Assembly: GCF_947487805.1 (NCBI RefSeq)
Contig: NZ_CANKXW010000005.1
Coordinates: 186,001 to 250,000, forward strand
Length of the DNA: 64,000 nucleotides
Direction of reading: 5' to 3'
DNA from: an uncultured Tateyamaria sp.
GTDB lineage: Bacteria > Pseudomonadota > Alphaproteobacteria > Rhodobacterales > Rhodobacteraceae
Shown piece by piece: positions 1 through 64,000 of the stretch. Position 1 is the stretch's first letter. Every line of letters begins with the position of its first letter. The position numbers and the translations under genes were made by a program. A model generated the notes under the pieces. It saw only the letters and a program-made list of their open reading frames with translations, searched no databases and was not told the origin of the DNA.

Positions 1-59
1 GCTACCCCATTCGCGCACCGTGAAAGGGTGACCGCCCAGCTGCCTCTGCCCAACCCGCA

Positions 60-1355
60 TCACTGATCCTTTGCCTTGCTTTCAAACCGCAGCCCCTTGG
101 CCGTGCGCGGCGCAAACCCCGCCCAATAGGTGTGGTCCTCGGTCGGCGCGCCCGTGTCGTCCAGATCCACAAGGCCCGCATCCGCGTCGGTGATCAGGTC
201 AAGATAGGGCGCCATCTCCGCATCCTGCTTCAGGTGTATGCCCAGAAAGGCCGTGGCGAAATGCTGCGCGATGTTGTTCATCCGCACCGTGTCCCAGACC
301 GCGTCCGCATAATGCTCGAACGGCACGAAATCGAGACCCTCCACCGGCGTCCAGCTTTCTGCCGGGGCGGGCATCGGGGCGGCGGCATTGTGGTTTGCAC
401 GCTCAAAGGTCAGCAAATGGCGCGCGGTGCCCACGGCACCGTCAAAGATCCCGCGGATCGCGTCATAGACCGACACGTCATCCGCGCCCCCCGCCATCAG
501 CATGGTCGGCACCCGCAGGCCCGCCAGACCATTGGTGTCCCAGAACCCCGCATTATTGCCCCAGGGACCAATGGCAATGACGGCCTTGATCCGCGGATCC
601 ATCAACGCCTCGTGGCTGTCGGACATCGCCATATGCTGGGCCAACAGACCATTGGGCGTGCCCCAGCTATATTCGGTCGAGGCCTCGGTCACCCCCGCAC
701 CCCCAAGGATCAGCGCACCATACCCCCCCATGGAATAGCCGATGACGCCCGTGTTCCCGGCATCCACGATATCGCCGATCGGGCCGTCCAGACCGGCCAT
801 GTAATCCACCACAAAGGCCTGATCGAGCGGACGGTTCAACAGGGTCGACCCAAAGGCCGCCTGATCCGAATAGGTGCTGTCGGTGTGGTCAATCGCAACG
901 GTGACATAGCCTTTGGACGCAAGGTTCTCGCCCAGATGGCTCATCAGATAGCGGTTGCCGGGATAGCCGTGGCTGATCACCACCAGCGGATAGCGCGCGC
1001 CGCTGGCCGGGGCCGCATCCCGCGCCGCACGGCCCGTCAGCGTGACCTGCGTGACACCGTCCCGCAAGATGGCGGTATACGTGCCGCCCGGGGTCGTGTC
1101 AGCGGCGGCGGGGTACCACACCTCCAGCGTCAGCGGACGGTCATAGAGCGGCACGTTGTCCCCATCGATGCTCAGCACGTCGATACTGCCGGGAATGACG
1201 GTCTCGACAGTCCGCACCCCGATGGGCAGATCCCCATAGGCCGCAAGCGCCGGCGCATCGGGACGGATCTGGTCAATGGGATTGGCGCCAGCGGTCGCGG
1301 CTACGGTGGCAACGCCTGCGGCCAGCGCCGCAACAGGTCGGATCGAGGGGCTCAT
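60..1355 (-). CDS. secreted alpha/beta hydrolase (dienelactone hydrolase / PAF-acetylhydrolase-like)
   Basis: Predicted exported serine hydrolase of 431 residues; the substrate is not evident. The start at 1355 has an AAGGAC ribosome site about 11 bases upstream and yields a hydrophobic alanine-rich signal peptide (about residues 1-24); a start further upstream would bury it. An oxyanion-hole segment ISHGYPG lies near residues 127-133 and the nucleophile elbow GYSMGG at 206-211 (Ser208). A later MAGGADD segment and an ERANHN segment are plausible Asp and His of the triad. The family resembles bacterial lipases related to platelet-activating-factor acetylhydrolase. It stands alone, divergent from the DUF1007-NicO pair. 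Confidence 0.8.
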   Translation of the reverse strand: MSPSIRPVAALAAGVATVAATAGANPIDQIRPDAPALAAYGDLPIGVRTVETVIPGSIDVLSIDGDNVPLYDRPLTLEVWYPAAADTTPGGTYTAILRDGVTQVTLTGRAARDAAPASGARYPLVVISHGYPGNRYLMSHLGENLASKGYVTVAIDHTDSTYSDQAAFGSTLLNRPLDQAFVVDYMAGLDGPIGDIVDAGNTGVIGYSMGGYGALILGGAGVTEASTEYSWGTPNGLLAQHMAMSDSHEALMDPRIKAVIAIGPWGNNAGFWDTNGLAGLRVPTMLMAGGADDVSVYDAIRGIFDGAVGTARHLLTFERANHNAAAPMPAPAESWTPVEGLDFVPFEHYADAVWDTVRMNNIAQHFATAFLGIHLKQDAEMAPYLDLITDADAGLVDLDDTGAPTEDHTYWAGFAPRTAKGLRFESKAKDQ

Positions 1356-1544
1356 GTGTTCATGTCCTTGGCGGGCCATTCTGGCCGGGGATGTGCACGC
1401 AATTCGTTTCACCGACTACACACACAGTGTGACAGAGCCATGTGGGTCGGATCAACCGGGAAAGGCCAACCTGACCACGCGGTCTGGCGCTCATGTGAGG
1501 TCTACAGGGTTGAGACCGCACTGACCACTCGCTACATCTGCGTC

Positions 1545-2204
1545 ATGTCCATGCGCCTCCCCCCCGTTCTGGTCTCTGCCCTGCGTGCCACGCCGATTGC
1601 GGCGCTGGCCCTGATGCCACAGACCGCCGCCGCCCATCCACACGTCTTTGTGGACACGCAATTGACCGTCGTTGTGTCTGATGACGGACAGTTCGAGGGG
1701 ATCGAGGTCGCCTGGACCTATGACGATTTCTATTCCCTTCTGATCATGGCCGACATGCAGCTCGACAATGACGGCGACGGGCGGCTGCGCCCGGACGAGG
1801 TTCAGCGGCTGTCGGGCTTTGATCTGCAATGGGTCGACGGGTTTGCCGGTGACAGCTATGCGGAACGCAACGGGCACGCCATCGCGCTGGGCGCGCCGCA
1901 GGATCGCGGCGTCACGGTCGAAAACGGCCTGATCACCAGCCGCCATTTCCGCGCCGCCTCCGGTCCCGCCGACGGGGTGGTGATCAAGGCCTTCGACCCG
2001 ACCTTCTACACCGCCTACAGCCTTGTGGGGCAGGTGACGGTGCAGGGGCCATGTGCCGCAACCCAGACGGCGGCCGATCTCGACGCGGCCTATACTCTGG
2101 TCGAAGAACTGCTTTATGCCACCCCCGCCTCTGATCTCGAGGACGGGTACCCGGAAGTGGGCGAAGCCTTTGCCGATACGGTGCGCGTGTCATGCGCGGG
2201 CTGA
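1545..2204 (+). CDS. DUF1007 family periplasmic protein, partner of a NicO transporter
   Basis: Exported protein of 219 residues with a signal peptide (about 1-30) followed by HPHVFVD (31-37), the hallmark of DUF1007 proteins, which usually sit beside or are fused to NicO-type nickel/cobalt transporters. His31 and His33 at the mature N-terminus could bind metal. Residues 74-85 ([12 protein letters not shown]) match an EF-hand calcium loop, an addition worth noting. The next gene starts inside this one (13-base overlap), so the two are probably translationally coupled. ATG codons at 1545 and 1551 are both possible starts. The periplasmic metal-handling role is inferred from family and neighbour. 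Confidence 0.82.
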
Positions 2205-3076
2205 GGATTGGCGTAGTGGCCGTGGCGGCGGCTGTGCTTGTCTGGCTGTTCGGCTTTGGCGGCATGTCCGATATCTCGGTCTGGGCCGCAGACCAGCAGC
2301 GCACGGCACAGACCGCACTGGCGCAAGGCCTGCGCGCCGTGCGCGCCGGAGAACCCGGCGCGTGGCTGGCCCTCATGGGGGTCTGCGCGGCCTATGGGTT
2401 CTTTCACGCCGCAGGCCCCGGTCACGGCAAGCTGGTGATCGGCGGCTATGGCGCGGCCTCGCGCGTGACGGCGTGGCGTCTGTCCTGGCTGGCCGTCGCG
2501 TCGTCGCTGGCACAGGCCCTGGCGGCGATCCTGCTGGTGGGACTGGGCGCGCTGGTGCTGGGCTGGGGCCGGGCCGAAATGACCGAGACCGCCGACCGTA
2601 TCCTTGCGCCTGTGAGCTATGCCGCGATTGCGCTTGTCGGGCTCTGGCTTTTGCTGCGCGGCGCGCGGCGGGCATGGACGGCGGCGGCACACCCGGTGGA
2701 TGATCACGGCACCTGTCAAAGCTGCGGCCACGCCCACGGGCCCAGCGTCGATGAGGCGGCGGCGGTGACCTCGTGGCGCGACGCGGCGGCGATTGTCCTG
2801 TCGATTGCCATACGGCCCTGTACGGGGGCGGTGTTCCTGCTGATCCTGTGCTTTGGCCTTGGCATCCCGCTGGCGGGGATCGCCGGGGCGCTGGTGATGG
2901 GCCTTGGCACGGCCAGCGTGACCGTTCTGGTGGCGCTGGCGGCGGTGGGCACGCGCAGCTCGCTTCTGGCGGGGTGGAGCGGCGCAGGCGCCGTGCGGGC
3001 CATGGCGCTCATCGAGATGGTGGCGGGCGGGCTCATCGCGCTGGTTGCGACCGCGCTGGTCCTGCCGCTCATCTGA
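2192..3076 (+). CDS. NicO/RcnA-family nickel-cobalt transporter
   Basis: Inner-membrane transporter of 294 residues with about six hydrophobic segments. The signature HAAGPGHGK is at residues 72-80, the conserved His-rich motif of the NicO/RcnA family. A cytoplasmic-type loop near residues 170-185 carries CQSCGHAHG, a plausible metal-binding stretch. The family contains both uptake and efflux systems for nickel and cobalt; the direction cannot be read from sequence. The start overlaps the DUF1007 gene, so both form one unit. No urease or hydrogenase gene is in the window, but a cobalt-type nitrile hydratase lies near 52 kb. Confidence 0.85.
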
Positions 3077-3126
3077 GCGCAACAGGGGGCTTTTCTTGTT
3101 GGCGGGGCAGGCGTAAGGGTGGGGTC

Positions 3127-4515
3127 ATGTCCTCCGTCCAGATGTCATATCCTGCCCATGCGCGCGCCGCATTGGTTCTGGGCCTGCCCTTGATTGGCGG
3201 GCATCTGGGGCAGGTGGCCATCGGCGTGACCGACACCATGATGCTGGGCTGGTACGGGGTGTCGGAACTGGCCGCGTTGACGGCGGCAGGGTCGTGGTTT
3301 TTCGTGCTGTTCCTGATGGGGTCGGGCTTTGCCTGGGCGGTGATGCCCATGGTGGCGGCCTTTCACGCCGAGGGCGACGAGGCCAGGGTGCGCCGTGCCA
3401 CGCGGATGGGCCTGTGGCTGAGCATGGGATTTGCGGTGCTGGCGATGCCGCTGATGCTGTGGTCCGAGCCGGTGCTGCTGGCGCTGGGCCAGACGCCCAG
3501 GGTGGCGGCGCTGGGCAGCGAATATCTGATGATTGCGGGCTGGGGGATCTTTCCGGCGCTGATCGTGATGACGATCAAGAGCTATCTGGCCGCCTTGGAG
3601 CGCACCCAGATCGTATTTTGGATTACCGCCATCGCGGCGCTGGTCAACGGGATTGCGAACTATGCGCTGATCTTCGGCTATTTCGGTGCGCCCGAGATGG
3701 GGATCGCGGGGGCCGCGATTGCGTCCGTGGTCACGCAGGTGGTGATGCTGGTGGGCGTGGTCGCCTATGCGGCCTGGGTCCTGCCGGAACACAGCCTGTT
3801 CCAACGCCTCTGGCGGGCCGATTGGGATATGTTCGGGCAGGTGTTCCGGCTGGGCTGGCCCATCGGTCTGACCAGCCTGAGCGAGGTAGGGCTGTTTGCG
3901 GCGTCCGCCTTCATGATGGGGTGGCTGGGCGAGGTGCCGCAGGCCGCCCACGGGATCGCGCTGCAACTGGCGTCGATCACCTTCATGGTGCATCTGGGGC
4001 TGAGCAACGTGGCCACGATCCGCGCGGGCAATGCGTTGGGCCGGCACGATCTGCCGCATATGGTGCGGGGGGCCTGGACCGTGACGGCGTTGAGCGTGGC
4101 GATGGCGCTGTTGACCATGGTTGTCTTTGTCGCGGTGCCCGAGCCGCTGGTGTCGCTGTTCATTGGCCGCGATGTGGCCGCGCGGGACGAGATCCTCGCC
4201 ATCGGCGTGGTGCTTCTAGCGCTGGCGGCGCTGTTCCAGCTGGTGGACGGGGCGCAGGTGATCGCGCTGGGCCTGTTGCGCGGGGTGCAGGACACGCGGG
4301 TGCCAATGGTGCTGGCGGGGGTGTCCTATTGGCTGATCGGGATGCCGGTGTCCTATGTGCTGGGATTTGTGCTGGGCTGGGGCGGTGTGGGCGTCTGGCT
4401 TGGGCTGGTCTTTGGGCTGGCCTGTGCCGGGGTGGCGCTGATGCTGCGGTTTTGGCGGGTGTCCGTGCCTGCCTTGCGCCGGGACGCCGGGTCGGACGCT
4501 GTTTCCGTCCCCTGA
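3127..4515 (+). CDS. MATE family multidrug/cation antiporter
   Basis: Integral membrane protein of 462 residues with twelve predicted hydrophobic segments, in the usual MATE size range. The N-terminal half begins with LPLIGGHLGQVAIGVTDTMM, typical of NorM-like exporters, and the second half repeats the same architecture. MATE proteins expel organic cations and drugs using a sodium or proton gradient. The gene follows the NicO gene by 50 bases on the same strand and may be cotranscribed, but the functional link is unclear. The start at 3127 follows a GGGTGGGG purine run; an in-frame ATG at 3142 is an alternative. Confidence 0.88.
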   Translation: MSSVQMSYPAHARAALVLGLPLIGGHLGQVAIGVTDTMMLGWYGVSELAALTAAGSWFFVLFLMGSGFAWAVMPMVAAFHAEGDEARVRRATRMGLWLSMGFAVLAMPLMLWSEPVLLALGQTPRVAALGSEYLMIAGWGIFPALIVMTIKSYLAALERTQIVFWITAIAALVNGIANYALIFGYFGAPEMGIAGAAIASVVTQVVMLVGVVAYAAWVLPEHSLFQRLWRADWDMFGQVFRLGWPIGLTSLSEVGLFAASAFMMGWLGEVPQAAHGIALQLASITFMVHLGLSNVATIRAGNALGRHDLPHMVRGAWTVTALSVAMALLTMVVFVAVPEPLVSLFIGRDVAARDEILAIGVVLLALAALFQLVDGAQVIALGLLRGVQDTRVPMVLAGVSYWLIGMPVSYVLGFVLGWGGVGVWLGLVFGLACAGVALMLRFWRVSVPALRRDAGSDAVSVP

Positions 4516-4558
4516 CGGGGCCGGAAAGACGCCCCGCCCGCCGTCCCGTATCGTGTGC

Positions 4559-4969
4559 TCAGTCCGGTTTGTCGGCCAGCAGCCGGTCGGCTTTCTTGCG
4601 CACCAGCACGGAGCGCAGGTCGTGCATTGCCAGGAGAAGCGCGTCCGTCACGTCTTCGAGTTGGTCATCGGTGGCGCGGCTTTGCACCCATTGGGTTGTC
4701 AGGTTCATATAGTCCACCGCCCGGTGGATGTCGTCGATGTCCCGGTGCGCCAGCACATCCGCCCGCTCTTGCATCCAGACCTTGATCCGGGCCAGATCCT
4801 GATCCGACAGGGTGCGGTCGCCATGGGGTTTGATCTCGCCATTGCGGATGTTGACCACGGCGATCTGGTCCATCTCGATCCGCCGCTGGCGGTTTTCCGT
4901 GTCCACGCGGAACACGGCCGCCCCGTTTTCGCGCACACGGAAGTAGTATTCAGGCAGCTCCGCACCCAT
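4559..4969 (-). CDS. conserved hypothetical protein
   Basis: Soluble protein of 136 residues, rich in charged residues, without signal peptide or membrane segment. I do not recognise a named domain. The N-terminal part (PEYYFRVRENGAAVFRVDTE) looks like short beta strands, the rest is mostly helical, including a segment rich in Asp, His and Arg near residues 75-90. It lies 12 bases downstream of the aspartate aminotransferase gene on the same strand and is probably cotranscribed with it. The pairing gives no clear function. Confidence 0.7.
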   Translation of the reverse strand: MGAELPEYYFRVRENGAAVFRVDTENRQRRIEMDQIAVVNIRNGEIKPHGDRTLSDQDLARIKVWMQERADVLAHRDIDDIHRAVDYMNLTTQWVQSRATDDQLEDVTDALLLAMHDLRSVLVRKKADRLLADKPD

Positions 4970-4981
4970 GCTGTGTCCTCG

Positions 4982-6199
<1,218 letters not shown>

Positions 6200-6275
6200 C
6201 TAGATCACGGATAAACCCCTCATAGGCGGCGCTTTCCGTGCGATCAAGCGCTACCGCGGACAAGGAGACACCCCG

Positions 6276-6674
6276 ATGGAAGACGTTCAGGACTGGTACA
6301 GCGCGCAGGCCGCAACATTCGGTGACCGCGTGGCGGGCGCCCGCGAGCAGGCGGGGATGACGCAAAAGCAGCTGGCCAAGCGCCTGGGCATCCGTCTGGC
6401 CACCTTGCGCGCGTGGGAGGATGACCTGAGCGAGCCGCGCGCGAACCGGCTGTCGATGCTGGCGGGGCTGCTCAATGTCTCGATGATGTGGCTGATCAAC
6501 GGCGAGGGCGAGGGGCTGGATGCGCCCGATGAGGCAAGTGCCATTGCGCCCGAGCTGCGCGATATCCTGACGGAGGTGCGCGATCTGCGCTCGGATCTGC
6601 TGGCACGGGCCGAGCAGGTGGGGCGGCTTGAAAAACGTCTGCGGGCCGCTCTGGCGGAGTCGTCGCATGGCTGA
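6276..6674 (+). CDS. XRE-family helix-turn-helix regulator
   Basis: Cytoplasmic DNA-binding protein of 132 residues. A Cro/CI-type helix-turn-helix spans about residues 15-72 (GARE.AGMTQKQLAKRLG, then ATLRAWEDDLSEPRAN), followed by a coiled-coil-like tail (about 95-130, EVRDLRSDLLARAEQVGRLE) that may mediate oligomerisation. Its 3' end overlaps the start of sdhE by 8 bases, indicating an operon. Targets are unknown; the context would allow a role in respiratory or TCA control, which is only an inference. Confidence 0.85.
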   Translation: MEDVQDWYSAQAATFGDRVAGAREQAGMTQKQLAKRLGIRLATLRAWEDDLSEPRANRLSMLAGLLNVSMMWLINGEGEGLDAPDEASAIAPELRDILTEVRDLRSDLLARAEQVGRLEKRLRAALAESSHG

Positions 6675-6927
6675 GGAAGTGCGCGAACACCGGCTCAAGC
6701 GGTTGCGGATGCGGTCGATGCGGCGCGGGATCAAGGAGATGGACCTGATCCTGTCGGCCTATGCGGAGGCCAATCTTGACGCGATGGACGCCCACGCGCT
6801 CGATACCTATGACGCGATGCTGAACGAAAACGATCAGGACCTCTATCGCTGGGTGACGGGGCAAGAGCCTGCGCCGGAACGCTTTTCTGCGATGCTGGAC
6901 GATATTTCGCGCACTTTTCAGCCATAA
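6667..6927 (+). CDS. sdhE: succinate dehydrogenase flavinylation factor SdhE
   Basis: Small protein of 86 residues that promotes covalent attachment of FAD to the succinate dehydrogenase flavoprotein subunit. The N-terminal motif RRGIKEMD (about 19-26) matches the conserved RGxxE signature of the SdhE/Sdh5 family, and the tail has the usual acidic helix with LYRWVTGQ. The length is typical. It overlaps the XRE gene upstream. sdh genes themselves are not in the window. Confidence 0.92.
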   Translation: MAEEVREHRLKRLRMRSMRRGIKEMDLILSAYAEANLDAMDAHALDTYDAMLNENDQDLYRWVTGQEPAPERFSAMLDDISRTFQP

Positions 6928-6951
6928 AGTCCGCAGGTCTGCTGCATTTAA

Positions 6952-7003
6952 CCGAATCTTTCCGAATCATCCCCATTTTCTGGTCCGAGCAGCAAAGTTC
7001 GGA
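6952..7003. promoter_or_regulatory. direct and inverted repeats ahead of the MarR-type gene
   Basis: CCGAATC occurs twice in direct orientation at 6952-6958 and 6962-6968, spaced exactly one helical turn. Just downstream, TCCGA (6984-6988) and TCGGA (6999-7003) form an inverted pair 9 bases before the start codon. Either could be an operator for the downstream MarR-family product, many of which autoregulate. This is read from sequence only. Confidence 0.35.
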
Positions 7004-7011
7004 GATCACGG

Positions 7012-7533
7012 ATGAGTATTCAGGAAAAGATTGGCCAGGGGCCCGGCCGGCCGGATGCGGGCGGTCAGGATGCCGGTTTCATGATCGGATATCTTGAGGC
7101 GCTGTCGCTTGTCGAACGGTTGCACCGGCTGCTTTTGGATGTGATCAAGGATGAATTCGAACGGGTCGGCGTGTTGGAGATCAACGCGGTGCAGGCGCTG
7201 TTGCTGTTCAACATCGGCGACAACGAGGTGACGGCGGGCGAGCTGAAAAGCCGCGGCTACTACCAGGGCTCGAATGTCAGCTACAACCTGAAGAAGCTGG
7301 TCGAGATGGGGTACATGCACCACCAGCGCTGCGAGATTGACCGCCGTTCGGTGCGGGTCAAGCTGACCGACAAGGGGCGGCATATCCGCGATGTGGTGTC
7401 CGATCTCTTTGGCCGCCATGCCGAAGGGTTGCAGGCCAAGGGCGTGCTGGGCCCCGAGGGGATCGTCGACATCACTGCATCGCTGAAACGGATGGAACGG
7501 TACTGGACGGACCAGATCCGCTACATCTACTGA
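7012..7533 (+). CDS. ldtR: MarR-family winged-helix regulator, LdtR-like
   Basis: Transcription factor of 173 residues. The conserved block DVIKDEFERVGVLEINAVQA followed by LLLFNIGDNEVTAGELKSRG and GSNVSYNLKKLVEMGY is characteristic of the LdtR group found across alphaproteobacteria, which in Rhizobiales controls an L,D-transpeptidase and stress tolerance. The wing contains CEIDRRSVRVKLTDKG. The first 25 residues are glycine-rich and probably disordered. It is monocistronic, with repeats upstream that could be an operator. Assignment to LdtR rather than another MarR subgroup rests on recalled similarity. Confidence 0.78.
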   Translation: MSIQEKIGQGPGRPDAGGQDAGFMIGYLEALSLVERLHRLLLDVIKDEFERVGVLEINAVQALLLFNIGDNEVTAGELKSRGYYQGSNVSYNLKKLVEMGYMHHQRCEIDRRSVRVKLTDKGRHIRDVVSDLFGRHAEGLQAKGVLGPEGIVDITASLKRMERYWTDQIRYIY

Positions 7534-7543
7534 TCCACGCGAT

Positions 7544-8287
7544 TTACTGTTTTATGGGGTCGCCGGATCCCTCTGGCGACACCTGACCGAGCATGAGCGT
7601 CTCAAGCTCCCGCTCAAGTTTCCGCGCCATGGCGTCGGCATAGTCTTCGAACCCCAGCGCGGTTTCGACAAAGCTGTCCGATCCGACGATGACGTTGTGC
7701 TGGAAATAGGCCGACAGGGCCGAAATCTCGCCTTGCCGCAAATCCCCCAGACTGGGCGCATCCGCGCCGATGACCAGCGCGTTGATGGTGATGCCCGTGG
7801 GTGCGATCTCGGGTTTCACATCCACAGGGCGGGGGCCAAGGTTCGACTTGCCATCCCCCGACAGATCCAGCGTCCGCTTCCAGCACTCCGACCGCTCCGC
7901 CAGATGCGCCACGCCTTCGCGCATGGCAAGGCCGAGCGCTGTGCCCGGCGTCGCCTGCCGCCGATCTGTCGCGCGCAACTGGCCGATGATCGCGTCCAGA
8001 ACCGGCGCGCTCGTCACCGATGTCCAGGGCAGGATTACGGTCGGATCCTCCGGCCCGCTCCACTCGTATACCAGCAGATCCACCGGCGTGCCGGGCAGGA
8101 TCAGGATCGCCTGCCGCACCTTGGGATGATCCAGCGCCGCCGCCAACCCGTCCATCTGCAACCGGTATTCCCGCGCATCCACCGACCCCGACACATCCAG
8201 CCCCAGCGCCAGCGCTTGCCGACAGGCCGCCTCCGCCGCCCCGGCCAGACCGCCGCACACCAGCAGAGCCGCGGCCAAACCCTTCAT
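7544..8287 (-). CDS. DUF1194 von Willebrand factor A-like secreted protein (copy 1)
   Basis: Exported protein of 247 residues with a signal peptide (about 1-21). The segment DVSGSVD (31-37) is the metal-ion-dependent adhesion site DxSxS of a VWA fold, with LSGDGKSN further on as the second ligand loop. DUF1194 proteins are widespread in Rhodobacteraceae and functionally uncharacterised. Its start overlaps the stop of the paralogous gene upstream by four bases (ATGA type), so the two are cotranscribed. Confidence 0.82.
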   Translation of the reverse strand: MKGLAAALLVCGGLAGAAEAACRQALALGLDVSGSVDAREYRLQMDGLAAALDHPKVRQAILILPGTPVDLLVYEWSGPEDPTVILPWTSVTSAPVLDAIIGQLRATDRRQATPGTALGLAMREGVAHLAERSECWKRTLDLSGDGKSNLGPRPVDVKPEIAPTGITINALVIGADAPSLGDLRQGEISALSAYFQHNVIVGSDSFVETALGFEDYADAMARKLERELETLMLGQVSPEGSGDPIKQ

Positions 8288-9012
8288 CCCGCGCGCCCCG
8301 GCACGGCAACCGACCCGATCACCGGCGGCGTCAACTCGCGCTCCAGCTTGCGCCGGATCGCCCGCTCGTAATCCTCGAACCCCTGCGCCACTTCCAGAAA
8401 CGCCCCGGGCCCGCGCAGCACTTCTTTCTCGTAAAACTCGATCAGCATCGTCTCGGACGTGAACTCGGCCGCATTCACCACCAGCCCGTTCACCGTCACC
8501 TCGTCGAACGCAAACTCCCGATAGGCCAGCTGCGGGCCAAACCCCTCGTTGTTCTGCCCGTCACCCGCCATGTCTATGGTCTGGCGCAGGCACCGCGGCG
8601 CCCGCGCCAGCATCTCGGCCCCGAACCCCAACGCATAGCCCATGGCGGTGGGAAATTCGCTGTGCGACCGCACGCTGGCCGCCACCGTCTCCGCCGCCAC
8701 CACCAAGGCCGCCGGGCTGTCGATCAACAGCCAGTCCAGTACAACCTCCTGATTGTAGCGCCCCGACCACTCGTAGACGGCCAGCGCCACGGGCATGTCA
8801 TTGGCAAAGAACGCGGCCTGCACCTCGGGCGCGGTCAGCGCCGCCACCAGGCCACCGCGCTGCAACCGATCCTCGGTCGCATCGACCGAGGATGACACGT
8901 CCAGCGCCAAAAGCAGCGCCAACCGGCAGGCAAGGGCCGGCGAGGCCACGCAACAGGCGGCCAAGATGGCCGCCGCCCTTACCAATGGCCGGTGTTTTCC
9001 ATGCTCGCCCAC
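8284..9012 (-). CDS. DUF1194 von Willebrand factor A-like secreted protein (copy 2)
   Basis: Paralogue of the gene downstream, 242 residues from a GTG at 9012 that overlaps the 3' end of gloA by 34 bases. A TTG at 8985 would give a shorter signal peptide and is an alternative start. The signal sequence ends near ALAC (about 26-29), DVSSSVD (38-44) is the MIDAS motif and MAGDGQNNEGFG the second metal loop. Both paralogues share the C-terminal pattern GFEDYxxAxxRKLERELxxx. Roles are unknown; binding of a divalent cation and a protein partner is expected from the fold. Confidence 0.78.
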   Translation of the reverse strand: MGEHGKHRPLVRAAAILAACCVASPALACRLALLLALDVSSSVDATEDRLQRGGLVAALTAPEVQAAFFANDMPVALAVYEWSGRYNQEVVLDWLLIDSPAALVVAAETVAASVRSHSEFPTAMGYALGFGAEMLARAPRCLRQTIDMAGDGQNNEGFGPQLAYREFAFDEVTVNGLVVNAAEFTSETMLIEFYEKEVLRGPGAFLEVAQGFEDYERAIRRKLERELTPPVIGSVAVPGRAG

Positions 9013-9407
9013 GGCTCCTGCGGGGGCAGATCATCGCCCTTCTGCAACAGCTCGATCGAGATGTTGTCAGGCGACCGCACAAAGGCCATGTGCCCGTCGC
9101 GCGGGGGCCGGTTGATCGTCACCCCATTATCCATAAGGTGCTGACATACCTCGTAAATATTGTCGACGCGGTAGGCGAGATGCCCGAAATGGCGGCTGTC
9201 TGACGGCAGCCCGTCATCGCCATCCCAGTTATAGGTCAGCTCGATGGGGCATTCCGGCTGGTCCGGTGGCGCCATGAAGATCAGGGAAAACCGCCCGCCC
9301 TCGCTGTCGTGGCGGCGCGTTTCCTCCAGCCCCAGCAACTTGTAAAAAGCCATCGAGGCATCCAGATCTTTCACCCGCACCATCGTGTGCAAATAGGTCA
9401 ATCCCAT
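8979..9407 (-). CDS. gloA: lactoylglutathione lyase (glyoxalase I)
   Basis: Isomerises the hemithioacetal of methylglyoxal and glutathione to S-lactoylglutathione. The 142-residue protein has the two VOC-fold halves, with probable metal ligands His7 (LHTMVRV), Glu56 (IELTYNW), His76 (HFGHLAYRV) and Glu119 (ISIELL), the order expected for the nickel-type enzyme. The start at 9407 has an AAGGA ribosome site nine bases upstream; a longer reading would lack one. The 3' end overlaps the DUF1194 gene. Confidence 0.92.
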   Translation of the reverse strand: MGLTYLHTMVRVKDLDASMAFYKLLGLEETRRHDSEGGRFSLIFMAPPDQPECPIELTYNWDGDDGLPSDSRHFGHLAYRVDNIYEVCQHLMDNGVTINRPPRDGHMAFVRSPDNISIELLQKGDDLPPQEPWASMENTGHW

Positions 9408-9482
9408 CGGGTCCGTTCCTTTCCAAAAATCCTGTGGGTCAAAGCCTAGCATGGTGCCGCCCCGTGTCGAGGGCAGGGGGGA

Positions 9483-10877
9483 TCAAAACTCCGAGCGGAT
9501 GCCCAGACCCACGGTCACCTGTTCCAGATCAAACAGGTTGATGTTGGAATCGGTAAAATTCCCGCGCACCGTCACGGCCGGGTTGAACCCGTAATAGTCG
9601 ATGTCCTTGAACGTCGCCGTCGCATCGGCAAAGAGCGACATGTCCGTCCGGCCCGACGCATCATGGCGCGACACGTCGTAATCGCGCCAGCGCGCGGTCA
9701 GCCCGTATTGCATCTGCACCCCCATGATGTCCGACTTGGGGCGGTAGGACGCGCGCAGGCGCAGCTCGTCATATTCGGCCTCGTCCCGCGGCGACGCCGT
9801 GGTCGCCACCCCGGTCGACAGCGACAGCTGCGCGCCGCTGTCCAGCCGCCGCGACACCCCGGCCTCAATGTTGAAGGTGCGGCGGTCAAACGTGTTCTGG
9901 CCAACCTCTTCGCGCAGTTGTGCCGACATCACCAGCTGCGACCGCGGGGTCAGCGCCACGGTGCGCGACGCGCCGAAAATGGCATAGCTGGCATAGCGGT
10001 CGCCGCCATACCACGACTGGCCCGCGCTGATCTCATAGCGGTGCTCGGCCTTGCCGCCCTGTACCATCTGCAAATGCCGCCAGCCAAATTCCAGCGTGCC
10101 ATAGGCAAAGTCCGACCCGCTGACCCCCGGCGCGTCGCGGCGCGCGCTGTCTGACAGCACAAAGGTGCGGTAACTGGCCTTGGCAAAGATCTCGTCCGCC
10201 GAACTTGCGCTTTCGCGGAACCGGTAGCGGGTGTTGACCGTGGCGCCCAGCTCAAGCCCCGACAGCGCCTGTGACGCGCCCGACAGCTGGTATTCGACCG
10301 GCGTCCCAAAGAGCAGGTCGGTGATCTGGTAATTCAGCCGCGACCGGTCCTTGGAACTGCCATTGTTGACGTTGGATGTGGGCGCGAAGGTAAAGGTAAA
10401 GTCGGTGCGCCAGGGGTTGCGGCTCTGGACATAGCGAAAGTGATCCTTGGCGCGTGCTTCAAGCTCGGGCGTCGGGGCGTGGTGCCCGGCGCGGCGCAGC
10501 CACAATTGCGCCGCCGTGCGCCGCCCGTCCGATGACAGCGCCTGCGCCATGATCAGCGCCGAGGCATAGCGTTCCTCGTCCGTATCCGCCAGCGACCACG
10601 CGGTGCGCGCGGCTTTGCGCGCGGCGGTATAGTCGCCCATGGTACGATGCGCGCGCCCCTGCACCAGCCATGCGGTCAGGTCGGTGGCGTCCCGCTCGGT
10701 CAGCGCCTTGGCATAGCGCAACGCCCGGTCGGGCGCGCCCACCCGCAATTCCTGGGTGGCGGCAATGCGCAGCTGGTCCGGGCCCAGAACCACCTGGGCC
10801 TGTCCCACCGACAGGGGAAGGGCGCAGGCGATCAGGCCAAGGCCCGCAGCGCGCCACGCAGCAAGGGGGGCCAACAT
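9483..10877 (-). CDS. surface lipoprotein assembly modifier (Slam), type XI secretion translocon
   Basis: Outer-membrane protein of 464 residues that, by family, moves lipoproteins across the outer membrane to the cell surface. A signal peptide (about 1-27, ending VGQAQ) is followed by a periplasmic helical region of TPR type (about 35-150; for example GRAHRTMGDYTAARKA), then a beta barrel from about 155 to the C-terminal Phe464. The barrel opens with FTFTFAPTSNVNNGSS, close to the conserved stretch of the DUF560/SlipAM barrel. It starts six bases after the stop of a lipoprotein gene with TbpB-like C-terminal features, the usual Slam-substrate arrangement. A GAGG ribosome site precedes the ATG. 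Confidence 0.83.
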   Translation of the reverse strand: MLAPLAAWRAAGLGLIACALPLSVGQAQVVLGPDQLRIAATQELRVGAPDRALRYAKALTERDATDLTAWLVQGRAHRTMGDYTAARKAARTAWSLADTDEERYASALIMAQALSSDGRRTAAQLWLRRAGHHAPTPELEARAKDHFRYVQSRNPWRTDFTFTFAPTSNVNNGSSKDRSRLNYQITDLLFGTPVEYQLSGASQALSGLELGATVNTRYRFRESASSADEIFAKASYRTFVLSDSARRDAPGVSGSDFAYGTLEFGWRHLQMVQGGKAEHRYEISAGQSWYGGDRYASYAIFGASRTVALTPRSQLVMSAQLREEVGQNTFDRRTFNIEAGVSRRLDSGAQLSLSTGVATTASPRDEAEYDELRLRASYRPKSDIMGVQMQYGLTARWRDYDVSRHDASGRTDMSLFADATATFKDIDYYGFNPAVTVRGNFTDSNINLFDLEQVTVGLGIRSEF

Positions 10878-10883
10878 GGGGCG

Positions 10884-11933
10884 TTACCTCAGCAGGATGA
10901 ACCCGCTGGTGTCGCGCACGGTCACGTTGCTCTGCTCGGACGTGTTCTCGGCCACGATGATGCCCACCAGTTCCTCGGCGTTGTCGCCCGACAGGATGGC
11001 ATAATAGTTGCCCGACTCGTAGGTCTGCACCGCACCGGTATTGTCCACGAACGAACTGGTGATGGATCCCAGGATCTCGCCGTTTTCATCCAGCACACCG
11101 GGTTCGATCACAAAGGTCATCGTGGGGATCTGGCTCAGCGATGCGTTCGAGGTCGCGTTGATGTTGCTGACGACGCTGGCGGTGATGTCATTGCCCGCGA
11201 TATCGAACACCTGCCGGTTGTCGAGGAACCCGCGCACACCGTCGCCGCGCTGGCCGGTGCTGTCGTTAAAGTCGTCAAAGTCGATGGCAATGGCCAGGTC
11301 GGCCGTGCTGTATTCCGACCCGCCGCGCCCGTTAAAGTCGCGCAGCCCCCCGGTCCGGCCATTGTAGATCGCCTGACCCGTGCTCGGCAGGGTGACGTTG
11401 TTGTCGCGCTGGTAAACGAATCCGCCGAACCCGTACTGGCGATACGCCCCCGTCCGCACAACCGCAAACTGCGTGTTGCCCGACGCGCTCACGCCATAGA
11501 TCGCCCGGTGCGACAGCTGGTTGATCGGCGCGCCGGTCAGGCTGTCGGGATATTGCGCATCCGCCTCATAGACCGCATAGGCCCCAAGGCTGGAGACCAG
11601 GGTGCCGCGCGCATATTCGTTGTCCCCGTCAAAGGCGAGGTTGTCGACGGTAAACGTGTCGGCCGTGGAATCATAGCTGACCCCCGTGGCAAATCCGTTC
11701 CCGCTTGTCGCGTCATCGGTGCTGGTCGGTTCGGACCGGAAAATCCCGATCGCCGAAGAGGGCGACGCCGTGCCCGGAGGCACAACCCGGCTGGGGTTCG
11801 TGATCCCGGTGCCGGTGCCGGTGCCGGTTCCCGTACCGGTGCCTGTGTCGGTCGTGGTTTCAACAAACGGGTTGCCACTGCCACACGCGCACAACCCCAG
11901 GGCCATCAGCCCCGGTATTACAAAATGTTTCAT
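10884..11933 (-). CDS. TbpB-like lipoprotein, probable Slam substrate
   Basis: Lipoprotein of 349 residues. The signal peptide ends in LCAC, giving lipidated Cys17. A linker of about seven Thr-Gly repeats (near residues 29-42) separates the anchor from the folded part. The C-terminal region ends in strands with GNYYAILSGDNAEELVGIIV, which matches the pattern of the transferrin-binding-protein B beta-barrel domain (a phenylalanine/tyrosine-rich strand, then G..AEE..G). The ligand is unknown: no TonB receptor or iron gene is adjacent. It is the first gene of an operon with the Slam translocon and has a good sigma-70 promoter upstream. Confidence 0.78.
   Translation of the reverse strand: MKHFVIPGLMALGLCACGSGNPFVETTTDTGTGTGTGTGTGTGITNPSRVVPPGTASPSSAIGIFRSEPTSTDDATSGNGFATGVSYDSTADTFTVDNLAFDGDNEYARGTLVSSLGAYAVYEADAQYPDSLTGAPINQLSHRAIYGVSASGNTQFAVVRTGAYRQYGFGGFVYQRDNNVTLPSTGQAIYNGRTGGLRDFNGRGGSEYSTADLAIAIDFDDFNDSTGQRGDGVRGFLDNRQVFDIAGNDITASVVSNINATSNASLSQIPTMTFVIEPGVLDENGEILGSITSSFVDNTGAVQTYESGNYYAILSGDNAEELVGIIVAENTSEQSNVTVRDTSGFILLR
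11806..11848. repeat. hexanucleotide tandem repeat coding for Thr-Gly units
   Basis: GTGCCG and close variants repeat about seven times on the + strand. Read on the - strand they encode the Thr-Gly linker of the lipoprotein. Because the unit is six bases, gain or loss by slippage would keep the reading frame and change only linker length. Confidence 0.75.
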
Positions 11934-11969
11934 AGATGCCTGCCCGATTACGGTTTTTTCTTTGCGATG

Positions 11970-11998
11970 ATCAGACCCATTCGCCACGCTTCTGTCAA
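11970..11998 (-). promoter_or_regulatory. sigma-70 type promoter of the lipoprotein-Slam operon
   Basis: On the - strand TTGACA (11998-11993) is followed after 17 bases by TCTGAT (11975-11970), a perfect -35 and a four-of-six -10. The predicted transcript would start near 11963 and carry a leader of about 30 bases before the start codon at 11933. Confidence 0.6.
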
Positions 11999-12057
11999 CC
12001 CGGCCCGTCTCCAAGCCAATGGAACTAGTGCCAAAAAACAATACCGTATCCTGCGAG

Positions 12058-12087
12058 TTCCTATCGGCCAAAACACTAGATATAGTG
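12058..12087 (+). promoter_or_regulatory. possible thyX promoter with overlapping palindrome
   Basis: TTCCTA (12058-12063), a 17-base spacer and TATAGT (12081-12086) resemble a sigma-70 promoter. The -10 is covered by the inverted repeat CACTA-GATA-TAGTG (12074-12087), a possible repressor site. The GGAGAGGA ribosome site of thyX is at 12106-12113. Confidence 0.4.
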
Positions 12088-12119
12088 ATACCCGACTCAT
12101 ATAGCGGAGAGGACGCCCC

Positions 12120-13025
12120 ATGCCCCTGAACCCCGAACAGCAGGCCGAAATCGACAGCCTCCGCGCCACAGCGCAGCCGACCTTGCGTGCAACCGTGCCG
12201 GGAATGGAGGCGCATCTCTACAAGGCCCGGCCCGTGCTCGACCACGGCTTTGTCCGCGTCATCGACTATATGGGCGACGACAGCGCCATCTGTCAGGCCG
12301 CCCGCGTGTCCTATGGCAAGGGCACCAAATCCGTCCAGAATGACGAAGGCCTGATCCGCTACCTCATGCGCCACTGGCACTCGACCCCGTTCGAGATGTG
12401 CGAGATCAAACTGCACGTCAAACTGCCCGTCTTTGTCGCCCGCCAGTGGATCCGCCACCGCACCGCCAACGTCAATGAATACTCCGCCCGCTACTCGATC
12501 CTCGACCGCGAATTCTACATCCCCGAACCCGATGCGCTCGCCGCCCAGTCGGTCGTCAACAACCAGGGCCGCGGCGAAGCGCTCCAGGGCGAAGAGGCCC
12601 AACGCGTCCTGCGCTACCTGCGCGACGACGCCATGCGCAGCTATGACCACTACGAAGAGATGATCTCCCAGGACGGCCAACAGGGCCTCGCCCGCGAACT
12701 CGCCCGCATGAACCTGCCCGCCAACATCTACACCCAATGGTACTGGAAAGTGGACCTGCACAACCTCTTCCACTTCCTCCGCCTGCGCGCGGATGCCCAC
12801 GCCCAATACGAAATCCGCGTCTACGCCGACGCGATCTGCGAGATGGTCAAGGACTGGGTCCCCGCCGCCTACGGCGCGTTCGAGGACTACCGGATGGGCG
12901 GCGCCACTTTGTCGGGGACGGCGTTGGAGTGCATGCGGCGGATGTTGAAGGGGGAAGAGGTGACGCAGGAGACTTCAGGTATGAGCAAGGGTGAGTGGCG
13001 GGAGTTTATGAGTATTTTGGAGTGA
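12120..13025 (+). CDS. thyX: FAD-dependent thymidylate synthase ThyX
   Basis: Makes dTMP from dUMP with methylenetetrahydrofolate and NADPH through a bound FAD, replacing ThyA. The 301-residue protein has the diagnostic RHRx7S motif as [11 protein letters not shown] (residues 112-122) and the conserved RARVSYGKG-type segment before it (about 62-68). A ribosome site GGAGAGGA precedes the ATG. It is divergent from the lipoprotein-Slam operon. Its last bases overlap the likely start of the AT-rich gene that follows. Confidence 0.95.
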
Positions 13026-13783
13026 GTGAAACGCCTTTGCCATTGTACGTAACCAAGTTCTTCAATGCAGAGAAGAATTGGAACGATTATTCCAATGGCT
13101 CCTTTAAAATTGGAACTCTTTCCAGCTACCGGGGAACGGAAAGCAACGCACTGACTAGAATGACCGATCAAGAGGGTATTCTAAATCGGCATTTTGGTTC
13201 TGGAGATGGAACCATTGAAAATTTGCAAGTTCGGGGCGTATCGATCCGGGACTGTTCATTTGCGGGTGGTGTAACGTGGGTTAACGTACAAAGTGAAATT
13301 GATGAGAATGTTTTTTGCTGCACGCTTGGGCCGTATGATCTGGCGACGCATGCGAAAATTCTTCATGGACACCGTGATCCAATCGGCGGTGACTACGAGG
13401 GTAACAGTGATCTGGATGCGTATGCTGTAATTGAGCTTCGTAAGTTCTTGCAAGGTCTGCGGTTTTGGAGTGCAAGTAGCCCACTTATTACATCCAAATT
13501 GAGTCCGTTTAACCACATCGCTGCCAAGTCTGTCCGATATGGCGGAGATAGATCTGTCAGATATGATATTGATGAAATTACAAATGAAGAAAATGCAATC
13601 TCCTCCGAGGAATACGAAAGAGTGGTTTTTGACAAGCCAAGTTTCTTTTCCGTTGAGAAAGAATTTCGTATCGTCTTGTCAAGAACGCTCCCAATAGTTT
13701 CGTTTAGTCCGCTGGAGCCTCTGTATCCGCAATCTCGCCGATTGAAGAATTCAGTTGTACAGATGGGACGTTGGGTCGGCTAG
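13022..13783 (+). CDS. orphan AT-rich gene, hypothetical protein
   Basis: Protein of 253 residues from a GTG at 13022 that overlaps the thyX stop; an in-frame GTG at 12995 would add nine residues. No signal peptide or membrane segment. I do not recognise it firmly. The N-terminal pattern ([20 protein letters not shown], then [12 protein letters not shown] and RMTDQEG) recalls a loose group of uncharacterised bacterial proteins with an F.NGS(I/F)..G.L..YR..E....D..EG layout, some reported near mobile regions. Base composition is plainly lower in GC than all neighbours and codon use differs (TTT, GAA, AAT common), pointing to recent acquisition. No mobility gene is adjacent. Confidence 0.65.
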
Positions 13784-13854
13784 ACACTAATCCGCCGAAA
13801 ATGACTTCCAATTTCTGCACCAAGCACGGAATCAAGGCCAAAGGCCGCCGTGCC

Positions 13855-13979
13855 AGCGCCGGACCGCCCCCCGGGCCGGCGCTACGTCAACACCAGCGCA
13901 TCGCCCAACCAAACTCGACAAATGACGACCATAAAACGCGCCGCATAAGTGTCGGAGCGCCACCCCGCGGCCCGGCGCT
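13855..13979. repeat. two REP-like palindromes
   Basis: AGCGCCGG (13855-13862) pairs with CCGGCGCT (13876-13883); a second copy pairs AGCGCC (13956-13961) with GGCGCT (13974-13979). Loops are similar C/G-rich sequence. The pair resembles intergenic palindromic elements, and the first could also act as a terminator for the orphan gene, though it lacks a T-run. Confidence 0.5.
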
Positions 13980-14046
13980 GTCCCGGCTCAGCACCAGAAA
14001 ACCCTGGCACTCTCGCGCATCGCTGCGCGATACGCTGCCGGGCGAC

Positions 14047-14065
14047 GCGCCGCCTTCGGCGGCGC
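14047..14065. repeat. perfect GC hairpin
   Basis: GCGCCGCC (14047-14054), loop TTC, GGCGGCGC (14058-14065): an eight-base perfect stem. No T-run follows on either strand, so a classical terminator is unlikely. Confidence 0.55.
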
Positions 14066-14149
14066 TGGCTCAGCGGATTTACGCGCAAGCCCCCGTGACA
14101 TATCGCAGCGGATTAACCCTTTTGCAGGCCCAATTCTGCCAACAATATC

Positions 14150-14255
14150 AAAAACGTACACTTTCCCTGCGAAACTGTACAAACCCCCGAAATCCGCCCA
14201 AAACCCTGCCCGCACGACGGCTAAAAAACGTACACGTCCCCACCCAAACTGCACA
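14150..14255. repeat. duplicated two-box motif (AAAAACGTACAC, 10 bases, AAACTGYACA)
   Basis: AAAAACGTACAC at 14150-14161 and AAACTGTACA at 14172-14181 are repeated as AAAAACGTACAC at 14224-14235 and AAACTGCACA at 14246-14255, each pair with a ten-base spacer of different sequence. Conserved boxes with non-conserved but equal spacers point to protein-binding sites rather than a recent duplication. They lie 98-203 bases upstream of the P450 start. Confidence 0.6.
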
Positions 14256-14352
14256 TTTTACCCCGTGACGCCCCGCAATCTGCGGCTAAACTCGGGCGCA
14301 AAGCGGGGGTTAACACAGCGCCCGCACCCCCCAAGCCGTCGGGACCCCCGCC

Positions 14353-15540
14353 ATGCTAGACCTCCAGACCCTGCCCGAAGGCTTCCACGAAAACCCGTTC
14401 CCCCACTATGATCGCCTGCTCCGCGACGCGCCCGTCTGCGCCCAGCCCGACGGCTCCGTGATCCTGTCGCGCCACGCGGATCTTGAGCGGGTCTACAAGG
14501 ACACCGCGCTCTTCACCTCCGACAAACGTGTTGTTTTTGCACCGAAATTTGGGGTGGACAGCCCGCTCTTTGCGCATCACACGACCTCGCTGGTGTTCAA
14601 CGACCCGCCCCTGCACACCCGCGTGCGGCGCATCATGTCCGCGGCCCTCGCCCCGCGCGCGATCCAGCGCCTCGAACCGGGCCTGATCTCGGCCGTCGAT
14701 GCCCTGCTGGAAGGCCTCTCGCAAGATGCTGATTTGATTGAGGATTTTGCCGCCCAGATCCCCATCCAGATCATCGGAAACCTCCTCGATATCCCCCAGG
14801 CGGAACGCGCGCCGTTGCGCGACTGGTCGCTGGCCATCCTCGGCGCGCTGGAGCCCACGCTGAGCCCGGATCAGATGGCCCGCGGCAACCGCGCGGTGAC
14901 GGAATTCGGGGCATACCTGAAACAGCTGATCGCCCACAGGCGCGCCCATCCCGGAGACCCCGACACCGACGTTCTGACCCGGCTGATCGCAGGGGATGCG
15001 CAAGGAGATCTCTCCGAAGTCGAGCTGATCCAGAACTGCATTTTCATCCTGAACGCGGGCCACGAGACGACCACGAACCTCATAGGCAGCGCGCTGGCAC
15101 TGCTGCATGACCATCCGGGCGAAATGGCGCGGTTGCGGCAGGATCCGGGCCTGATTGGCACGGCGGTCGAAGAGGTTCTGCGCGCAGCCTCCCCCAATCA
15201 GTTCGGCAATCGCACCGTCGCCCGCGACACGGAAATCGGTGGAGTGCCGCTGCGCGCGGGCACCAATCTGCATCTGTGTATCGGGGCGGCCAACAGGGAC
15301 GGGGGTGTGTTTGACGCGCCAGCGGTCTTTGACATCGCCCGTAAACCGAACCGGCATTTGGCCTTTGCGGGCGGGCCGCATGTGTGCGTCGGCTTGACCC
15401 TTGCCCGGCTCGAAGCGCGGGTGGCGTTGCAGCGGTTCCTGGCCCAAGCGCCGGATTTCAGGATCGTGTCGCGCGTGCAGGGCGGGCGGGTGCGGTTTCG
15501 CGGCTATGCCTGTTTGCGGGCCGTTCTGAACGGCGCGTGA
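14353..15540 (+). CDS. cytochrome P450
   Basis: Soluble bacterial-type P450 of 395 residues, a heme monooxygenase needing a ferredoxin partner that is not encoded nearby. The I-helix oxygen-binding motif is AGHETT (235-240), the K-helix ExxR is EEVLR (273-277) and the heme-ligand loop is FAGGPHVCVG (338-347) with Cys345. The loop has Ala-Gly where the consensus begins FGxG, a tolerated variant. The substrate is unknown. The gene is monocistronic and preceded by the two-box repeats, which might be its control sites. Confidence 0.93.
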   Translation: MLDLQTLPEGFHENPFPHYDRLLRDAPVCAQPDGSVILSRHADLERVYKDTALFTSDKRVVFAPKFGVDSPLFAHHTTSLVFNDPPLHTRVRRIMSAALAPRAIQRLEPGLISAVDALLEGLSQDADLIEDFAAQIPIQIIGNLLDIPQAERAPLRDWSLAILGALEPTLSPDQMARGNRAVTEFGAYLKQLIAHRRAHPGDPDTDVLTRLIAGDAQGDLSEVELIQNCIFILNAGHETTTNLIGSALALLHDHPGEMARLRQDPGLIGTAVEEVLRAASPNQFGNRTVARDTEIGGVPLRAGTNLHLCIGAANRDGGVFDAPAVFDIARKPNRHLAFAGGPHVCVGLTLARLEARVALQRFLAQAPDFRIVSRVQGGRVRFRGYACLRAVLNGA

Positions 15541-15544
15541 TGCA

Positions 15545-15784
15545 TCAGTGGCTGCTACGGGCGCGCAGTTCGGCGACCGTGTCCGGGTGCGCCGCTTCCC
15601 ATTCCCTGAACGCGAGATAGCCGCGCGCATTCGCGTCCGGCCCGACCTCTCCGTCCGCGAAATGGCGCTTGATGGCGTGGTAATATCCCATGCAGCGCGC
15701 CCATTCCTGCGGTGACGGAAACTGCGTTTCCGCGGACACTTCGCAGGCGTAATACAGAACCATAATGCGCAAGATCTCTGCCAT
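15545..15784 (-). CDS. small conserved hypothetical protein
   Basis: Protein of 79 residues with a GAGGT ribosome site eight bases before the ATG at 15784. It has a hydrophobic start (MAEILRIMVLYYACEVS) and a polar body with several Trp, Tyr and His residues. No signal-peptide cleavage motif is convincing. I do not recognise the family. It is convergent with the P450 gene. Confidence 0.6.
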   Translation of the reverse strand: MAEILRIMVLYYACEVSAETQFPSPQEWARCMGYYHAIKRHFADGEVGPDANARGYLAFREWEAAHPDTVAELRARSSH

Positions 15785-15956
15785 CGGGCGATACCTCATC
15801 TGATGTGCGGTGTTTCCAAACTAGACACAAAACGGAAAATTAACGGTAAATCATGCGTGCGCGGGCCGTGATTTCCAAAAAATCTGGACTTGTGAGTGCA
15901 GCAAAGGCAGGGTGTGTGCATAGATTTCGTGGTACAAAGACAAAACGAGGGAAGAT

Positions 15957-16253
15957 ATGCGTTTCACACGAGTGATTGCAGTTGCCGCCGCCGTTACGGC
16001 GCTCGGGGCTGTGTCCGCAATGGCGGGTGGTGGTCCGAAGGTTTATGCCTATCACAGCAGTCACAATTTCTGCCCCGCCGGGCTGCAACCGGTGACGATG
16101 GACGGCACGATTTGCTGTGGCCGTCCGAACCAGTCGATGAGCTACCAGCAGGCACTGGCGCATCCTGTCGTCAAGAAAAAGCGGGTCAAAAAGGTCCGCC
16201 ACGTGCGTCGGTCAAATTGCCCGGTCGGCACCAAGGGCTGCACGTTCGACTGA
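15957..16253 (+). CDS. small secreted Cys-rich basic protein
   Basis: Exported protein of 98 residues with a clear signal peptide (about 1-23, ending AMA). The mature part has five cysteines (FCPAG, ICCGR, NCPVGTKGC) and a strongly basic stretch KKKRVKKVRHVRR near residues 72-86. Cysteine spacing would allow disulfides in the periplasm; function unknown. A GAGGGAAG ribosome site lies just upstream of the ATG. Confidence 0.7.
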   Translation: MRFTRVIAVAAAVTALGAVSAMAGGGPKVYAYHSSHNFCPAGLQPVTMDGTICCGRPNQSMSYQQALAHPVVKKKRVKKVRHVRRSNCPVGTKGCTFD

Positions 16254-16314
16254 ATCAAATTCGCGATTGCGGCGCAGGATGGACGTCTTGCGCCGCAACG
16301 TATCTGCGTGGGGA

Positions 16315-16521
16315 TCAGAGCAATTTCAGATCGCCCGCCATCTGGCGCCCATCGCGCCCTTCAAGCATTTCAAAACTGACCTTTTGATTGTCGGCCAGCC
16401 CGGTCAGGCCCGACCGTTCAACCGCTGAAATATGAACAAACACGTCTTTGCCGCCTTCGTCAGGGGCGATAAATCCGTAACCTTTTGTGGTGTTGAACCA
16501 CTTCACGGTGCCAGTTGGCAT
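16315..16521 (-). CDS. cold-shock domain protein (CspA family)
   Basis: Single-stranded nucleic-acid-binding protein of 68 residues. RNP1-type KGYGFIAP and RNP2-type VFVHISAV motifs are present in order within a five-strand OB fold. The ATG at 16521 has an AAGGAGG site eight bases upstream. Cold-shock genes commonly have long regulatory leaders, and about 185 bases separate this start from the divergent ArsC-like gene. Confidence 0.93.
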   Translation of the reverse strand: MPTGTVKWFNTTKGYGFIAPDEGGKDVFVHISAVERSGLTGLADNQKVSFEMLEGRDGRQMAGDLKLL

Positions 16522-16707
16522 ATCCCGTGCCTCCTTTTGCAATGCAGTCCACCCCGAGAACGGGGTCGTTCGAACACCTGTGCGTGCACGTGTGCATCAC
16601 CAAGGCGCCACATAAGAAAACATTGCTCAGTTGCTGCGAAAATCAAGACGGATGGGATGCAATCCGGTGCGCATGCTGCTTAATTCAACGAAATTGTGAG
16701 GGATGTT

Positions 16708-17025
16708 ATGGAAATATACGGTTTGAAAACCTGCGATACGTGCCGCAAGGCGATCAAGGCGCTGCCGCAGGCCAGCTTTGTCGATGTACGTGCCGATGGT
16801 GTGCCCGAGGACGTCATGCAGGCCGCGCACGCCACGTTTGGCGCGGCCCTGGTCAACACACGGTCCACCACGTGGCGAGGGCTGAGCGCCGTGGAACGCG
16901 AGGCCGCTCCTGCGCAGCTGCTCGAGGATCACCCGACGCTGATGAAACGCCCCCTGATCGCCGATGGATCGACCCTGTATCTTGGCTGGACCAAGGACGT
17001 ACAGGCAGCGCTGGGCGTCGCCTAG
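16708..17025 (+). CDS. ArsC/Spx-family thioredoxin-fold protein
   Basis: Small cytoplasmic protein of 105 residues, similar in layout to YffB/Spx-like members of the ArsC family. CDTC near residues 9-12 is the redox pair; the catalytic Arg of true arsenate reductases and an arsenic operon are not evident, so arsenate reduction should not be assumed. The conserved RPL (MKRPLIAD) near residues 75-82 fits the family. Its end overlaps by four bases the convergent end of the DoxX gene. Confidence 0.82.
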   Translation: MEIYGLKTCDTCRKAIKALPQASFVDVRADGVPEDVMQAAHATFGAALVNTRSTTWRGLSAVEREAAPAQLLEDHPTLMKRPLIADGSTLYLGWTKDVQAALGVA

Positions 17026-17579
17026 TCGGCGGCGCGGTGCGGCTTGAACGCCCGGTCAAAGGACAGCGGGCCCGCGCCCTTGACGACCAGCACAATCAGC
17101 AGGAACACCCACAAGGATCGCTGGTCCATGATCAGGCTGTTAGAGGGCGCGTCGAACCACGCGCCCAACACCAGGCCGTCGCCCCATTTGTCGTGCCCGT
17201 TCAGGTCCGTAAGCGACTGGACCACGATGAACGCGATCATCGCAAGGGCCGAGATCCGGGTGAAAAGCCCGATGATGATTAGAAGCGGCAGGATAAATTC
17301 GGCCATGGTGCCCAGTGTAACAACTGCCCAGTGATAGGTGGTCAGCTGGGTCGTATCATAACCTACGGCCTCCATCGCCTTTGGGAAAATCTGTGCATAA
17401 GCGCCCAGCGAGGGTTGAAAAATGCCAAGCACCCCGTCGCCCAGCTTGGTCATACCGGAAATCCAGAAATACCCCGCCAGCACGGCCGCAAACAGGAACC
17501 GCGCCAGTGTGGGCAGGATCCAGTCGTTGCGCTCGAGCGGCGCGGTGGCTGAGGTATACAGGCGGGAGAGGGCAGTCAT
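17022..17579 (-). CDS. bufD: DoxX family membrane protein of the bufferin operon
   Basis: Integral membrane protein of 185 residues with four hydrophobic segments, typical of DoxX. It is the last gene of a four-gene set with a DUF2282 precursor, a DUF692 enzyme and a DUF2063 protein, the arrangement of bufferin operons, where the DoxX member is named BufD. A role in the redox or membrane side of peptide maturation is likely but not established. It starts three bases after the bufC stop. Confidence 0.83.
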   Translation of the reverse strand: MTALSRLYTSATAPLERNDWILPTLARFLFAAVLAGYFWISGMTKLGDGVLGIFQPSLGAYAQIFPKAMEAVGYDTTQLTTYHWAVVTLGTMAEFILPLLIIIGLFTRISALAMIAFIVVQSLTDLNGHDKWGDGLVLGAWFDAPSNSLIMDQRSLWVFLLIVLVVKGAGPLSFDRAFKPHRAAD

Positions 17580-17582
17580 GGG

Positions 17583-18341
17583 TCAATCCTTCGGGGTGGT
17601 TAGTCCGGCGATTGCGCCCTGCCAGAGCAGCAGGGTCAGCAAGGGCGTGAGGTCAAAGTCGGGGTCCTGCGTGGTGGCGGCGTCCTGTGCGGCACCAACT
17701 GTGCCACCTTGCGCGATGGCAGCCATCCATGCGCCCTGCGCAAGGGTCAGGGCATGGGGGAGCGGGTCGAATGCAGGCCGGGTGATCAACACGCTTTGGG
17801 CGACGGCTTGTGGCTTGGGCGCGCCGGGTTCCGTGTTGAACCGCCAGATATCAAAAAGCGGCCAGGCCGATGGAATGCACATGACCGGCGGGCACAGGTG
17901 CAGGGTCGAGGCCGTCAGCGTCTCGGGCGGGCAGGCGGCGAGGACCTGCGGGTCCATCGGGGCGGCGTCGGCTGCGTGGTAGGCGCGGCGCAGACCCAGT
18001 TCCAGCCGTGCGACATCCCGAAGGTAGCCGATATGCGCCAGCGGTTCGAACCCCTCCAGGAACGTGGGCATGTCTTGGCCATAGTGCATCATCAGCGGGG
18101 ACCGAGGCGGGTGCGCACGTGCATGGATCAGCGCCAGCTGGTCAAACGTGTTGTCGCCCACGAGGCGGCGCAGGATGGGAAAGGCGGTTCTGAGGGCATC
18201 CACCAGCGCCACCGTGACGTTGTTGCGGTAGACGTCAAAGCGATTTTGCGCAGGCGCGCCCCGACCGTCGCTCAGGCCGTTTGGCGCGGGCATCGCGGGA
18301 TCCAGCAGGGCGGCGCGGAAGGCGGGTTGCGACACGGACAT
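17583..18341 (-). CDS. bufC: DUF2063 bufferin-maturation partner
   Basis: Cytoplasmic protein of 252 residues, DUF2063 (HvfC/BufC-type). The N-terminal part (about 10-95) contains RFDVYRNNVTVALVDALRTA and FPILRRLVGD, the conserved DNA-binding-like helical domain of the family. In related systems this partner binds the precursor peptide and presents it to the DUF692 enzyme. The ATG lies two bases after the bufB stop, so translation is probably coupled. Confidence 0.85.
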   Translation of the reverse strand: MSVSQPAFRAALLDPAMPAPNGLSDGRGAPAQNRFDVYRNNVTVALVDALRTAFPILRRLVGDNTFDQLALIHARAHPPRSPLMMHYGQDMPTFLEGFEPLAHIGYLRDVARLELGLRRAYHAADAAPMDPQVLAACPPETLTASTLHLCPPVMCIPSAWPLFDIWRFNTEPGAPKPQAVAQSVLITRPAFDPLPHALTLAQGAWMAAIAQGGTVGAAQDAATTQDPDFDLTPLLTLLLWQGAIAGLTTPKD

Positions 18342-18343
18342 GA

Positions 18344-19201
18344 TCAGCCCGCCAAAAGGGCGAGTGCGGCGCCTGCGCGCTCCGCCTCTGCGCGCAGGTC
18401 GGGCCAGTCGGGTACGTCGTTGTCCCACTCGACCAGCACAGGCGCGGGGCCCACCGCGCTCAGTGCGTGGTGCAGCAGTGTCCAGACCGGCTCTGCCGTG
18501 GCGCGGCCATGGCTGTCGATCAACAGCGGCGCGCCGGTCTCGTCGGTGTCCTCGTCATGACCGCCCACGTGGATTTCACCAACTGCATCAGTGGGATAGG
18601 CATCAATATATCCTTCGGGCGTATAGCCAAGGTTGGTTGCGGAGATGAACACGTTGTTGACATCAAGCAGCAAACCACACCCGGTGCGCCGCACCAGTTC
18701 CGCCAGAAAATCGGTTTCGGACCACGTGCTTTCGTCAAAGGCGAGGTAGCTCGACGGGTTTTCCAACAACATGCGCCGCCCCAGCGTGGATTGCACCTCG
18801 TCGATGTGGTCGGCAACGCAGGTCAGGGTATCGGTGGTGTAGGGCAGGGGCAGGAGGTCATCGAGGAACTCGGCCCCATGGGTGGACCACGCCAGATGTT
18901 CGGAGAAGCTCTGCGGCTCGAGCCAGTCCACCAGATGTTTCAACCGGTTCAGGTGGTCGGGGTCCAGCGGCCCCGCGCCGCCGATGGACAGGCCCACGCC
19001 GTGCACCGAGATGTCGAACCCCTCGCGCAGGGCACGCAGCTGGGCGTGCGGGCGTCCGCCATCGCCCATATAGTTCTCGGCGTGCACTTCCAGCCATTTC
19101 ACAGGGCCGGGATCGTCGCGCAACGCATTGAAATGCTGCGCTTTGTATCCCACGCCGGGGGCCGCAGGCAGGCGGGGCGGGGTCAATGTCGCATCCAGCA
19201 T
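18344..19201 (-). CDS. bufB: DUF692 multinuclear non-heme iron oxidative enzyme (MNIO)
   Basis: TIM-barrel iron enzyme of 285 residues that oxidatively modifies cysteines of a ribosomally made precursor. Family motifs are all present in order: EVHAENYM (38-45), [11 protein letters not shown] (65-75), SEHLAW (100-105), LLENPSSY (145-152), DVNN (180-183), EIHVGGH (209-215), DSHG (229-232) and EWDND (258-262), supplying the His, Glu, Asp and Asn metal ligands. In bufferin systems the product is a thiooxazole-bearing, copper-binding peptide. It follows the precursor gene by 65 bases. Confidence 0.9.
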
Positions 19202-19231
19202 GGCGGGGCCTCGGTGGGGGCAAATGGGGGC

Positions 19232-19255
19232 CTGCGCCGCGTGGTATTGGCGCAG
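19232..19255 (-). other. hairpin between bufA1 and bufB
   Basis: CTGCGCC (19232-19238) pairs perfectly with GGCGCAG (19249-19255) in the short space between precursor and enzyme genes. No T-run follows, so it may slow 3' decay or cause partial termination, giving more precursor than enzyme mRNA. Confidence 0.5.
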
Positions 19256-19266
19256 ACCGTCGTGTC

Positions 19267-19572
19267 TTATGCGGGGAGGTCGCGGCTCAGCTCTTCGAGC
19301 GATCCCTGGCGCGCGGTGCCGTCAGCCATTTTCGGCAGATCGATGTCGGCACAGGTGCCCTTGTCCACAAGCGTCCATGCGTTGCCTTGGTAATCCACGG
19401 TCGAGGTGCCTGCGCAAGTGGTGCCCGGCCCTGCGGCGCAATCGTTCTCGCCGGCCAGCGAGATACCATAGCATTTTTCCTTGGCCGCGGCCTCTGCCGG
19501 CGTGGCGGAATGAGCCGTCATGGCTGCCGCAACAGCACCGGCGATTGCAACGGTCTTCATTGTCTTCGACAT
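19267..19572 (-). CDS. bufA1: DUF2282 bufferin precursor peptide
   Basis: Precursor protein of 101 residues with an N-terminal signal sequence (about 1-30, ending AEAAA) and four cysteines (34, 45, 53, 74). The pattern EKCYG, ENDCA, TTCAGTS, KGTC is that of DUF2282, the BufA1-type bufferin precursors, which after cysteine modification and export bind copper in the periplasm. The start at 19572 is preferred because a GAGGGA site lies nine bases upstream; the ATG at 19581 sits on that site. First gene of the operon. Confidence 0.85.
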
Positions 19573-19595
19573 CTTCAACATTCCCTCTGGATCTC

Positions 19596-19647
19596 GGTTA
19601 CAAAACGGTCGTGGCCCTAACATAAGGCTTCAATCCGTATTGTAACC
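19596..19647. promoter_or_regulatory. long inverted repeat upstream of the bufferin operon
   Basis: GGTTACAAAACGG (19596-19608) and CCGTATTGTAACC (19635-19647) are inverted copies of a 13-base word with one mismatch, centres 39 bases apart. The inner arm ends 24 bases before the bufA1 start. The word could be a regulator site or contain a GTAAC-type ECF sigma -35, but no matching -10 at the right distance toward bufA1 was found. Confidence 0.5.
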
Positions 19648-19692
19648 ACACTCACTGCCCGTCTCACAGAGGCGTTATGAAATGTCATGTTA

Positions 19693-19725
19693 AAGGCCGG
19701 GCTCCGCAGGGAGTCCGGCCTTTTC
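19693..19725 (-). terminator. intrinsic terminator after thrS
   Basis: AAAGGCCGG and CTCC arms pair with GGAG and CCGGCCTTT around a short GCA loop (19693-19725), with a T/A run at the edges on both strands. It lies 26 bases downstream of the thrS stop and separates it from bufA1. Confidence 0.75.
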
Positions 19726-19750
19726 ATTGCAACCCAAAGTTGGGGATATT

Positions 19751-21700
19751 TCAGGCGCGTTGGTCAGGCGGGGTGGCTTCGCTGCGCAATTGCGCGGTCA
19801 GGTCGGCAAGCGGCTGCACGCTGGTCTGCTTTTCGCCAAGACGACGGACGGACACGGTGCGTTCCTCTACCTCGCGCGCGCCCACGGCCAGGATGACAGG
19901 CACCTTGCCGACCGAATGTTCGCGCACTTTGTAGTTGATCTTTTCGTTGCGGGTGTCCGCTTCGGCCCGCACGCCCGCGGCGCGCAGGGTGTCGACCACT
20001 TCGCCCACGTAGTCATCCGCCTCCGAAGTGATGGAGGCCACGACGACCTGACGCGGGGCCAGCCAGAACGGCAGCTTGCCTGCGTGTTCCTCGATCAGGA
20101 TGCCGATGAACCGCTCGAACGATCCCAGCGTCGCGCGGTGCAGCATGACGGGCCGGTGCTTGGCCCCGTCCGCGCCGATATAGGTGGCGTCCAGCCGTTC
20201 AGGCAGCACGAAATCCACCTGATGGGTGCCGCATTGCCAGTCCCGCCCGATTGCATCGGTCAGCACGAATTCCAGCTTGGGACCGTAGAATGCGCCCTCG
20301 CCGGGGTTCAGTTCCGGTTCGATCCCCGCCGCCCGCGTCGCCTTGAGCAGCGCCTCTTCGGCCTTGTCCCACACCTCGTCCGAGCCTGCGCGCATCTCGG
20401 GGCGGTCCGAGAACTTTACCCGGAAGTTTTCAAAGCCCAGATCGCGGTAGATGCCCGATAGAAAGTCGATATATACGGCGGTTTCGGATTCGATCTGATC
20501 CTCGCGGCAGAAGATGTGTCCATCGTCCTGTGTGAACCCGCGCACCCGCATGATCCCGTGCAGCGCGCCCGAGGGTTCGTACCGGTTGCACGACCCGAAC
20601 TCCGCCATGCGCAGCGGCAGGTCGCGATAGGATTTGAGACCTTGGTTGTAGACCTGCACGTGGCACGGGCAGTTCATTGGTTTCAGCGCGTTCACGGCCT
20701 TTTCGCGGGCGTGTTCCTCGTCCACTTCGACGATGAACATGTGTTCCTGATATTTCTCCCAGTGGCCCGACGCCTCCCACAGCTTGCGGTCGACGACCTG
20801 CGGGGTGTTGACCTCGACATAGCCGCCCGCGCGCTGTTTGCGGCGCATATAGTCCTGCAAAGTGGTGTAGATGGTCCAGCCGTTCGGGTGCCAGAAGATC
20901 TGGCCCGGCGCTTCTTCCTGCATGTGGAACAGGTCCATCTCGCGGCCCAGCTTGCGGTGATCGCGTTTGGCCGCCTCTTCGAGCATGTTGAGATGCGCGC
21001 GCAGCTTTTCCTTGCCGGTGAAGGCCACGCCGTAGATGCGCTGAAGCATCGCGCGGCTGCTGTCACCGCGCCAATAGGCGCCCGCGATGGACATCAGCTT
21101 GAACGCGTCGCCGGGCACTTGACCGGTATGTTGCAGGTGCGGGCCACGGCACAGGTCTTGCCAGTCGCCGTGCCAGTACATGCGCAGCGGCTCGTCGCCC
21201 GGGATGCTCTCGATCAGCTCGACCTTGTAGGGCTCGCCCCGGTCCTTGTAATACTGGATCGCCACATCGCGGTCCCAGACCTCGGTGCGGACGGCGTCGC
21301 GCTTGTTGATGATCTCTTTCATCTTTTTCTCGATCACGCCCAGATCTTCGGGTGTGAACGGTTCGGCGCGGTCAAAGTCGTAGTACCAGCCGTCCTTGAT
21401 GACGGGGCCGATGGTGACCTTGGTGTCGGGCCAGATCTCCTGTACGGCGCGGGCCATGATATGCGCCAGATCGTGGCGCACCAATTCGTTGGCCTGTGCC
21501 TCGTCGGCCATGGTGTGGATGGCGATCTGCGCGTCGGCCTCGATGGGCCAGGCGAGGTCCCAGTGCTGCCCGTCCACGGTGGCGCTGATCGCCTTCTTGG
21601 ACAGGGATTTCGAGATGCTTTCGGCCACGGCGGCGGGGGTCACGCCTGCGTCATAGCTGCGCGCATTGCCATCGGGAAAGGTCAGGGAGATTTGGGCCAT
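19751..21700 (-). CDS. thrS: threonyl-tRNA synthetase
   Basis: Class II aminoacyl-tRNA synthetase of 649 residues, the full usual length. A TGS domain opens the protein ([12 protein letters not shown]), followed by the editing-domain HDLAH (76-80), the catalytic core with the zinc-binding Cys in MNCPCH and RMAEFG, and the C-terminal anticodon-binding domain ([13 protein letters not shown]). The ATG at 21700 has GAGGAG eight bases upstream. Transcribed alone and followed by a hairpin terminator. No T-box-like leader was seen. Confidence 0.96.
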
Positions 21701-21942
21701 GTCGGCACTCCTCGTCAGTTTGGCGCCCACGGAACGCCCGGTTGCGGGTTGAGATGTGCGCGCCATGTGGCAGGCCGGGGCCTGTGCGTCAAGCGGTCAC
21801 GCGACGGGGTATGCCATGGCATGCCGAATTTCCGACATTTGAGGGCGATTTTGCGACGTTTTGGGGTGGACCTTTTGGCATGCCCCCTTATTTTGAAGCC
21901 AAGTTCACTATCGGAAACTTCTGATCGCAAGAGGAACATGCA

Positions 21943-22137
21943 GTGCCCAAGTACAACACGCAATTCGAACTGTCCGTCGATGATCTCGACCTGATAGAGG
22001 AGGCGCTGCGCGCGGCCAAGCAGGCCAAGGCGGATGCCAAGGCCGCCAAGGCGCGCAAGATCCACGACCTGCTGGGTCGTCTGCACAATCAAAAGACATT
22101 CTTCCGTCCCGCCAAGGGCACCTACGTCAGCGGGTGA
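21943..22137 (+). CDS. small conserved hypothetical protein
   Basis: Protein of 64 residues from a GTG at 21943 with AGAGGAA seven bases upstream. It is helical and rich in Ala and Lys (ALRAAKQAKADAKAAKARKI), with a conserved-looking N-terminus PKYNTQFELSVDDLDLIEEA. Likely cytoplasmic. It overlaps the convergent acetyltransferase gene by 16 bases. Function unknown. Confidence 0.65.
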   Translation: MPKYNTQFELSVDDLDLIEEALRAAKQAKADAKAAKARKIHDLLGRLHNQKTFFRPAKGTYVSG

Positions 22138-22589
22138 TCCAGCGGCATTGAGAACCGCGGCCCCGATGCGGGGCGCGGGGCAAAGCCGTGCGTCTGGTAG
22201 AACTGCGCCGCTGCATGGTTGTCGGGATGCGTACCCACGGTCATGATCTTGCAGCCGAGGCTACGGCAGTGAGTTTGCGCGGCATCCATCAGGGCCTTGC
22301 CGATGCCCTGGCCGCGACAGGCCGGGCGCACGAACAGGTGGTGCATGTCCATGCCGCGCGCGCCCATCTGCAACTGCCCAAGGGGCAAAAGCGCGGTGTA
22401 GCCCACCAACCCCTTCGGCCCCATGTCGGCCACCAGAACGGTAAACCAGCGCTGCGGACCAAAGACGTCCCGTCGCAGCTGGGTCGGGTTCACATCCGGC
22501 GTGTCGCCGTGATGGGCGGCCAGCGCACAGATCATCTGGTGCAGCTGTGGCAGATCGGGTTCGGTCAGGGGGCGGATCGTCGGGGTCAT
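22122..22589 (-). CDS. GNAT family N-acetyltransferase
   Basis: Acetyl-CoA-dependent acetyltransferase of 155 residues. The acetyl-CoA pyrophosphate loop is RPACRGQGIGKALM, preceded by the beta strand MDMHHLFV, and the C-terminal part has AAAQFYQTHGF, a typical motif B. The acceptor is unknown. AAGGAG seven bases upstream supports the start. Monocistronic. Confidence 0.88.
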   Translation of the reverse strand: MTPTIRPLTEPDLPQLHQMICALAAHHGDTPDVNPTQLRRDVFGPQRWFTVLVADMGPKGLVGYTALLPLGQLQMGARGMDMHHLFVRPACRGQGIGKALMDAAQTHCRSLGCKIMTVGTHPDNHAAAQFYQTHGFAPRPASGPRFSMPLDHPLT

Positions 22590-22870
22590 TTTGCATCTCC
22601 TTTGCACGCGGCAACCGGAAATTGCATATGACAGCGCCGCGTTTGCGGCGGGTGGGGTCAGTGGTCGGACACAGCACGGGCGCGCAGGATATGCGGCCGT
22701 GTAAAATAGGATGTGATGTGCATCTGTGTCATGGCGCAGACCTTGGCCCGCGCCGACCGACGGGTCAACCGGGTTTCGGCCTGTCGAGGCGCGCGGTGTT
22801 GCGCCCTTGCGTCAGGATGGACAGTCGCGCCCGCTGCGCCCATGATCCGGGCAAAGACGGAGAGGGGCGG

Positions 22871-23623
22871 ATGACCACACCACAGATACTCGACACGCCG
22901 CAAGGCCGGCAGCTGGCCTATCACCGAACCGAAGGGCGCGGCCCATGGATCGTCTTTCTGGGCGGTCTGAAATCCGACATGGAGGGCACCAAGGCCATCC
23001 ACCTCGAGGCTTGGTGCCGTGCACAGGGCCGCGCATTTCTGCGCTTTGACTATTCGGGCCATGGGCAAAGCTCGGGCACGTTCGAAGAGGGCGCCATCGG
23101 TGATTGGGCCGAAGACACGCAAGCCGCACTTGAGGCGCTGACCGACGGCCCTGTGGTCGTGGTGGGCAGTTCCATGGGCGGCTGGCAGGCGCTGCTTTTT
23201 GCGCGCAACAGGCCGGACCGGGTCGCGGGAGTCGTCACCATCGCCGCAGCGCCCGATTTTACCGAGGACGGGTATTGGGCCGCGTTCACGGACGCGCAAA
23301 AGGCGCAACTGGCCACGGATGGGCAGATCGAAATGCCGTCCGACTATATGGAGCCGTACATCATCACCCGGCGCCTGATCGAAGATGGGCGCAAACACCT
23401 CGTTCTGCGCGAACCACTGCCATTGCCCTTTGCCGTGCGCTGTCTGCAAGGCACCGCCGACACGGCCGTCAGCACCGAGACGGCGGTCCGCTTGCTGGAG
23501 CATGCAGACAGCCCCGACATGCGCCTGACGCTGGTCAAGGATGCGGATCACCGGTTTTCGGACGGGCCGTGCCTGGGCATGATCGAAGCGGCCATCGAGG
23601 ACGTGCTAGGCGGTGCCACATGA
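22871..23623 (+). CDS. alpha/beta hydrolase (ABHD10/BioH-like)
   Basis: Cytoplasmic serine hydrolase of 250 residues. The nucleophile elbow is GSSMGG and the C-terminal His is in DADHRFSD; FDYSGHGQS supplies the oxyanion-side segment. The architecture resembles ABHD10-type acyl-thioesterases. The stop overlaps the next gene's ATG (ATGA), first of a chain of coupled genes to 25669. Confidence 0.85.
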   Translation: MTTPQILDTPQGRQLAYHRTEGRGPWIVFLGGLKSDMEGTKAIHLEAWCRAQGRAFLRFDYSGHGQSSGTFEEGAIGDWAEDTQAALEALTDGPVVVVGSSMGGWQALLFARNRPDRVAGVVTIAAAPDFTEDGYWAAFTDAQKAQLATDGQIEMPSDYMEPYIITRRLIEDGRKHLVLREPLPLPFAVRCLQGTADTAVSTETAVRLLEHADSPDMRLTLVKDADHRFSDGPCLGMIEAAIEDVLGGAT

Positions 23624-24609
23624 GAAAGATCGCTCGGATGCTTGGAATATTTCTGTGCCTTGTCGCTCTGCTTTTGGCTGGGCTCTGGCTGTTTGGTCCG
23701 TACGAGGACGCAACCCTGACGCCAACGCCAGCCGCAGCGAATGTCGGCGAGGATGTTGACGCGCATTTTGCCCAAGCCGAGGCGGCCTATGACGACATCA
23801 CACCCGGCGTGGAAAAGCGCGTGGACTGGATCGGGGAGTGGGGGAGCAAGACCGAGTGGTCCATCCTTTACGTGCACGGGTTTTCGGCCACGTCGGAGGA
23901 GATCCGCCCTGTGCCCGATCTGCTGGCCGCCGAGCTTGGGGCGAACTTGGTCTATACCCGCCTGACGGGACACGGTCGCGGCAGCGACGCGATGGCGGAC
24001 GGGTCGGTGCAGGCCTGGGTCGATGATCTGGCCGAAGGGCTGGCGGCGGCCCGCCAGGTTGGCAATCGGGTCCTGATCATGTCGACATCGACGGGTGCGA
24101 CGCTCACCGCTGCGGTGTCGGGTGATGCGGAATTGATGCAGGATGTGGGCGGATTGATCTTTGTGTCGCCCAACTTTGGCGTCCGCAATCCGCTGGCCAA
24201 GTTGCTGACCTGGCCTGCAGCGCGGTACTGGTTGCCGCTTGTGGCCGGGGATCGGCGCAGTTTCACGCCGCACAATGACGCGCATGGCAAATACTGGACC
24301 ACCGAATACCCAAGCGTGGCCGTCATGCCGATGGGTGCGCTGATCAAGGCCGCTGCACAGCAGGACTATGGCACGCGCGATCTGCCTGCGCTGTTCTGGT
24401 TCTCGAAAGACGACGGCGTTGTGGACGCTGGCATTACCGCGCAGGTCGCATCGGACTGGGGTGGTCCGGTCGAGGTGGTCAATCCAGTTATGGGCCCGAA
24501 TGACGACCCGTTGTCGCATGTCATCGCGGGCGAAATCATGTCCCCCGACCAGACGCAGCCCACCGTTGCGGGCATGGCCGACTGGGCACGCGGGTTGGAT
24601 CAACCTTGA
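23620..24609 (+). CDS. membrane-anchored alpha/beta hydrolase
   Basis: Protein of 329 residues with one N-terminal hydrophobic segment (about 8-26) that anchors or exports it. YVHGFSAT holds the oxyanion loop, MSTSTGA the nucleophile serine (S-x-S-T-G) and WFSKDDGVVD a likely triad Asp; the catalytic His is probably in DDPLSHVI. Related in layout to bacterial carboxylesterases. Coupled by four-base overlap to the hydrolase upstream and by TGATG to the VOC gene downstream. Confidence 0.8.
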   Translation: MRKIARMLGIFLCLVALLLAGLWLFGPYEDATLTPTPAAANVGEDVDAHFAQAEAAYDDITPGVEKRVDWIGEWGSKTEWSILYVHGFSATSEEIRPVPDLLAAELGANLVYTRLTGHGRGSDAMADGSVQAWVDDLAEGLAAARQVGNRVLIMSTSTGATLTAAVSGDAELMQDVGGLIFVSPNFGVRNPLAKLLTWPAARYWLPLVAGDRRSFTPHNDAHGKYWTTEYPSVAVMPMGALIKAAAQQDYGTRDLPALFWFSKDDGVVDAGITAQVASDWGGPVEVVNPVMGPNDDPLSHVIAGEIMSPDQTQPTVAGMADWARGLDQP

Positions 24610-25037
24610 TGGATCAGCGTGTCTCCCTGATCACACTGGCGGCGGATGACCCGCAGCAACTGGCGCAGTTTTACGAGGCGCTTGGCTGGCGCCGGGTGAA
24701 CAGCCCCGATGGCGTCGTGGCCTTTGATCTGATTGGTCAGACGCTCGGCCTTTATGGTCGGGCGGCGCTGGCCGATGAACTGGGGATGGAGGCGCAGGAT
24801 CTTGGACAGGGGGCCGTGATCCTCAGCCACAACGTCCGCAGCAAGGATGCGGTGGCACCGCTCTTGCAGCGTGCCGAGGACGCGGGCGGGCGGATCGTGA
24901 AACCGGCACAGGACGTGTTCTGGGGCGGGTTTCATGGGCACTTTGCCGACCCCGACGGCCACATCTGGGAAGTCGCGTGGAACCCGTTTTCCACCCTTGG
25001 CCCGCAGGGCGAATTTCAGTGGAACGGGGCCGCGTGA
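24609..25037 (+). CDS. VOC superfamily (glyoxalase/bleomycin-resistance-like) protein
   Basis: Protein of 142 residues with two beta-alpha-beta-beta-beta units of the vicinal-oxygen-chelate fold. ITLAADDPQQLAQFYEALGW begins the first unit and GHFADPDGHIWEVAWNP ends the second with a probable Glu metal ligand. The substrate is not evident. The start codon overlaps the preceding stop (TGATG), and its own stop overlaps the next start in the same way. Confidence 0.82.
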   Translation: MDQRVSLITLAADDPQQLAQFYEALGWRRVNSPDGVVAFDLIGQTLGLYGRAALADELGMEAQDLGQGAVILSHNVRSKDAVAPLLQRAEDAGGRIVKPAQDVFWGGFHGHFADPDGHIWEVAWNPFSTLGPQGEFQWNGAA

Positions 25038-25669
25038 TGCGTCGCCCGGCCAGCATGTGGAGCCTTGAGACCCTGGGCCGCGTGCGGTTGTCCAAACATT
25101 TTTACATGCGCGACTTTCTTTATTCCGAGATCGGGAACTTTCACGAAATCAAGAACATACCGCGCGATCCGGATCTGGCCATCGCGCATGGGCGCAAGCT
25201 GTGCACCGAACTGCTGGACCCGCTGGAAGAGACATTCGGCAGGCTCGCGATCCGGTCGGGTTATCGGTCGCCCGAGCTGAATCAATACGGCAATGACAAC
25301 AAGCTGAATTGCGCGCGTAACGACAATCCGATCGAATGCCATATCTGGGACTGGGGGCAGGGTGATGCCGCGATTGCGGGCACGTCGCTGGCCATCCCGT
25401 GGTTCACCGACCAATACGAACAGGGCCGCGACTGGCGCGATCTGGCATGGTGGATTCACGATCATCTGCCTTATTCGGGCATGTGGTTCTTTCCCAAGCT
25501 GTGCGCGTTCAACCTCGATTGGCGTCCCGCACCGCACCGAATGATCGGCAGCTATATTGCGCCGAAGGGGCTGTTGCTGCGACGCGGTGAACGCCCCGAC
25601 GAAAGCCCCGCCGCCCGCGCCGCGCGATATGCCGACTTTCCGACCTACCGGGGAATCGCCTACCCGTAA
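25037..25669 (+). CDS. peptidase M15-like protein
   Basis: Protein of 210 residues without signal peptide. The region LAIRSGYRSPELNQYGND (about 71-88) followed by a downstream ECHIWDW recalls the zinc-binding core of M15/D-Ala-D-Ala carboxypeptidase-like folds, with His and Asp ligands; a second WWIHDHLPYSGMWFFP segment could supply the last ligand. Many roseobacters carry this protein as hypothetical. Whether it is a peptidase here is uncertain. It ends the coupled gene run from 22871. Confidence 0.55.
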   Translation: MRRPASMWSLETLGRVRLSKHFYMRDFLYSEIGNFHEIKNIPRDPDLAIAHGRKLCTELLDPLEETFGRLAIRSGYRSPELNQYGNDNKLNCARNDNPIECHIWDWGQGDAAIAGTSLAIPWFTDQYEQGRDWRDLAWWIHDHLPYSGMWFFPKLCAFNLDWRPAPHRMIGSYIAPKGLLLRRGERPDESPAARAARYADFPTYRGIAYP

Positions 25670-25687
25670 GGCGGGTGGGCATTGTCA

Positions 25688-25712
25688 ACATATATACTTC
25701 TTCACAATATGT
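25688..25712. promoter_or_regulatory. AT-rich inverted repeat upstream of the LysM-binding-protein pair
   Basis: ACATAT (25688-25693) and ATATGT (25707-25712) face each other in a markedly AT-rich block of an otherwise GC-rich region, next to a TTGTCA at 25683-25688 that could be a -35. It may contain the promoter and an operator. Confidence 0.35.
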
Positions 25713-25750
25713 AGCTTGCCCGTTGACGCAGCCCCGCAAAATAAGGGATT

Positions 25751-25776
25751 TTCCCCCAAATTTCGATCTGGGGGAA
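25751..25776 (+). promoter_or_regulatory. hairpin covering the ribosome-binding site
   Basis: TTCCCCC (25751-25757) pairs perfectly with GGGGGAA (25770-25776), which is also the ribosome-binding purine run seven bases before the ATG at 25782. Folding would hide the site and could make translation conditional on a factor or temperature. Confidence 0.45.
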
Positions 25777-25781
25777 CGGAT

Positions 25782-26861
25782 ATGAAACGATTCTTGGGTG
25801 CAGCCGCCTTGGCACTTGCGGCCTCTGCAGTGTCCGCTGCGGCGCAGGGTTGTGGTGGCGTCTATACCGTTGTGGGTGGGGACAGCCTGTCGCTGATCGC
25901 CGACAAGCACTACAAGAATGTCTCCAAGTGGACCGAAGTGCATCGCAACAACCTGTCCGTCATCGGCGAAAACCCCAACGCCCTGCGGATCGGGATGAAG
26001 TTGCGGCTGGGCTGCATCGACGGGCTGCCCGTGGGTCTTGAGGGGGCCGCCGCGCCGCAGCCTGCCACCGCGCTTGCGCCTGCCCCCGCGGTCGCGCCAC
26101 CCCCCCGCCGCAAGCTGGAGCAGACGATCAACATCGTCACGGCGGGCGACTTTGCGCCATTCACCGATCAGACGCTCGAAAACGAAGGGTTGATCACCGA
26201 CGTGGTCAACACCGCCATGGCCAAGTCGTCCTCGGCCGACACATACCGCGTGCACTGGGTCAATGACTGGTCGTCGCATCTGGATCCGCTGATGAGTTCG
26301 GCAATGATGGACATGGCGTTCCCCTGGTACAAACCCGATTGCGCCGGATCGCCCGACAACTACCGATGCCAGAATTTCCATTTCTCGGACCCGATGTTCG
26401 AGATGCTGATCCTGCTTTTTGTCGATAAGACCCGCCCCATTCCATTCGCGCAGGACAGCGATATCGAGGGGCGCACACTGTGCCGCCCGGCAGGGTATTT
26501 CACCCATGATCTGGACCGCGCCGACCGGCGCTGGATCTCGGACGGCAAGATCACGTTGAAACAGCCGACGACCGTGCAGGCGTGCTTTGACATGCTGGTC
26601 GCGGGCGAGGTCGATGCGGTTGCGATGAATGAATTCACGGGCCGGGCCGCGATCAAGTCGCTGGACCTCAAGGACCGGGTCGAGGTTGTCCAGGGTCGCC
26701 CGATCTCGATCGAGGGGCTGCATGTGCTGGTGCACAAGGACCATCCCGACGCCGACGCCCTGCTGGCCACGATCAACGGGGGCCTCGATGTGATCAAGGC
26801 CACCGGTGATTACCAGCAGGTGATCGACCGCCATATGACGAAAATCTGGGCCGACTTCTGA
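25782..26861 (+). CDS. LysM-like domain fused to family-3 solute-binding domain (paralogue 1)
   Basis: Exported protein of 359 residues. Signal peptide (about 1-21), LysM-like domain (about 24-78; VYTVVGGDSLSLIADKHY) closed by Cys24 and Cys78, a Pro-Ala linker (90-110), then a periplasmic binding-protein family 3 domain (about 115-355). The binding domain has conserved cysteines in KPDCAG, YRCQNF, TLCRPAGYF and ACFDML, shared with the paralogue downstream. A LysM would tether a solute-binding domain to peptidoglycan, an unusual design; no ABC permease is adjacent, so sensing or scavenging is possible. Ligand unknown. Confidence 0.8.
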   Translation: MKRFLGAAALALAASAVSAAAQGCGGVYTVVGGDSLSLIADKHYKNVSKWTEVHRNNLSVIGENPNALRIGMKLRLGCIDGLPVGLEGAAAPQPATALAPAPAVAPPPRRKLEQTINIVTAGDFAPFTDQTLENEGLITDVVNTAMAKSSSADTYRVHWVNDWSSHLDPLMSSAMMDMAFPWYKPDCAGSPDNYRCQNFHFSDPMFEMLILLFVDKTRPIPFAQDSDIEGRTLCRPAGYFTHDLDRADRRWISDGKITLKQPTTVQACFDMLVAGEVDAVAMNEFTGRAAIKSLDLKDRVEVVQGRPISIEGLHVLVHKDHPDADALLATINGGLDVIKATGDYQQVIDRHMTKIWADF

Positions 26862-26872
26862 GGAGAGCCGCG

Positions 26873-27901
26873 ATGCTGCGCACCCTGATCTACAGTACCG
26901 TTGGATCGGTCGCGCTGGCCGGGTCGGCCGCCGCCTGCCAATCGACGCTGACCGTGGCTCCCGGCGATACGCTGTTCTCCATCGCCGAAGAACAGTTGGG
27001 AGACCTGTCGCGCTGGTCGCTGATCTTTTACAACAATCCCGACATCCAGGGCGGCAGTCTGCTGGAGCTGCCGCCGGGCACCGTTCTGTCGATCCCGTGC
27101 CCCGAGGACGCGGTGCGTGCGCCGGACCCCACGCCCTTGCAGCAGCCCGACGCCGAGGCCGAGATGATGCTGGTGACGGGGTCGAACTATGCGCCCTTTA
27201 CCGCTCTGGATTGGCCAGGGCAGGGGATGCTGACCGAACTGGTCAATGCCGCGCTGGAGACCACCCCCAATCCGCTGACTTATTCGATCACGTGGGAAAA
27301 TGACTGGTCCAAGCACCTGTTTCCGATGCTCGATTCCAAGGAATTCGACATGGGGTTCCCGTGGTTCCAGCCGGATTGCGCGGGCAACCCGACCAATGAA
27401 CGCTGTGTGAATTTCCACTTTTCCGATCCGCTGGTCGATCTGGTGATCCTGCTGTTCTCCAAAAGTGACGATCCGATTGCCTTTGAGACCGACACGGACC
27501 TGCACGGCAAGACGCTGTGCCGTCCCGCGGGCTATTTCACCCACGATCTGGACCGCGCCGACCGGCAGTGGCTGAGCAAGGGATTGATCACGCTGGAGCA
27601 ACCGGCCACGCCGGATGACTGTTTCAACATGCTGGTCGCGGGCGAGGTGGACGCGGTGGCGCTCAACGAATTTCTGGGCGTGCAGAAGATGTTCGAGATG
27701 GGGCTGACGGACGTGGTCGCCCCCTCGGACCGGCCGTTGTCGGTCGAGGGGCTGCATGTGCTGATTTCCAAGAAACACTGGCGCGGCACGGCGCATCTTT
27801 ACCGGTTCAACGCCGGTCTTGCCAAGCTCAAGCAGACCGACCGGTACAACGAGATCGTCAGCCGTCATCTGGCGCTGTTCTGGGACCAGATCAAAAGCTG
27901 A
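26873..27901 (+). CDS. LysM-like domain fused to family-3 solute-binding domain (paralogue 2)
   Basis: Exported protein of 342 residues, clearly paralogous to the gene 11 bases upstream. Signal peptide (about 1-21), LysM-like domain (about 22-76; LTVAPGDTLFSIAEEQLGD) bracketed by Cys22 and Cys76, short linker, then the family-3 binding domain from about 98. PDCAG, RCVNFHFSDP, LCRPAGYFTHDLDRADR and DCFNML are shared with paralogue 1, so cysteine framework and binding site are likely conserved, while linkers differ. GGAGAG precedes the ATG. The two are cotranscribed. Confidence 0.8.
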   Translation: MLRTLIYSTVGSVALAGSAAACQSTLTVAPGDTLFSIAEEQLGDLSRWSLIFYNNPDIQGGSLLELPPGTVLSIPCPEDAVRAPDPTPLQQPDAEAEMMLVTGSNYAPFTALDWPGQGMLTELVNAALETTPNPLTYSITWENDWSKHLFPMLDSKEFDMGFPWFQPDCAGNPTNERCVNFHFSDPLVDLVILLFSKSDDPIAFETDTDLHGKTLCRPAGYFTHDLDRADRQWLSKGLITLEQPATPDDCFNMLVAGEVDAVALNEFLGVQKMFEMGLTDVVAPSDRPLSVEGLHVLISKKHWRGTAHLYRFNAGLAKLKQTDRYNEIVSRHLALFWDQIKS

Positions 27902-28005
27902 CGGGCGCGCAAGTTTGGCTTGCCGCGCGCTGGCGCGTCGGCCATTGTGCGCAAAAGGCTGAAAAAACGGCAGGCGGCAGATGGCGGTAAACGCAGGGCA
28001 GAGGC

Positions 28006-28716
28006 ATGGCTGAGCCTCTGGTATTTCTACCCGGTATGATGTGTGACGCGCGGCTCTTTGGGCCGCAGATTGCGGCGTTGTCGGCCGACTTTTCCGTCAT
28101 GGTGTCGCCCGTGACGCGCGGCGAACGGATCGAGGAAATTGCCAGCGGTCTGCTGGACGAGTTGCCGCAACGGTTCGCGCTCGCAGGGTTGTCGATGGGC
28201 GGCATCGTGGCGATGGAATTGCTGCGCCGTGCGCCGGACCGGATCACGCGGCTGGCCTTGATGGACACCAACCCGCTGGCCGAAACCCCACAGGTCGCCG
28301 CCGCGCGCGAGCCGCAGATCGTCAAGGTGCGCACGGGCCGTATGGCCGATGTGATGCGCGAAGAGATGAAGCCGAATTACCTGGCCCCCGGCCCCTATCG
28401 CAACGAGATCCTCGATCTGGTGATGGACATGGCCGAGGCGTTGGGCCCCGACGTTTTCATACGGCAGTCACGCGCCCTGCAACGTCGCCGCGATCAGCAG
28501 GGGACGTTGCGCAAGTGCCGGGTGCCGACCATGATCCTGTGCGGTGCCCATGACGCGCTGTGCCCGGTCAAACGCCACACGTTCATGGCAGAGCTGATCC
28601 ATGGCGCGGAATTGCGGGTGCTGGACCATGCCGGTCACCTGCCGACACTTGAGATGCCGGACGAAACCACACAGGCGATCCGCGACTGGATGCGGCAGCC
28701 CTTGGTGCTGCGCTGA
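28006..28716 (+). CDS. alpha/beta hydrolase
   Basis: Cytoplasmic serine hydrolase of 236 residues. Oxyanion segment LPGMMCD, nucleophile GLSMGG (about 63-68), acid GAHDALC and terminal His HAGHLP are all in place. Similar to esterases of the BioH/MenH type but without pathway context. Monocistronic, convergent with the DUF6151 gene. Confidence 0.87.
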   Translation: MAEPLVFLPGMMCDARLFGPQIAALSADFSVMVSPVTRGERIEEIASGLLDELPQRFALAGLSMGGIVAMELLRRAPDRITRLALMDTNPLAETPQVAAAREPQIVKVRTGRMADVMREEMKPNYLAPGPYRNEILDLVMDMAEALGPDVFIRQSRALQRRRDQQGTLRKCRVPTMILCGAHDALCPVKRHTFMAELIHGAELRVLDHAGHLPTLEMPDETTQAIRDWMRQPLVLR

Positions 28717-28718
28717 GG

Positions 28719-29312
28719 TCAGGTTTGGTTGGGTGTGCCGGGATATAGTCCCGCGCGTTCCGCATCGGTCACCACGTGGATCTCGCGAACAGGTTTGCCG
28801 GTGCTGGCGTCAAAGAATGGTGTGTTTTTCCAACGGCCCATCAAACGGCGCGACAGCGCGCGCCCAGCAAATCCCATCAGAAACGTCCACCCACCCTCAT
28901 GTCCGCGCTTGCCATTGGGCTTGCGCACAAAGGCGCGCGCCTTGACCGGGCCAAGAGGGGCTGGATCCTCCAGCCGGTCGGTGCGGAAGGAGGCAAATGA
29001 CACCTTGGGCGTGCGCATCGTGTTGAACAGGACCGCGCCGCAGCACCGGGCCTGCCAGCGCAAGAGGCCCTTGTCCGAGAGGGAGAACACCGCCAGCTGA
29101 TCCTCCCCCGCATCAAATCTCACCCGGTCGGGCACCGTCTGATAGAGTTGCACGCCGCCGGGCGCGGGATCGGGTTGCCCGGCATAAAGCTCGGTCGCGC
29201 GGCAATCGTGGCAATAGCATTCGGCGCGGGTGCCGTTCTGTGGCGACACGCCCAACAGCGTGCCGCGCAGTTTTCCGCAATCACAGGCAAAGGGCAGATC
29301 GACGCCTGCCAT
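28719..29312 (-). CDS. DUF6151/GFA-like zinc-binding protein
   Basis: Cytoplasmic protein of 197 residues. CDCG near the N-terminus, CYCHDC in the next strand pair and a later CCG match the cysteine layout of the CENP-V/GFA zinc fold; the wider sequence fits the DUF6151 group. GFA itself adds glutathione to formaldehyde, but that should not be assumed here. It ends four bases upstream of the phaZ 3' end on the same strand. Confidence 0.75.
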   Translation of the reverse strand: MAGVDLPFACDCGKLRGTLLGVSPQNGTRAECYCHDCRATELYAGQPDPAPGGVQLYQTVPDRVRFDAGEDQLAVFSLSDKGLLRWQARCCGAVLFNTMRTPKVSFASFRTDRLEDPAPLGPVKARAFVRKPNGKRGHEGGWTFLMGFAGRALSRRLMGRWKNTPFFDASTGKPVREIHVVTDAERAGLYPGTPNQT

Positions 29313-29316
29313 GGCC

Positions 29317-30588
29317 TCAGGCCGCCGCGTTCTTGTTCGCGGCCTTCTTGCCCGGCTTGGGCGAATTGGCGTCGATGAAATCCATCACGAGCGGACGGAT
29401 ATTGTTGCGCCAGCTGCGCCCGGCAAAGATCCCGTAGTGACCGGCGCCGGGTTCCACATGGCTGGCCTTTTTGCTGTCGGGCAGGCCGGTGCACAGATCC
29501 AGCGCCGCCACGCATTGGCCGGGGGCCGAGATATCGTCATTCGCCCCTTCGACCGTTTTGACGGCGACGGTCGTGATCTTGCCGATATCGACGCGCTTGC
29601 CATTCACGGTAAACGCGTTCTTGGCAATCTCGGCGCGTTTGAAGATCCGGTCCACGGTCGACAGGTAGAACTCCGCCGTCATGTCCATCACGGCGAGGTA
29701 TTCGTCGTAGAACGTGTTGTGCTTGTCATGATCACCCGCATCGCCGCGCGCCACGGCGCTGATTTGGTCGGTGAAGGCCTTGGAATGTTTTTCCCCGTTC
29801 ATCGACATGAAGGATGCCAGTTGCAGGAGGCCGGGATAGACCTTGCGGCCAACGCCGGGATATTTGAAGCCGACCCGTTGGATCATCATCTCTTCGAGCT
29901 GGCCCATGGTCACACGGCGCCCGAAATCGGTCACGTCGGTGGCATTTGCGTCCGGGTCAATCGGCCCGCCGATCAGGGTCAGCGACCGTGGCTGTGCGTC
30001 GGGGTCTTCTTCGGCAAGGTATGCGGTGGCCGCCAGCGTCAGGGGGGCCGGTTGGCACACGGCGATCACATGGGTGTCGGGACCCATGTGGCGCATGTAG
30101 TCGACGAGGTAGAGCGTGTAATCCTCAACGTCGAACTTTCCTGCGCTGACGGGAATGTCGCGGGCGTTGTGCCAGTCGGTCACGTAGACTTCGCAATCCT
30201 GCATCAGCGAGATGACGGTAGAGCGCAGAAGCGTCGCGTAGTGGCCGGACATCGGTGCCACCAGCAGCACCTTGCGCTTGCGCGGTGTGCGACCCGTCAC
30301 GTTGAAATGGATCAAATCGCCGAAATCGCCCGGCACAACCACGTCGATCTTGACGATGTGGTCCTTGCCGTCTTCGGCGCTCAGGGTGGGGATGCCCCAA
30401 TCGGGCTTGACCACCATGCGCTGGAACGTGCGTTCCGTCACCTCGCCCCAGGCGCGCATCCACTGCATCGCGGGGTTCGGGACCATGGAAAAGGCGGGAT
30501 AGGCCCCAATGGCCTGCGCGGTCGCACCCAACCATTGATTGGTGTTCCGCATGGTTTCCATCAGATCGTAACTGACCATATAGCGCAT
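29317..30588 (-). CDS. phaZ: intracellular poly(3-hydroxybutyrate) depolymerase
   Basis: Degrades stored PHB granules inside the cell. The 423-residue protein has the Cys-type nucleophile motif VCQPAP with Cys178, as in the Ralstonia PhaZ1 group, rather than a Ser lipase box, and HVEPGAGHYGIFAG near the C-terminus with the catalytic His. The ATG at 30588 has AAGGAAC upstream. It is divergent from phaC, the usual arrangement in Rhodobacteraceae. Confidence 0.93.
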   Translation of the reverse strand: MRYMVSYDLMETMRNTNQWLGATAQAIGAYPAFSMVPNPAMQWMRAWGEVTERTFQRMVVKPDWGIPTLSAEDGKDHIVKIDVVVPGDFGDLIHFNVTGRTPRKRKVLLVAPMSGHYATLLRSTVISLMQDCEVYVTDWHNARDIPVSAGKFDVEDYTLYLVDYMRHMGPDTHVIAVCQPAPLTLAATAYLAEEDPDAQPRSLTLIGGPIDPDANATDVTDFGRRVTMGQLEEMMIQRVGFKYPGVGRKVYPGLLQLASFMSMNGEKHSKAFTDQISAVARGDAGDHDKHNTFYDEYLAVMDMTAEFYLSTVDRIFKRAEIAKNAFTVNGKRVDIGKITTVAVKTVEGANDDISAPGQCVAALDLCTGLPDSKKASHVEPGAGHYGIFAGRSWRNNIRPLVMDFIDANSPKPGKKAANKNAAA

Positions 30589-30684
30589 AACAGTTCCTTC
30601 GTACCCGGTTGGCCCGCGCGGATATGTTTCCACGTCGGACGGTTTGTCGCTTTGCGCCCTGAAACATGCGACCATACATACGCC

Positions 30685-30706
30685 GCATCCGTAAATCTGC
30701 GGATGC
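30685..30706. promoter_or_regulatory. inverted repeat in the phaZ-phaC intergenic region
   Basis: GCATCCG (30685-30691) and CGGATGC (30700-30706) form a perfect seven-base inverted repeat, followed by TGCATGTGCG. TGC-rich repeats are the known target type of PhaR in this family, so this is a candidate control site for the divergent phaZ and phaC. Confidence 0.4.
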
Positions 30707-30739
30707 TGCATGTGCGAAGACTACGAGGAAGATGTTAAT

Positions 30740-32545
30740 ATGACAACCAATGACACAACCGCTGGTGCTGTGTCGGGCGAAAACCTCGACAAATTGAACG
30801 CAAATCTTCGTAAAGTTGAGGAGTTGACCCAGCGACTCACGCAGGTTTTGACGCACCGCAGCACGCACAACACGGCGCTGGACGGCCCGAATCAGGAATT
30901 GTTCGCCAAGGCTGCCACCGCCTATTGGCACGAGGCGTTTCGCGAACCGGCAAAGGTGCTGGAGCACCAGTTGCAGTTCTGGTCCAAGTCGGTGACCCAT
31001 TTCGTGGAGGCACAGCAGGCGCTGGCCTCCGGCAAGTTGCAGGCCCCGGCCGATCCCGGCCCCAAGGACCGGCGCTTTGCCAACCCGCTTTGGGACACGC
31101 ACCCCTATTTCAACTATGTCAAACAGCAATACCTGATCAACGCGGACGCCGTGCAGCAGGCCGTGGATGACGTCAGCGATCTGGACCCGCTGGAGAAAAA
31201 GCGGCTGGCCTACTTTTCGCGCCAGATCGTCGACATGATGAGCCCCACGAATTTCCTGGCCACCAATCCGGACGCGCTGGAAAAGGCGGTGGAGACCGAA
31301 GGACTGTCGCTGGTGCAGGGGCTGGAGAACCTGATTTCCGACCTCGAAGCCAATAATGGCGAATTGATCGTCAAACTGGCCGATGACAAGGCGTTCGAAC
31401 TGGGCGGCAATATCGCCACCACGCCGGGCAAGGTCGTGTTCCGCAACAAGATGATGGAGCTGATCCAGTATACGCCGACCACCGAAACCGTGCACAAGAC
31501 GCCCATCGTGCTGTTTCCGCCGTGGATCAACAAATTCTACATTCTCGACCTCAAGCAACAGAACAGCCTGGTGAAGTGGATCGTGGATCAGGGCCACACC
31601 CTGTTCGTGGTCAGCTGGGTCAACCCGGATGCGGCCTATGCCGATGTGGGTCTCGAGGACTATATCGAGGACGGGTACCTGACCGCGATCCGCGAGGCCA
31701 AGGCGATCTGTGGTGAAAAGCAGGTCAACGCGATCGGCTATTGCATTGCGGGCACCACGCTGTCGCTGACGCTCAGCCTGCTCAAACAGCGCAAGGACAA
31801 GTCGATCAAGTCGGCCACGTTCTTTACCGCGCTGACGGATTTCGGCGATCAGGGTGAATTCGCGCCATTCCTGACCGATGACTTCATTGACGGGATCGAG
31901 GCAGAGACCGAGGCCAAGGGCATTTTGCCGTCGGTGATCATGGCGCGGACTTTCACCTTCTTGCGGTCCAACGACCTCGTCTACACGCCTGCGATCAAAA
32001 GCTATATGATGGGCGAAACGCCACCGGCCTTTGACTTGCTCTATTGGAACGGCGATGGGGCCAACCTGCCGGGCAAGATGGCGATGCAGTATCTGCGCGG
32101 CCTGTGCCAGCGCAACGAATTGGCAACGGGCGGCTTTGACCTGATGGGGCATCATCTGGAACTGGGCGACATCGATGTGCCCTTGTGTGCCATCGCCTGC
32201 GAGACCGATCACATCGCGCCGTGGAAGGACTGTTACCGCGGGGTGCAGCAGATGGGGTCCAAGGACCGGACGTTCATCATGACCCAGTCGGGCCATATCG
32301 CGGGCATCGTGAACCCGCCGAGCAAGAACAAGTACGGCCACTATACCAATGATGATCTGGGCCTCGACCATGCCGACTGGCTGGAGGGTGCCAAGTTCCA
32401 CGAAGGGTCCTGGTGGCCGCGCTGGGGCAGGTGGATCAAAAAGCGCGGCGGCGCGCAGGTTCCGGCCCGCACGCCGGGGGATTCGGAGCATCCGGTGCTG
32501 TGCGATGCGCCCGGCACATACGTGGCCGTCAAGGCAAAGCCCTGA
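30740..32545 (+). CDS. phaC: class I polyhydroxyalkanoate synthase
   Basis: Polymerises (R)-3-hydroxybutyryl-CoA on the granule surface. At 601 residues it is the size of a class I enzyme that works without PhaE. The lipase-box-like GYCIAG (333-338) contains the nucleophile Cys335; the Asp is in CETDHIAPW and the His in TQSGHIAG. GAGGAAG lies nine bases before the ATG at 30740. Downstream is the phasin gene. Confidence 0.96.
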   Translation: MTTNDTTAGAVSGENLDKLNANLRKVEELTQRLTQVLTHRSTHNTALDGPNQELFAKAATAYWHEAFREPAKVLEHQLQFWSKSVTHFVEAQQALASGKLQAPADPGPKDRRFANPLWDTHPYFNYVKQQYLINADAVQQAVDDVSDLDPLEKKRLAYFSRQIVDMMSPTNFLATNPDALEKAVETEGLSLVQGLENLISDLEANNGELIVKLADDKAFELGGNIATTPGKVVFRNKMMELIQYTPTTETVHKTPIVLFPPWINKFYILDLKQQNSLVKWIVDQGHTLFVVSWVNPDAAYADVGLEDYIEDGYLTAIREAKAICGEKQVNAIGYCIAGTTLSLTLSLLKQRKDKSIKSATFFTALTDFGDQGEFAPFLTDDFIDGIEAETEAKGILPSVIMARTFTFLRSNDLVYTPAIKSYMMGETPPAFDLLYWNGDGANLPGKMAMQYLRGLCQRNELATGGFDLMGHHLELGDIDVPLCAIACETDHIAPWKDCYRGVQQMGSKDRTFIMTQSGHIAGIVNPPSKNKYGHYTNDDLGLDHADWLEGAKFHEGSWWPRWGRWIKKRGGAQVPARTPGDSEHPVLCDAPGTYVAVKAKP

Positions 32546-32605
32546 AATTACATCACCTTTCCCTTGGGTCAGGATATTTTGCCGCAGTGCAGCATTTGTC
32601 TTGAA

Positions 32606-32622
32606 ATGCTGCGGCGCAGCAT
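32606..32622 (+). promoter_or_regulatory. PhaR operator upstream of phaP
   Basis: ATGCTGC-GGC-GCAGCAT is a perfect seven-base inverted repeat around CTGC-N3-GCAG (32609-32619), the motif reported for PhaR of Rhodobacter sphaeroides. A further TGCAGCAT lies upstream at 32588-32595 and pairs with the same arm. The phaP start is at 32687, the right distance for repression near the promoter. Confidence 0.7.
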
Positions 32623-32686
32623 CTATCTTGTTTGCAGACGCAGAAACGCGGGATGTTCCCGCAGCGACGCAAAAGGATTGAAGACA

Positions 32687-33130
32687 ATGGCCAAGACACC
32701 TGACATGACCGCGATGTTCAAAGACGTTATGGGTTCGTTCCCCGTCGACACAGCCGCGATGGAAGACGCATTCAAAACAGCGACATCGCTGAACGAGAAA
32801 CTGAGCACAGTTGCCATAGACGCAGCCGAGAAATCGACTGAAATCTCGTCCAAGTGGACAAAAGAGACCCTGTCGAAACTGGCCGACATCTCCAAGGCGA
32901 AAGCCGAGCCTGCCGACTATGCCAAAGCAATGACCGATTTCGCATCGGCCTATGCCGAAGTGACCGCCGAGCACATGGCTGCCTTCGCTGAAGTTGCCAA
33001 GAAAGTGCAGATGGACACCGTGGAACTGATGATGGCCGCTGGCAAAGACATGAGCGAAGACGCATCCGCCGCCGTGAAAAAAGCGACAGGCGACATGACA
33101 GCAGCCGCCAAGAAAGCAGCTGCGAAGTAA
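32687..33130 (+). CDS. phaP: phasin (PHB granule-associated protein)
   Basis: Small amphipathic helical protein of 147 residues that coats PHB granules. It is rich in Ala, Lys and Glu, with heptad-like repeats throughout and a lysine/alanine C-terminal tail (DMTAAAKKAAAK), as in phasins of the phasin_2 type. A PhaR-type operator lies 65 bases upstream, consistent with repression by PhaR until granules titrate it. A strong terminator follows. Confidence 0.92.
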   Translation: MAKTPDMTAMFKDVMGSFPVDTAAMEDAFKTATSLNEKLSTVAIDAAEKSTEISSKWTKETLSKLADISKAKAEPADYAKAMTDFASAYAEVTAEHMAAFAEVAKKVQMDTVELMMAAGKDMSEDASAAVKKATGDMTAAAKKAAAK

Positions 33131-33185
33131 GTCTTACACGAGATATCGCGCCTCATTTCCTCCCTGAACTGGCGTGATGACTTTG

Positions 33186-33211
33186 GCGGGCCCCTATGGG
33201 CCCGCTTTTTT
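33186..33211 (+). terminator. intrinsic terminator of phaP
   Basis: GCGGGCCC (33186-33193), loop CTAT, GGGCCCGC (33198-33205), then six T residues. The hairpin overlaps the last codons of the convergent lysR gene. Confidence 0.92.
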
Positions 33212-34087
33212 CTTGCCCGGCTTCGCCAATGCGTCGGCCAACCAATCGTAAACGCGCCGGATGCGCGGCGTGCTGCGTAGTTCGGGATGTGCCGTCAACC
33301 AGATCGGCAGGCTTGCAATGGGGGTGTCGCGCAGAATCCGCGCGACGTCCGGATCGTTATCGCCCACAGGCACCTGCCCGAAGCCGATGCCGCATCCCGC
33401 CCGCACCATCTGCCACGAGACCACCTGGTCATCGCAGCGAAACGCAAAGAAGTCGGGCGTCACGTGCACGCCCACCTTGGCCATGCCCTCGATGATCAAC
33501 GTGCTGCAGTCATATCCGATGATGTCATGGCTGCGAAACGCCTCGACCGTGTCGGGGATGCCGCGGCGCGCGATATAGGCGTGGCTGGCATAGGCCCCAA
33601 TGGGCAGGTCACCCACATGGCGGGCAATCACGTCATTCTGGGTGGGGCGGTACATGCGCACGGCGATGTCGGCCTCGCGACGCAGCAGGTTTTCGGTGCT
33701 GTCGGAGGCCACCAGCTCCACCGAGATGTCGGGATGCGCCTGCCGCAGCGCGGCCAGGATCGGGGGCAAGGTGAAGGTCGCGACCACCTGGCTGGCGGTG
33801 ACGCGCACGGTCCCGCCAAGGTTGGTCGCAGTGCCAAGCATCGACATCCGCGCCGCCGCATCCGCCATTTGCCCCGCATGTTCCAACAGCTCTGTGCCCG
33901 CGCGGGTTAACGCCATACCACCACGGCTGCGATCGAACAGACGCGCGCCCAGTGTGGTTTCGAGTTGCGCGATATGGCGGCTGAGCGTGGGTTGGCTGCT
34001 CTGTCGCGCGCGCGCCGCCGCAGAGAGAGAGCCGTTTTCAGCCACAGCCACGAAGGATTGGATTTGGGACCAGTCAGGGATCGTCAT
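33194..34087 (-). CDS. LysR-family transcriptional regulator
   Basis: Regulator of 297 residues with an N-terminal winged helix (about 5-64; FVAVAENGSLSAAARARQSS and PTLSRHIAQLETTLGARLFD) and a periplasmic-binding-like effector domain (about 90-290). It is divergent from an NAD-dependent epimerase-like gene, which by LysR convention is its likely target; an imperfect palindrome sits between them. The pair separates phaP from phaR. Confidence 0.93.
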   Translation of the reverse strand: MTIPDWSQIQSFVAVAENGSLSAAARARQSSQPTLSRHIAQLETTLGARLFDRSRGGMALTRAGTELLEHAGQMADAAARMSMLGTATNLGGTVRVTASQVVATFTLPPILAALRQAHPDISVELVASDSTENLLRREADIAVRMYRPTQNDVIARHVGDLPIGAYASHAYIARRGIPDTVEAFRSHDIIGYDCSTLIIEGMAKVGVHVTPDFFAFRCDDQVVSWQMVRAGCGIGFGQVPVGDNDPDVARILRDTPIASLPIWLTAHPELRSTPRIRRVYDWLADALAKPGKKKAGP

Positions 34088-34092
34088 GGGTT

Positions 34093-34117
34093 ATCTATTC
34101 ATTTTTGAATGATAGAT
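34093..34117. promoter_or_regulatory. LysR-type operator between the divergent pair
   Basis: ATCTAT and ATAGAT flank TCATT-TTTG-AATGA (34099-34112), an imperfect palindrome six bases beyond the lysR start. Its size and position suit a LysR autoregulatory site. Confidence 0.5.
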
Positions 34118-34194
34118 GTCAAACTATGACAAATGACCTGCAATATTGAATGGCATAGAGTGACCCCATCAAACGGATCAAAAGGAGATTCCCC

Positions 34195-35160
34195 ATGCCA
34201 TCAGTCATCGTCCTCGGCGCAAACGGGCGATTCGGCCGCGCCGCTGTAGATGCGTTCGGCCAACAGGGGTGGGATGTCACGGCCCTCGCGCGGTCGTGGC
34301 CCACGCCACCGGCCACGCGCCATGTGACCGTCGATGTCACGGACAGCGCCGCGCTGGCGGACGCGTGTATGGGCCACGACGTCATCGTGAACGCAATCAA
34401 TCCGCCCTACCACCACTGGGCGCGCGTTTTGCCCGCGATCACGCGCGCGGTCATCTCTGCGGCGCAAGCCAGTGGTGCGACTGTGATGATCCCCGGCAAC
34501 GTTTACACCTATGGCTCCGTCCTGCCTGAACGGCTGTGCGAGGACACAGCCCATGTGGGCGACACTCGCAAGGGGCGGTTGCGTATTCAGATGGAGACGG
34601 CCTACCGCGACAGCGGCGTGCGCACGATTGTGTTGCGCGGCGGTGACTTCATAGAGGCCGAAAAGACGGGCGCATGGTTTGACAGCCACATGGCGCACAA
34701 GGCCTGGGAGGGTAAGTTCAGCTATCCGGGACCACGCGATCTGCCCCACGCGTGGGCGTACCTGCCCGATATGGCCCGCGCGATGGCGATGCTGGCGTCG
34801 CGGCGGGCCCAGATGGCATCGTTCGAGGAGTTCGGGTTCGAGGGCATGACCCTGACCGGAGATGATCTGGGCGCGCTTGTGTCCGATGCCGTGGGACGGG
34901 ATGTGCTGTTCACCGGGTTCCCCTGGGTCGCGTTGCGCATCATGGCGCTGTGGTCCCCGCTGATGCGCGAGGTGCTGGAAATGCGCTATCTCTGGCAGCG
35001 CCCGCACCGCGTGGATGGATCCAAACTGCGGCGTATGGTGCCGGAGTTCGAACCCACCCCTGCGGCCAAGGCAATTGCCCAGTCTCTGGCCCCGTATTCA
35101 CCCGCGCGGCAGCATGCCGATTCCGCGCCACGGGACGCGGTTTCGAACACACGCGCGTGA
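34195..35160 (+). CDS. NAD(P)-dependent epimerase/SDR-type oxidoreductase
   Basis: Extended short-chain-dehydrogenase-like protein of 321 residues. The dinucleotide motif is GANGRFG (about 8-14) and the central region has NVYTYGSVLP, with Tyr in the position of the catalytic residue and no usual YxxxK, so activity may be atypical. LRGGDF and FEGMTLTG further on fit the NAD(P)H-binding epimerase group. AAAGGAG precedes the ATG. Probably controlled by the divergent LysR protein. Confidence 0.82.
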   Translation: MPSVIVLGANGRFGRAAVDAFGQQGWDVTALARSWPTPPATRHVTVDVTDSAALADACMGHDVIVNAINPPYHHWARVLPAITRAVISAAQASGATVMIPGNVYTYGSVLPERLCEDTAHVGDTRKGRLRIQMETAYRDSGVRTIVLRGGDFIEAEKTGAWFDSHMAHKAWEGKFSYPGPRDLPHAWAYLPDMARAMAMLASRRAQMASFEEFGFEGMTLTGDDLGALVSDAVGRDVLFTGFPWVALRIMALWSPLMREVLEMRYLWQRPHRVDGSKLRRMVPEFEPTPAAKAIAQSLAPYSPARQHADSAPRDAVSNTRA

Positions 35161-35225
35161 CGCTTTCTTTTTTGTCCGCCTGCGCCTAAGCTGCAATGCA
35201 GCACGCAGGCGGGGAGAACAGGCAC

Positions 35226-35780
35226 GTGACCGAGAAACCAGCACCATTGTTGATCAAACGCTATGCCAGCCGACGGCTCTACAACACCGAGACGAGCGAC
35301 TATGTCACGCTCGAGGACATCTCGGGCTTTATCCGCGACGGGCGCGAGGTTCAGATCGTTGATCTGAAGACCGGGGATGACCTGACGCGGCAGTACCTGT
35401 TGCAGATCATCGCCGAGCACGAAAGCCGCGGCGAAAGCGTTCTGCCGGTGGACGTGCTGAACGATTTGGTGCGCAGCTACATGGGCGGTGGGGCGTCCGT
35501 GGTGCCGCAGTTCCTGCAAGCGTCCTTTGAGATGTTGCGCGACGGCCAGAGCAAGGTCATGGAGAACATGACCGCGATCAACCCGATGGCCAAGATGCCG
35601 GGTTTCGAGATGATGCAGGCGCAGCAAGAGGCATTCATGAAGGCCATGACGGGCGGTCTGTCCTCCGGCTGGACGGGGGGCGCCGCGGATGCGTCCGACG
35701 CCAAGGACGACGGCGAAGATCTCGACGCTATCAAAAAACAATTGGCCGAGCTTCAGGATAAACTGTCCAAGATGTCCTGA
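35226..35780 (+). CDS. phaR: polyhydroxyalkanoate synthesis repressor PhaR
   Basis: Regulator of 184 residues that represses phaP and is released by binding nascent PHB granules. The N-terminal PHB/PHA accumulation domain is LLIKRYASRRLYNTETSDYV (9-28) with TLEDI following, then a second conserved region (about 60-110) and a coiled-coil tail (AIKKQLAELQDKLSKM). The GTG start has GGGGAGA about nine bases upstream. Its target motif is found ahead of phaP. Confidence 0.93.
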   Translation: MTEKPAPLLIKRYASRRLYNTETSDYVTLEDISGFIRDGREVQIVDLKTGDDLTRQYLLQIIAEHESRGESVLPVDVLNDLVRSYMGGGASVVPQFLQASFEMLRDGQSKVMENMTAINPMAKMPGFEMMQAQQEAFMKAMTGGLSSGWTGGAADASDAKDDGEDLDAIKKQLAELQDKLSKMS

Positions 35781-35802
35781 CCGTCCAGTCTCGGGTCCGG
35801 TC

Positions 35803-36705
35803 TCAGGCCCGGATCACCGGGGTGCGGTGATCCGGGCGCATGATCCAGTCGAAATAGAGCGCGCGCAGCCGCGTCGCCACCGGCCCGGCGGTGCCGTTGG
35901 AAAAATGGCGGTCGTCCACCCGCGCCACCGGGATCACACCGCCGCCCGATGAGGACAGGAAAACCTCGTCCGCTTCCCAGAATTCCTCCAGCGGCAGGGG
36001 GCGCACCTCGGGTTGCAAAGCCGCCTCGCTGCACATCTCCAGCACAGTGCGCCGACTGATGCCGTGCAGCACGCCCGCATCCGGCGTCACGACACGGCTC
36101 CCAAAGACGGCAAACACGTTGAACCCCGGACCTTCGGTGATGTGCCCTGCATGATCGAGCAGCAGCGTGGTTTCAAAGCCGCGGTCCTTTGCCTCGAACA
36201 GGCCGGAGGTGAAATCGCCCCAATGGTAGTTCTTGACCGTGGGATCGACACTGTCGGCGGGGATGCGGCGGACGGATTTGGCGATCCAGACAGATGTGCC
36301 CTTGGCGGCAATCTCGGGTTTGACGATGTGCACATAAGGCACGCACCACGCATAGAAGTGGTTGGCACAATCGCGCGGATCACGGCTGCTTTGCACGGGG
36401 TTGCGGCCGCGCGCGGCGACCATCGCCACATAGGCGTCGCTCAGGCCGGATGCGGCCACCATCCGGTGCAGGGCGTCGCAGATGCCCGCGTGATCCAGCC
36501 CGATATCATAGCGGCCCGTGGTTACCGACGCGATGAACCGCGCCACATAGTCATCAAGGCGAAAAAACCCGCCTTGCCAGACCGGCACGACGTCATAGGC
36601 AATGTCGGAATGGGTCAGCCCCCAGTCGGTCACGGGCAGGGCTGCGGCGTCAATCGGGATGATCGCGCCGCCCATGAAAGCAGCGCCTTTGCTCAGATCA
36701 GTCAT
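35803..36705 (-). CDS. class IV PLP aminotransferase (branched-chain/D-amino acid/(R)-amine type)
   Basis: Fold-type IV PLP enzyme of 300 residues. The Schiff-base lysine is Lys158 in TVKNYHWGDF, and HITEGPGFNVFAV is the conserved Glu-containing phosphate-side segment. The closest recalled group is branched-chain aminotransferase-like proteins of roseobacters, which also includes (R)-selective amine transaminases; the substrate cannot be decided. Divergent from nothing; it follows DegT-like and lies downstream of it by 50 bases on the same strand. Confidence 0.85.
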   Translation of the reverse strand: MTDLSKGAAFMGGAIIPIDAAALPVTDWGLTHSDIAYDVVPVWQGGFFRLDDYVARFIASVTTGRYDIGLDHAGICDALHRMVAASGLSDAYVAMVAARGRNPVQSSRDPRDCANHFYAWCVPYVHIVKPEIAAKGTSVWIAKSVRRIPADSVDPTVKNYHWGDFTSGLFEAKDRGFETTLLLDHAGHITEGPGFNVFAVFGSRVVTPDAGVLHGISRRTVLEMCSEAALQPEVRPLPLEEFWEADEVFLSSSGGGVIPVARVDDRHFSNGTAGPVATRLRALYFDWIMRPDHRTPVIRA

Positions 36706-36755
36706 AGCCGAAGGCTAGCGCACCCGCGCCCATGCGCAAAGGATCAGTGCGTGCG

Positions 36756-37934
36756 TCACGCGGCCTTTTGTGTGGTGGCCGTGGCGATGGCGTCCAAAAG
36801 AACATCCGCTACGGCGTCCAGCGTGTGCATGGGCAGATGCACGGGCAGTCGCACGTCGCAGGCCCGCATCAGCATCGCGCGCGTCGCAGGCAGCTCGGGC
36901 AGGTCGGGGATAAACTGCCAGTTCCAGAATGCGCGCGCATTGTCGGCGCTGGCGCCAAAAACCTGCACCTTCACGCCATTTGCTCCCGCCGCCGCGACAA
37001 AGGCTTTGACCTGCGCGTCCGTCATATCCACGAGGTTGAACTGGATCGAATCCGGTGCGCGAACTTCGCCCGGCAGCGGGGCGGGGACGTTCACGCGCGG
37101 GCTCTGCGCCAGAAGGTCTGCAACATGGTCGTGGTTGCGCCGCCCGTCTTCAACCCGGTGGGCCAGATGGGGCAGTTGCGGGCGGATCACCGCGGCGCTC
37201 AGGTTCGACATGCGCAGATTATACAGCGGCCACTGGTTCTGATGCGCGGCAAAGGCGTCCTGAAGTACGGGATGTTTCTTCCAATTGTGCTCGTAGGCGC
37301 CAGACATGATGATGGCGCGCGCCACGAGGTCCGCATCGTCCGTGATCATGATCCCGCCCTCGCCGGCATTGATCATCTTGTACGATTGGAAGGAGAAGCA
37401 CCCGATCCGCCCCAGCGTCCCGATCTTTTCCCCGTTCCACGTGGTGCCCAGCGAATGTGCGGCATCCTCGATCACCGGGATCTGTGCGGCGTTGCACAGG
37501 GCCATGATGGCGTCCATATCGCTGGTATGGCCACGCATGTGGCTGACGATCACCGCCTGCACGTCGGGCAATTTGGCAATGAAATCATCCATGTCGATGC
37601 GGTAATTGCCGCCAACCTCGCACAGGACGGGCAGGCAATCCGCGTGCAGGACCGCAGACGGCACAGCGGCAAAGGTAAATCCGGGGATCAACACCCGTGC
37701 ATCCCGCGGCAGATCCAGCGCCTTGAGCGACAGGAACAAGGCCGCCGAACACGAGGATACGGCCAGCGCAAACCTCGACCCCATCAGCTCCGCGAACTCG
37801 GCCTCCAGCAAGGTGACGGGCGCGTTGCTGTCTGCGGTGTAGCGAAACAGATCCCCCGACGCGAGCAGGCGGTCAATCTCCGCGCGTGCCTCATGGGGGA
37901 TCGCCTCGGCGCTGTGCATGTCCGGCAGTGTCAT
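36756..37934 (-). CDS. DegT/DnrJ/EryC1/StrS family aminotransferase
   Basis: PLP-dependent sugar-type aminotransferase of 392 residues. The lysine motif is SYKMINAGEGG with Lys186, the phosphate-binding SSCSAA is at about 60-65 and the Asp that holds the pyridine nitrogen is in VIEDAAHSLG (154-163). Family members usually aminate nucleotide-linked keto sugars, but no sugar-nucleotide genes are nearby. It precedes the class IV aminotransferase and may be cotranscribed with it; the joint role is unknown. Confidence 0.88.
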   Translation of the reverse strand: MTLPDMHSAEAIPHEARAEIDRLLASGDLFRYTADSNAPVTLLEAEFAELMGSRFALAVSSCSAALFLSLKALDLPRDARVLIPGFTFAAVPSAVLHADCLPVLCEVGGNYRIDMDDFIAKLPDVQAVIVSHMRGHTSDMDAIMALCNAAQIPVIEDAAHSLGTTWNGEKIGTLGRIGCFSFQSYKMINAGEGGIMITDDADLVARAIIMSGAYEHNWKKHPVLQDAFAAHQNQWPLYNLRMSNLSAAVIRPQLPHLAHRVEDGRRNHDHVADLLAQSPRVNVPAPLPGEVRAPDSIQFNLVDMTDAQVKAFVAAAGANGVKVQVFGASADNARAFWNWQFIPDLPELPATRAMLMRACDVRLPVHLPMHTLDAVADVLLDAIATATTQKAA

Positions 37935-38040
37935 ATTTCAATTCCCTTATGAATCGCTGTTGGTTTTCTAAAACTGTTGGGCGAAAAAAGAAACGCTTTT
38001 GTGACGGCACACTGTCACAGGCCGTGTCATGGCAATGGTG

Positions 38041-39348
38041 TCAAAGGCCCAGCCGGTCCCGCAGACTGTACCAGGTCATGGCCAGCGCCAGCAGTGGCGT
38101 GCGCATCGTGGCCCCGCCGGGAAAGGGCAGGGTGGGGATGGCAGCCATGGTGTCAAACCCGTCGCTCTGGCCCTGGATCGCCTGCGCCATCAGTTGGCCC
38201 GCATGAGTTGCGGTGCCGACCCCGTGGCCGGAATATCCCGACGCGGTCAATATGGTGGGCCCAATGCGCGCGAGATACGGCAGGCGTTTCATCGTGATGG
38301 CCAGCGTGCCGCCCCAGGCATAGTCGATGGGCACCTGTGCGAGGTGCGGAAATATCTCGACCATCGGTCTGCGCACCTTCGCCGCGATGTCGCGGGGAAA
38401 CCGGTAGCCATAGCTTTCGCCCCCCCCGAACAGCAACCGCCCGTCATGGCTCAGCCGAAAGTAGTTGACCACGAACCGGCTGTCGGACACGGCGATGTCG
38501 CGCGCCAGCACCCGCGCGGCATCGTCGCCCAAAGGGGCCGTGGCCGCGACAAAGTTGTTGATCGGCATGACCCGCGCCGCCACCTGCCCATGCAGTCGCC
38601 CCAGATATCCGTTGCAGGCAAGGATCAGGTGGTCAGCCGTTACAGTGCCCGTTGCCGTGCGCACCACCACGCGCCCCTGCGGATCGACTTCGCGCACAGC
38701 ACTGCCTTCGAAAATCGTGGCCCCCGCCGCTTCAGCAGCCCGCGCCAACCCCAGGGCAAAACGCAGTGGGTGCAGATGCGCGGCATCCCAATCGATGATC
38801 CCACCGTGATAAGCGGGCGACGGACAGACCGCGTGAAACGCATCACGGTCCATCACCTCGACGGGGTAATCATACCGCGTGCCCATGTGATCCGCATACT
38901 GCCTGAGATCGTCAACATCGCCGACGCTTTCCGCCGTCCAGGCAATGCCGGGCCGCAAGAAACACGCGATCCCGTGCTCAGCGATCAGATCCTTGACCAG
39001 CGCCTTGGCGTCCTGCCCCAGATCCCAAAGGCGGCGCGCGTGGTCGCTCCCCACCATCTTTTCCAGATAGGGTTGCTCCACCCGCTGCCCGGAGCCCAGT
39101 TGTCCGCCATTGCGCCCCGACGCGCCAAAGCCCGCGCGATGAGCCTCCAGCACGATAACCCGGCGGCCCGCCTGCGCCAGATGCAGCGCCGCCGACAGAC
39201 CGGTATAACCCGCACCAACGATACAAACATCCGCCCGCACATCCCCCGTCAGGGCAGGGCGCCGCGCCGGAATATCCGACGTCGCCGCATACCAGCTGTC
39301 GGGATAGATCGCGGCCCGGTCATTGGCATAGAGCAGGTTCATCTTCAT
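38041..39348 (-). CDS. FAD-dependent amine oxidase, PuuB-like (gamma-glutamylputrescine oxidase type)
   Basis: Flavoprotein oxidase of 435 residues. The Rossmann FAD site VCIVGAGYTG is at 41-50, followed by ASGRNGGQLGSG typical of the DAO/PuuB family; SGYSGHGVG near residue 385 contacts the flavin. In E. coli PuuB oxidises gamma-glutamylputrescine to the aldehyde. Here it is the last gene of an eight-gene set with two glutamine-synthetase-like ligases and an amidotransferase, matching the gamma-glutamylated amine route. Confidence 0.85.
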   Translation of the reverse strand: MKMNLLYANDRAAIYPDSWYAATSDIPARRPALTGDVRADVCIVGAGYTGLSAALHLAQAGRRVIVLEAHRAGFGASGRNGGQLGSGQRVEQPYLEKMVGSDHARRLWDLGQDAKALVKDLIAEHGIACFLRPGIAWTAESVGDVDDLRQYADHMGTRYDYPVEVMDRDAFHAVCPSPAYHGGIIDWDAAHLHPLRFALGLARAAEAAGATIFEGSAVREVDPQGRVVVRTATGTVTADHLILACNGYLGRLHGQVAARVMPINNFVAATAPLGDDAARVLARDIAVSDSRFVVNYFRLSHDGRLLFGGGESYGYRFPRDIAAKVRRPMVEIFPHLAQVPIDYAWGGTLAITMKRLPYLARIGPTILTASGYSGHGVGTATHAGQLMAQAIQGQSDGFDTMAAIPTLPFPGGATMRTPLLALAMTWYSLRDRLGL

Positions 39349-39388
39349 TGTTCCGACAAATATGCGCCCCGCAGGGCCGGCACGACGC

Positions 39389-40750
39389 TCAGACGTTCAG
39401 CAGCAAATGCTCCCGCTCCCATGGGGAAATCACTTGCAGGAATTCATCATATTCCGCCCGTTTCACAATGGAATAAACCCGCGCAAATTCCGGCCCCAGC
39501 ACCTCGTGCAATGCGGTCGCTCCATCAAACAGATCCAGCGCAGACCCCAGCACCCGGGGAATATCGCCATCCCCCTCATAGGCGTCCCCGCGGAACTGCG
39601 CGGTCGGGCGTTTCTCTTCGATCAGGCCCAGATACCCACAGGCCAGCGACGCCGCGATCCCCAGATAGGGATTGCAATCCATGCCAGCGATCCGGTTTTC
39701 CACCCGCCGCGCCTTAAGGTCCGACAAGGGAATGCGAATGCCCGTCGTGCGGTTGTCGCGGCCCCAGGCCAGGTTGATCGGCGCTGCGTGGTCTTTGACA
39801 TAGCGGCGATAGCTGTTCACGAAGGGGGCCATCACTGCCAGCGCGGCGGGCAGATGGTTCTGCAATCCGGCGATAAAGTGGAAAAACGCATCCGTATCGC
39901 CGCCCTGCGGACCCACAAACAGGTTCTCACCTGTCTCCATGTCGATGATCGAATGGTGGATGTGCATCGCGCTGCCGGGTTCGTTCGCGATCGGCTTCGC
40001 CATAAAAGTGGCAAAACAGTCGTGCCGCAGCGCTGCCTCGCGGATCAGACGTTTGAAATAAAACACCTCATCCGCCAGCTTTACCGGATTGCCGTGGCGC
40101 AGGTTGATCTCGAGCTGTCCTGCGCCGCCTTCCTGCGTGATCCCGTCGATTTCGAACCCCTGCGCCTCGGCAAAATCATAGATGTCGTCGATCACCGGCC
40201 CGAACTCGTCCACCGCCGTCATCGAATAGGCCTGCCGCGCGGCCGCGGGCCTGCCGGACCGGCCCACCATCGGTTTGATCTCCTGCGCCGGATCAAGATT
40301 GCGCGCGATCAGGAAAAACTCCATTTCCGGAGCGACAACCGGCTTCCACCCCTTGTCGTGATACATCTGCACGACCCGCTTGAGCACATTGCGCGGGCTG
40401 AACGGCACCGGCACGCCCTTGCGGTCGAACGCGTCATGGATCACCTGCAACGTCCAGTCCCCCGTCCATGGGGCCGCCGTCGCCGTGCTCATGTCCGGGC
40501 GCAGGATCATGTCCTTCTCGATGAACCCGTCTTCGTCAGCCGCCTCGCCCCAGTCACCAGTGATGGTCTGGTAAAAGATGCTGTCAGGCAGGTGAAAGAA
40601 CTCCTGCCGGGCGAACTTGGATGCAGGCACCGCCTTGCCGCGCGCGATACCCGGCAGATCAGAGATAATGCACTCAACCTCGTCCAGCCGCTTGCCTTCG
40701 AGATAGAGCCGGGCCGCGTCCGGCAAATCGGGGATCATTGGATCTGGCAT
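39389..40750 (-). CDS. glutamine-synthetase-family ligase 1 (PuuA/gamma-glutamylamine synthetase-like)
   Basis: Cytoplasmic ATP-dependent ligase of 453 residues in the GS family. The EMEFFLI strand and the later GQLEINLRHGNPVKLADE and MHIHHSI segments supply metal and ATP ligands; the region FMAKPIANEPGS replaces the usual GS core sequence, typical of PuuA-type enzymes. These glutamylate polyamines or related amines rather than ammonia. One of two paralogues in the operon, separated by the amidotransferase gene. Confidence 0.85.
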   Translation of the reverse strand: MPDPMIPDLPDAARLYLEGKRLDEVECIISDLPGIARGKAVPASKFARQEFFHLPDSIFYQTITGDWGEAADEDGFIEKDMILRPDMSTATAAPWTGDWTLQVIHDAFDRKGVPVPFSPRNVLKRVVQMYHDKGWKPVVAPEMEFFLIARNLDPAQEIKPMVGRSGRPAAARQAYSMTAVDEFGPVIDDIYDFAEAQGFEIDGITQEGGAGQLEINLRHGNPVKLADEVFYFKRLIREAALRHDCFATFMAKPIANEPGSAMHIHHSIIDMETGENLFVGPQGGDTDAFFHFIAGLQNHLPAALAVMAPFVNSYRRYVKDHAAPINLAWGRDNRTTGIRIPLSDLKARRVENRIAGMDCNPYLGIAASLACGYLGLIEEKRPTAQFRGDAYEGDGDIPRVLGSALDLFDGATALHEVLGPEFARVYSIVKRAEYDEFLQVISPWEREHLLLNV

Positions 40751-40753
40751 GGT

Positions 40754-41431
40754 TCAGCCCTCGCGCTTCAAAAAAGCGGCCATCCGGGCCGCAATCGTTA
40801 CATTGGCCACCGGATCAGGCAGCGCCGCACGCGCCGCTTCCAACTGGTCGTCCGGCACGACGCCAGGGCCGCGGAACGTCGCCAGTGCCTCGACCATCTC
40901 GGCCCCGAACTCAGGGTGCGGCTGTATGGTCCAGATCCGATCTCCGTAGACAAGGGCCGCGTTCTCGCAAAAGTCGTTGGATGCGATGACCTCGGCCCCG
41001 TCCGGAACCTCGACCACCTGGTCCTGATGCCAGGCGTTCAGGGCAACGGGCTGCCCGTGCAGGTCGTATTCCGTCCGCCCGACGCGCCATCCGCCGTCAA
41101 ACTTGACGACCTTGCCGCCCATGGCCTGCGCGATGATCTGATGGCCGAAACAAACCCCGACCATCGGCCGGTCCGCCCCATGCACGGCGCGGATCAGATC
41201 CTCAAGCGGCGGGATGAACGGCAGATCCTCATAGGCACCATGCCGTGACCCGGTGATCAACCAGCCATCGCAGATGTCGGGTCCGTCCGGAAACTCCATA
41301 TCAACCACGTTGAAGGTTTCAAATTCAAAGCCATGCCCGCCAAGAAGACGATGGAACATGGCGTCATAGTCACCGATCGTATCCAACACTTCGTCGGGGG
41401 CATGACCGGTTTGCAAAATGCCGATTTTCAT
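40754..41431 (-). CDS. class I glutamine amidotransferase-type gamma-glutamyl hydrolase (PuuD-like)
   Basis: Single-domain class I amidotransferase of 225 residues. Nucleophile elbow GVCFGHQ with Cys94; catalytic His172 and Glu174 in QPHPEFG. With no synthase partner domain, and sitting between two GS-like ligases, it most likely removes the glutamyl group at the end of the pathway, like PuuD, though it belongs to the GATase1 rather than the peptidase C26 layout. It starts 39 bases after the upstream ligase stop. Confidence 0.8.
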   Translation of the reverse strand: MKIGILQTGHAPDEVLDTIGDYDAMFHRLLGGHGFEFETFNVVDMEFPDGPDICDGWLITGSRHGAYEDLPFIPPLEDLIRAVHGADRPMVGVCFGHQIIAQAMGGKVVKFDGGWRVGRTEYDLHGQPVALNAWHQDQVVEVPDGAEVIASNDFCENAALVYGDRIWTIQPHPEFGAEMVEALATFRGPGVVPDDQLEAARAALPDPVANVTIAARMAAFLKREG

Positions 41432-41470
41432 GGATCACCTGAGGGTTACGCCCCTTTGATAAAGGGGGCG

Positions 41471-42805
41471 TCACACCGTGTCGAGATAGATTTCCGTTTG
41501 CTCCTCCTCGCTCAATTCGGCCATCTCGCGCAGCTCCTGCCGCTTGGTCATGACCATGTTGGCGATCAGCTCGGGCGCGAAAATCCGGGCCAGCTCCGCG
41601 CTGTTTTCAAACGCGTCGATGGCGTCGGCCCATGTGCTCGGAACCTGACGCAACTCCTGCGCATAGGCATTGCCGGTGATGGGCGGGGGCGGATCCAGCG
41701 CATCGTCGATCCCGTTCAAAGCGGCCCCCAGAACAGCCGCGACCGACAGATAGGGGTTCACATCGCCCCCCGCCAACCGATGTTCGATCCGCCGCGCCAC
41801 AGGTGGCCCGGAAGGCACGCGGATCGCGGCCGTGCGGTTCTCATAGGCCCATGCAATCCCTGTCGGCGCATGGGCACCGGGCACCAGACGGGCATAGGAA
41901 TTGGCATGCGGCGCAAACATCAACATCGCCCCCGGCATCCCGGCCAGACAGCCCTGGATGGCGTGGCGCAAGGTGGCGCTCCCCGCCGCGGTGCCATCAT
42001 CGAACACGTTGTTGCCTGCGGCATCGAGCACAGAGAAATGCATGTGCAACCCGTTGCCGGAATAATCGGGATAGGGCTTGGCCATGAAGGACGCCGCAAA
42101 CCCGTGCTTGCGCGCCATCCCCTTGACCAGCATCTTGAACAGCCAGGCATCATCTGCGGCTTTCAATGCATCCGCCTGATGCATCAGGTTGATCTCGAAC
42201 TGGCCCAGTCCCGCCTCGGAAATGGCGGTATCAGCGGGAATGTCCATCGCCTCACACGCATCATACAGCTCGGTGAAAAACGCATCGAACTGATCAAGCG
42301 CGCGCAGCGACAGGATCTCGCCCGCCACCCGCCGCTTGCCGGACCTGGGCGATGGCGGCACGCGCAACCGGTTGCCCGCGTCGTCGATCAGGAAAAATTC
42401 AAGCTCCACCGCAACAACGGGCGTCAACCCTCTGTCCGTGAACCGTTTCTGCACTGCCGCCAGTGCATGCCGCGGATCCCCTGCAAAGGGCCTCCCATCT
42501 TCGTGAAACATCCAGATCGGCAGCAACCCCGTGGGCGTGTCGAGCCACGGCATCGGCATGAACCCTCGCTCGGTCGGGCGCAGCACACCGTCCCGATCGC
42601 CGCTTTCCATGACCAGCGGGCTGTCCTCGATGTCCTCGCCCCAGATATCGAGGTTCAGAACGGACATTGGGAACCGCGTGCCCGTTTCGGTCACCTTGTC
42701 GGCAAACCGCACGGGCATCCGCTTGCCCCGCGCCACGCCGTTCAGGTCAGAGGCCGCAACACGGATCGCGCGGATTTCAGGGTTTTCGATCAGCCAATCA
42801 TGCAT
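41471..42805 (-). CDS. glutamine-synthetase-family ligase 2
   Basis: GS-family ligase of 444 residues, paralogous to the gene at 39389. VELEFFLI, GLGQFEINLMHQADALKAAD and GNGLHMHFSV carry the metal and nucleotide residues, and ENRTAAIRVPSG the ATP/Glu contacts. Two such ligases in one cluster suggest two amine substrates or two steps. Transcribed after the two permease genes with a gap of 47 bases. Confidence 0.85.
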   Translation of the reverse strand: MHDWLIENPEIRAIRVAASDLNGVARGKRMPVRFADKVTETGTRFPMSVLNLDIWGEDIEDSPLVMESGDRDGVLRPTERGFMPMPWLDTPTGLLPIWMFHEDGRPFAGDPRHALAAVQKRFTDRGLTPVVAVELEFFLIDDAGNRLRVPPSPRSGKRRVAGEILSLRALDQFDAFFTELYDACEAMDIPADTAISEAGLGQFEINLMHQADALKAADDAWLFKMLVKGMARKHGFAASFMAKPYPDYSGNGLHMHFSVLDAAGNNVFDDGTAAGSATLRHAIQGCLAGMPGAMLMFAPHANSYARLVPGAHAPTGIAWAYENRTAAIRVPSGPPVARRIEHRLAGGDVNPYLSVAAVLGAALNGIDDALDPPPPITGNAYAQELRQVPSTWADAIDAFENSAELARIFAPELIANMVMTKRQELREMAELSEEEQTEIYLDTV

Positions 42806-42852
42806 GGAGCTTCATTGTTCCAAAAATATGCCCGCCGGAGGCACGAAATCTC

Positions 42853-43659
42853 TCAGCGGATGAGGTTGGGGCGCAGTTTCATCTTGCTGCGCGCATTTGC
42901 AGGCAAGTGGCGGTTCAGACGCCGGTTCACCAGCCCGAACCCCCCGATGATAACCAGCGTCAACAGAATGAAATACCCGGCAAGGATCGGATAGGGCACA
43001 AAGGGGTTGAACGTCTTGTCCGCGAAATAGCTGGCGTAATACAGCGCATCGCCGCGCTGCTGCCACGCCGGAAAGCCCGAGAAATAGACAAGCGTTGTGG
43101 CATGGAACAGAAAGATCGCCTCGTTCGTATAGGCGGGCCAGGCCAGCCGCAGCATCGTGGGCCAGATGATGCGACGAAACCGCGACCATCCCGACAGGCC
43201 ATAAGCATCGGCCGCTTCGACCTCGCCCTTGGGAATGGACTGCAACGCGCCGTGGAAAATCTGGGCCGAATAGGCGCCGGTGTTCAGGAACAGCACGATC
43301 AACGCGCCCAGCCATGCGGCGGTGAACGGATCAAAGAACGGATAGACCCGCTTGAGGTTCAAAAACACGAAATAGGCAAAGAAGAACTGGATAAAGAGCG
43401 GCGAGCCACGAAAGAGGAACACGTACAATTCCGCAGGTTTGCGCAACCACGGGTTGGCCGACCCTTTGCCCAGGGCTACGGCCGTGGCCAGAAAGAACCC
43501 GGTCGCCAGCGCCATGAACCCGAAATACACGTTCCAGATCATGCCCGACCCGATCAGGACAACCTGTTCGCACACCGTAAAATCGCTGCGCGGCAACAGC
43601 CGTTCGCCGATCCCGATGGACCGCAGCGCATAGTCCTGAATGGTTTGCACGCAACTCAT
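42853..43659 (-). CDS. polar amino-acid-type ABC transporter permease 2
   Basis: Inner-membrane permease of 268 residues. Five or six hydrophobic segments and the EAA-like cytoplasmic loop (EAADAYGLSGWSRFRRIIWP) mark the HisM/OccM class. Its ATG overlaps the stop of the first permease gene by four bases. With the ATPase and binding protein upstream it forms a complete importer. Confidence 0.9.
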   Translation of the reverse strand: MSCVQTIQDYALRSIGIGERLLPRSDFTVCEQVVLIGSGMIWNVYFGFMALATGFFLATAVALGKGSANPWLRKPAELYVFLFRGSPLFIQFFFAYFVFLNLKRVYPFFDPFTAAWLGALIVLFLNTGAYSAQIFHGALQSIPKGEVEAADAYGLSGWSRFRRIIWPTMLRLAWPAYTNEAIFLFHATTLVYFSGFPAWQQRGDALYYASYFADKTFNPFVPYPILAGYFILLTLVIIGGFGLVNRRLNRHLPANARSKMKLRPNLIR

Positions 43660-44543
43660 GCCGCAGCCCCCCGGCGTTGCGCTTCTCCACCCGTGGTGGC
43701 CTGACCGCGGGTCAGCCGGGTCATCAATCGCGACAGGATCTTTTCCGACCCCCAGGTCATGAACAGGTAAAACACCAGCAGGGCGAGGAAATACCACATT
43801 CGCCAGTCGCCATGCGGGTAAGCGGTGAACCGGGCCGTCTTGGTCCCGCCCAACTCGCGCGCCCAATAGACGACATCCTCGATCCCCAGCAGGAACAACA
43901 AAGGCGTCGCCTTGATCAACACTTGCCACAGGTTCGACAGGCCGGGCAGGGCATAAACCCACATCTGCGGCACGAGGATGCGCCAGAATGTTTGGCGCGG
44001 CGACATGCCATAGGCCTCCGCCGTCTCCAGCTGCGCCTTGGGCACCGCGCGCATCGCGCCAAAAATCACGTTGGCCGCAAAGGCACCAAAAACCAACGCA
44101 AAGGTGACCACAGCCAGCCCGAACGCATAGGTCTGATGCACCGCTTGCGGGGCCGTGCCCAGTGGCAGCTTGGCCTGCGGACAAACCAGAAAATCATTGC
44201 CCTGCCGGATCGGATCGGTCCAGTCGGGGCACAGCGCCTGATGGCGCAGCCATTCGAACCCCTGATCGAGGGCGATGACAAAAAACAGGAAAAACGCGAT
44301 ATCCGGCACGCCGCGCACCACCGCGATATACCCCTTGCCCAACCAGGACACCGGCGCGATGGACGACCGCGCCGACATCGCGCCGAAAAACCCAAAGGCG
44401 AGCGCAACAGGGGCCGTGACGGCCAGAATGCCGATCACCTTCAAAAAGCTCAGATAGAACGAAAAATGCACCCCCGTGGTGAGGTAGCAGCTTAACCAGC
44501 GCAGGCGGTCAAGCGCATCGGGATCGGTGCAATAGGAGAACAT
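43656..44543 (-). CDS. polar amino-acid-type ABC transporter permease 1
   Basis: Inner-membrane permease of 295 residues of the HisQ/OccQ class, EAA loop ETAEAYGMSPRQTFWRILVP. A periplasmic insertion (about 100-145, with CPDWTDPIRQGNDFLVCPQA) holds two cysteines and is larger than in canonical members. Coupled by ATGA overlap to permease 2. Follows the binding-protein gene after 45 bases. Confidence 0.9.
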   Translation of the reverse strand: MFSYCTDPDALDRLRWLSCYLTTGVHFSFYLSFLKVIGILAVTAPVALAFGFFGAMSARSSIAPVSWLGKGYIAVVRGVPDIAFFLFFVIALDQGFEWLRHQALCPDWTDPIRQGNDFLVCPQAKLPLGTAPQAVHQTYAFGLAVVTFALVFGAFAANVIFGAMRAVPKAQLETAEAYGMSPRQTFWRILVPQMWVYALPGLSNLWQVLIKATPLLFLLGIEDVVYWARELGGTKTARFTAYPHGDWRMWYFLALLVFYLFMTWGSEKILSRLMTRLTRGQATTGGEAQRRGAAA

Positions 44544-44588
44544 CGTCGAACGGCGGTTGGGCGGGGATGATCCCCGCCCGTGCCTTGA

Positions 44589-45320
44589 TCAATATTGGGC
44601 CGTGCCTTCGCCGAACCACTTGACGAGCAGCGTATTTAGCGTGCCGTCCTCTTTCATCGACGTGATGGCCGCATCGAACTTTTCCTTCAACTCGGTGTCG
44701 CTCTCGCGCAGGCCCATGCCCACACCGCCGCCCAGCGGCACGTCGGGACCGATGAATACCAGATCACCGCCCGATGCCTCGACCAGCGGCGCGAGGTAAT
44801 CGGCATCGGCAAACACGGCGTCTGCCTCGCCGTTGCGCACGGCCGCGACTGTTTCTTCGGGCGTGGCGAATTCAACCAGCGTGGCGGAACCTTCGGCGAT
44901 GTGACCCGCCTGGATCGTGGCCGTCTGGGCCGCGACAACACCGTTTTCCCAATCCGCACCGTCAGAGGCGCCAACATAGGCCGACGCGGTGGGTGGGAAG
45001 TAGTCTTGCGTGAAATCAATGACTTCATCACGTTCGTCTGTGATGCTCATGCCGGCCATGATGGTGTCATAGTTCGACGACACGAGGTTAGGGATAATGC
45101 TGTCCCAGTCGTTTTTGACCCATTCGCAGGTCAGCTCGGCACGCACGCACAACTCGTCGCCCAACTCGCGCTCGAACCCGTCTACGTCGCCCGCGTCATT
45201 GATGAAGTTGTAGGGAGGGTAGGCGCCCTCGGTGCCCATGCGCACAACCGAATGGCCGTCGGCCAGCGCCAGCGTCGCAGTCATCGCAACGGCGACGGTC
45301 GAAAGAAGAATGGATTTCAT
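44589..45320 (-). CDS. family-3 periplasmic solute-binding protein
   Basis: Exported binding protein of 243 residues. Signal peptide (about 1-20, ending LALA) then the family-3 signature GTEGAYPPYNFIND and later DTIMAGMSITDERDEVIDFT. Resembles lysine/arginine/ornithine and octopine/nopaline binding proteins; a substrate with free amino groups (polyamine or basic amino acid derivative) fits the adjacent catabolic genes. Confidence 0.9.
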   Translation of the reverse strand: MKSILLSTVAVAMTATLALADGHSVVRMGTEGAYPPYNFINDAGDVDGFERELGDELCVRAELTCEWVKNDWDSIIPNLVSSNYDTIMAGMSITDERDEVIDFTQDYFPPTASAYVGASDGADWENGVVAAQTATIQAGHIAEGSATLVEFATPEETVAAVRNGEADAVFADADYLAPLVEASGGDLVFIGPDVPLGGGVGMGLRESDTELKEKFDAAITSMKEDGTLNTLLVKWFGEGTAQY

Positions 45321-45346
45321 GAGTGATACTCCCGTTTTTTTTTGGT

Positions 45347-46120
45347 TTACGCGGCGTGGGTCGCAGAAAGGAACCCGCGCAGACGTTCTGATTTGGGCGC
45401 GCCGAACAGCGTGTCGGGCGGGCCCTGTTCCTCGATCAGCCCCTGATGCAGAAACACGACGTGATCGCTCACATCATGGGCCAGTTTCATGTCATGCGTC
45501 ACGATCAGCATTGTACGCCCTTCGGCGGCCAGATCCTTGATCACCTTGACGACTTCCTGTTCCAGTTCCGGATCAAGTGCGCTGGTGGGCTCATCAAACA
45601 GCAGCGCCTCAGGTTCCATGCACAAAGCGCGCGCGATGGCCGCGCGCTGCTGCTGGCCGCCGGACAGTTGGGCCGGATACACGTCGCATTTGTCGCCGAT
45701 ACCGACCTTGTCCAGATAGGCCCGCGCCGCCGTTTCGACCTCTGCCGGATCACGGCGCAGCACGGTCACCGGGGCTTCCATCACGTTTTGCAGGATGGTC
45801 ATGTGGGCCCACAGATTGAACTGTTGGAACACCATCGACAGGTTGGTGCGGATGCGCAGCACCTGTTTGGGGTCCGAAGGCCGCCGCCCGTGGCCGCCGC
45901 CTTTCCAGGTCACCGGCTCCCCCTTAAAGGTCACATCGCCCTGTTGGCTGTCTTCCAAAAGGTTGCAGCACCGCAGCAGGGTCGACTTGCCAGACCCGGA
46001 CGACCCGATCAGCGACACGACATCCCCGCGTTTGGCCGCGATATCAACACCTTTAAGCACTTCAAGCGCGCCATAGGCCTTGTGGAGGTTGCGGATTTCG
46101 ATAACGGGTTGGTCGGTCAA
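45347..46120 (-). CDS. polar amino-acid-type ABC transporter ATP-binding protein
   Basis: ATPase of 257 residues energising the importer. Walker A is GSSGSGKST (about 38-46), signature LSGGQQQR, Walker [14 protein letters not shown] and switch His in VTHDMK. A stretch [20 protein letters not shown] is an insertion seen in some HisP homologues. It is the first gene of the eight-gene colinear set, with an inverted repeat in the upstream region. Confidence 0.93.
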
Positions 46121-46213
46121 GGGGCACGCCGCGCTGAAGATGGTCAGCGGATATAAGGGCGCAAATTCTGGCCCGAGTCCACGGGCAATTCGCCTGTTTT
46201 GGACCGCAGTTGC

Positions 46214-46243
46214 CCAATTTGACGCCGGGTGACGCCGAATTGG
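46214..46243. promoter_or_regulatory. inverted repeat upstream of the ABC-catabolic operon
   Basis: CCAATT (46214-46219) and AATTGG (46238-46243) bracket two copies of TGACGCCG in direct repeat. The block lies about 95 bases before the ATPase start and directly after the stop of the PhnD-like gene. Possible operator; no factor can be named. Confidence 0.35.
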
Positions 46244-46981
46244 TCACGGCATGGCGGGAATGGGCAGGGCGCGATAGGTTTCGGACGGGATTCTGACCAA
46301 CCCCTTTAGGAACAGGATATCCCGGTCCACCTGGGGCATCTTCGAGATGGCAAGTGTTACCGCGCGGGCGATCGGGGCTGGGTCGCGCCCCTTGGCGGTG
46401 ATCAACGGCAGACCGGGTGTCGGTTCGGTGCGCATGAACGTCTCGAGCCCTTGAGCAACGTCCGGGTGCGCATGTTCCCACATCATGTAGGTGATGGCAT
46501 CAATGCCTGCGTAATCCGCGTCCTGCGTCAGGACGGATTCCATGGAGGCCACATGCGCACCGGTCTGCAAAGTCGCGCCGGGGCGCATGTTCAGCGCCGC
46601 GAGGGCGGCGCAAGGCGCGGCCCACCCCGATTGCGAAAGACCATCGTTATAGGCCAACACACCTGTTCGTCCGAGGTCCCGCAGGCTGCGTGGATCGCCT
46701 TTGCGGCGGATGACATAGCTGTAGTAGTACCCCGCCGGGCACTCGCGCAGACCGTAATCCGGCGTGCCCACCAACGTCACCTGATCATAAAGCCGCGCGC
46801 GGTAGGGCAGGCCACAGGTCTGCGCCAAAAGCAGATCCGGCGATTGCCAGATGCCCCAACTGTCGTCTGATGGATCAAGCTGCGCAGGACCGTCCCCCAG
46901 GTTGGCGCGAATGGCAGCCCAGAGGCGATCATGTGCAGCGGCGGCATGCGGCATGGCGTACATGCCGAGCGATGCGATCAT
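46244..46981 (-). CDS. PhnD-like phosphate/phosphonate binding-protein-fold protein without signal peptide
   Basis: Protein of 245 residues with the periplasmic-binding fold of the PhnD/SsuA-like type (SLGMYAMPHAAAAHDRLWAA, GTPDYGLRECPAGYYYSYVI, VLAYNDGLSQSGWAAPCAAL). The N-terminus has no signal peptide, so it is either cytoplasmic or starts elsewhere; no upstream in-frame exporting sequence was seen. Its ATG overlaps the stop of a TerB-like gene by four bases, tying it to an operon with two TerB-like genes and RlmJ. Role unknown. Confidence 0.72.
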   Translation of the reverse strand: MIASLGMYAMPHAAAAHDRLWAAIRANLGDGPAQLDPSDDSWGIWQSPDLLLAQTCGLPYRARLYDQVTLVGTPDYGLRECPAGYYYSYVIRRKGDPRSLRDLGRTGVLAYNDGLSQSGWAAPCAALAALNMRPGATLQTGAHVASMESVLTQDADYAGIDAITYMMWEHAHPDVAQGLETFMRTEPTPGLPLITAKGRDPAPIARAVTLAISKMPQVDRDILFLKGLVRIPSETYRALPIPAMP

Positions 46982-47412
46982 CCGCCGACCCGTTGGCGTG
47001 CCATCGCGCTGTCCGGATCGGACACGCCCAGCAAGTTGGCGACCAGTCGCAAAAGCGCGTCCTCTTCCTTGGCGCGCTGCCCATCTGCGAGAACGACCTT
47101 CCACAAGGCTTCAATCACCGCGAGGCGATCTTCATAGGCCACCGCATCCTTGATGGCACGGGTAAAGCGTACGGTGTCGGGCGCCTCTTCCTCCATCGCT
47201 TCGGCTTCGGCGCGCAACACATTGGCATCGCTTGCAGAAAGCCCATAGCGATCCTGGGTGATCTGATCGATCAACGCGCGTTCATCGCCGCTGTAATGGT
47301 TGTCGGATCGCGCCACGCGTACCAGCAGTGCCGTCAATGCGAGCCGCGCATCCGCATCGGCGATGGGCGCGGGGTCGGGCTGGATCAGCCGCTTAAGAAG
47401 GTCTTGGAACAT
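46978..47412 (-). CDS. TerB-like tellurite-resistance-family protein (copy 1)
   Basis: Helical protein of 144 residues of the TerB/COG4103 group. RLALTALLVRVARSDNHYSG begins the domain with the acidic-residue pattern typical of the family, and LWKVVLADGQRAKEEDALL is the second half. Related in sequence to the next upstream gene, so the pair is a duplication. Function in alphaproteobacteria is unknown; tellurite resistance is a family name only. Confidence 0.8.
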   Translation of the reverse strand: MFQDLLKRLIQPDPAPIADADARLALTALLVRVARSDNHYSGDERALIDQITQDRYGLSASDANVLRAEAEAMEEEAPDTVRFTRAIKDAVAYEDRLAVIEALWKVVLADGQRAKEEDALLRLVANLLGVSDPDSAMARQRVGG

Positions 47413-47439
47413 GGGCGTTATATATGGGCTGCGGCGGGA

Positions 47440-47871
47440 TTAGCCAAGCGCCCGCGCCTTGATGTCGGCGCTGTCCTTGGGCGTGATGCCGAGTGCCGCC
47501 TCGATGTCATGCAGGGTTGCTTCTTCGATGGCGGCGTGTTCGCCGTCCGCCAACAACACCTGCCACATGGCAAATGCCAGCCCGAGCCTATCGGCATAGG
47601 GAACTGATTCCCTTAGGATTTCAGCATATTCCGACGTGCCCTGCGCGTGCCGCTCGAGCGCCTCGCAGGTGGCGCGCAGCTTGGCCGCGTCCAGCGGTTT
47701 GAGATCAAATGTGCCCGACAGGATCTTGTCGATGGCGGCCACCTCGGGCGCCTGGTAATCCCGATCTGACATGGCAATCCGAACCAGCAAGGCGCCAAGC
47801 GCCAGTTGGGGCGTGGGGTCGGGCAAGGGTTTGGTTTCTTTCGGTCTTTTGGGAAACAGGCGTTCAAACAT
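47440..47871 (-). CDS. TerB-like tellurite-resistance-family protein (copy 2)
   Basis: Helical protein of 143 residues, paralogous to copy 1. QLALGALLVRIAMSDRDYQA and MWQVLLADGEHAAIEEATL align with the same blocks. A GTG at 47880 overlapping the rlmJ stop could add three residues. Cotranscribed with rlmJ upstream and the second TerB downstream. Confidence 0.8.
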   Translation of the reverse strand: MFERLFPKRPKETKPLPDPTPQLALGALLVRIAMSDRDYQAPEVAAIDKILSGTFDLKPLDAAKLRATCEALERHAQGTSEYAEILRESVPYADRLGLAFAMWQVLLADGEHAAIEEATLHDIEAALGITPKDSADIKARALG

Positions 47872-47876
47872 GGGTA

Positions 47877-48650
47877 TCACTTCAGTTGGTCAAAGCGATT
47901 TTTCAGCTTTGCGGCCTCTGCTGCAAGACCAAAGGGCGGTCGAATGACAAACATCCCCGACCCGATCATTCCGTGACCGGGGCGGGCAGGTGGAAAGCGG
48001 ACCTCGTGACGCAACGCATCTGGATGATCTTTCGCAAGTGCTTTCAACATGTTGTCATGCGCACCTGACATGAGGATCGGATACCAGAGCGCGATGATCC
48101 CTACATTCCACGCCCGTACAAATTTTTTGATGTGCTGCGGGATGCTGACATAGTCGTCCTTGATCTCGAAACTGGGGTCGATCAGCATCAGACCCCGGCG
48201 TGGCGTCGGAGGCAGCATTCCATGCGCCATGTCAAAACCGTTGATGCGCCGACAGGTGGCGGTGGGCAGCGCCAGTTCCAGCGCGTTGTGTTCGGCCGGA
48301 TGCAGTTCGGCGATGGTGATCGTGTCCGTGTCACGCAGTCGCTGCACCGCGATTTTCGGAGATCCGGGATAGGCGTTTTCCCCTGCTTCTTCCGCCGTTT
48401 GCCGCAACGATTTCATGTAGGGGTGGGCGTGGTCAAACCAATGCCGGACGCGCGCAATTCCGCGTGCGGCCTCGCCCGTCTTGATGGCTTCCGCCGCGCC
48501 CAGATCATAGAGCGCCCGCCCGCCATGGGTTTCGATATAGCTTACCGGCTTGTCCTTGGCGGTGAGGTAGTCGAGCATCCAGGCAAGCAGGCTGTGCTTG
48601 TGCACATCGGCCAGATTGCCGGCGTGATAGATATGTTGGTAACTCAGCAT
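47877..48650 (-). CDS. rlmJ: 23S rRNA (adenine-2030-N6)-methyltransferase
   Basis: Methylates A2030 of 23S rRNA. Starts MLSYQHIYHAGNLADVHKHS, the family N-terminus with the conserved HAGN..D..KH, and has IDPSFE as the catalytic DPPF/DPSF-type motif with ALWYPI following. Length 257 residues is typical (about 280). Leads the operon with the TerB-like genes; the association is by position only. Confidence 0.9.
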   Translation of the reverse strand: MLSYQHIYHAGNLADVHKHSLLAWMLDYLTAKDKPVSYIETHGGRALYDLGAAEAIKTGEAARGIARVRHWFDHAHPYMKSLRQTAEEAGENAYPGSPKIAVQRLRDTDTITIAELHPAEHNALELALPTATCRRINGFDMAHGMLPPTPRRGLMLIDPSFEIKDDYVSIPQHIKKFVRAWNVGIIALWYPILMSGAHDNMLKALAKDHPDALRHEVRFPPARPGHGMIGSGMFVIRPPFGLAAEAAKLKNRFDQLK

Positions 48651-48741
48651 GGGGACGGGTGTAGCGAATTGCCGCCCATGCGCAACCACGCGACAGGTTT
48701 CGAGGTTTCGCGCGCTACGATTTGCGCCGTAAAGTGCAGAA

Positions 48742-49716
48742 ATGAAACGGATGCTCAAATGGGTGCTTGCGGTCGCCGGGTGCGCTGCGGTTGCGCTTTG
48801 GGTGGCCAACACGTCGCTCTTTATATCAACCGACGCGCACCAGACGCGGCTGATCGCTCATCGCGGAGTGCATCAGATCTATGTTGGGACGGACCGCTCC
48901 AGCGATTCCTGCCACGCGGCACCGGTGGCACCCACTACCCACGGGTTCATCGAAAACACGCGCGCCTCGATGCAAGAAGCGTTCCGGCTGGGTGCTGACG
49001 TGGTGGAATTGGATGTGCATCTGACCTCGGACAATGTGTTCGCGGTGTTTCACGACTGGACACTTGATTGCCGCACGAATGGCGCGGGCGTCACGCATAA
49101 ACAGGATTTCGCAACGCTTGTGGCCCTCGACGTCGCTTACAACATTGACGACGGGACGGGACAGTTCCCGCTGCGCGGCACAGGTGTGGGGCTGATGCCG
49201 TCCTTGACCCAAGTGCTGGATGCGGAGATGGGCGGGCAGTTTCTCGTGAATTTCAAAAGCCGTCGCGCCGAGGACGGCACCGCATTGGCGCAAGTGCTGT
49301 CAGATCCTGCGTATCGGGATCAGATCTTTGGCGTATATGGCGGCGCGCCGCCCACCCGTGCCGCGATGGATCACACACCGGGCTTGCGCGGGTTTGACCG
49401 GGCCTCGATCAAGGGATGTTTGCTGGACTACGCCCTGCGCGGGTGGAGTGGCCGGGTGCCGGACAGCTGCCATAACACAATGGTCCTCGTGCCGCAGAAT
49501 TACGCCGGATTCCTATGGGGTTGGCCGCACAGGTTCACGCAAAGGCTCAAATCCGTCGGCACGGATGTGATCCTCATCGGGCCCTATGACGGATCCGGGT
49601 TCACCAGCGGGATAGACGACACGACACAAGCGCGCCGCGTGCCCACGGACTTTGACGGCTATGTCTGGACCAACCGGATCGAGGACATGGGCCCGCTGCT
49701 GCGCGCGATGGATTGA
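48742..49716 (+). CDS. glycerophosphodiester phosphodiesterase family protein
   Basis: Exported or membrane-anchored GDPD-type TIM barrel of 324 residues. Hydrophobic N-terminus (about 5-27), HRG at 40-42, ENT with the metal-binding Glu near 75, ELDVHLTSDN and FHDWTLD completing the catalytic His, Glu and Asp. It hydrolyses glycerophosphodiesters in related proteins. A Cys-containing insertion lies between HRG and ENT. Confidence 0.88.
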   Translation: MKRMLKWVLAVAGCAAVALWVANTSLFISTDAHQTRLIAHRGVHQIYVGTDRSSDSCHAAPVAPTTHGFIENTRASMQEAFRLGADVVELDVHLTSDNVFAVFHDWTLDCRTNGAGVTHKQDFATLVALDVAYNIDDGTGQFPLRGTGVGLMPSLTQVLDAEMGGQFLVNFKSRRAEDGTALAQVLSDPAYRDQIFGVYGGAPPTRAAMDHTPGLRGFDRASIKGCLLDYALRGWSGRVPDSCHNTMVLVPQNYAGFLWGWPHRFTQRLKSVGTDVILIGPYDGSGFTSGIDDTTQARRVPTDFDGYVWTNRIEDMGPLLRAMD

Positions 49717-49722
49717 GCAGGC

Positions 49723-51366
49723 TCAGACCAGCCGCGACACATCCCGTGCCGCGCGCACAAAGTCCTGAAACAGCGGGTGGGGCGCAAACGGCTTTGACTT
49801 CAGTTCCGGGTGGAACTGGACACCGATGAACCACGGATGGTCCGGCCATTCCACGATCTCGGGCAGGCGGCCATCCGGGGACATGCCCGAAAACCGCATC
49901 CCGGCCTTTTCAAGCTGTTCGCGGTACTTGATGTCCACCTCGTAACGGTGGCGGTGACGTTCGTCGATCGCCGTGGTGCCATAGACTTCGGCCACCCGCG
50001 TGCCGTCGCCCAGCACCGCGTCATAGGCACCAAGGCGCATGGTGCCGCCCTTGTCGTCGCCCACCTTGCGTTCGACCTTGTGATTGCCCTGCACCCATTC
50101 CTTGAGGTGATAGACCACCGGCTCGAACCGTTTCTTGCCCGCCTCGTGGTCAAATTCCTCCGACCCGGCGGTCGACAGACCGGCCACGTTGCGCGCAGCC
50201 TCGATCACGGCCATCTGCATGCCGAGGCAGATGCCCAGATAGGGCACCTTGTGCGTGCGCGCGAACTCGGCCGCCTTGATCTTGCCCTCGGTGCCGCGCT
50301 CGCCGAACCCGCCGGGCACGAGGATCGCGTGAAACCCTTCGAGATGCGGGGCCGGGTCCTCGCGATCAAAAAGCTCCGCATCCACCCACTCGACCTTGAC
50401 CCGCACGCGGTTGGCCATGCCGCCATGGGTCAGTGCCTCGGCGATGGACTTATACGCGTCTTCGAGCTGGGTGTATTTGCCGACGATGGCGACCTTCACT
50501 TCGCCTTCGGCGTTGTGAATGCGGTCGGAGACGTCTTCCCACTTTGACAGATCCGGTTTGGGCGCGGGCGAGATCTGGAACGCATCCAGCACGGCCTGAT
50601 CCATCCCTTCGCGGTGATAGGCGAGCGGCGCGTCGTAGATCGTCGACAAATCCTGCGCGGCGATCACGGATTCAGGGCGCACATTGCAGAACAGCGCCAG
50701 CTTCTCGCGTTCCTTGACGGGGATCGGCCCTTCGGACCGGCAGACAAGGATATCCGGCGCGATCCCGATGGAGCGCAGCTCCTTGACCGAGTGCTGTGTG
50801 GGCTTGGTCTTCAGCTCGCCGCTGGCCTTGATGTAGGGCAGGAGCGTCAGGTGCATAAAGATGCACTGCCCGCGCGGCTTGTCCTGGCTGAACTGGCGGA
50901 TGGCCTCGAAAAACGGCAGGCCCTCGATGTCACCCACCGTGCCGCCGATCTCGCACAGCATGAAATCGACCTCATCATCGCCGATATTGATGAAATCCTT
51001 GATCTCGTTCGTGACGTGGGGGATCACCTGAATGGTCTTGCCCAGATAGTCGCCGCGCCGCTCTTTCTCGAGGACGGTGGAATAGACGCGGCCCGAGGAT
51101 ACGGAATCGGTCTTGCGCGCGGCGACGCCGGTGAACCGTTCATAATGGCCCAGATCCAGGTCGGTTTCCGCACCATCATCCGTCACGAACACTTCGCCAT
51201 GTTCGAACGGTGACATCGTGCCTGGATCGACATTCAGATAGGGGTCAAGCTTGCGCAATCGCACGGAAAAGCCGCGGGCCTGCAACAATGCCCCGAGCGC
51301 CGCAGAGGCGAGGCCCTTGCCAAGCGATGATACAACGCCACCGGTGATGAAAATATAGCGCGCCAT
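49723..51366 (-). CDS. pyrG: CTP synthase
   Basis: Amidates UTP to CTP with glutamine. 547 residues, full length: N-terminal synthase domain beginning [20 protein letters not shown], and C-terminal class I amidotransferase domain with the nucleophile Cys in LGICLGMQ and His/Glu in [10 protein letters not shown]. Downstream of secG on the same strand, an arrangement widely conserved in alphaproteobacteria. Confidence 0.97.
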
Positions 51367-51524
51367 GTGCTGCGGTCTCCCGTGGTTCAGTCTGGCCCAA
51401 GGCCGGATGCAGGATACGCGACAAAGCGTTCCCCACGGGACCTCAGTATAACAGGATTCGGTTCACAAGGGCAAGGATGCCGCAACATGATGTTGCGACA
51501 TTGGCCATACCCTCAATATTTCGT

Positions 51525-51893
51525 TCAGTCGGCGCTGGGCACCAATGGCGCATTGTCCCCGGCCGAGGGGGGCAGCAGGTCGCCGCCCGGTGGCACCAGG
51601 TCGTTCGACGGTGCGTTTTGCGCAGGCGGGGTGATGCCCAGCTGGTCGATCACCGATGTCCCGGATGCGTTCTGCGCGGCAAAGATGGTCAGTGTCATCG
51701 ACGTGATGATGAACCCGATGGCCAGGAGCCAGGTGACCTTGGACAGGGCTGTTGCCGCTGCACGCCCGGTCATGGCACCGCCACCGCCGCCGCCGCCCAT
51801 ACCCAGACCGCCCCCTTCGGAACGCTGCATCAGCACCACGGCGACAAGGCCGAGGGCGAGGATCAGGTGGACGATAAGAACGACGTTTTCCAT
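51525..51893 (-). CDS. secG: preprotein translocase subunit SecG
   Basis: Small inner-membrane component of the Sec channel, 122 residues. [20 protein letters not shown] is the first transmembrane segment and a second follows at about 50-72; between them the conserved [10 protein letters not shown] and a glycine run. The C-terminal Pro/Asn-rich tail is typical of alphaproteobacterial SecG. pyrG lies 158 bases downstream. Confidence 0.93.
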
Positions 51894-52010
51894 GCGAGGG
51901 GTTGCCCTTCGTGCTGCGCGATGGGCGGTATCTATGCAAGAATGCGGGCCGGGGCAAGTGGGCCTTTGGGGGACTGGACAATTGTGCGGCACGCGGCCCA
52001 TGATCCGGCC

Positions 52011-52622
52011 ATGCCACATGATCATCACGACCACCCGCACAGCCTGCTGCCCTCCGATCCCGCTCTGCGGGTCAAGGCGCTCGAGACGATTCTGACCCAA
52101 AAGGGGCTGGTCGATCCCGCCGCACTGGACGAGATCATTGACACATACGAAAACCGCATTGGTCCCAAGAATGGCGCGCATGTGGTGGCGCGGGCCTGGT
52201 CCGATGCGGCATTCCGCGCAGCCCTTCTGGCGGATGCGGATCCGGTGCTGGCCGAAATGGGCTATTACGGGCGGCAGGGCGAACATATGGTCGTCGTGGA
52301 AAATACAGGTGACGTGCACAACATGGTCGTGTGCACGCTGTGTTCCTGCTATCCGTGGCCGCTGCTTGGTATTCCGCCGGGCTGGTACAAATCCGACGCC
52401 TACCGTGCCCGTGCGGTGCGCGAGCCCCGCAAGGTGCTGTCCGAATTCGGCGTGACATTGCCGCAGGATACATCCGTGCGCGTATGGGATTCGACGGCAG
52501 AGGTGCGCTATCTCGTGCTGCCGCAACGCCCCGCCGGCACCGACGGGATGGACGAAGCCGCGCTGATGGATCTGGTCACACGCGACAGCATGATCGGCTG
52601 CGGACTGGCGGTGGCCCCGTGA
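52011..52622 (+). CDS. nthA: nitrile hydratase alpha subunit, cobalt type
   Basis: Metal-bearing subunit of the enzyme that hydrates nitriles to amides, 203 residues. The metal-binding motif VCTLCSC (Cys108, Cys111, Cys113; the first and third-position thiols become oxidised) has Thr rather than Ser at the second position, the mark of cobalt-type enzymes. The first ten residues [10 protein letters not shown] are very His-rich, which could help capture metal. The GTG start of the beta gene overlaps the alpha stop by four bases. Confidence 0.9.
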
Positions 52623-53293
52623 CCCGGCCCCACGATATGGGAGGACGGTTCGGCGACGGGCCCGTCACGCCAGAGGCCGAAGAGGTCCGTTTTCACGCCG
52701 ACTGGCATCCGCGCGCACTGGCGCTGACACTTGCATCGGGCAGTCTGGGGCTTTGGAACATCGACACCTCCCGCCACGCCCGTGAGGCACTCGCGCCCAA
52801 GGACTACGCCCGCTTTGCCTATTATGAGAAATGGATCGCGGCACTGGCCGATCTGCTGGTGGCCAAGGGCGCGCTTTCCCGCGCGGAACTGGCCGAGGGG
52901 CGGGCCATGGGCAACAGTGATCTGGCAGCAAAACGGCTGCCGGCCAGCGCCGTTGCAGCTGTTCTGGCCAAGGGCGGCCCGGCCACGCGGGGTGGGGGCC
53001 CCGCCGCCACGTTCACACCCGGCGACCGGGTGACGGTGCGCGCGCACGCGGAAAATATGGTGGTGGCAGGCGGTCACACACGGCTTCCCGCCTATCTCGC
53101 GGGGCACACGGGCGTCATCCTGCGCCACCACGGCACCCATGTCCTGCCCGACAGCGCCGCACACGGGCAGGGCGAGGCGCCCGAGCCGCTCTATGCCGTG
53201 GCCTTTCGCGCCGCCGACCTCTGGGCGCATCCCGAACATGCAGGTGACGAGGTCGTGGCCGACCTCTGGCAAAGCTACCTGACCCGCGCATGA
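52619..53293 (+). CDS. nthB: nitrile hydratase beta subunit
   Basis: Partner subunit of 224 residues. N-terminus [15 protein letters not shown] and the internal [14 protein letters not shown] are conserved in beta subunits, and the SH3-like C-terminal half ([28 protein letters not shown]) closes the alpha-beta active site. The gene starts with GTG overlapping the alpha stop and ends overlapping the accessory gene by four bases. Confidence 0.9.
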
Positions 53294-53598
53294 GGCCCGA
53301 ACCCGCCTTTGAGGCGCCGTGGCACGCGCAACTCTTCGCCCTGACCGTCCATTTGAATGAGGCGGGGCATTTCGCCTGGCCCGACTGGGCCGACCGGTTT
53401 GGCGCAACGCTGAAACGGCACGGGGTGGACCGCAGCCTCAATGGCGGCGACGACTATTTTCTGGCCTGGCTCGAAACGCTGGAAACCCTGCTGACCGAAA
53501 CCGGCGCAGCCGAGGCGCAGGCATTGCAGGACATGCGCGCCGCGTGGGAAGCCGCCTATCTGCGCACCCCCCATGGCGCGCCCGTCACGCTGGATTGA
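53290..53598 (+). CDS. nitrile hydratase accessory protein
   Basis: Small protein of 102 residues of the nitrile hydratase accessory group (SH3-beta-subunit-like), with PWHAQLFALTVHLNEAGHF and ALQDMRAAWEAAYLRTPHG as conserved blocks. Its position with ATGA overlap to the beta gene is standard. In cobalt enzymes it takes part in metal insertion or subunit exchange. Confidence 0.88.
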   Translation: MRPEPAFEAPWHAQLFALTVHLNEAGHFAWPDWADRFGATLKRHGVDRSLNGGDDYFLAWLETLETLLTETGAAEAQALQDMRAAWEAAYLRTPHGAPVTLD

Positions 53599-53601
53599 TC
53601 G

Positions 53602-53997
53602 CTATTCGTCGACGTCGTCCATGTCCGCCTGGCCAGACAGGGCACGGCGCACATGGCTCCAGCTGAGACCGACACCCAGAACAACCGACAGCGCCACAAG
53701 CGCTAACCACGTGTTGATGCCCGGATTGTCCAGCTTGACCAGCCCCAGATCATACAGCACCCAGAGGATCGCACCAACAAGTGCCAGAACCAGCGCCATG
53801 CCAAACCCGCCAATCGACCGCAGCGTGGCCCGCAGGTAGATGATGTAGCCGATTACGAGGACCAAACCGCACAGCACCGCGATGGACAGGTTCGTCGCCC
53901 CATGCGTCATCACCCATGTGACATAGTTGTAAGGCGTCGGATTGTAGGTTGCGGCCAGCAGAACAAGAGCAAAGAGCCAGCGCCAAATAAATACCAT
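53602..53997 (-). CDS. conserved membrane protein (DUF6524-like)
   Basis: Integral membrane protein of 131 residues with four hydrophobic segments (about 5-15, 35-52, 62-80, 92-110) and an acidic tail DMDDVDE. The conserved start FIWRWLFALVLLAATYNPTP fits the DUF6524 group. Function unknown. Convergent with the nitrile hydratase operon and divergent from purA. Confidence 0.7.
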   Translation of the reverse strand: MVFIWRWLFALVLLAATYNPTPYNYVTWVMTHGATNLSIAVLCGLVLVIGYIIYLRATLRSIGGFGMALVLALVGAILWVLYDLGLVKLDNPGINTWLALVALSVVLGVGLSWSHVRRALSGQADMDDVDE

Positions 53998-54166
53998 ATC
54001 GTGTGTCGTCCGGACTTGGGGGCGTTTCCTCTTGATGCCGCGCATGGACGGGATGTGCAATATGAGCGGCGCCCGCCCGCGGCATTTTCCCAATTCGACC
54101 AGTTAGCGGTTTGCGTCCGCGGCGCGCGTCGCTATACGGGCGCGGGTTTGCATGAAAGGGATCAGC

Positions 54167-55459
54167 ATGGCCAATGTGGTGGTTGTCGGCGCGCAATGGG
54201 GCGACGAGGGCAAGGGCAAGATCGTCGACTGGCTGAGTGAACGGGCCGATGTGATCGCGCGCTTTCAGGGCGGACACAACGCGGGCCACACGCTTGTCAT
54301 CGACGGCGAGGTTTACAAACTGCATGCATTGCCCTCGGGCGTTGTGCGCGGCGGCAAGCTGTCGGTGATCGGCAATGGCGTCGTGCTGGACCCCTGGCAC
54401 CTTGTGTCCGAAATCGAAACCTTGCGGGCGCAAGGGGTCGAGATCACCCCCGACACGCTGATGATCGCGGAAAACACGCCCCTGATCCTGCCCATTCATG
54501 GCGAGCTGGACCGGGCCCGCGAATCGCAGAATTCCGTCGCAAAGATCGGCACCACCGGGCGCGGCATCGGCCCCGCCTACGAGGACAAGGTGGGCCGCCG
54601 CGTGGTGCGTGTGGCCGATCTGGCCGATCCCGCCACGCTCGAATTGCGCGTGGACCGCGCGCTGGTGCACCACGACGCGCTGCGCCGCGGGCTGGGCCTG
54701 GATCCCGTCGACCGCGCCGCCCTGATCGCCAAGCTGCAAGAGGTCGCGCCTGCGATCCTCGAATACGCTGCCCCGGTCTGGAAGGTGATGAACGACGCAC
54801 GCAAGGCGGGCAAACGCATCCTTTTCGAAGGGGCGCAGGGCGCGCTGCTCGACATCGACTTTGGCACCTATCCCTTTGTGACGTCCTCGAACGTGATCGC
54901 CGGTCAGGCGGCGACGGGCGTGGGCATGGGGCCGGGCAGCATCGATTTCGTTCTGGGCATCGTCAAGGCCTACACGACCCGCGTGGGCGAGGGGCCGTTT
55001 CCGACCGAACTGCACGACGAAGACGGCCAGCGGCTGGGCGAACGGGGCCACGAATTCGGAACCACCACGGGTCGCAAGCGCCGTTGCGGCTGGTTTGATG
55101 CCTGCCTCGTGCGCCAGACCTGCGCCACCTCCGGCGTAAACGGCATTTCCCTGACCAAGCTGGACGTGCTCGACGGGTTCGAGACGCTAAAGATCTGCGT
55201 CGGCTACGAGCTGGACGGCGTGCGTATGGATTACCTGCCGACCGCTGCGGATCAACAAGCGCGCTGCACCCCGGTTTACGAGGAAATGCCCGGTTGGTCT
55301 GAATCGACCGAAGGCGCGCGCAGCTGGGCCGACTTGCCCGCGAATGCCATCAAATACGTGCGCCGCGTCGAAGAGTTGATCGATTGCCCCGTCGCCCTAC
55401 TGTCTACATCGCCCGAGCGTGAGGACACGATCCTCGTCCGGGATCCGTTCGCCGACTGA
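54167..55459 (+). CDS. purA: adenylosuccinate synthetase
   Basis: GTP-dependent ligation of IMP and aspartate, purine branch to AMP. 430 residues from an ATG preceded by AAAGGGATC. The GTP loop GDEGKGK is at 12-18, followed by the NAGHT block ([11 protein letters not shown]), and [15 protein letters not shown] near residue 300 is diagnostic. The DUF2842 gene follows ten bases later. Confidence 0.96.
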
Positions 55460-55469
55460 GGGAGGCCCC

Positions 55470-55685
55470 ATGGCGCTGCGATACAAGACCCGGAAATGGC
55501 TGGCTCTGCTGATCCTGATCGTGGGGCTGCCGCTTTATATCATCGTGGCCGTCAATGTCGTTGCGCTGTTTGACCGGCCCTCGATCTTGGTCGAACTGGC
55601 GGTCTATGTGGGCCTTGGCATCCTGTGGGCCATCCCGCTCAAGGCGGTGTTCAAGGGTATCGGACAACCTGACCCGGATGTCTGA
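55470..55685 (+). CDS. DUF2842 family small membrane protein
   Basis: Protein of 71 residues with two transmembrane segments (about 9-29 and 38-58) and a basic N-terminus ALRYKTRKW. The C-terminal WAIPLKAVFKGIGQPDP is conserved in alphaproteobacterial DUF2842. GGGAGG precedes the ATG. Cotranscribed with purA, but the functional tie is unknown. Confidence 0.88.
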   Translation: MALRYKTRKWLALLILIVGLPLYIIVAVNVVALFDRPSILVELAVYVGLGILWAIPLKAVFKGIGQPDPDV

Positions 55686-55726
55686 CTTATGCTATCTTCG
55701 GTGCAGTCATGACCGAGGAAAGCACC

Positions 55727-56098
55727 ATGCCCGCATTTGCCCCGCCCATTCCCATCCTGCGCAGCTTTGACGAAGCGCAGGCACGCGCGTTTTATGTCGA
55801 CTTTCTGGGGTTCGAGGTGACGTTCGAGTTTCGTTTCGAACCGGATACACCGCTTTACATGGGGCTGCGGCTTGGATCCTGTGAAGTCCATCTGTCGGAA
55901 CATTTCGGCGACGCCAGCCCCGGCGCGTCGATGCGGATCGGGGTCGATGATGTGCATGCCTACTGCGCCACGCTGAATGCCAAACGCTACCGCCATGCCC
56001 GGCCGGGGGTGCAGCGCCAGCCCTGGGGGATGGACGACATGAGCATCTCCGATCCGTTTGGGAACAGGCTGATCTTTTGCACGGATGTGCCCAAATAG
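55727..56098 (+). CDS. VOC/bleomycin-resistance-like protein
   Basis: Protein of 123 residues from an ATG at 55727 with GAGGAAA six bases upstream; an upstream ATG at 55709 lacks one. PILRSFDEAQARAFYVDFLG and MSISDPFGNRLIFC frame the two-module VOC fold of the bleomycin-resistance type. Binding partner unknown. Followed by an intrinsic terminator. Confidence 0.83.
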   Translation: MPAFAPPIPILRSFDEAQARAFYVDFLGFEVTFEFRFEPDTPLYMGLRLGSCEVHLSEHFGDASPGASMRIGVDDVHAYCATLNAKRYRHARPGVQRQPWGMDDMSISDPFGNRLIFCTDVPK

Positions 56099-56104
56099 AA
56101 AAAA

Positions 56105-56128
56105 GGGCGGTCCCGATCTGGGCCGCCC
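56105..56128. terminator. bidirectional intrinsic terminator
   Basis: GGGCGGTCC (56105-56113), loop CGATCT, GGGCCGCCC (56120-56128), flanked by an A-run on one side and TT on the other. It lies between two convergent genes. Confidence 0.85.
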
Positions 56129-56152
56129 CTTCTCAATGTCTGCTTTCCGGAC

Positions 56153-58153
56153 TTAGCCCGTGGCACGCTGGTCCGGGCGGTAGCCGATGTCGCCGGTCAC
56201 GGCAAAACGGCCACCCTTGATCTTTTCGATCTTGCCCGCGCGCAGCAGCTGACCAAAGGACCGCAGCCCGTCTTCGCGGCTGAACTCGCCTTGCTCCACC
56301 TGACGCACCTTGGTCATCAGTTGCGGACGCGAGAACTGGTCCCGGCCTTCGACAAAGCTGAGATAGCTGGCCGCAGCCTCGAGCAGGGCCGGCAGGTCGT
56401 TGGCACCCATGTCAGAGGCATAGTCGGCAAAGCTTGCCGCATCTTCGGGTGATTTGACCACATCTGCCTGCGCGGCAACACGGCGTGGACGCACTGGGCC
56501 CTTGGGCGCGCTATCCACATCGACGCGCTGCTCGGCCACCAGCTTCAACGGCGCGGGGCGCTTGCCATCGGGGCGCTCGGCACGGGCGCCACGGGCCGCA
56601 GGGCGGCGCGGCTGCACAACCGAGGCCAGATCCGACCGGAAGGCACCTTCGTCTTCGACGCTGTCCGCACCGATCCCGGCATCCGCCTTCTTGGCCATCA
56701 CGGCGGCCTTGAGATGCGCAAACGCATTGCGACGGCTGGAGCCTTCGGGCTCTTCCATCTGATTGTCGGCCTCGGCCATCAGGCGGGACACGTCGTCGTC
56801 CCCCACATGCGGCGCAGGTTCGACGGGTGTTTCGGCTGTCTCGGCTTCGGCATCGGTTTCGGCCAACTCGGCCTCCACATCTGCCAGTTCCGCCATCAGC
56901 TCCGCCTCGTCCTCGTCCGAGAGCGTGGTCTCGTCTTCGTCATCCGCCTCGTCCGCGATCTCTTCCAGTGCACCGCTTGCGATGGCTGCGTCGATATCGG
57001 CGCGCTTGACCTTGAGCACACGCGCACGCGGTGTCGCGGGCGCAGGCGCTTCATCCGCATCGAACAGGTTTTCGCCCGCGTCTTCGTCCGAACCCTCATC
57101 GGTATCGGCCGCCATCAACGCGGCCAGCGTGTCCAGCCCCAGATCATCTTCCTCATTGGATGCGGCTTCTTCGACGGCATCCTCTTGGGTGGTGTCTTTT
57201 TCGGGGGCGGTCACCACCGCAGCGGTATCGCTTGCGTCCGTGTCAAAGCGGGCAAGAATCGCGGCAATGTCGTCTTCGTCCTCGGTCGTGTCCTCTTCGG
57301 CAGCGGCCTGTGTTTCGACATCCTGGCTTTCGGCCACAGCGCGGGCGGCGTCGCCGATCACATCGGACGCGTCCTGTTCGTCCTCGTCCTGCGCGTCGGC
57401 CACATCCGCGATGTCGCTTTGCGGGGCAAAGTCCTCGGCATGCTCGTCCTCGAACATTTCGCCCTCTTCGGCGTCGTCCTGACTTTGTGACACGACGGCG
57501 CGGATGCGTTGCAGCTTGGCTGCAATGCTGTTTTCCGGGGCGTCGTCCACGTCGGTGGCGGCCGCACTCGGTCCGGCGATGTCCTCGTCTTCATCCTCGG
57601 CCTCGGCAAAGAATGCGGCGGCCTCCTCGGGCAGCTCGGCGGCCGGGTGCGACATTTCTTCCGTCTCGGCTTCGACAGGCTCCGCGTCATCTGCGGCCTC
57701 GGCCACTTCGACTTCGGCTGCTTCGACCGCCTCGTCTTCTGCGTCTGCGACAATGTCCACAGCGGCGTCTGCCATTTCGTCTGCGACCGGGGTTTCGTCG
57801 ATGGCGGGCGCTTCTGCACTCTGGTCGTCTGCGTGCGTATTGTCATCCATTACAGCAGGGGCCGCGATCGCGGCGGCGGCCACGGCAGGGGCTGCGGCAT
57901 CACCCGCACTCAAGACGATGCGTCCTTCCTGCTCGCGCGCCTCGACGCGGCGCGAAATTTCGCGTTCGGCAATGCGCGCCAGCATTTCCGCATCCGGTTG
58001 CGGCGGTTCGGCTCCGAAATACCTGTCATCGGCGGCCAGATCGCGGAAATACTCCGCAATGGCCTTCATGGTGCCAAAACTGTCGTCAAATCCTTCCAAC
58101 GTGCAGGAAAACGTGCCGTAGGAAACTGTCAAAATTTTATTGTTACTCATCAT
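56153..58153 (-). CDS. large acidic hypothetical protein with conserved ends
   Basis: Protein of 666 residues, no signal peptide. An N-terminal block (about 1-75; ILTVSYGTFSCTLEGFDDSF, then TMKAIAEYFRDLAADDRYFG) and a C-terminal block (about 585-660; LPALLEAAASYLSFVEGRDQ, LMTKVRQVEQGEFSREDG) look folded and conserved, while the middle 400 residues are low-complexity, extremely rich in Asp, Glu and Ala. A basic Arg/Pro-rich stretch separates the acidic part from the C-terminal block. I do not recognise a characterised family; roseobacter homologues are sometimes labelled as chemotaxis-related without support. Starts at 58153 or 58150. Confidence 0.75.
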   Translation of the reverse strand: MMSNNKILTVSYGTFSCTLEGFDDSFGTMKAIAEYFRDLAADDRYFGAEPPQPDAEMLARIAEREISRRVEAREQEGRIVLSAGDAAAPAVAAAAIAAPAVMDDNTHADDQSAEAPAIDETPVADEMADAAVDIVADAEDEAVEAAEVEVAEAADDAEPVEAETEEMSHPAAELPEEAAAFFAEAEDEDEDIAGPSAAATDVDDAPENSIAAKLQRIRAVVSQSQDDAEEGEMFEDEHAEDFAPQSDIADVADAQDEDEQDASDVIGDAARAVAESQDVETQAAAEEDTTEDEDDIAAILARFDTDASDTAAVVTAPEKDTTQEDAVEEAASNEEDDLGLDTLAALMAADTDEGSDEDAGENLFDADEAPAPATPRARVLKVKRADIDAAIASGALEEIADEADDEDETTLSDEDEAELMAELADVEAELAETDAEAETAETPVEPAPHVGDDDVSRLMAEADNQMEEPEGSSRRNAFAHLKAAVMAKKADAGIGADSVEDEGAFRSDLASVVQPRRPAARGARAERPDGKRPAPLKLVAEQRVDVDSAPKGPVRPRRVAAQADVVKSPEDAASFADYASDMGANDLPALLEAAASYLSFVEGRDQFSRPQLMTKVRQVEQGEFSREDGLRSFGQLLRAGKIEKIKGGRFAVTGDIGYRPDQRATG

Positions 58154-58291
58154 CGGATGCTCGTCCTCTGCCAGTCTGCGGAGGTTTCTATAAGTGGCAA
58201 TGCCGGACCAAAGCGGCCCGAATCTGTGCCCGGCAGCGTATCATTTCAGGGCGACATTGTGATCTGTTTCCGAAAATTGCATTAAAAGAGG

Positions 58292-59011
58292 ATGAGCGCG
58301 CGCATTGTTCACAGTTTGGAGCCTGTCACCCTTGTCGGGGGTGGAGAGGCGGATTTGGACGACTTGCGCGCGGCCCTGTCTCTCGCGCCGACATGTGTGG
58401 CGGCGGACGGGGGGGCGGCGCTGGCCGTGGCGGGCGACGTGGAGCTGGCCGCAGTGATCGGGGATTTTGATTCCCTGGCGCCGGGTGTCGCGGCGCAGAT
58501 CCCGCAGGACCGGCAGTGGCACGTGGCCGAACAGGACAGCACGGATTTTGACAAGGCGCTGCGCCACATCGCGGCCCCGGTGGTCGTGGCCGTGGGATTT
58601 ACCGGTGCGCGTCTTGATCATCAGCTTGCCGCCCTGCACACGTTGGCCTTTCATCCGGACCGGCCCTGCATCCTGTTGGGGCGGGACGAGATCACGTTGC
58701 TGTGCCCGCCGATCCTGTCGGTGCCCTGTGCGGCGGGTGATGTGGTGTCGGTCTTTCCCATGGGGAAGGTGTCGGGGCGGTCGGAGGGCCTCGAGTGGCC
58801 CATCAATGGGCTGGCCTTTGATCCAATGGCCAAGATTGGCACGTCCAATCGTGCGCTGGGTCCGGTGACGTTGGAGATGGATGCGCCGGGCGCCCTGGTG
58901 ATCCTGCCGCGCCGGCTGCTGGGGGCGGTTACGCGGGCGCTGGCGTCTGCGCGCCCATCCGCGCGATGGACCGCTCGCGCAGCACGATATAAAGACCAGC
59001 CGCAATCGTGA
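58292..59011 (+). CDS. thiN: thiamine pyrophosphokinase
   Basis: Transfers pyrophosphate from ATP to thiamine. 239 residues with AADGGAAL (38-45), GDFDSL (57-62) and EQDSTDFDKALRH (about 80-92), the catalytic Asp-containing motifs of the family. Last 83 bases overlap the convergent DMT-family gene. No thiamine riboswitch was found upstream. Confidence 0.9.
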   Translation: MSARIVHSLEPVTLVGGGEADLDDLRAALSLAPTCVAADGGAALAVAGDVELAAVIGDFDSLAPGVAAQIPQDRQWHVAEQDSTDFDKALRHIAAPVVVAVGFTGARLDHQLAALHTLAFHPDRPCILLGRDEITLLCPPILSVPCAAGDVVSVFPMGKVSGRSEGLEWPINGLAFDPMAKIGTSNRALGPVTLEMDAPGALVILPRRLLGAVTRALASARPSARWTARAARYKDQPQS

Positions 59012-59846
59012 TGCAGATGCCCGCGCTGGCCATGCCGTTGGGCAGATCGAGAAACACGATGTAGCCGATCACCGTGGCCACCGGGATCTCGAGATATTGC
59101 ATCGGTGCGAGCGTGGCAGACGGGGCGTAACGCAGCGACCACGTCATGAGCAGATGTGCCAGCGTGCCGAGAACGCCAATGGCGGCGAGCAGGGTCCATT
59201 CCTGCGGCGAGGGCGTGATCAGTGACAGGGGCGCGATGCCTGCGTTTTGCGTGATCAGCAGAAGCGGGCCCATGATCACCACCGCCATCACGCCGCTGAC
59301 TGCTTGCAGGCCGATGGGGTCGGTATGTTTGGCGATCTGGCGCGTGACCAACATGAAGACCGAGAAGTTGACGGCTACGAGCAGCGGTAGAAGTGCGGGC
59401 CAGCCGACCTCGGCAAAGCTGGGCTGGACCACCATCAGCGTGCCTATGAACCCCACGAGGCAGGCCAGCAGGCGACGGCTGCCGACCTCTTCGTTAAGGA
59501 CGTATTTGCCCAGCAGCAGCATCATAAAGGGCATGACAAAGGCGATTGCCACGGCGTCGGCCAGTGGCAGGTATTGCAGGGCGGTAAACATCGCACCGAT
59601 GCCAATGATGTGGAGCAGGGTGCGCAGGATGGTCAGTTGCAGCACCCGTCCGCGCATCCGCCAAAGCCTGCGGCCCAGCCAGACTATCGGGATCAGGATC
59701 AGCGCCTGCACGGCAAAACGGATGAGCAGGAGTTGGCCCAGAGGGACGGATTGGCCAAGCAGTTTTGCGACCGCGTCCCCCATGGGGGCCACGACGCAAA
59801 AACCGAGCATGAGAAGAATGCCCAACAGGGGTCTGTCCTGAGCCAT
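58929..59846 (-). CDS. EamA/DMT family transporter
   Basis: Inner-membrane transporter of 305 residues with ten hydrophobic segments arranged as two five-helix EamA repeats (for example LQYLPLADAVAIAFVMPFMM and GTLAHLLMTWSLRYAPSATL). Substrate unknown; many export metabolites. Overlaps thiN by 83 bases tail to tail. Confidence 0.88.
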   Translation of the reverse strand: MAQDRPLLGILLMLGFCVVAPMGDAVAKLLGQSVPLGQLLLIRFAVQALILIPIVWLGRRLWRMRGRVLQLTILRTLLHIIGIGAMFTALQYLPLADAVAIAFVMPFMMLLLGKYVLNEEVGSRRLLACLVGFIGTLMVVQPSFAEVGWPALLPLLVAVNFSVFMLVTRQIAKHTDPIGLQAVSGVMAVVIMGPLLLITQNAGIAPLSLITPSPQEWTLLAAIGVLGTLAHLLMTWSLRYAPSATLAPMQYLEIPVATVIGYIVFLDLPNGMASAGICITIAAGLYIVLRERSIARMGAQTPAPA

Positions 59847-59995
59847 TGGCGCAGGTTAGCAGTGGGGTATCAGAACACAACGCGGGATTTGCACCGTACG
59901 TGACGCGGTTGCGCGTCATGCGGTCGGGGGGCTGGTCTGTTTCGCGCGATGCGCGAAAGGCGCCCACCCGCCGACCCTGCACATGGGCTGCGGGG

Positions 59996-61369
59996 TCAGC
60001 AGTTGGGTACGTTGACGGCGAGCCCGCCGAGCGAGGTTTCCTTGTATTTTTCACTCATGTCCGCGCCGGTCTGGCGCATGGTTTCGATACAGGCGTCCAG
60101 CGGTACGAGGTGGGTGCCATCGCCACGCATGGCGAGGGAGGCGGCGGAGACGGCCTTGATCGCGCCCAGCCCGTTACGTTCGATGCACGGCACCTGCACC
60201 AGCCCGCGCACCGGGTCGCAGGTCATGCCGAGATGGTGTTCGAGAGCGATCTCGGCAGCATTTTCGATCTGTTCGGGCGTGCCGCCCATCACGGCGCAGA
60301 GGCCAGCAGCAGCCATGGCGGCGGCGGAGCCCACTTCGGCCTGGCAGCCCGCTTCAGCGCCGGAGATGGAGGCGTTGTATTTCACCAGCCCGCCGATGGC
60401 GGCGGCAGTGAGCAGGAAGTCTTCGACATGGGTCTCGGACGCGCCGGGCACATGGTCGAGGTAATAGCGCAAGGTGGCGGGCAGCACGCCCGCAGCACCG
60501 TTTGTCGGCGCGGTGACCACCTGACCACCGGCGGCGTTTTCCTCGTTCACCGCCATGGCATAGACGCTCATCCAGTCATTGATCGTGTGCGGCGCGGTCA
60601 GGTTCATGCCGCGTTCTTCCAGCAGCTTGTCGTGGATTCCCTTGGCGCGGCGTTTGACGTTCAGGCCACCGGGCAGGATGCCATCCGTGGTCAGGCCTCG
60701 GGTGATGCAGTCATTCATCACCTGCCAGAGCCGCTTGCTCCCCGATTTCAGACTGTCGGCTCCGCCGCGCGATTCCTCGTTGCTGCGTTTCATCTGGGCG
60801 ATGGACTTGCCCGAGGCCTGCGCCATCTCGAGCATCTCGGCGGCGGATTTGAACGGGTAGGGCACGGGCGCGCCTTCGTCGGTGGCCTTGCCCGCGGCCA
60901 GTTCCTCTTCGGTCATGACGAACCCACCGCCGATGGAATAGAACACCTGCCGCAGCGTGACGTCGCCCTGGGCGTCCGTGGCCATCAGGATCATGCCGTT
61001 GGCGTGTCCGCCCAGCACGGTGTCATAGTCAAAGGCGAGGTCCTGCGCGGGATCAAAGCGCAGCGGGGGCAGCCCGTCGGGGTGCAGCAGGTGTGTTTTG
61101 GACAGCTCGGCCAGGGTCGCCTCGGCCTTGTCGTGGTCGTAGGTGTCTGGCACGAAACCTGCGAGGCCCAGAATGGTGGCGCGGTCGGTGGCGTGGCCTA
61201 CGCCGGTAAAGGCGAGGCTGCCATGCAGGGACGCGCGCAGACCGGCAAACTGGAAGGGCGAGGCGCGCATCATCTCGAGGAAACGCGCGGCGGCCACCAT
61301 GGGGCCCATGGTGTGCGACGAGGATGGGCCGATGCCCACCTTGAACATGTCGAAGACTGACAGAAACAT
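59996..61369 (-). CDS. sdaA: L-serine ammonia-lyase (iron-sulfur)
   Basis: Deaminates L-serine to pyruvate. 457 residues, single-chain type, starting MFLSVFDMFKVGIGPSSSHT. The C-terminal catalytic domain has the 4Fe-4S cysteines in GCQAEVGSAAAM, HLGMTCDPV and VQVPCIERN, and the chain ends in Asn-Cys, the tail cysteine reported to block the active site without substrate. It begins one base after the stop of the GST-like gene (TAAT ATG), so the two are coupled. Confidence 0.94.
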   Translation of the reverse strand: MFLSVFDMFKVGIGPSSSHTMGPMVAAARFLEMMRASPFQFAGLRASLHGSLAFTGVGHATDRATILGLAGFVPDTYDHDKAEATLAELSKTHLLHPDGLPPLRFDPAQDLAFDYDTVLGGHANGMILMATDAQGDVTLRQVFYSIGGGFVMTEEELAAGKATDEGAPVPYPFKSAAEMLEMAQASGKSIAQMKRSNEESRGGADSLKSGSKRLWQVMNDCITRGLTTDGILPGGLNVKRRAKGIHDKLLEERGMNLTAPHTINDWMSVYAMAVNEENAAGGQVVTAPTNGAAGVLPATLRYYLDHVPGASETHVEDFLLTAAAIGGLVKYNASISGAEAGCQAEVGSAAAMAAAGLCAVMGGTPEQIENAAEIALEHHLGMTCDPVRGLVQVPCIERNGLGAIKAVSAASLAMRGDGTHLVPLDACIETMRQTGADMSEKYKETSLGGLAVNVPNC

Positions 61370-61370
61370 A

Positions 61371-62084
61371 TTAGAGTGCGGATCCTTCGGGCGGGTTGGG
61401 AAGTGTCGCTTGACTGAACGGATGTGGGCCCAAACCTTCGGCCTTTGCAACCGTCCTGGTGGCTGGGCGTGCATCCAATCTGCGGACGAGGGTCTGCAAA
61501 TGCGGGTAGGTGTCGAGGGTCAACCACCCCGCCCGGTCCGCAGGGTAGATCGTGCACCAGCGGACCAGCGCCGCAGCGTAACACTCAAGGATGCTCGGCA
61601 TGTCATCCGCAGAGCGGGCACAGGTGCCCAAATAGGCGTCGAGCAGGGCAAGACCGCCTGGCACGGACATGTCCGTCGCATGTGGCGTCAGCAGCTTGGT
61701 GCGTAGTGCGTCCTGGGCCGCGGGGTCGTCGCCTACATATTTCCACGGATAGAACACCATCCGCATCTGGGCGTGCAGGGTGTTGGACACGAAAAACAGC
61801 GTGCGCAGGAAAGGGCCGCGCGCCGGGCTGTCCGGCGCGGGTGCCATGCGGCCATGGGTATCTGCCAGCCACAGCAGGATTGCCGCTGTCTCGAACAGGA
61901 CGCCGTCCCCGGTTTCCAGCGCAGGGATGAGGCCCGTCGGGTTCACGGCCCGGTAGGCCGGTTGCTCCTGCGCCTTTGCGGCACGGTCGACCAGTGCCAC
62001 GGTATAGGGCAGGCCCAATTCCTCGAGCACGAGGCGCACGATCAGCGATGCATTGTCCGGGGCGTAGTGCAATCTGTACGTCAT
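61371..62084 (-). CDS. glutathione S-transferase family protein
   Basis: Cytosolic GST of 237 residues. N-terminal thioredoxin-like domain (about 1-80; YRLHYAPDNASLIVRLVLEE, then NPTGLIPALETGDG with the cis-Pro and ETAAILLWLAD with the Glu/Thr GSH contacts), helical C-terminal domain. An ATG three codons upstream (62093) is an alternative start. Precedes sdaA in one transcript. Confidence 0.87.
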   Translation of the reverse strand: MTYRLHYAPDNASLIVRLVLEELGLPYTVALVDRAAKAQEQPAYRAVNPTGLIPALETGDGVLFETAAILLWLADTHGRMAPAPDSPARGPFLRTLFFVSNTLHAQMRMVFYPWKYVGDDPAAQDALRTKLLTPHATDMSVPGGLALLDAYLGTCARSADDMPSILECYAAALVRWCTIYPADRAGWLTLDTYPHLQTLVRRLDARPATRTVAKAEGLGPHPFSQATLPNPPEGSAL

Positions 62085-62209
62085 GTCCGGCATGTACCGC
62101 GCCTGCGCCGCGCAACCACGTCTCAAAACGACCAATTCCATCGGCTTTGGCCGCGGATTAACGGATGATTCACCAACTTGACGTTGGATGCGGGCCAGGA
62201 GGAAGTCCC

Positions 62210-62797
62210 ATGCGCTGGATTCTGGTTCTATTGTCGCTCGCCGCCTGCGTGATGCCGTGGCGCTACGCCCTGGCCCAGGAGGTGTCGGGCCAGGCGGTGA
62301 TCGATGCACTGACGGCGCGCACGCCGGGCACCACGCTCAACCGGTTGCGCGCCCGTCCCGACGCCTTTGTCGAAGAGGCCGCGGGCCTGATCCTCGGCTA
62401 TGGCGGGCCGGACGGGTTGTCGGCGCAGGATATCGAGACCGCCATCGCCGCGGAACGCGCGCGGCTGCGGGCCCGCGAAATGCGCCGCCTGCTCGAGGCG
62501 GACCTGAACGATGATCTGGCGGTGACGCGCGCCGAAATGGCGGTGATCTTGCGCGCGGCGTCGGCCACAATGCGGGGGCGTCTGCTGGTGTGGCACCGGG
62601 CGGCGGACCGCGACGGGGACGGCACCGCATCTTGGCAGGAACTGCGCCAATTTGCGGCACTCCGGGCGAATGTCGGGCTGAACGACCAGACCGCGGCGTC
62701 GATGCGGGCAATGATGACCTTTGATCTCGACGGCGATGGCCGCGTGGCACTCGACGAGGTGCTGGATGCGGTCAGCATGCTGGGCGCACCCGCCTGA
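62210..62797 (+). CDS. secreted EF-hand calcium-binding protein
   Basis: Exported protein of 195 residues with signal peptide (about 1-22). Three EF-hand-like loops: DLNDDLAVTRAE (about 102-113, incomplete), DRDGDGTASWQE (about 135-146) and DLDGDGRVALDE (about 174-185), the latter two canonical. AGGAGG precedes the ATG. Periplasmic calcium binding is expected. Upstream of rpiA but separated by 102 bases, so cotranscription is uncertain. Confidence 0.82.
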   Translation: MRWILVLLSLAACVMPWRYALAQEVSGQAVIDALTARTPGTTLNRLRARPDAFVEEAAGLILGYGGPDGLSAQDIETAIAAERARLRAREMRRLLEADLNDDLAVTRAEMAVILRAASATMRGRLLVWHRAADRDGDGTASWQELRQFAALRANVGLNDQTAASMRAMMTFDLDGDGRVALDEVLDAVSMLGAPA

Positions 62798-62899
62798 CGA
62801 CGCGCAATTCCCCGACCGGACACGGCAAATTGCGCCCTTGGGGGTCGCAACGCCAGCCACACGGGCGTATAAGCCCCGCAGCACGTGGGGAGTCGCAGC

Positions 62900-63688
62900 A
62901 TGACCGGAGAATTGTCACCCATCGACAAGGCAAAATATGTCGCGGCCAAGCGGGCCGCCGACTATGTCGAGGATGGCATGCGCGTGGGCCTTGGCACCGG
63001 ATCGACCGCAGCCTGGCTGGTGCGCTGTCTGGGCGAACAGGTCCGCGAGGACGGGCTGCGCTTCAAGGGAGTGCCGACATCGACTCGCACCGCCGATCTG
63101 GCCCGTGAGGTCGGGATCGACGTGATCAGCCTCGACGAGGCCAAATGGCTCGACATCACCATCGACGGCGCGGACGAGTTTGACGGCAACCTCAACCTGA
63201 TCAAGGGCGGCGGCGGCGCACTGCTGCAGGAAAAGATCGTGGCGACCGCCTCCGATCAAATGGTGGTGATCGCCGACATCGGCAAAGAGGTCGAGCATCT
63301 GGGGTCTTTTCCCCTGCCCATCGAACTCATCCCCTTTGGCTGGCAGACAACGCAGGCGCTGGTCGAGGAAACCCTTATTTCCATGGATGTTCTGGGCCGC
63401 CAGTCCAGCTTGCGCATGAACGGCGACCGCCCCTTTGTCACGGACGAGGGCAACTATATCCTGGACCTGCACCTGCAACGGATCGGCAACCCGCGCCAGC
63501 TGAGCCTGGTGATCAACCAGATGCCGGGCGTGGTTGAAAACGGCCTGTTTATCGATATCTGTGACGCTGTCGTGATCGGCTATGGCGATGGGCGTGTCGA
63601 GGTGCGGGATATCAACGAAGGAACGGTGGAACACGAGCGGTTGGACTTTCTGGAAAGCGACAACCTCTTCACCGAACTGGCAGACTGA
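62900..63688 (+). CDS. rpiA: ribose-5-phosphate isomerase A
   Basis: Interconverts ribose 5-phosphate and ribulose 5-phosphate. 262 residues with [10 protein letters not shown] (36-45), the phosphate-binding loop, ITIDGADE around the catalytic Asp, and [11 protein letters not shown] with the catalytic Lys/Glu. GGGGAG precedes the ATG at 62900. The glutathione reductase gene follows after 11 bases. Confidence 0.95.
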
Positions 63689-63699
63689 GGACGGCCAAA

Positions 63700-64000
63700 A
63701 TGGCAGACTATGACTATGACCTGTTTGTAATCGGCGGCGGGTCGGGCGGCGTGCGTGCCGCGCGCGTTGCGGCATCGGACACGGGCGCCCGCGTGGCGCT
63801 CGCCGAAGAGGACCGCTATGGCGGCACCTGCGTGATCCGGGGCTGTGTGCCCAAAAAGCTGATGGTCTTCGCCTCTGAATTTTCCCACATGCCCGAGATG
63901 GCGCGCGGTTATGGCTGGCAGATCAACGACGGCACGTTTGATTGGCCCACCTTTCGCGGACATCTGAACACCGAACTGGACCGGCTCGAGGGGATCTACC
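63700..64000 (+). CDS. gor: glutathione-disulfide reductase, 5' part
   Basis: First 100 codons of an FAD-dependent disulfide reductase cut by the window end. [22 protein letters not shown] is not quoted further: the FAD Rossmann GGGSGG is at 12-17 and the redox disulfide [13 protein letters not shown] at about 41-53, the spacing of glutathione reductases (GTCVxxGCVPKK). It closely follows rpiA and likely shares its transcript. Confidence 0.93.

Follow-up and report, generated by a model that had tools for sequence, protein, structure and literature searches.

A Slam-type translocon and its neighbouring lipoprotein appear to form an exchangeable two-gene unit between thyX and gloA in Rhodobacteraceae

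A type XI secretion system (T11SS) locus of the marine cluster 3 type has been described in Rhodobacteraceae/Roseobacteraceae (Grossman et al. 2025, PMC12282271), and it raises the question of whether such translocons have a cargo nearby. According to the available text of that paper, all 11 inspected strains carried thymidylate synthase, lactoylglutathione lyase and DUF1194 genes, and 10 encoded a lipoprotein cargo of 282-375 aa; a large-scale count in the same paper placed TbpBBD in 8 of 145 loci, with 0.21 cargo per outer-membrane protein (OMP), and thus described cargo as rare. The same text offers three explanations (the cargo lies elsewhere, it falls below the detection threshold, or there is none) and considers a connection with one-carbon metabolism, nickel or aldehydes, as well as the possibility that DUF1194 is a cargo or partner. 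We analyzed a locus of this type in a 64,000-nucleotide stretch of DNA from an uncultured Tateyamaria sp. (the window), where thyX, a glyoxalase gene and DUF1194 genes all stand beside a putative translocon and its candidate cargo lipoprotein (Table 1).

Table 1. Features of the locus. Positions are those of the window; residue numbers refer to the encoded proteins.
Feature	Position	Strand	Remarks
Predicted Slam/SlipAM (T11SS) outer-membrane protein gene (464 aa, P0002)	9483..10877	(-)	
Predicted domains of the Slam protein			Signal peptide; TPR helices 33-153; 14-strand barrel 156-462
Candidate cargo lipoprotein gene (349 aa, P0001)	10884..11933	(-)	ATG at 11931-11933
Predicted domains of the cargo			Signal peptide and Cys17; Thr-Gly linker; N-terminal beta domain ~54-185; C-terminal barrel region ~186-349
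Codon of Cys17, presumed lipidation site	11883..11885	(-)	Lipobox L-C-A-C
Possible promoter TTGACA-17-TCTGAT	11970..11998	(-)	TTGACA 11993-11998; TCTGAT 11970-11975
gloA-like glyoxalase gene	8979..9407	(-)	Conserved right flank, outside the unit
thyX	12120..13025	(+)	Conserved left flank, divergent, outside the unit
Two DUF1194 genes	7544..9012 (8284-9012 and 7544-8287)	(-)	Neighbours, no association with the pair

Predicted identity and fold of the two proteins

Slam proteins, as defined from Neisseria, combine an N-terminal TPR domain with a 14-strand barrel. The structure model of the window protein (mean pLDDT 93) showed a signal helix, then seven helices of TPR type and 14 long strands. 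The protein matched positions 1-276 of the 288 in the SlipAM profile (PF04575) at 19.3 bits, just below the cut-off of 22, and at E <= 0.1 the profile matched 39 of 43 aligned members of the family (best E 1.4e-11), covering the barrel at the level of the alignment. These 43 rows come from 46 known pairs (43 genomes plus three Sulfitobacter records), with L008 (in-frame stop), L046 (contig end) and L029 left out. N169 and N171 of the NVNNG motif were invariant across the 43 rows, and the C-terminal phenylalanine (F464) was conserved in at least 90% of them. NCBIfam returned TPR-type matches only, and sequence searches of the PDB matched the TPR region only (13 matches in one search and the 60 listed of 111 in the other). 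A SlipAM family search of the window's own genome found 0 matches at E <= 0.001; the 14 control genomes gave no match either, so this result is not read as absence. Judged by its sequence, the 464-residue protein belongs to the SlipAM/DUF560 (Slam, T11SS) family. The initial annotation had proposed this identity, and the Pfam comparison bears it out; the six-base gap that it reported between the cargo gene and the downstream Slam gene on the same strand, the TPR-plus-barrel build, NVNNG and the final Phe are all present in the window.

The top PDB match of the Slam model was BcsC, a cellulose exporter, with porins and other barrels ranking next, and none of the 50 matches listed was named as a Slam. 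With TPR and barrel in common, the protein could be a BcsC-type porin for polysaccharide export, the lipoprotein then serving as an accessory rather than as translocated cargo. However, most of the aligned family matches SlipAM, the partner lipoprotein shares its fold with known Slam cargo (see below), and polysaccharide family matches were found in 0 of the seven neighbouring genes tested. To our knowledge BcsC has no relation to SlipAM, and we regard a BcsC-type exporter as highly improbable.

The predicted lipidation site of the cargo, Cys17, was invariant in alignments of 14 and 42 rows, both including the window cargo, and is followed in the window by a Thr-Gly repeat. The larger alignment holds 42 of the 46 known cargos (L008, L023, L025 and L030 left out). 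Our script found no ATG with a lipobox in L008, L023 and L025; by eye a lipobox is visible in L008 and L023, and L025 has no clear one. The pattern C-x(1-5)-[NQESA]P[FLWI] followed the lipobox in 28 of the 42 cargos, a raw count without a background of other lipoproteins and with the wrong Cys taken in a few rows. FHBP_C matched the window cargo weakly (17.9 bits, below the Pfam cut-off of 28.1), and across the 42 cargos TbpB_B_D was matched in eight (best E 8.8e-6) and FHBP_C in nine (best E 1.4e-4) at E <= 0.1. An NCBIfam search with the cargo gave 0 matches, and PDB sequence searches gave nothing below E 0.1.

The cargo model (mean pLDDT 85, signal and linker below 50) had seven long strands plus a three-residue one in region 186-349, an eight-stranded C-terminal barrel of the TbpB/fHbp kind. 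When the model was compared with the PDB, 34 of the 35 chains at E <= 1e-3 were of this kind (TbpB, hemophilin, fHbp, NHBA, a Haemophilus haemophore and one entry titled only 'Surface Lipoprotein'), the 35th being a DUF3598 protein. Identities were 10-16% and TM-scores for the 35 chains were modest (0.20-0.38 by query, 0.21-0.63 by target). The model thus supports a TbpB/fHbp-type fold, and the first reading of this gene as a lipoprotein with a Thr-Gly linker and a TbpB-like C-terminus holds, the structure prediction having recovered the TbpB-type barrel on which it depended. From family and fold together, the cargo would be displayed at the cell surface. Among ten genomes with a cargo at least 41% identical to the window's (G007, G063, G057, G050, G039, G035, G037, G053, G025 and G069), conservation of the N-terminal domain equalled that of the barrel in one and exceeded it in nine, which suggests that a binding function may be kept within a class.

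Upstream, the TTGACA-17-TCTGAT promoter claimed by the initial annotation fared less evenly. Its hexamers lie where they were placed, and TTGAC was found in the gap between thyX and the cargo gene in 16 of 16 aligned members of the genus; the hexamer 17 bases on was variable, and a promoter scan did not accept the combination (0 found, 0.6 expected by chance).

TbpB and hemophilin usually hand their ligand over to a TonB-dependent receptor, and TbpB is defined by two lobes and a TbpA partner. Since the cargo fold matches both proteins, it might pass iron, haem or another ligand to such a receptor. However, the cargo has one barrel in 349 residues, and searches of the window's own genome (99.95% complete) found no TonB-dependent receptor (Plug 0, barrel 0; 3 of 14 control genomes matched in each search). 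The lack of an iron receptor beside the pair, noted at the outset, therefore extends to the whole genome. Plug was present in 24 of 43 genomes with the pair versus 14 of 30 without it (P = 0.48), so that receptor presence showed no association with the pair, and 19 of the 43 had no Plug match. These results indicate that TbpB-like hand-over to a receptor is not a general rule, and receptor-coupled uptake is unlikely in our judgement. With no detectable receptor, the cargo is most likely a binding or adhesion protein under diversifying pressure rather than a TbpB-like co-receptor. A role in haem binding was also considered and found weak, the mature cargo containing one His.

Co-occurrence of the pair and its genomic neighbours

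Profile searches of 121 related genomes gave strong Slam matches (E <= 1e-40) in 43 and strong cargo matches (E <= 1e-39) in 43, and these were the identical 43 genomes, the window's included. Both genes were adjacent and on the same strand in all 43, with one strong copy per genome, an arrangement that recurs beyond chance. The 73 genomes of the family (G000-G072) comprised 43 with both genes and 30 with neither; at this match level one gene without the other was seen in 0 of 73. Two genomes, G048 (L047, E 6.3e-4) and G076 (E 4.8e-5), had matches in the TPR region only and were counted as non-members. As to the question raised by PMC12282271, the cargo thus stands beside Slam in 43 genomes and is mostly below the reach of Pfam, and we favour 'below threshold' among the three published explanations. 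A relative of the window Slam was found on plasmids in 1 of 72,556 records (27% identity); plasmids are therefore not its usual vehicle. Weaker Slam-like proteins were also seen, among others in G034, G064 and G020, and were left out of the count.

An alternative reading is that the T11SS functions together with the adjacent DUF1194, glyoxalase and ThyX, in one-carbon metabolism or in nickel or aldehyde handling, and that DUF1194 may itself be cargo. The window carries the same neighbours, which co-occur in 102, 89 and 77 of 145 loci in the available text of PMC12282271. In our sample, thyX and gloA lay within 1 kb on both sides of the pair in 35 of 43 pair genomes; however, 22 of the 30 family genomes without the pair also had thyX next to gloA, at most 2.6 kb away, with a gap of 80-617 bases in 20 genomes, 1028 in G030 and 2514 in G034. 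These 57 genomes (35 with the pair, 22 without), which have thyX and gloA on one contig, were used for all block analyses. The fetched block contained DUF1194 in 25 of 35 genomes with the pair versus 16 of 22 without it (Fisher P = 1); DUF1194 may be undercounted in G038, G041 and G047, whose blocks end at contig ends. No DUF1194 match was found anywhere in five pair genomes (G028, G035, G038, G047 and G065; G038 is 91% and G047 86% complete), and ThyX had no match in 7 of 43 pair genomes and 6 of 30 genomes without the pair. The glyoxalase query for the genome search had one extra residue before Met. Because thyX and gloA often remain side by side where the pair is missing and DUF1194 is no less frequent there, conserved gene order alone would produce the published co-occurrence. 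The proposed metabolic links can be explained in this way, with the neighbours not being partners of the pair; a functional link is very unlikely, the more so as the histories of Slam and cargo hardly follow those of the flanks (see below).

Histories of the pair and its flanks

In the 35 complete blocks (G057 entering with the first 283 residues of an interrupted Slam), protein distances of Slam and cargo were correlated to the same degree as those of thyX and gloA (Mantel rho 0.68 for each). Correlation of the pair with the flanks was low (Slam-flanks 0.14, P = 0.032; cargo-flanks 0.07, P = 0.070). Against gloA alone the values were 0.20 for Slam and 0.16 for cargo (both P = 0.008), and the pair is not wholly free of its flanks. 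Of 32 tree splits, Slam and cargo had 15 in common, compared with 2 for Slam and flanks and 1 for cargo and flanks. Slam and cargo pointed to the same nearest neighbour in only 17 of 35 genomes, and Slam and flanks in 6 of 35.

The 16 members of the genus clustered together in the flank tree (support 98) and were scattered over several places in the pair tree; the AU test rejected them as a single group for both Slam (P = 5.8e-5) and cargo (P = 8.1e-7). Within the genus, identity was 90.4% for the flanks, 42.6% for Slam and 43.4% for the cargo. Five classes (I-V) were distinguished among the 16, the labels having been drawn after the identities were seen, and these required 7 class changes on the flank tree versus 4 on the Slam and cargo trees. 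Slam class matched cargo class in 16 of 16 members and no mosaic was seen, though this agreement could be explained by physical linkage alone, which might by itself hold the pair together.

Close relatives of different class showed where the change begins and ends. In G005 and G007, protein identity was 98% for ThyX and 99% for GloA but 26% for Slam and 25% for the cargo, and DNA identity was 0.86-0.97 over thyX, 0.30-0.50 over the pair and 0.83-1.00 from gloA onward. G004 and G012 gave a similar picture (ThyX 99%, GloA 95%, Slam 27%, cargo 31%), and comparably sharp edges were found in the G012/G004 and G012/G002 DNA comparisons. On the left the change sets in close to the signal peptide, and on the right it ends close to the Slam stop. 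As a control, G005 and G001, which belong to one class, had a DNA identity of 0.67-0.90 across the pair; G000 and G007, a less close comparison within the window's class, had 0.42-0.82 and no sharp edge. In all comparisons, DNA identity past the far end of thyX dropped to the background level inside the 300 bases fetched, so that conservation on the left hardly reaches beyond thyX. One genome without the pair, G011, retained a 49-residue C-terminal Slam remnant adjoining gloA.

The simplest reading of flanks 98-99% identical, pairs at background identity and sharp edges is homologous recombination in the flanks. The main rival is that the class differences within the genus stem from old polymorphism, or from hidden paralogy followed by differential loss. 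This scenario would likewise yield deep classes and trees that disagree, and it could lie behind part of the tree discordance. It fits poorly with the single strong copy in 43 of 43 genomes and with near-identical flanking proteins that enclose sharp-edged pairs no more alike than background, and as a full account we think it rather unlikely. Taken together, these data make it very probable that the pair is a T11SS display unit that is inherited and swapped as a cassette in a fixed thyX-gloA slot.

Proposed exchange of the unit and comparison with known systems

In the cassette model, the product of the first gene would be exported, acylated at Cys17 and, presumably, delivered to the outer membrane. 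Slam, with its periplasmic TPR domain and 14-strand barrel, would then pass the lipoprotein across this membrane, leaving the N-terminal domain of the cargo exposed on the outside at the end of a flexible Thr-Gly tether. Translocon and cargo would travel as one unit in the slot between thyX and gloA, where the unit may be lost or replaced, probably through homologous recombination in the conserved flanks. The outcome would be close relatives with different surface proteins, each having its own Slam, and selection for surface diversity might come from phage, grazers, a host or nutrients. More broadly, and with more reserve, we lean towards viewing the thyX-gloA gap of Rhodobacteraceae as a recombination-fed surface locus. 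Here translocon and matched cargo would be exchanged in place between species as a two-gene allele, giving close relatives unrelated surface proteins; export specificity would travel with the antigen or receptor, and the arrangement could work without any TonB receptor. If the cassette reading is true, a surface receptor or antigen is diversified by swapping it along with its own export channel, and natural matched and mismatched pairs make cargo-Slam specificity directly testable. No report of cassette exchange was found in the literature searched, which largely did not extend to subscription papers.

Hemophilin (HphA) is a T11SS cargo, and like the window cargo it is one-lobed and of similar fold by PDB match; the window cargo differs in having a single His, a lipobox and no receptor found in its genome. 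BcsC resembles the window Slam in its TPR-barrel build and differs in its partners. Pairs of Slam and a surface lipoprotein, including Slam-TbpB, are known from Neisseria, Moraxella, Haemophilus and Pasteurella (PMC5449769). The window pair agrees with the Slam-TbpB type in placing Slam, with its TPR domain and 14-strand barrel, beside a lipoprotein of predicted TbpB/fHbp fold. In contrast, its cargo is single-lobed, has 349 residues and a Thr-Gly tether, is 10-16% identical to its PDB matches and is encoded in a genome without a detected TonB receptor. The word 'Rhodobacter' is absent from the available main texts of PMC5449769 and PMC8406197, and 'Roseobacter' from that of PMC5449769. The closest known system is the cluster 3 T11SS locus, which has the same make-up of T11SS OMP, SPII lipoprotein with a C-terminal barrel, lactoylglutathione lyase, DUF1194 and flavin-dependent thymidylate synthase (PMC12282271). 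The locus type was thus already published in 2025. In the available text of that paper, cargo is rare and the neighbours are proposed as partners, whereas here the cargo lies by Slam in 43 of 43 genomes and the neighbours show no association with the pair; what our analysis appears to add is exchange of the pair as a unit.

Composition of the cargo lipoproteins and the segment behind the lipobox

The cargo lipoproteins contain almost no lysine. In the alignment of 42 cargos, which includes the window cargo (10884-11933), it makes up a mean of 0.56% of the mature part, and 15 of the 42 mature parts are entirely without it. The corresponding share is 3.0% for ThyX, 2.5% for GloA, 2.0% for Slam and 1.4-1.5% for the DUF1194 proteins. 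All 42 cargos are acidic, with net charges from -13 to -50.

A short motif directly C-terminal to the lipobox cysteine was identified in 28/42 cargos; in the window it follows Cys17 (about 11850-11885). It often reads G-D-G-N-P-F. The motif spans cargo classes that otherwise diverge, and may represent a sorting signal or a recombination edge in common.

Surroundings of the pair and TonB-dependent receptors

An identity comparison revealed that the DNA beyond thyX is unconserved between genus members. A Pfam search with the 262-residue ORF located there returned no match. Neither the plug nor the barrel of TonB-dependent receptors was detected in the own genome (given as 99.95% complete), and several genus members were likewise without a match in the Plug search.

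A remnant, an interrupted gene and a more distant locus

In locus L008, from the related genome G057, an in-frame TGA interrupts the Slam gene; the neighbouring cargo match is free of internal stops. Two further loci were from G011, a genus member without the pair, and from the related genome G020; the latter locus is perhaps a second T11SS type.

Coordinates of features in the window and in related loci
Feature	Location	Strand	Remark
262-residue ORF	window 12995-13783	+	overlaps thyX end
C-terminal Slam remnant	L053 (G011) 2393-2539	-	adjoins gloA
More distant Slam with weak cargo-like matches	L061 (G020) 1923-5275		matches (two or three) lie upstream of the Slam
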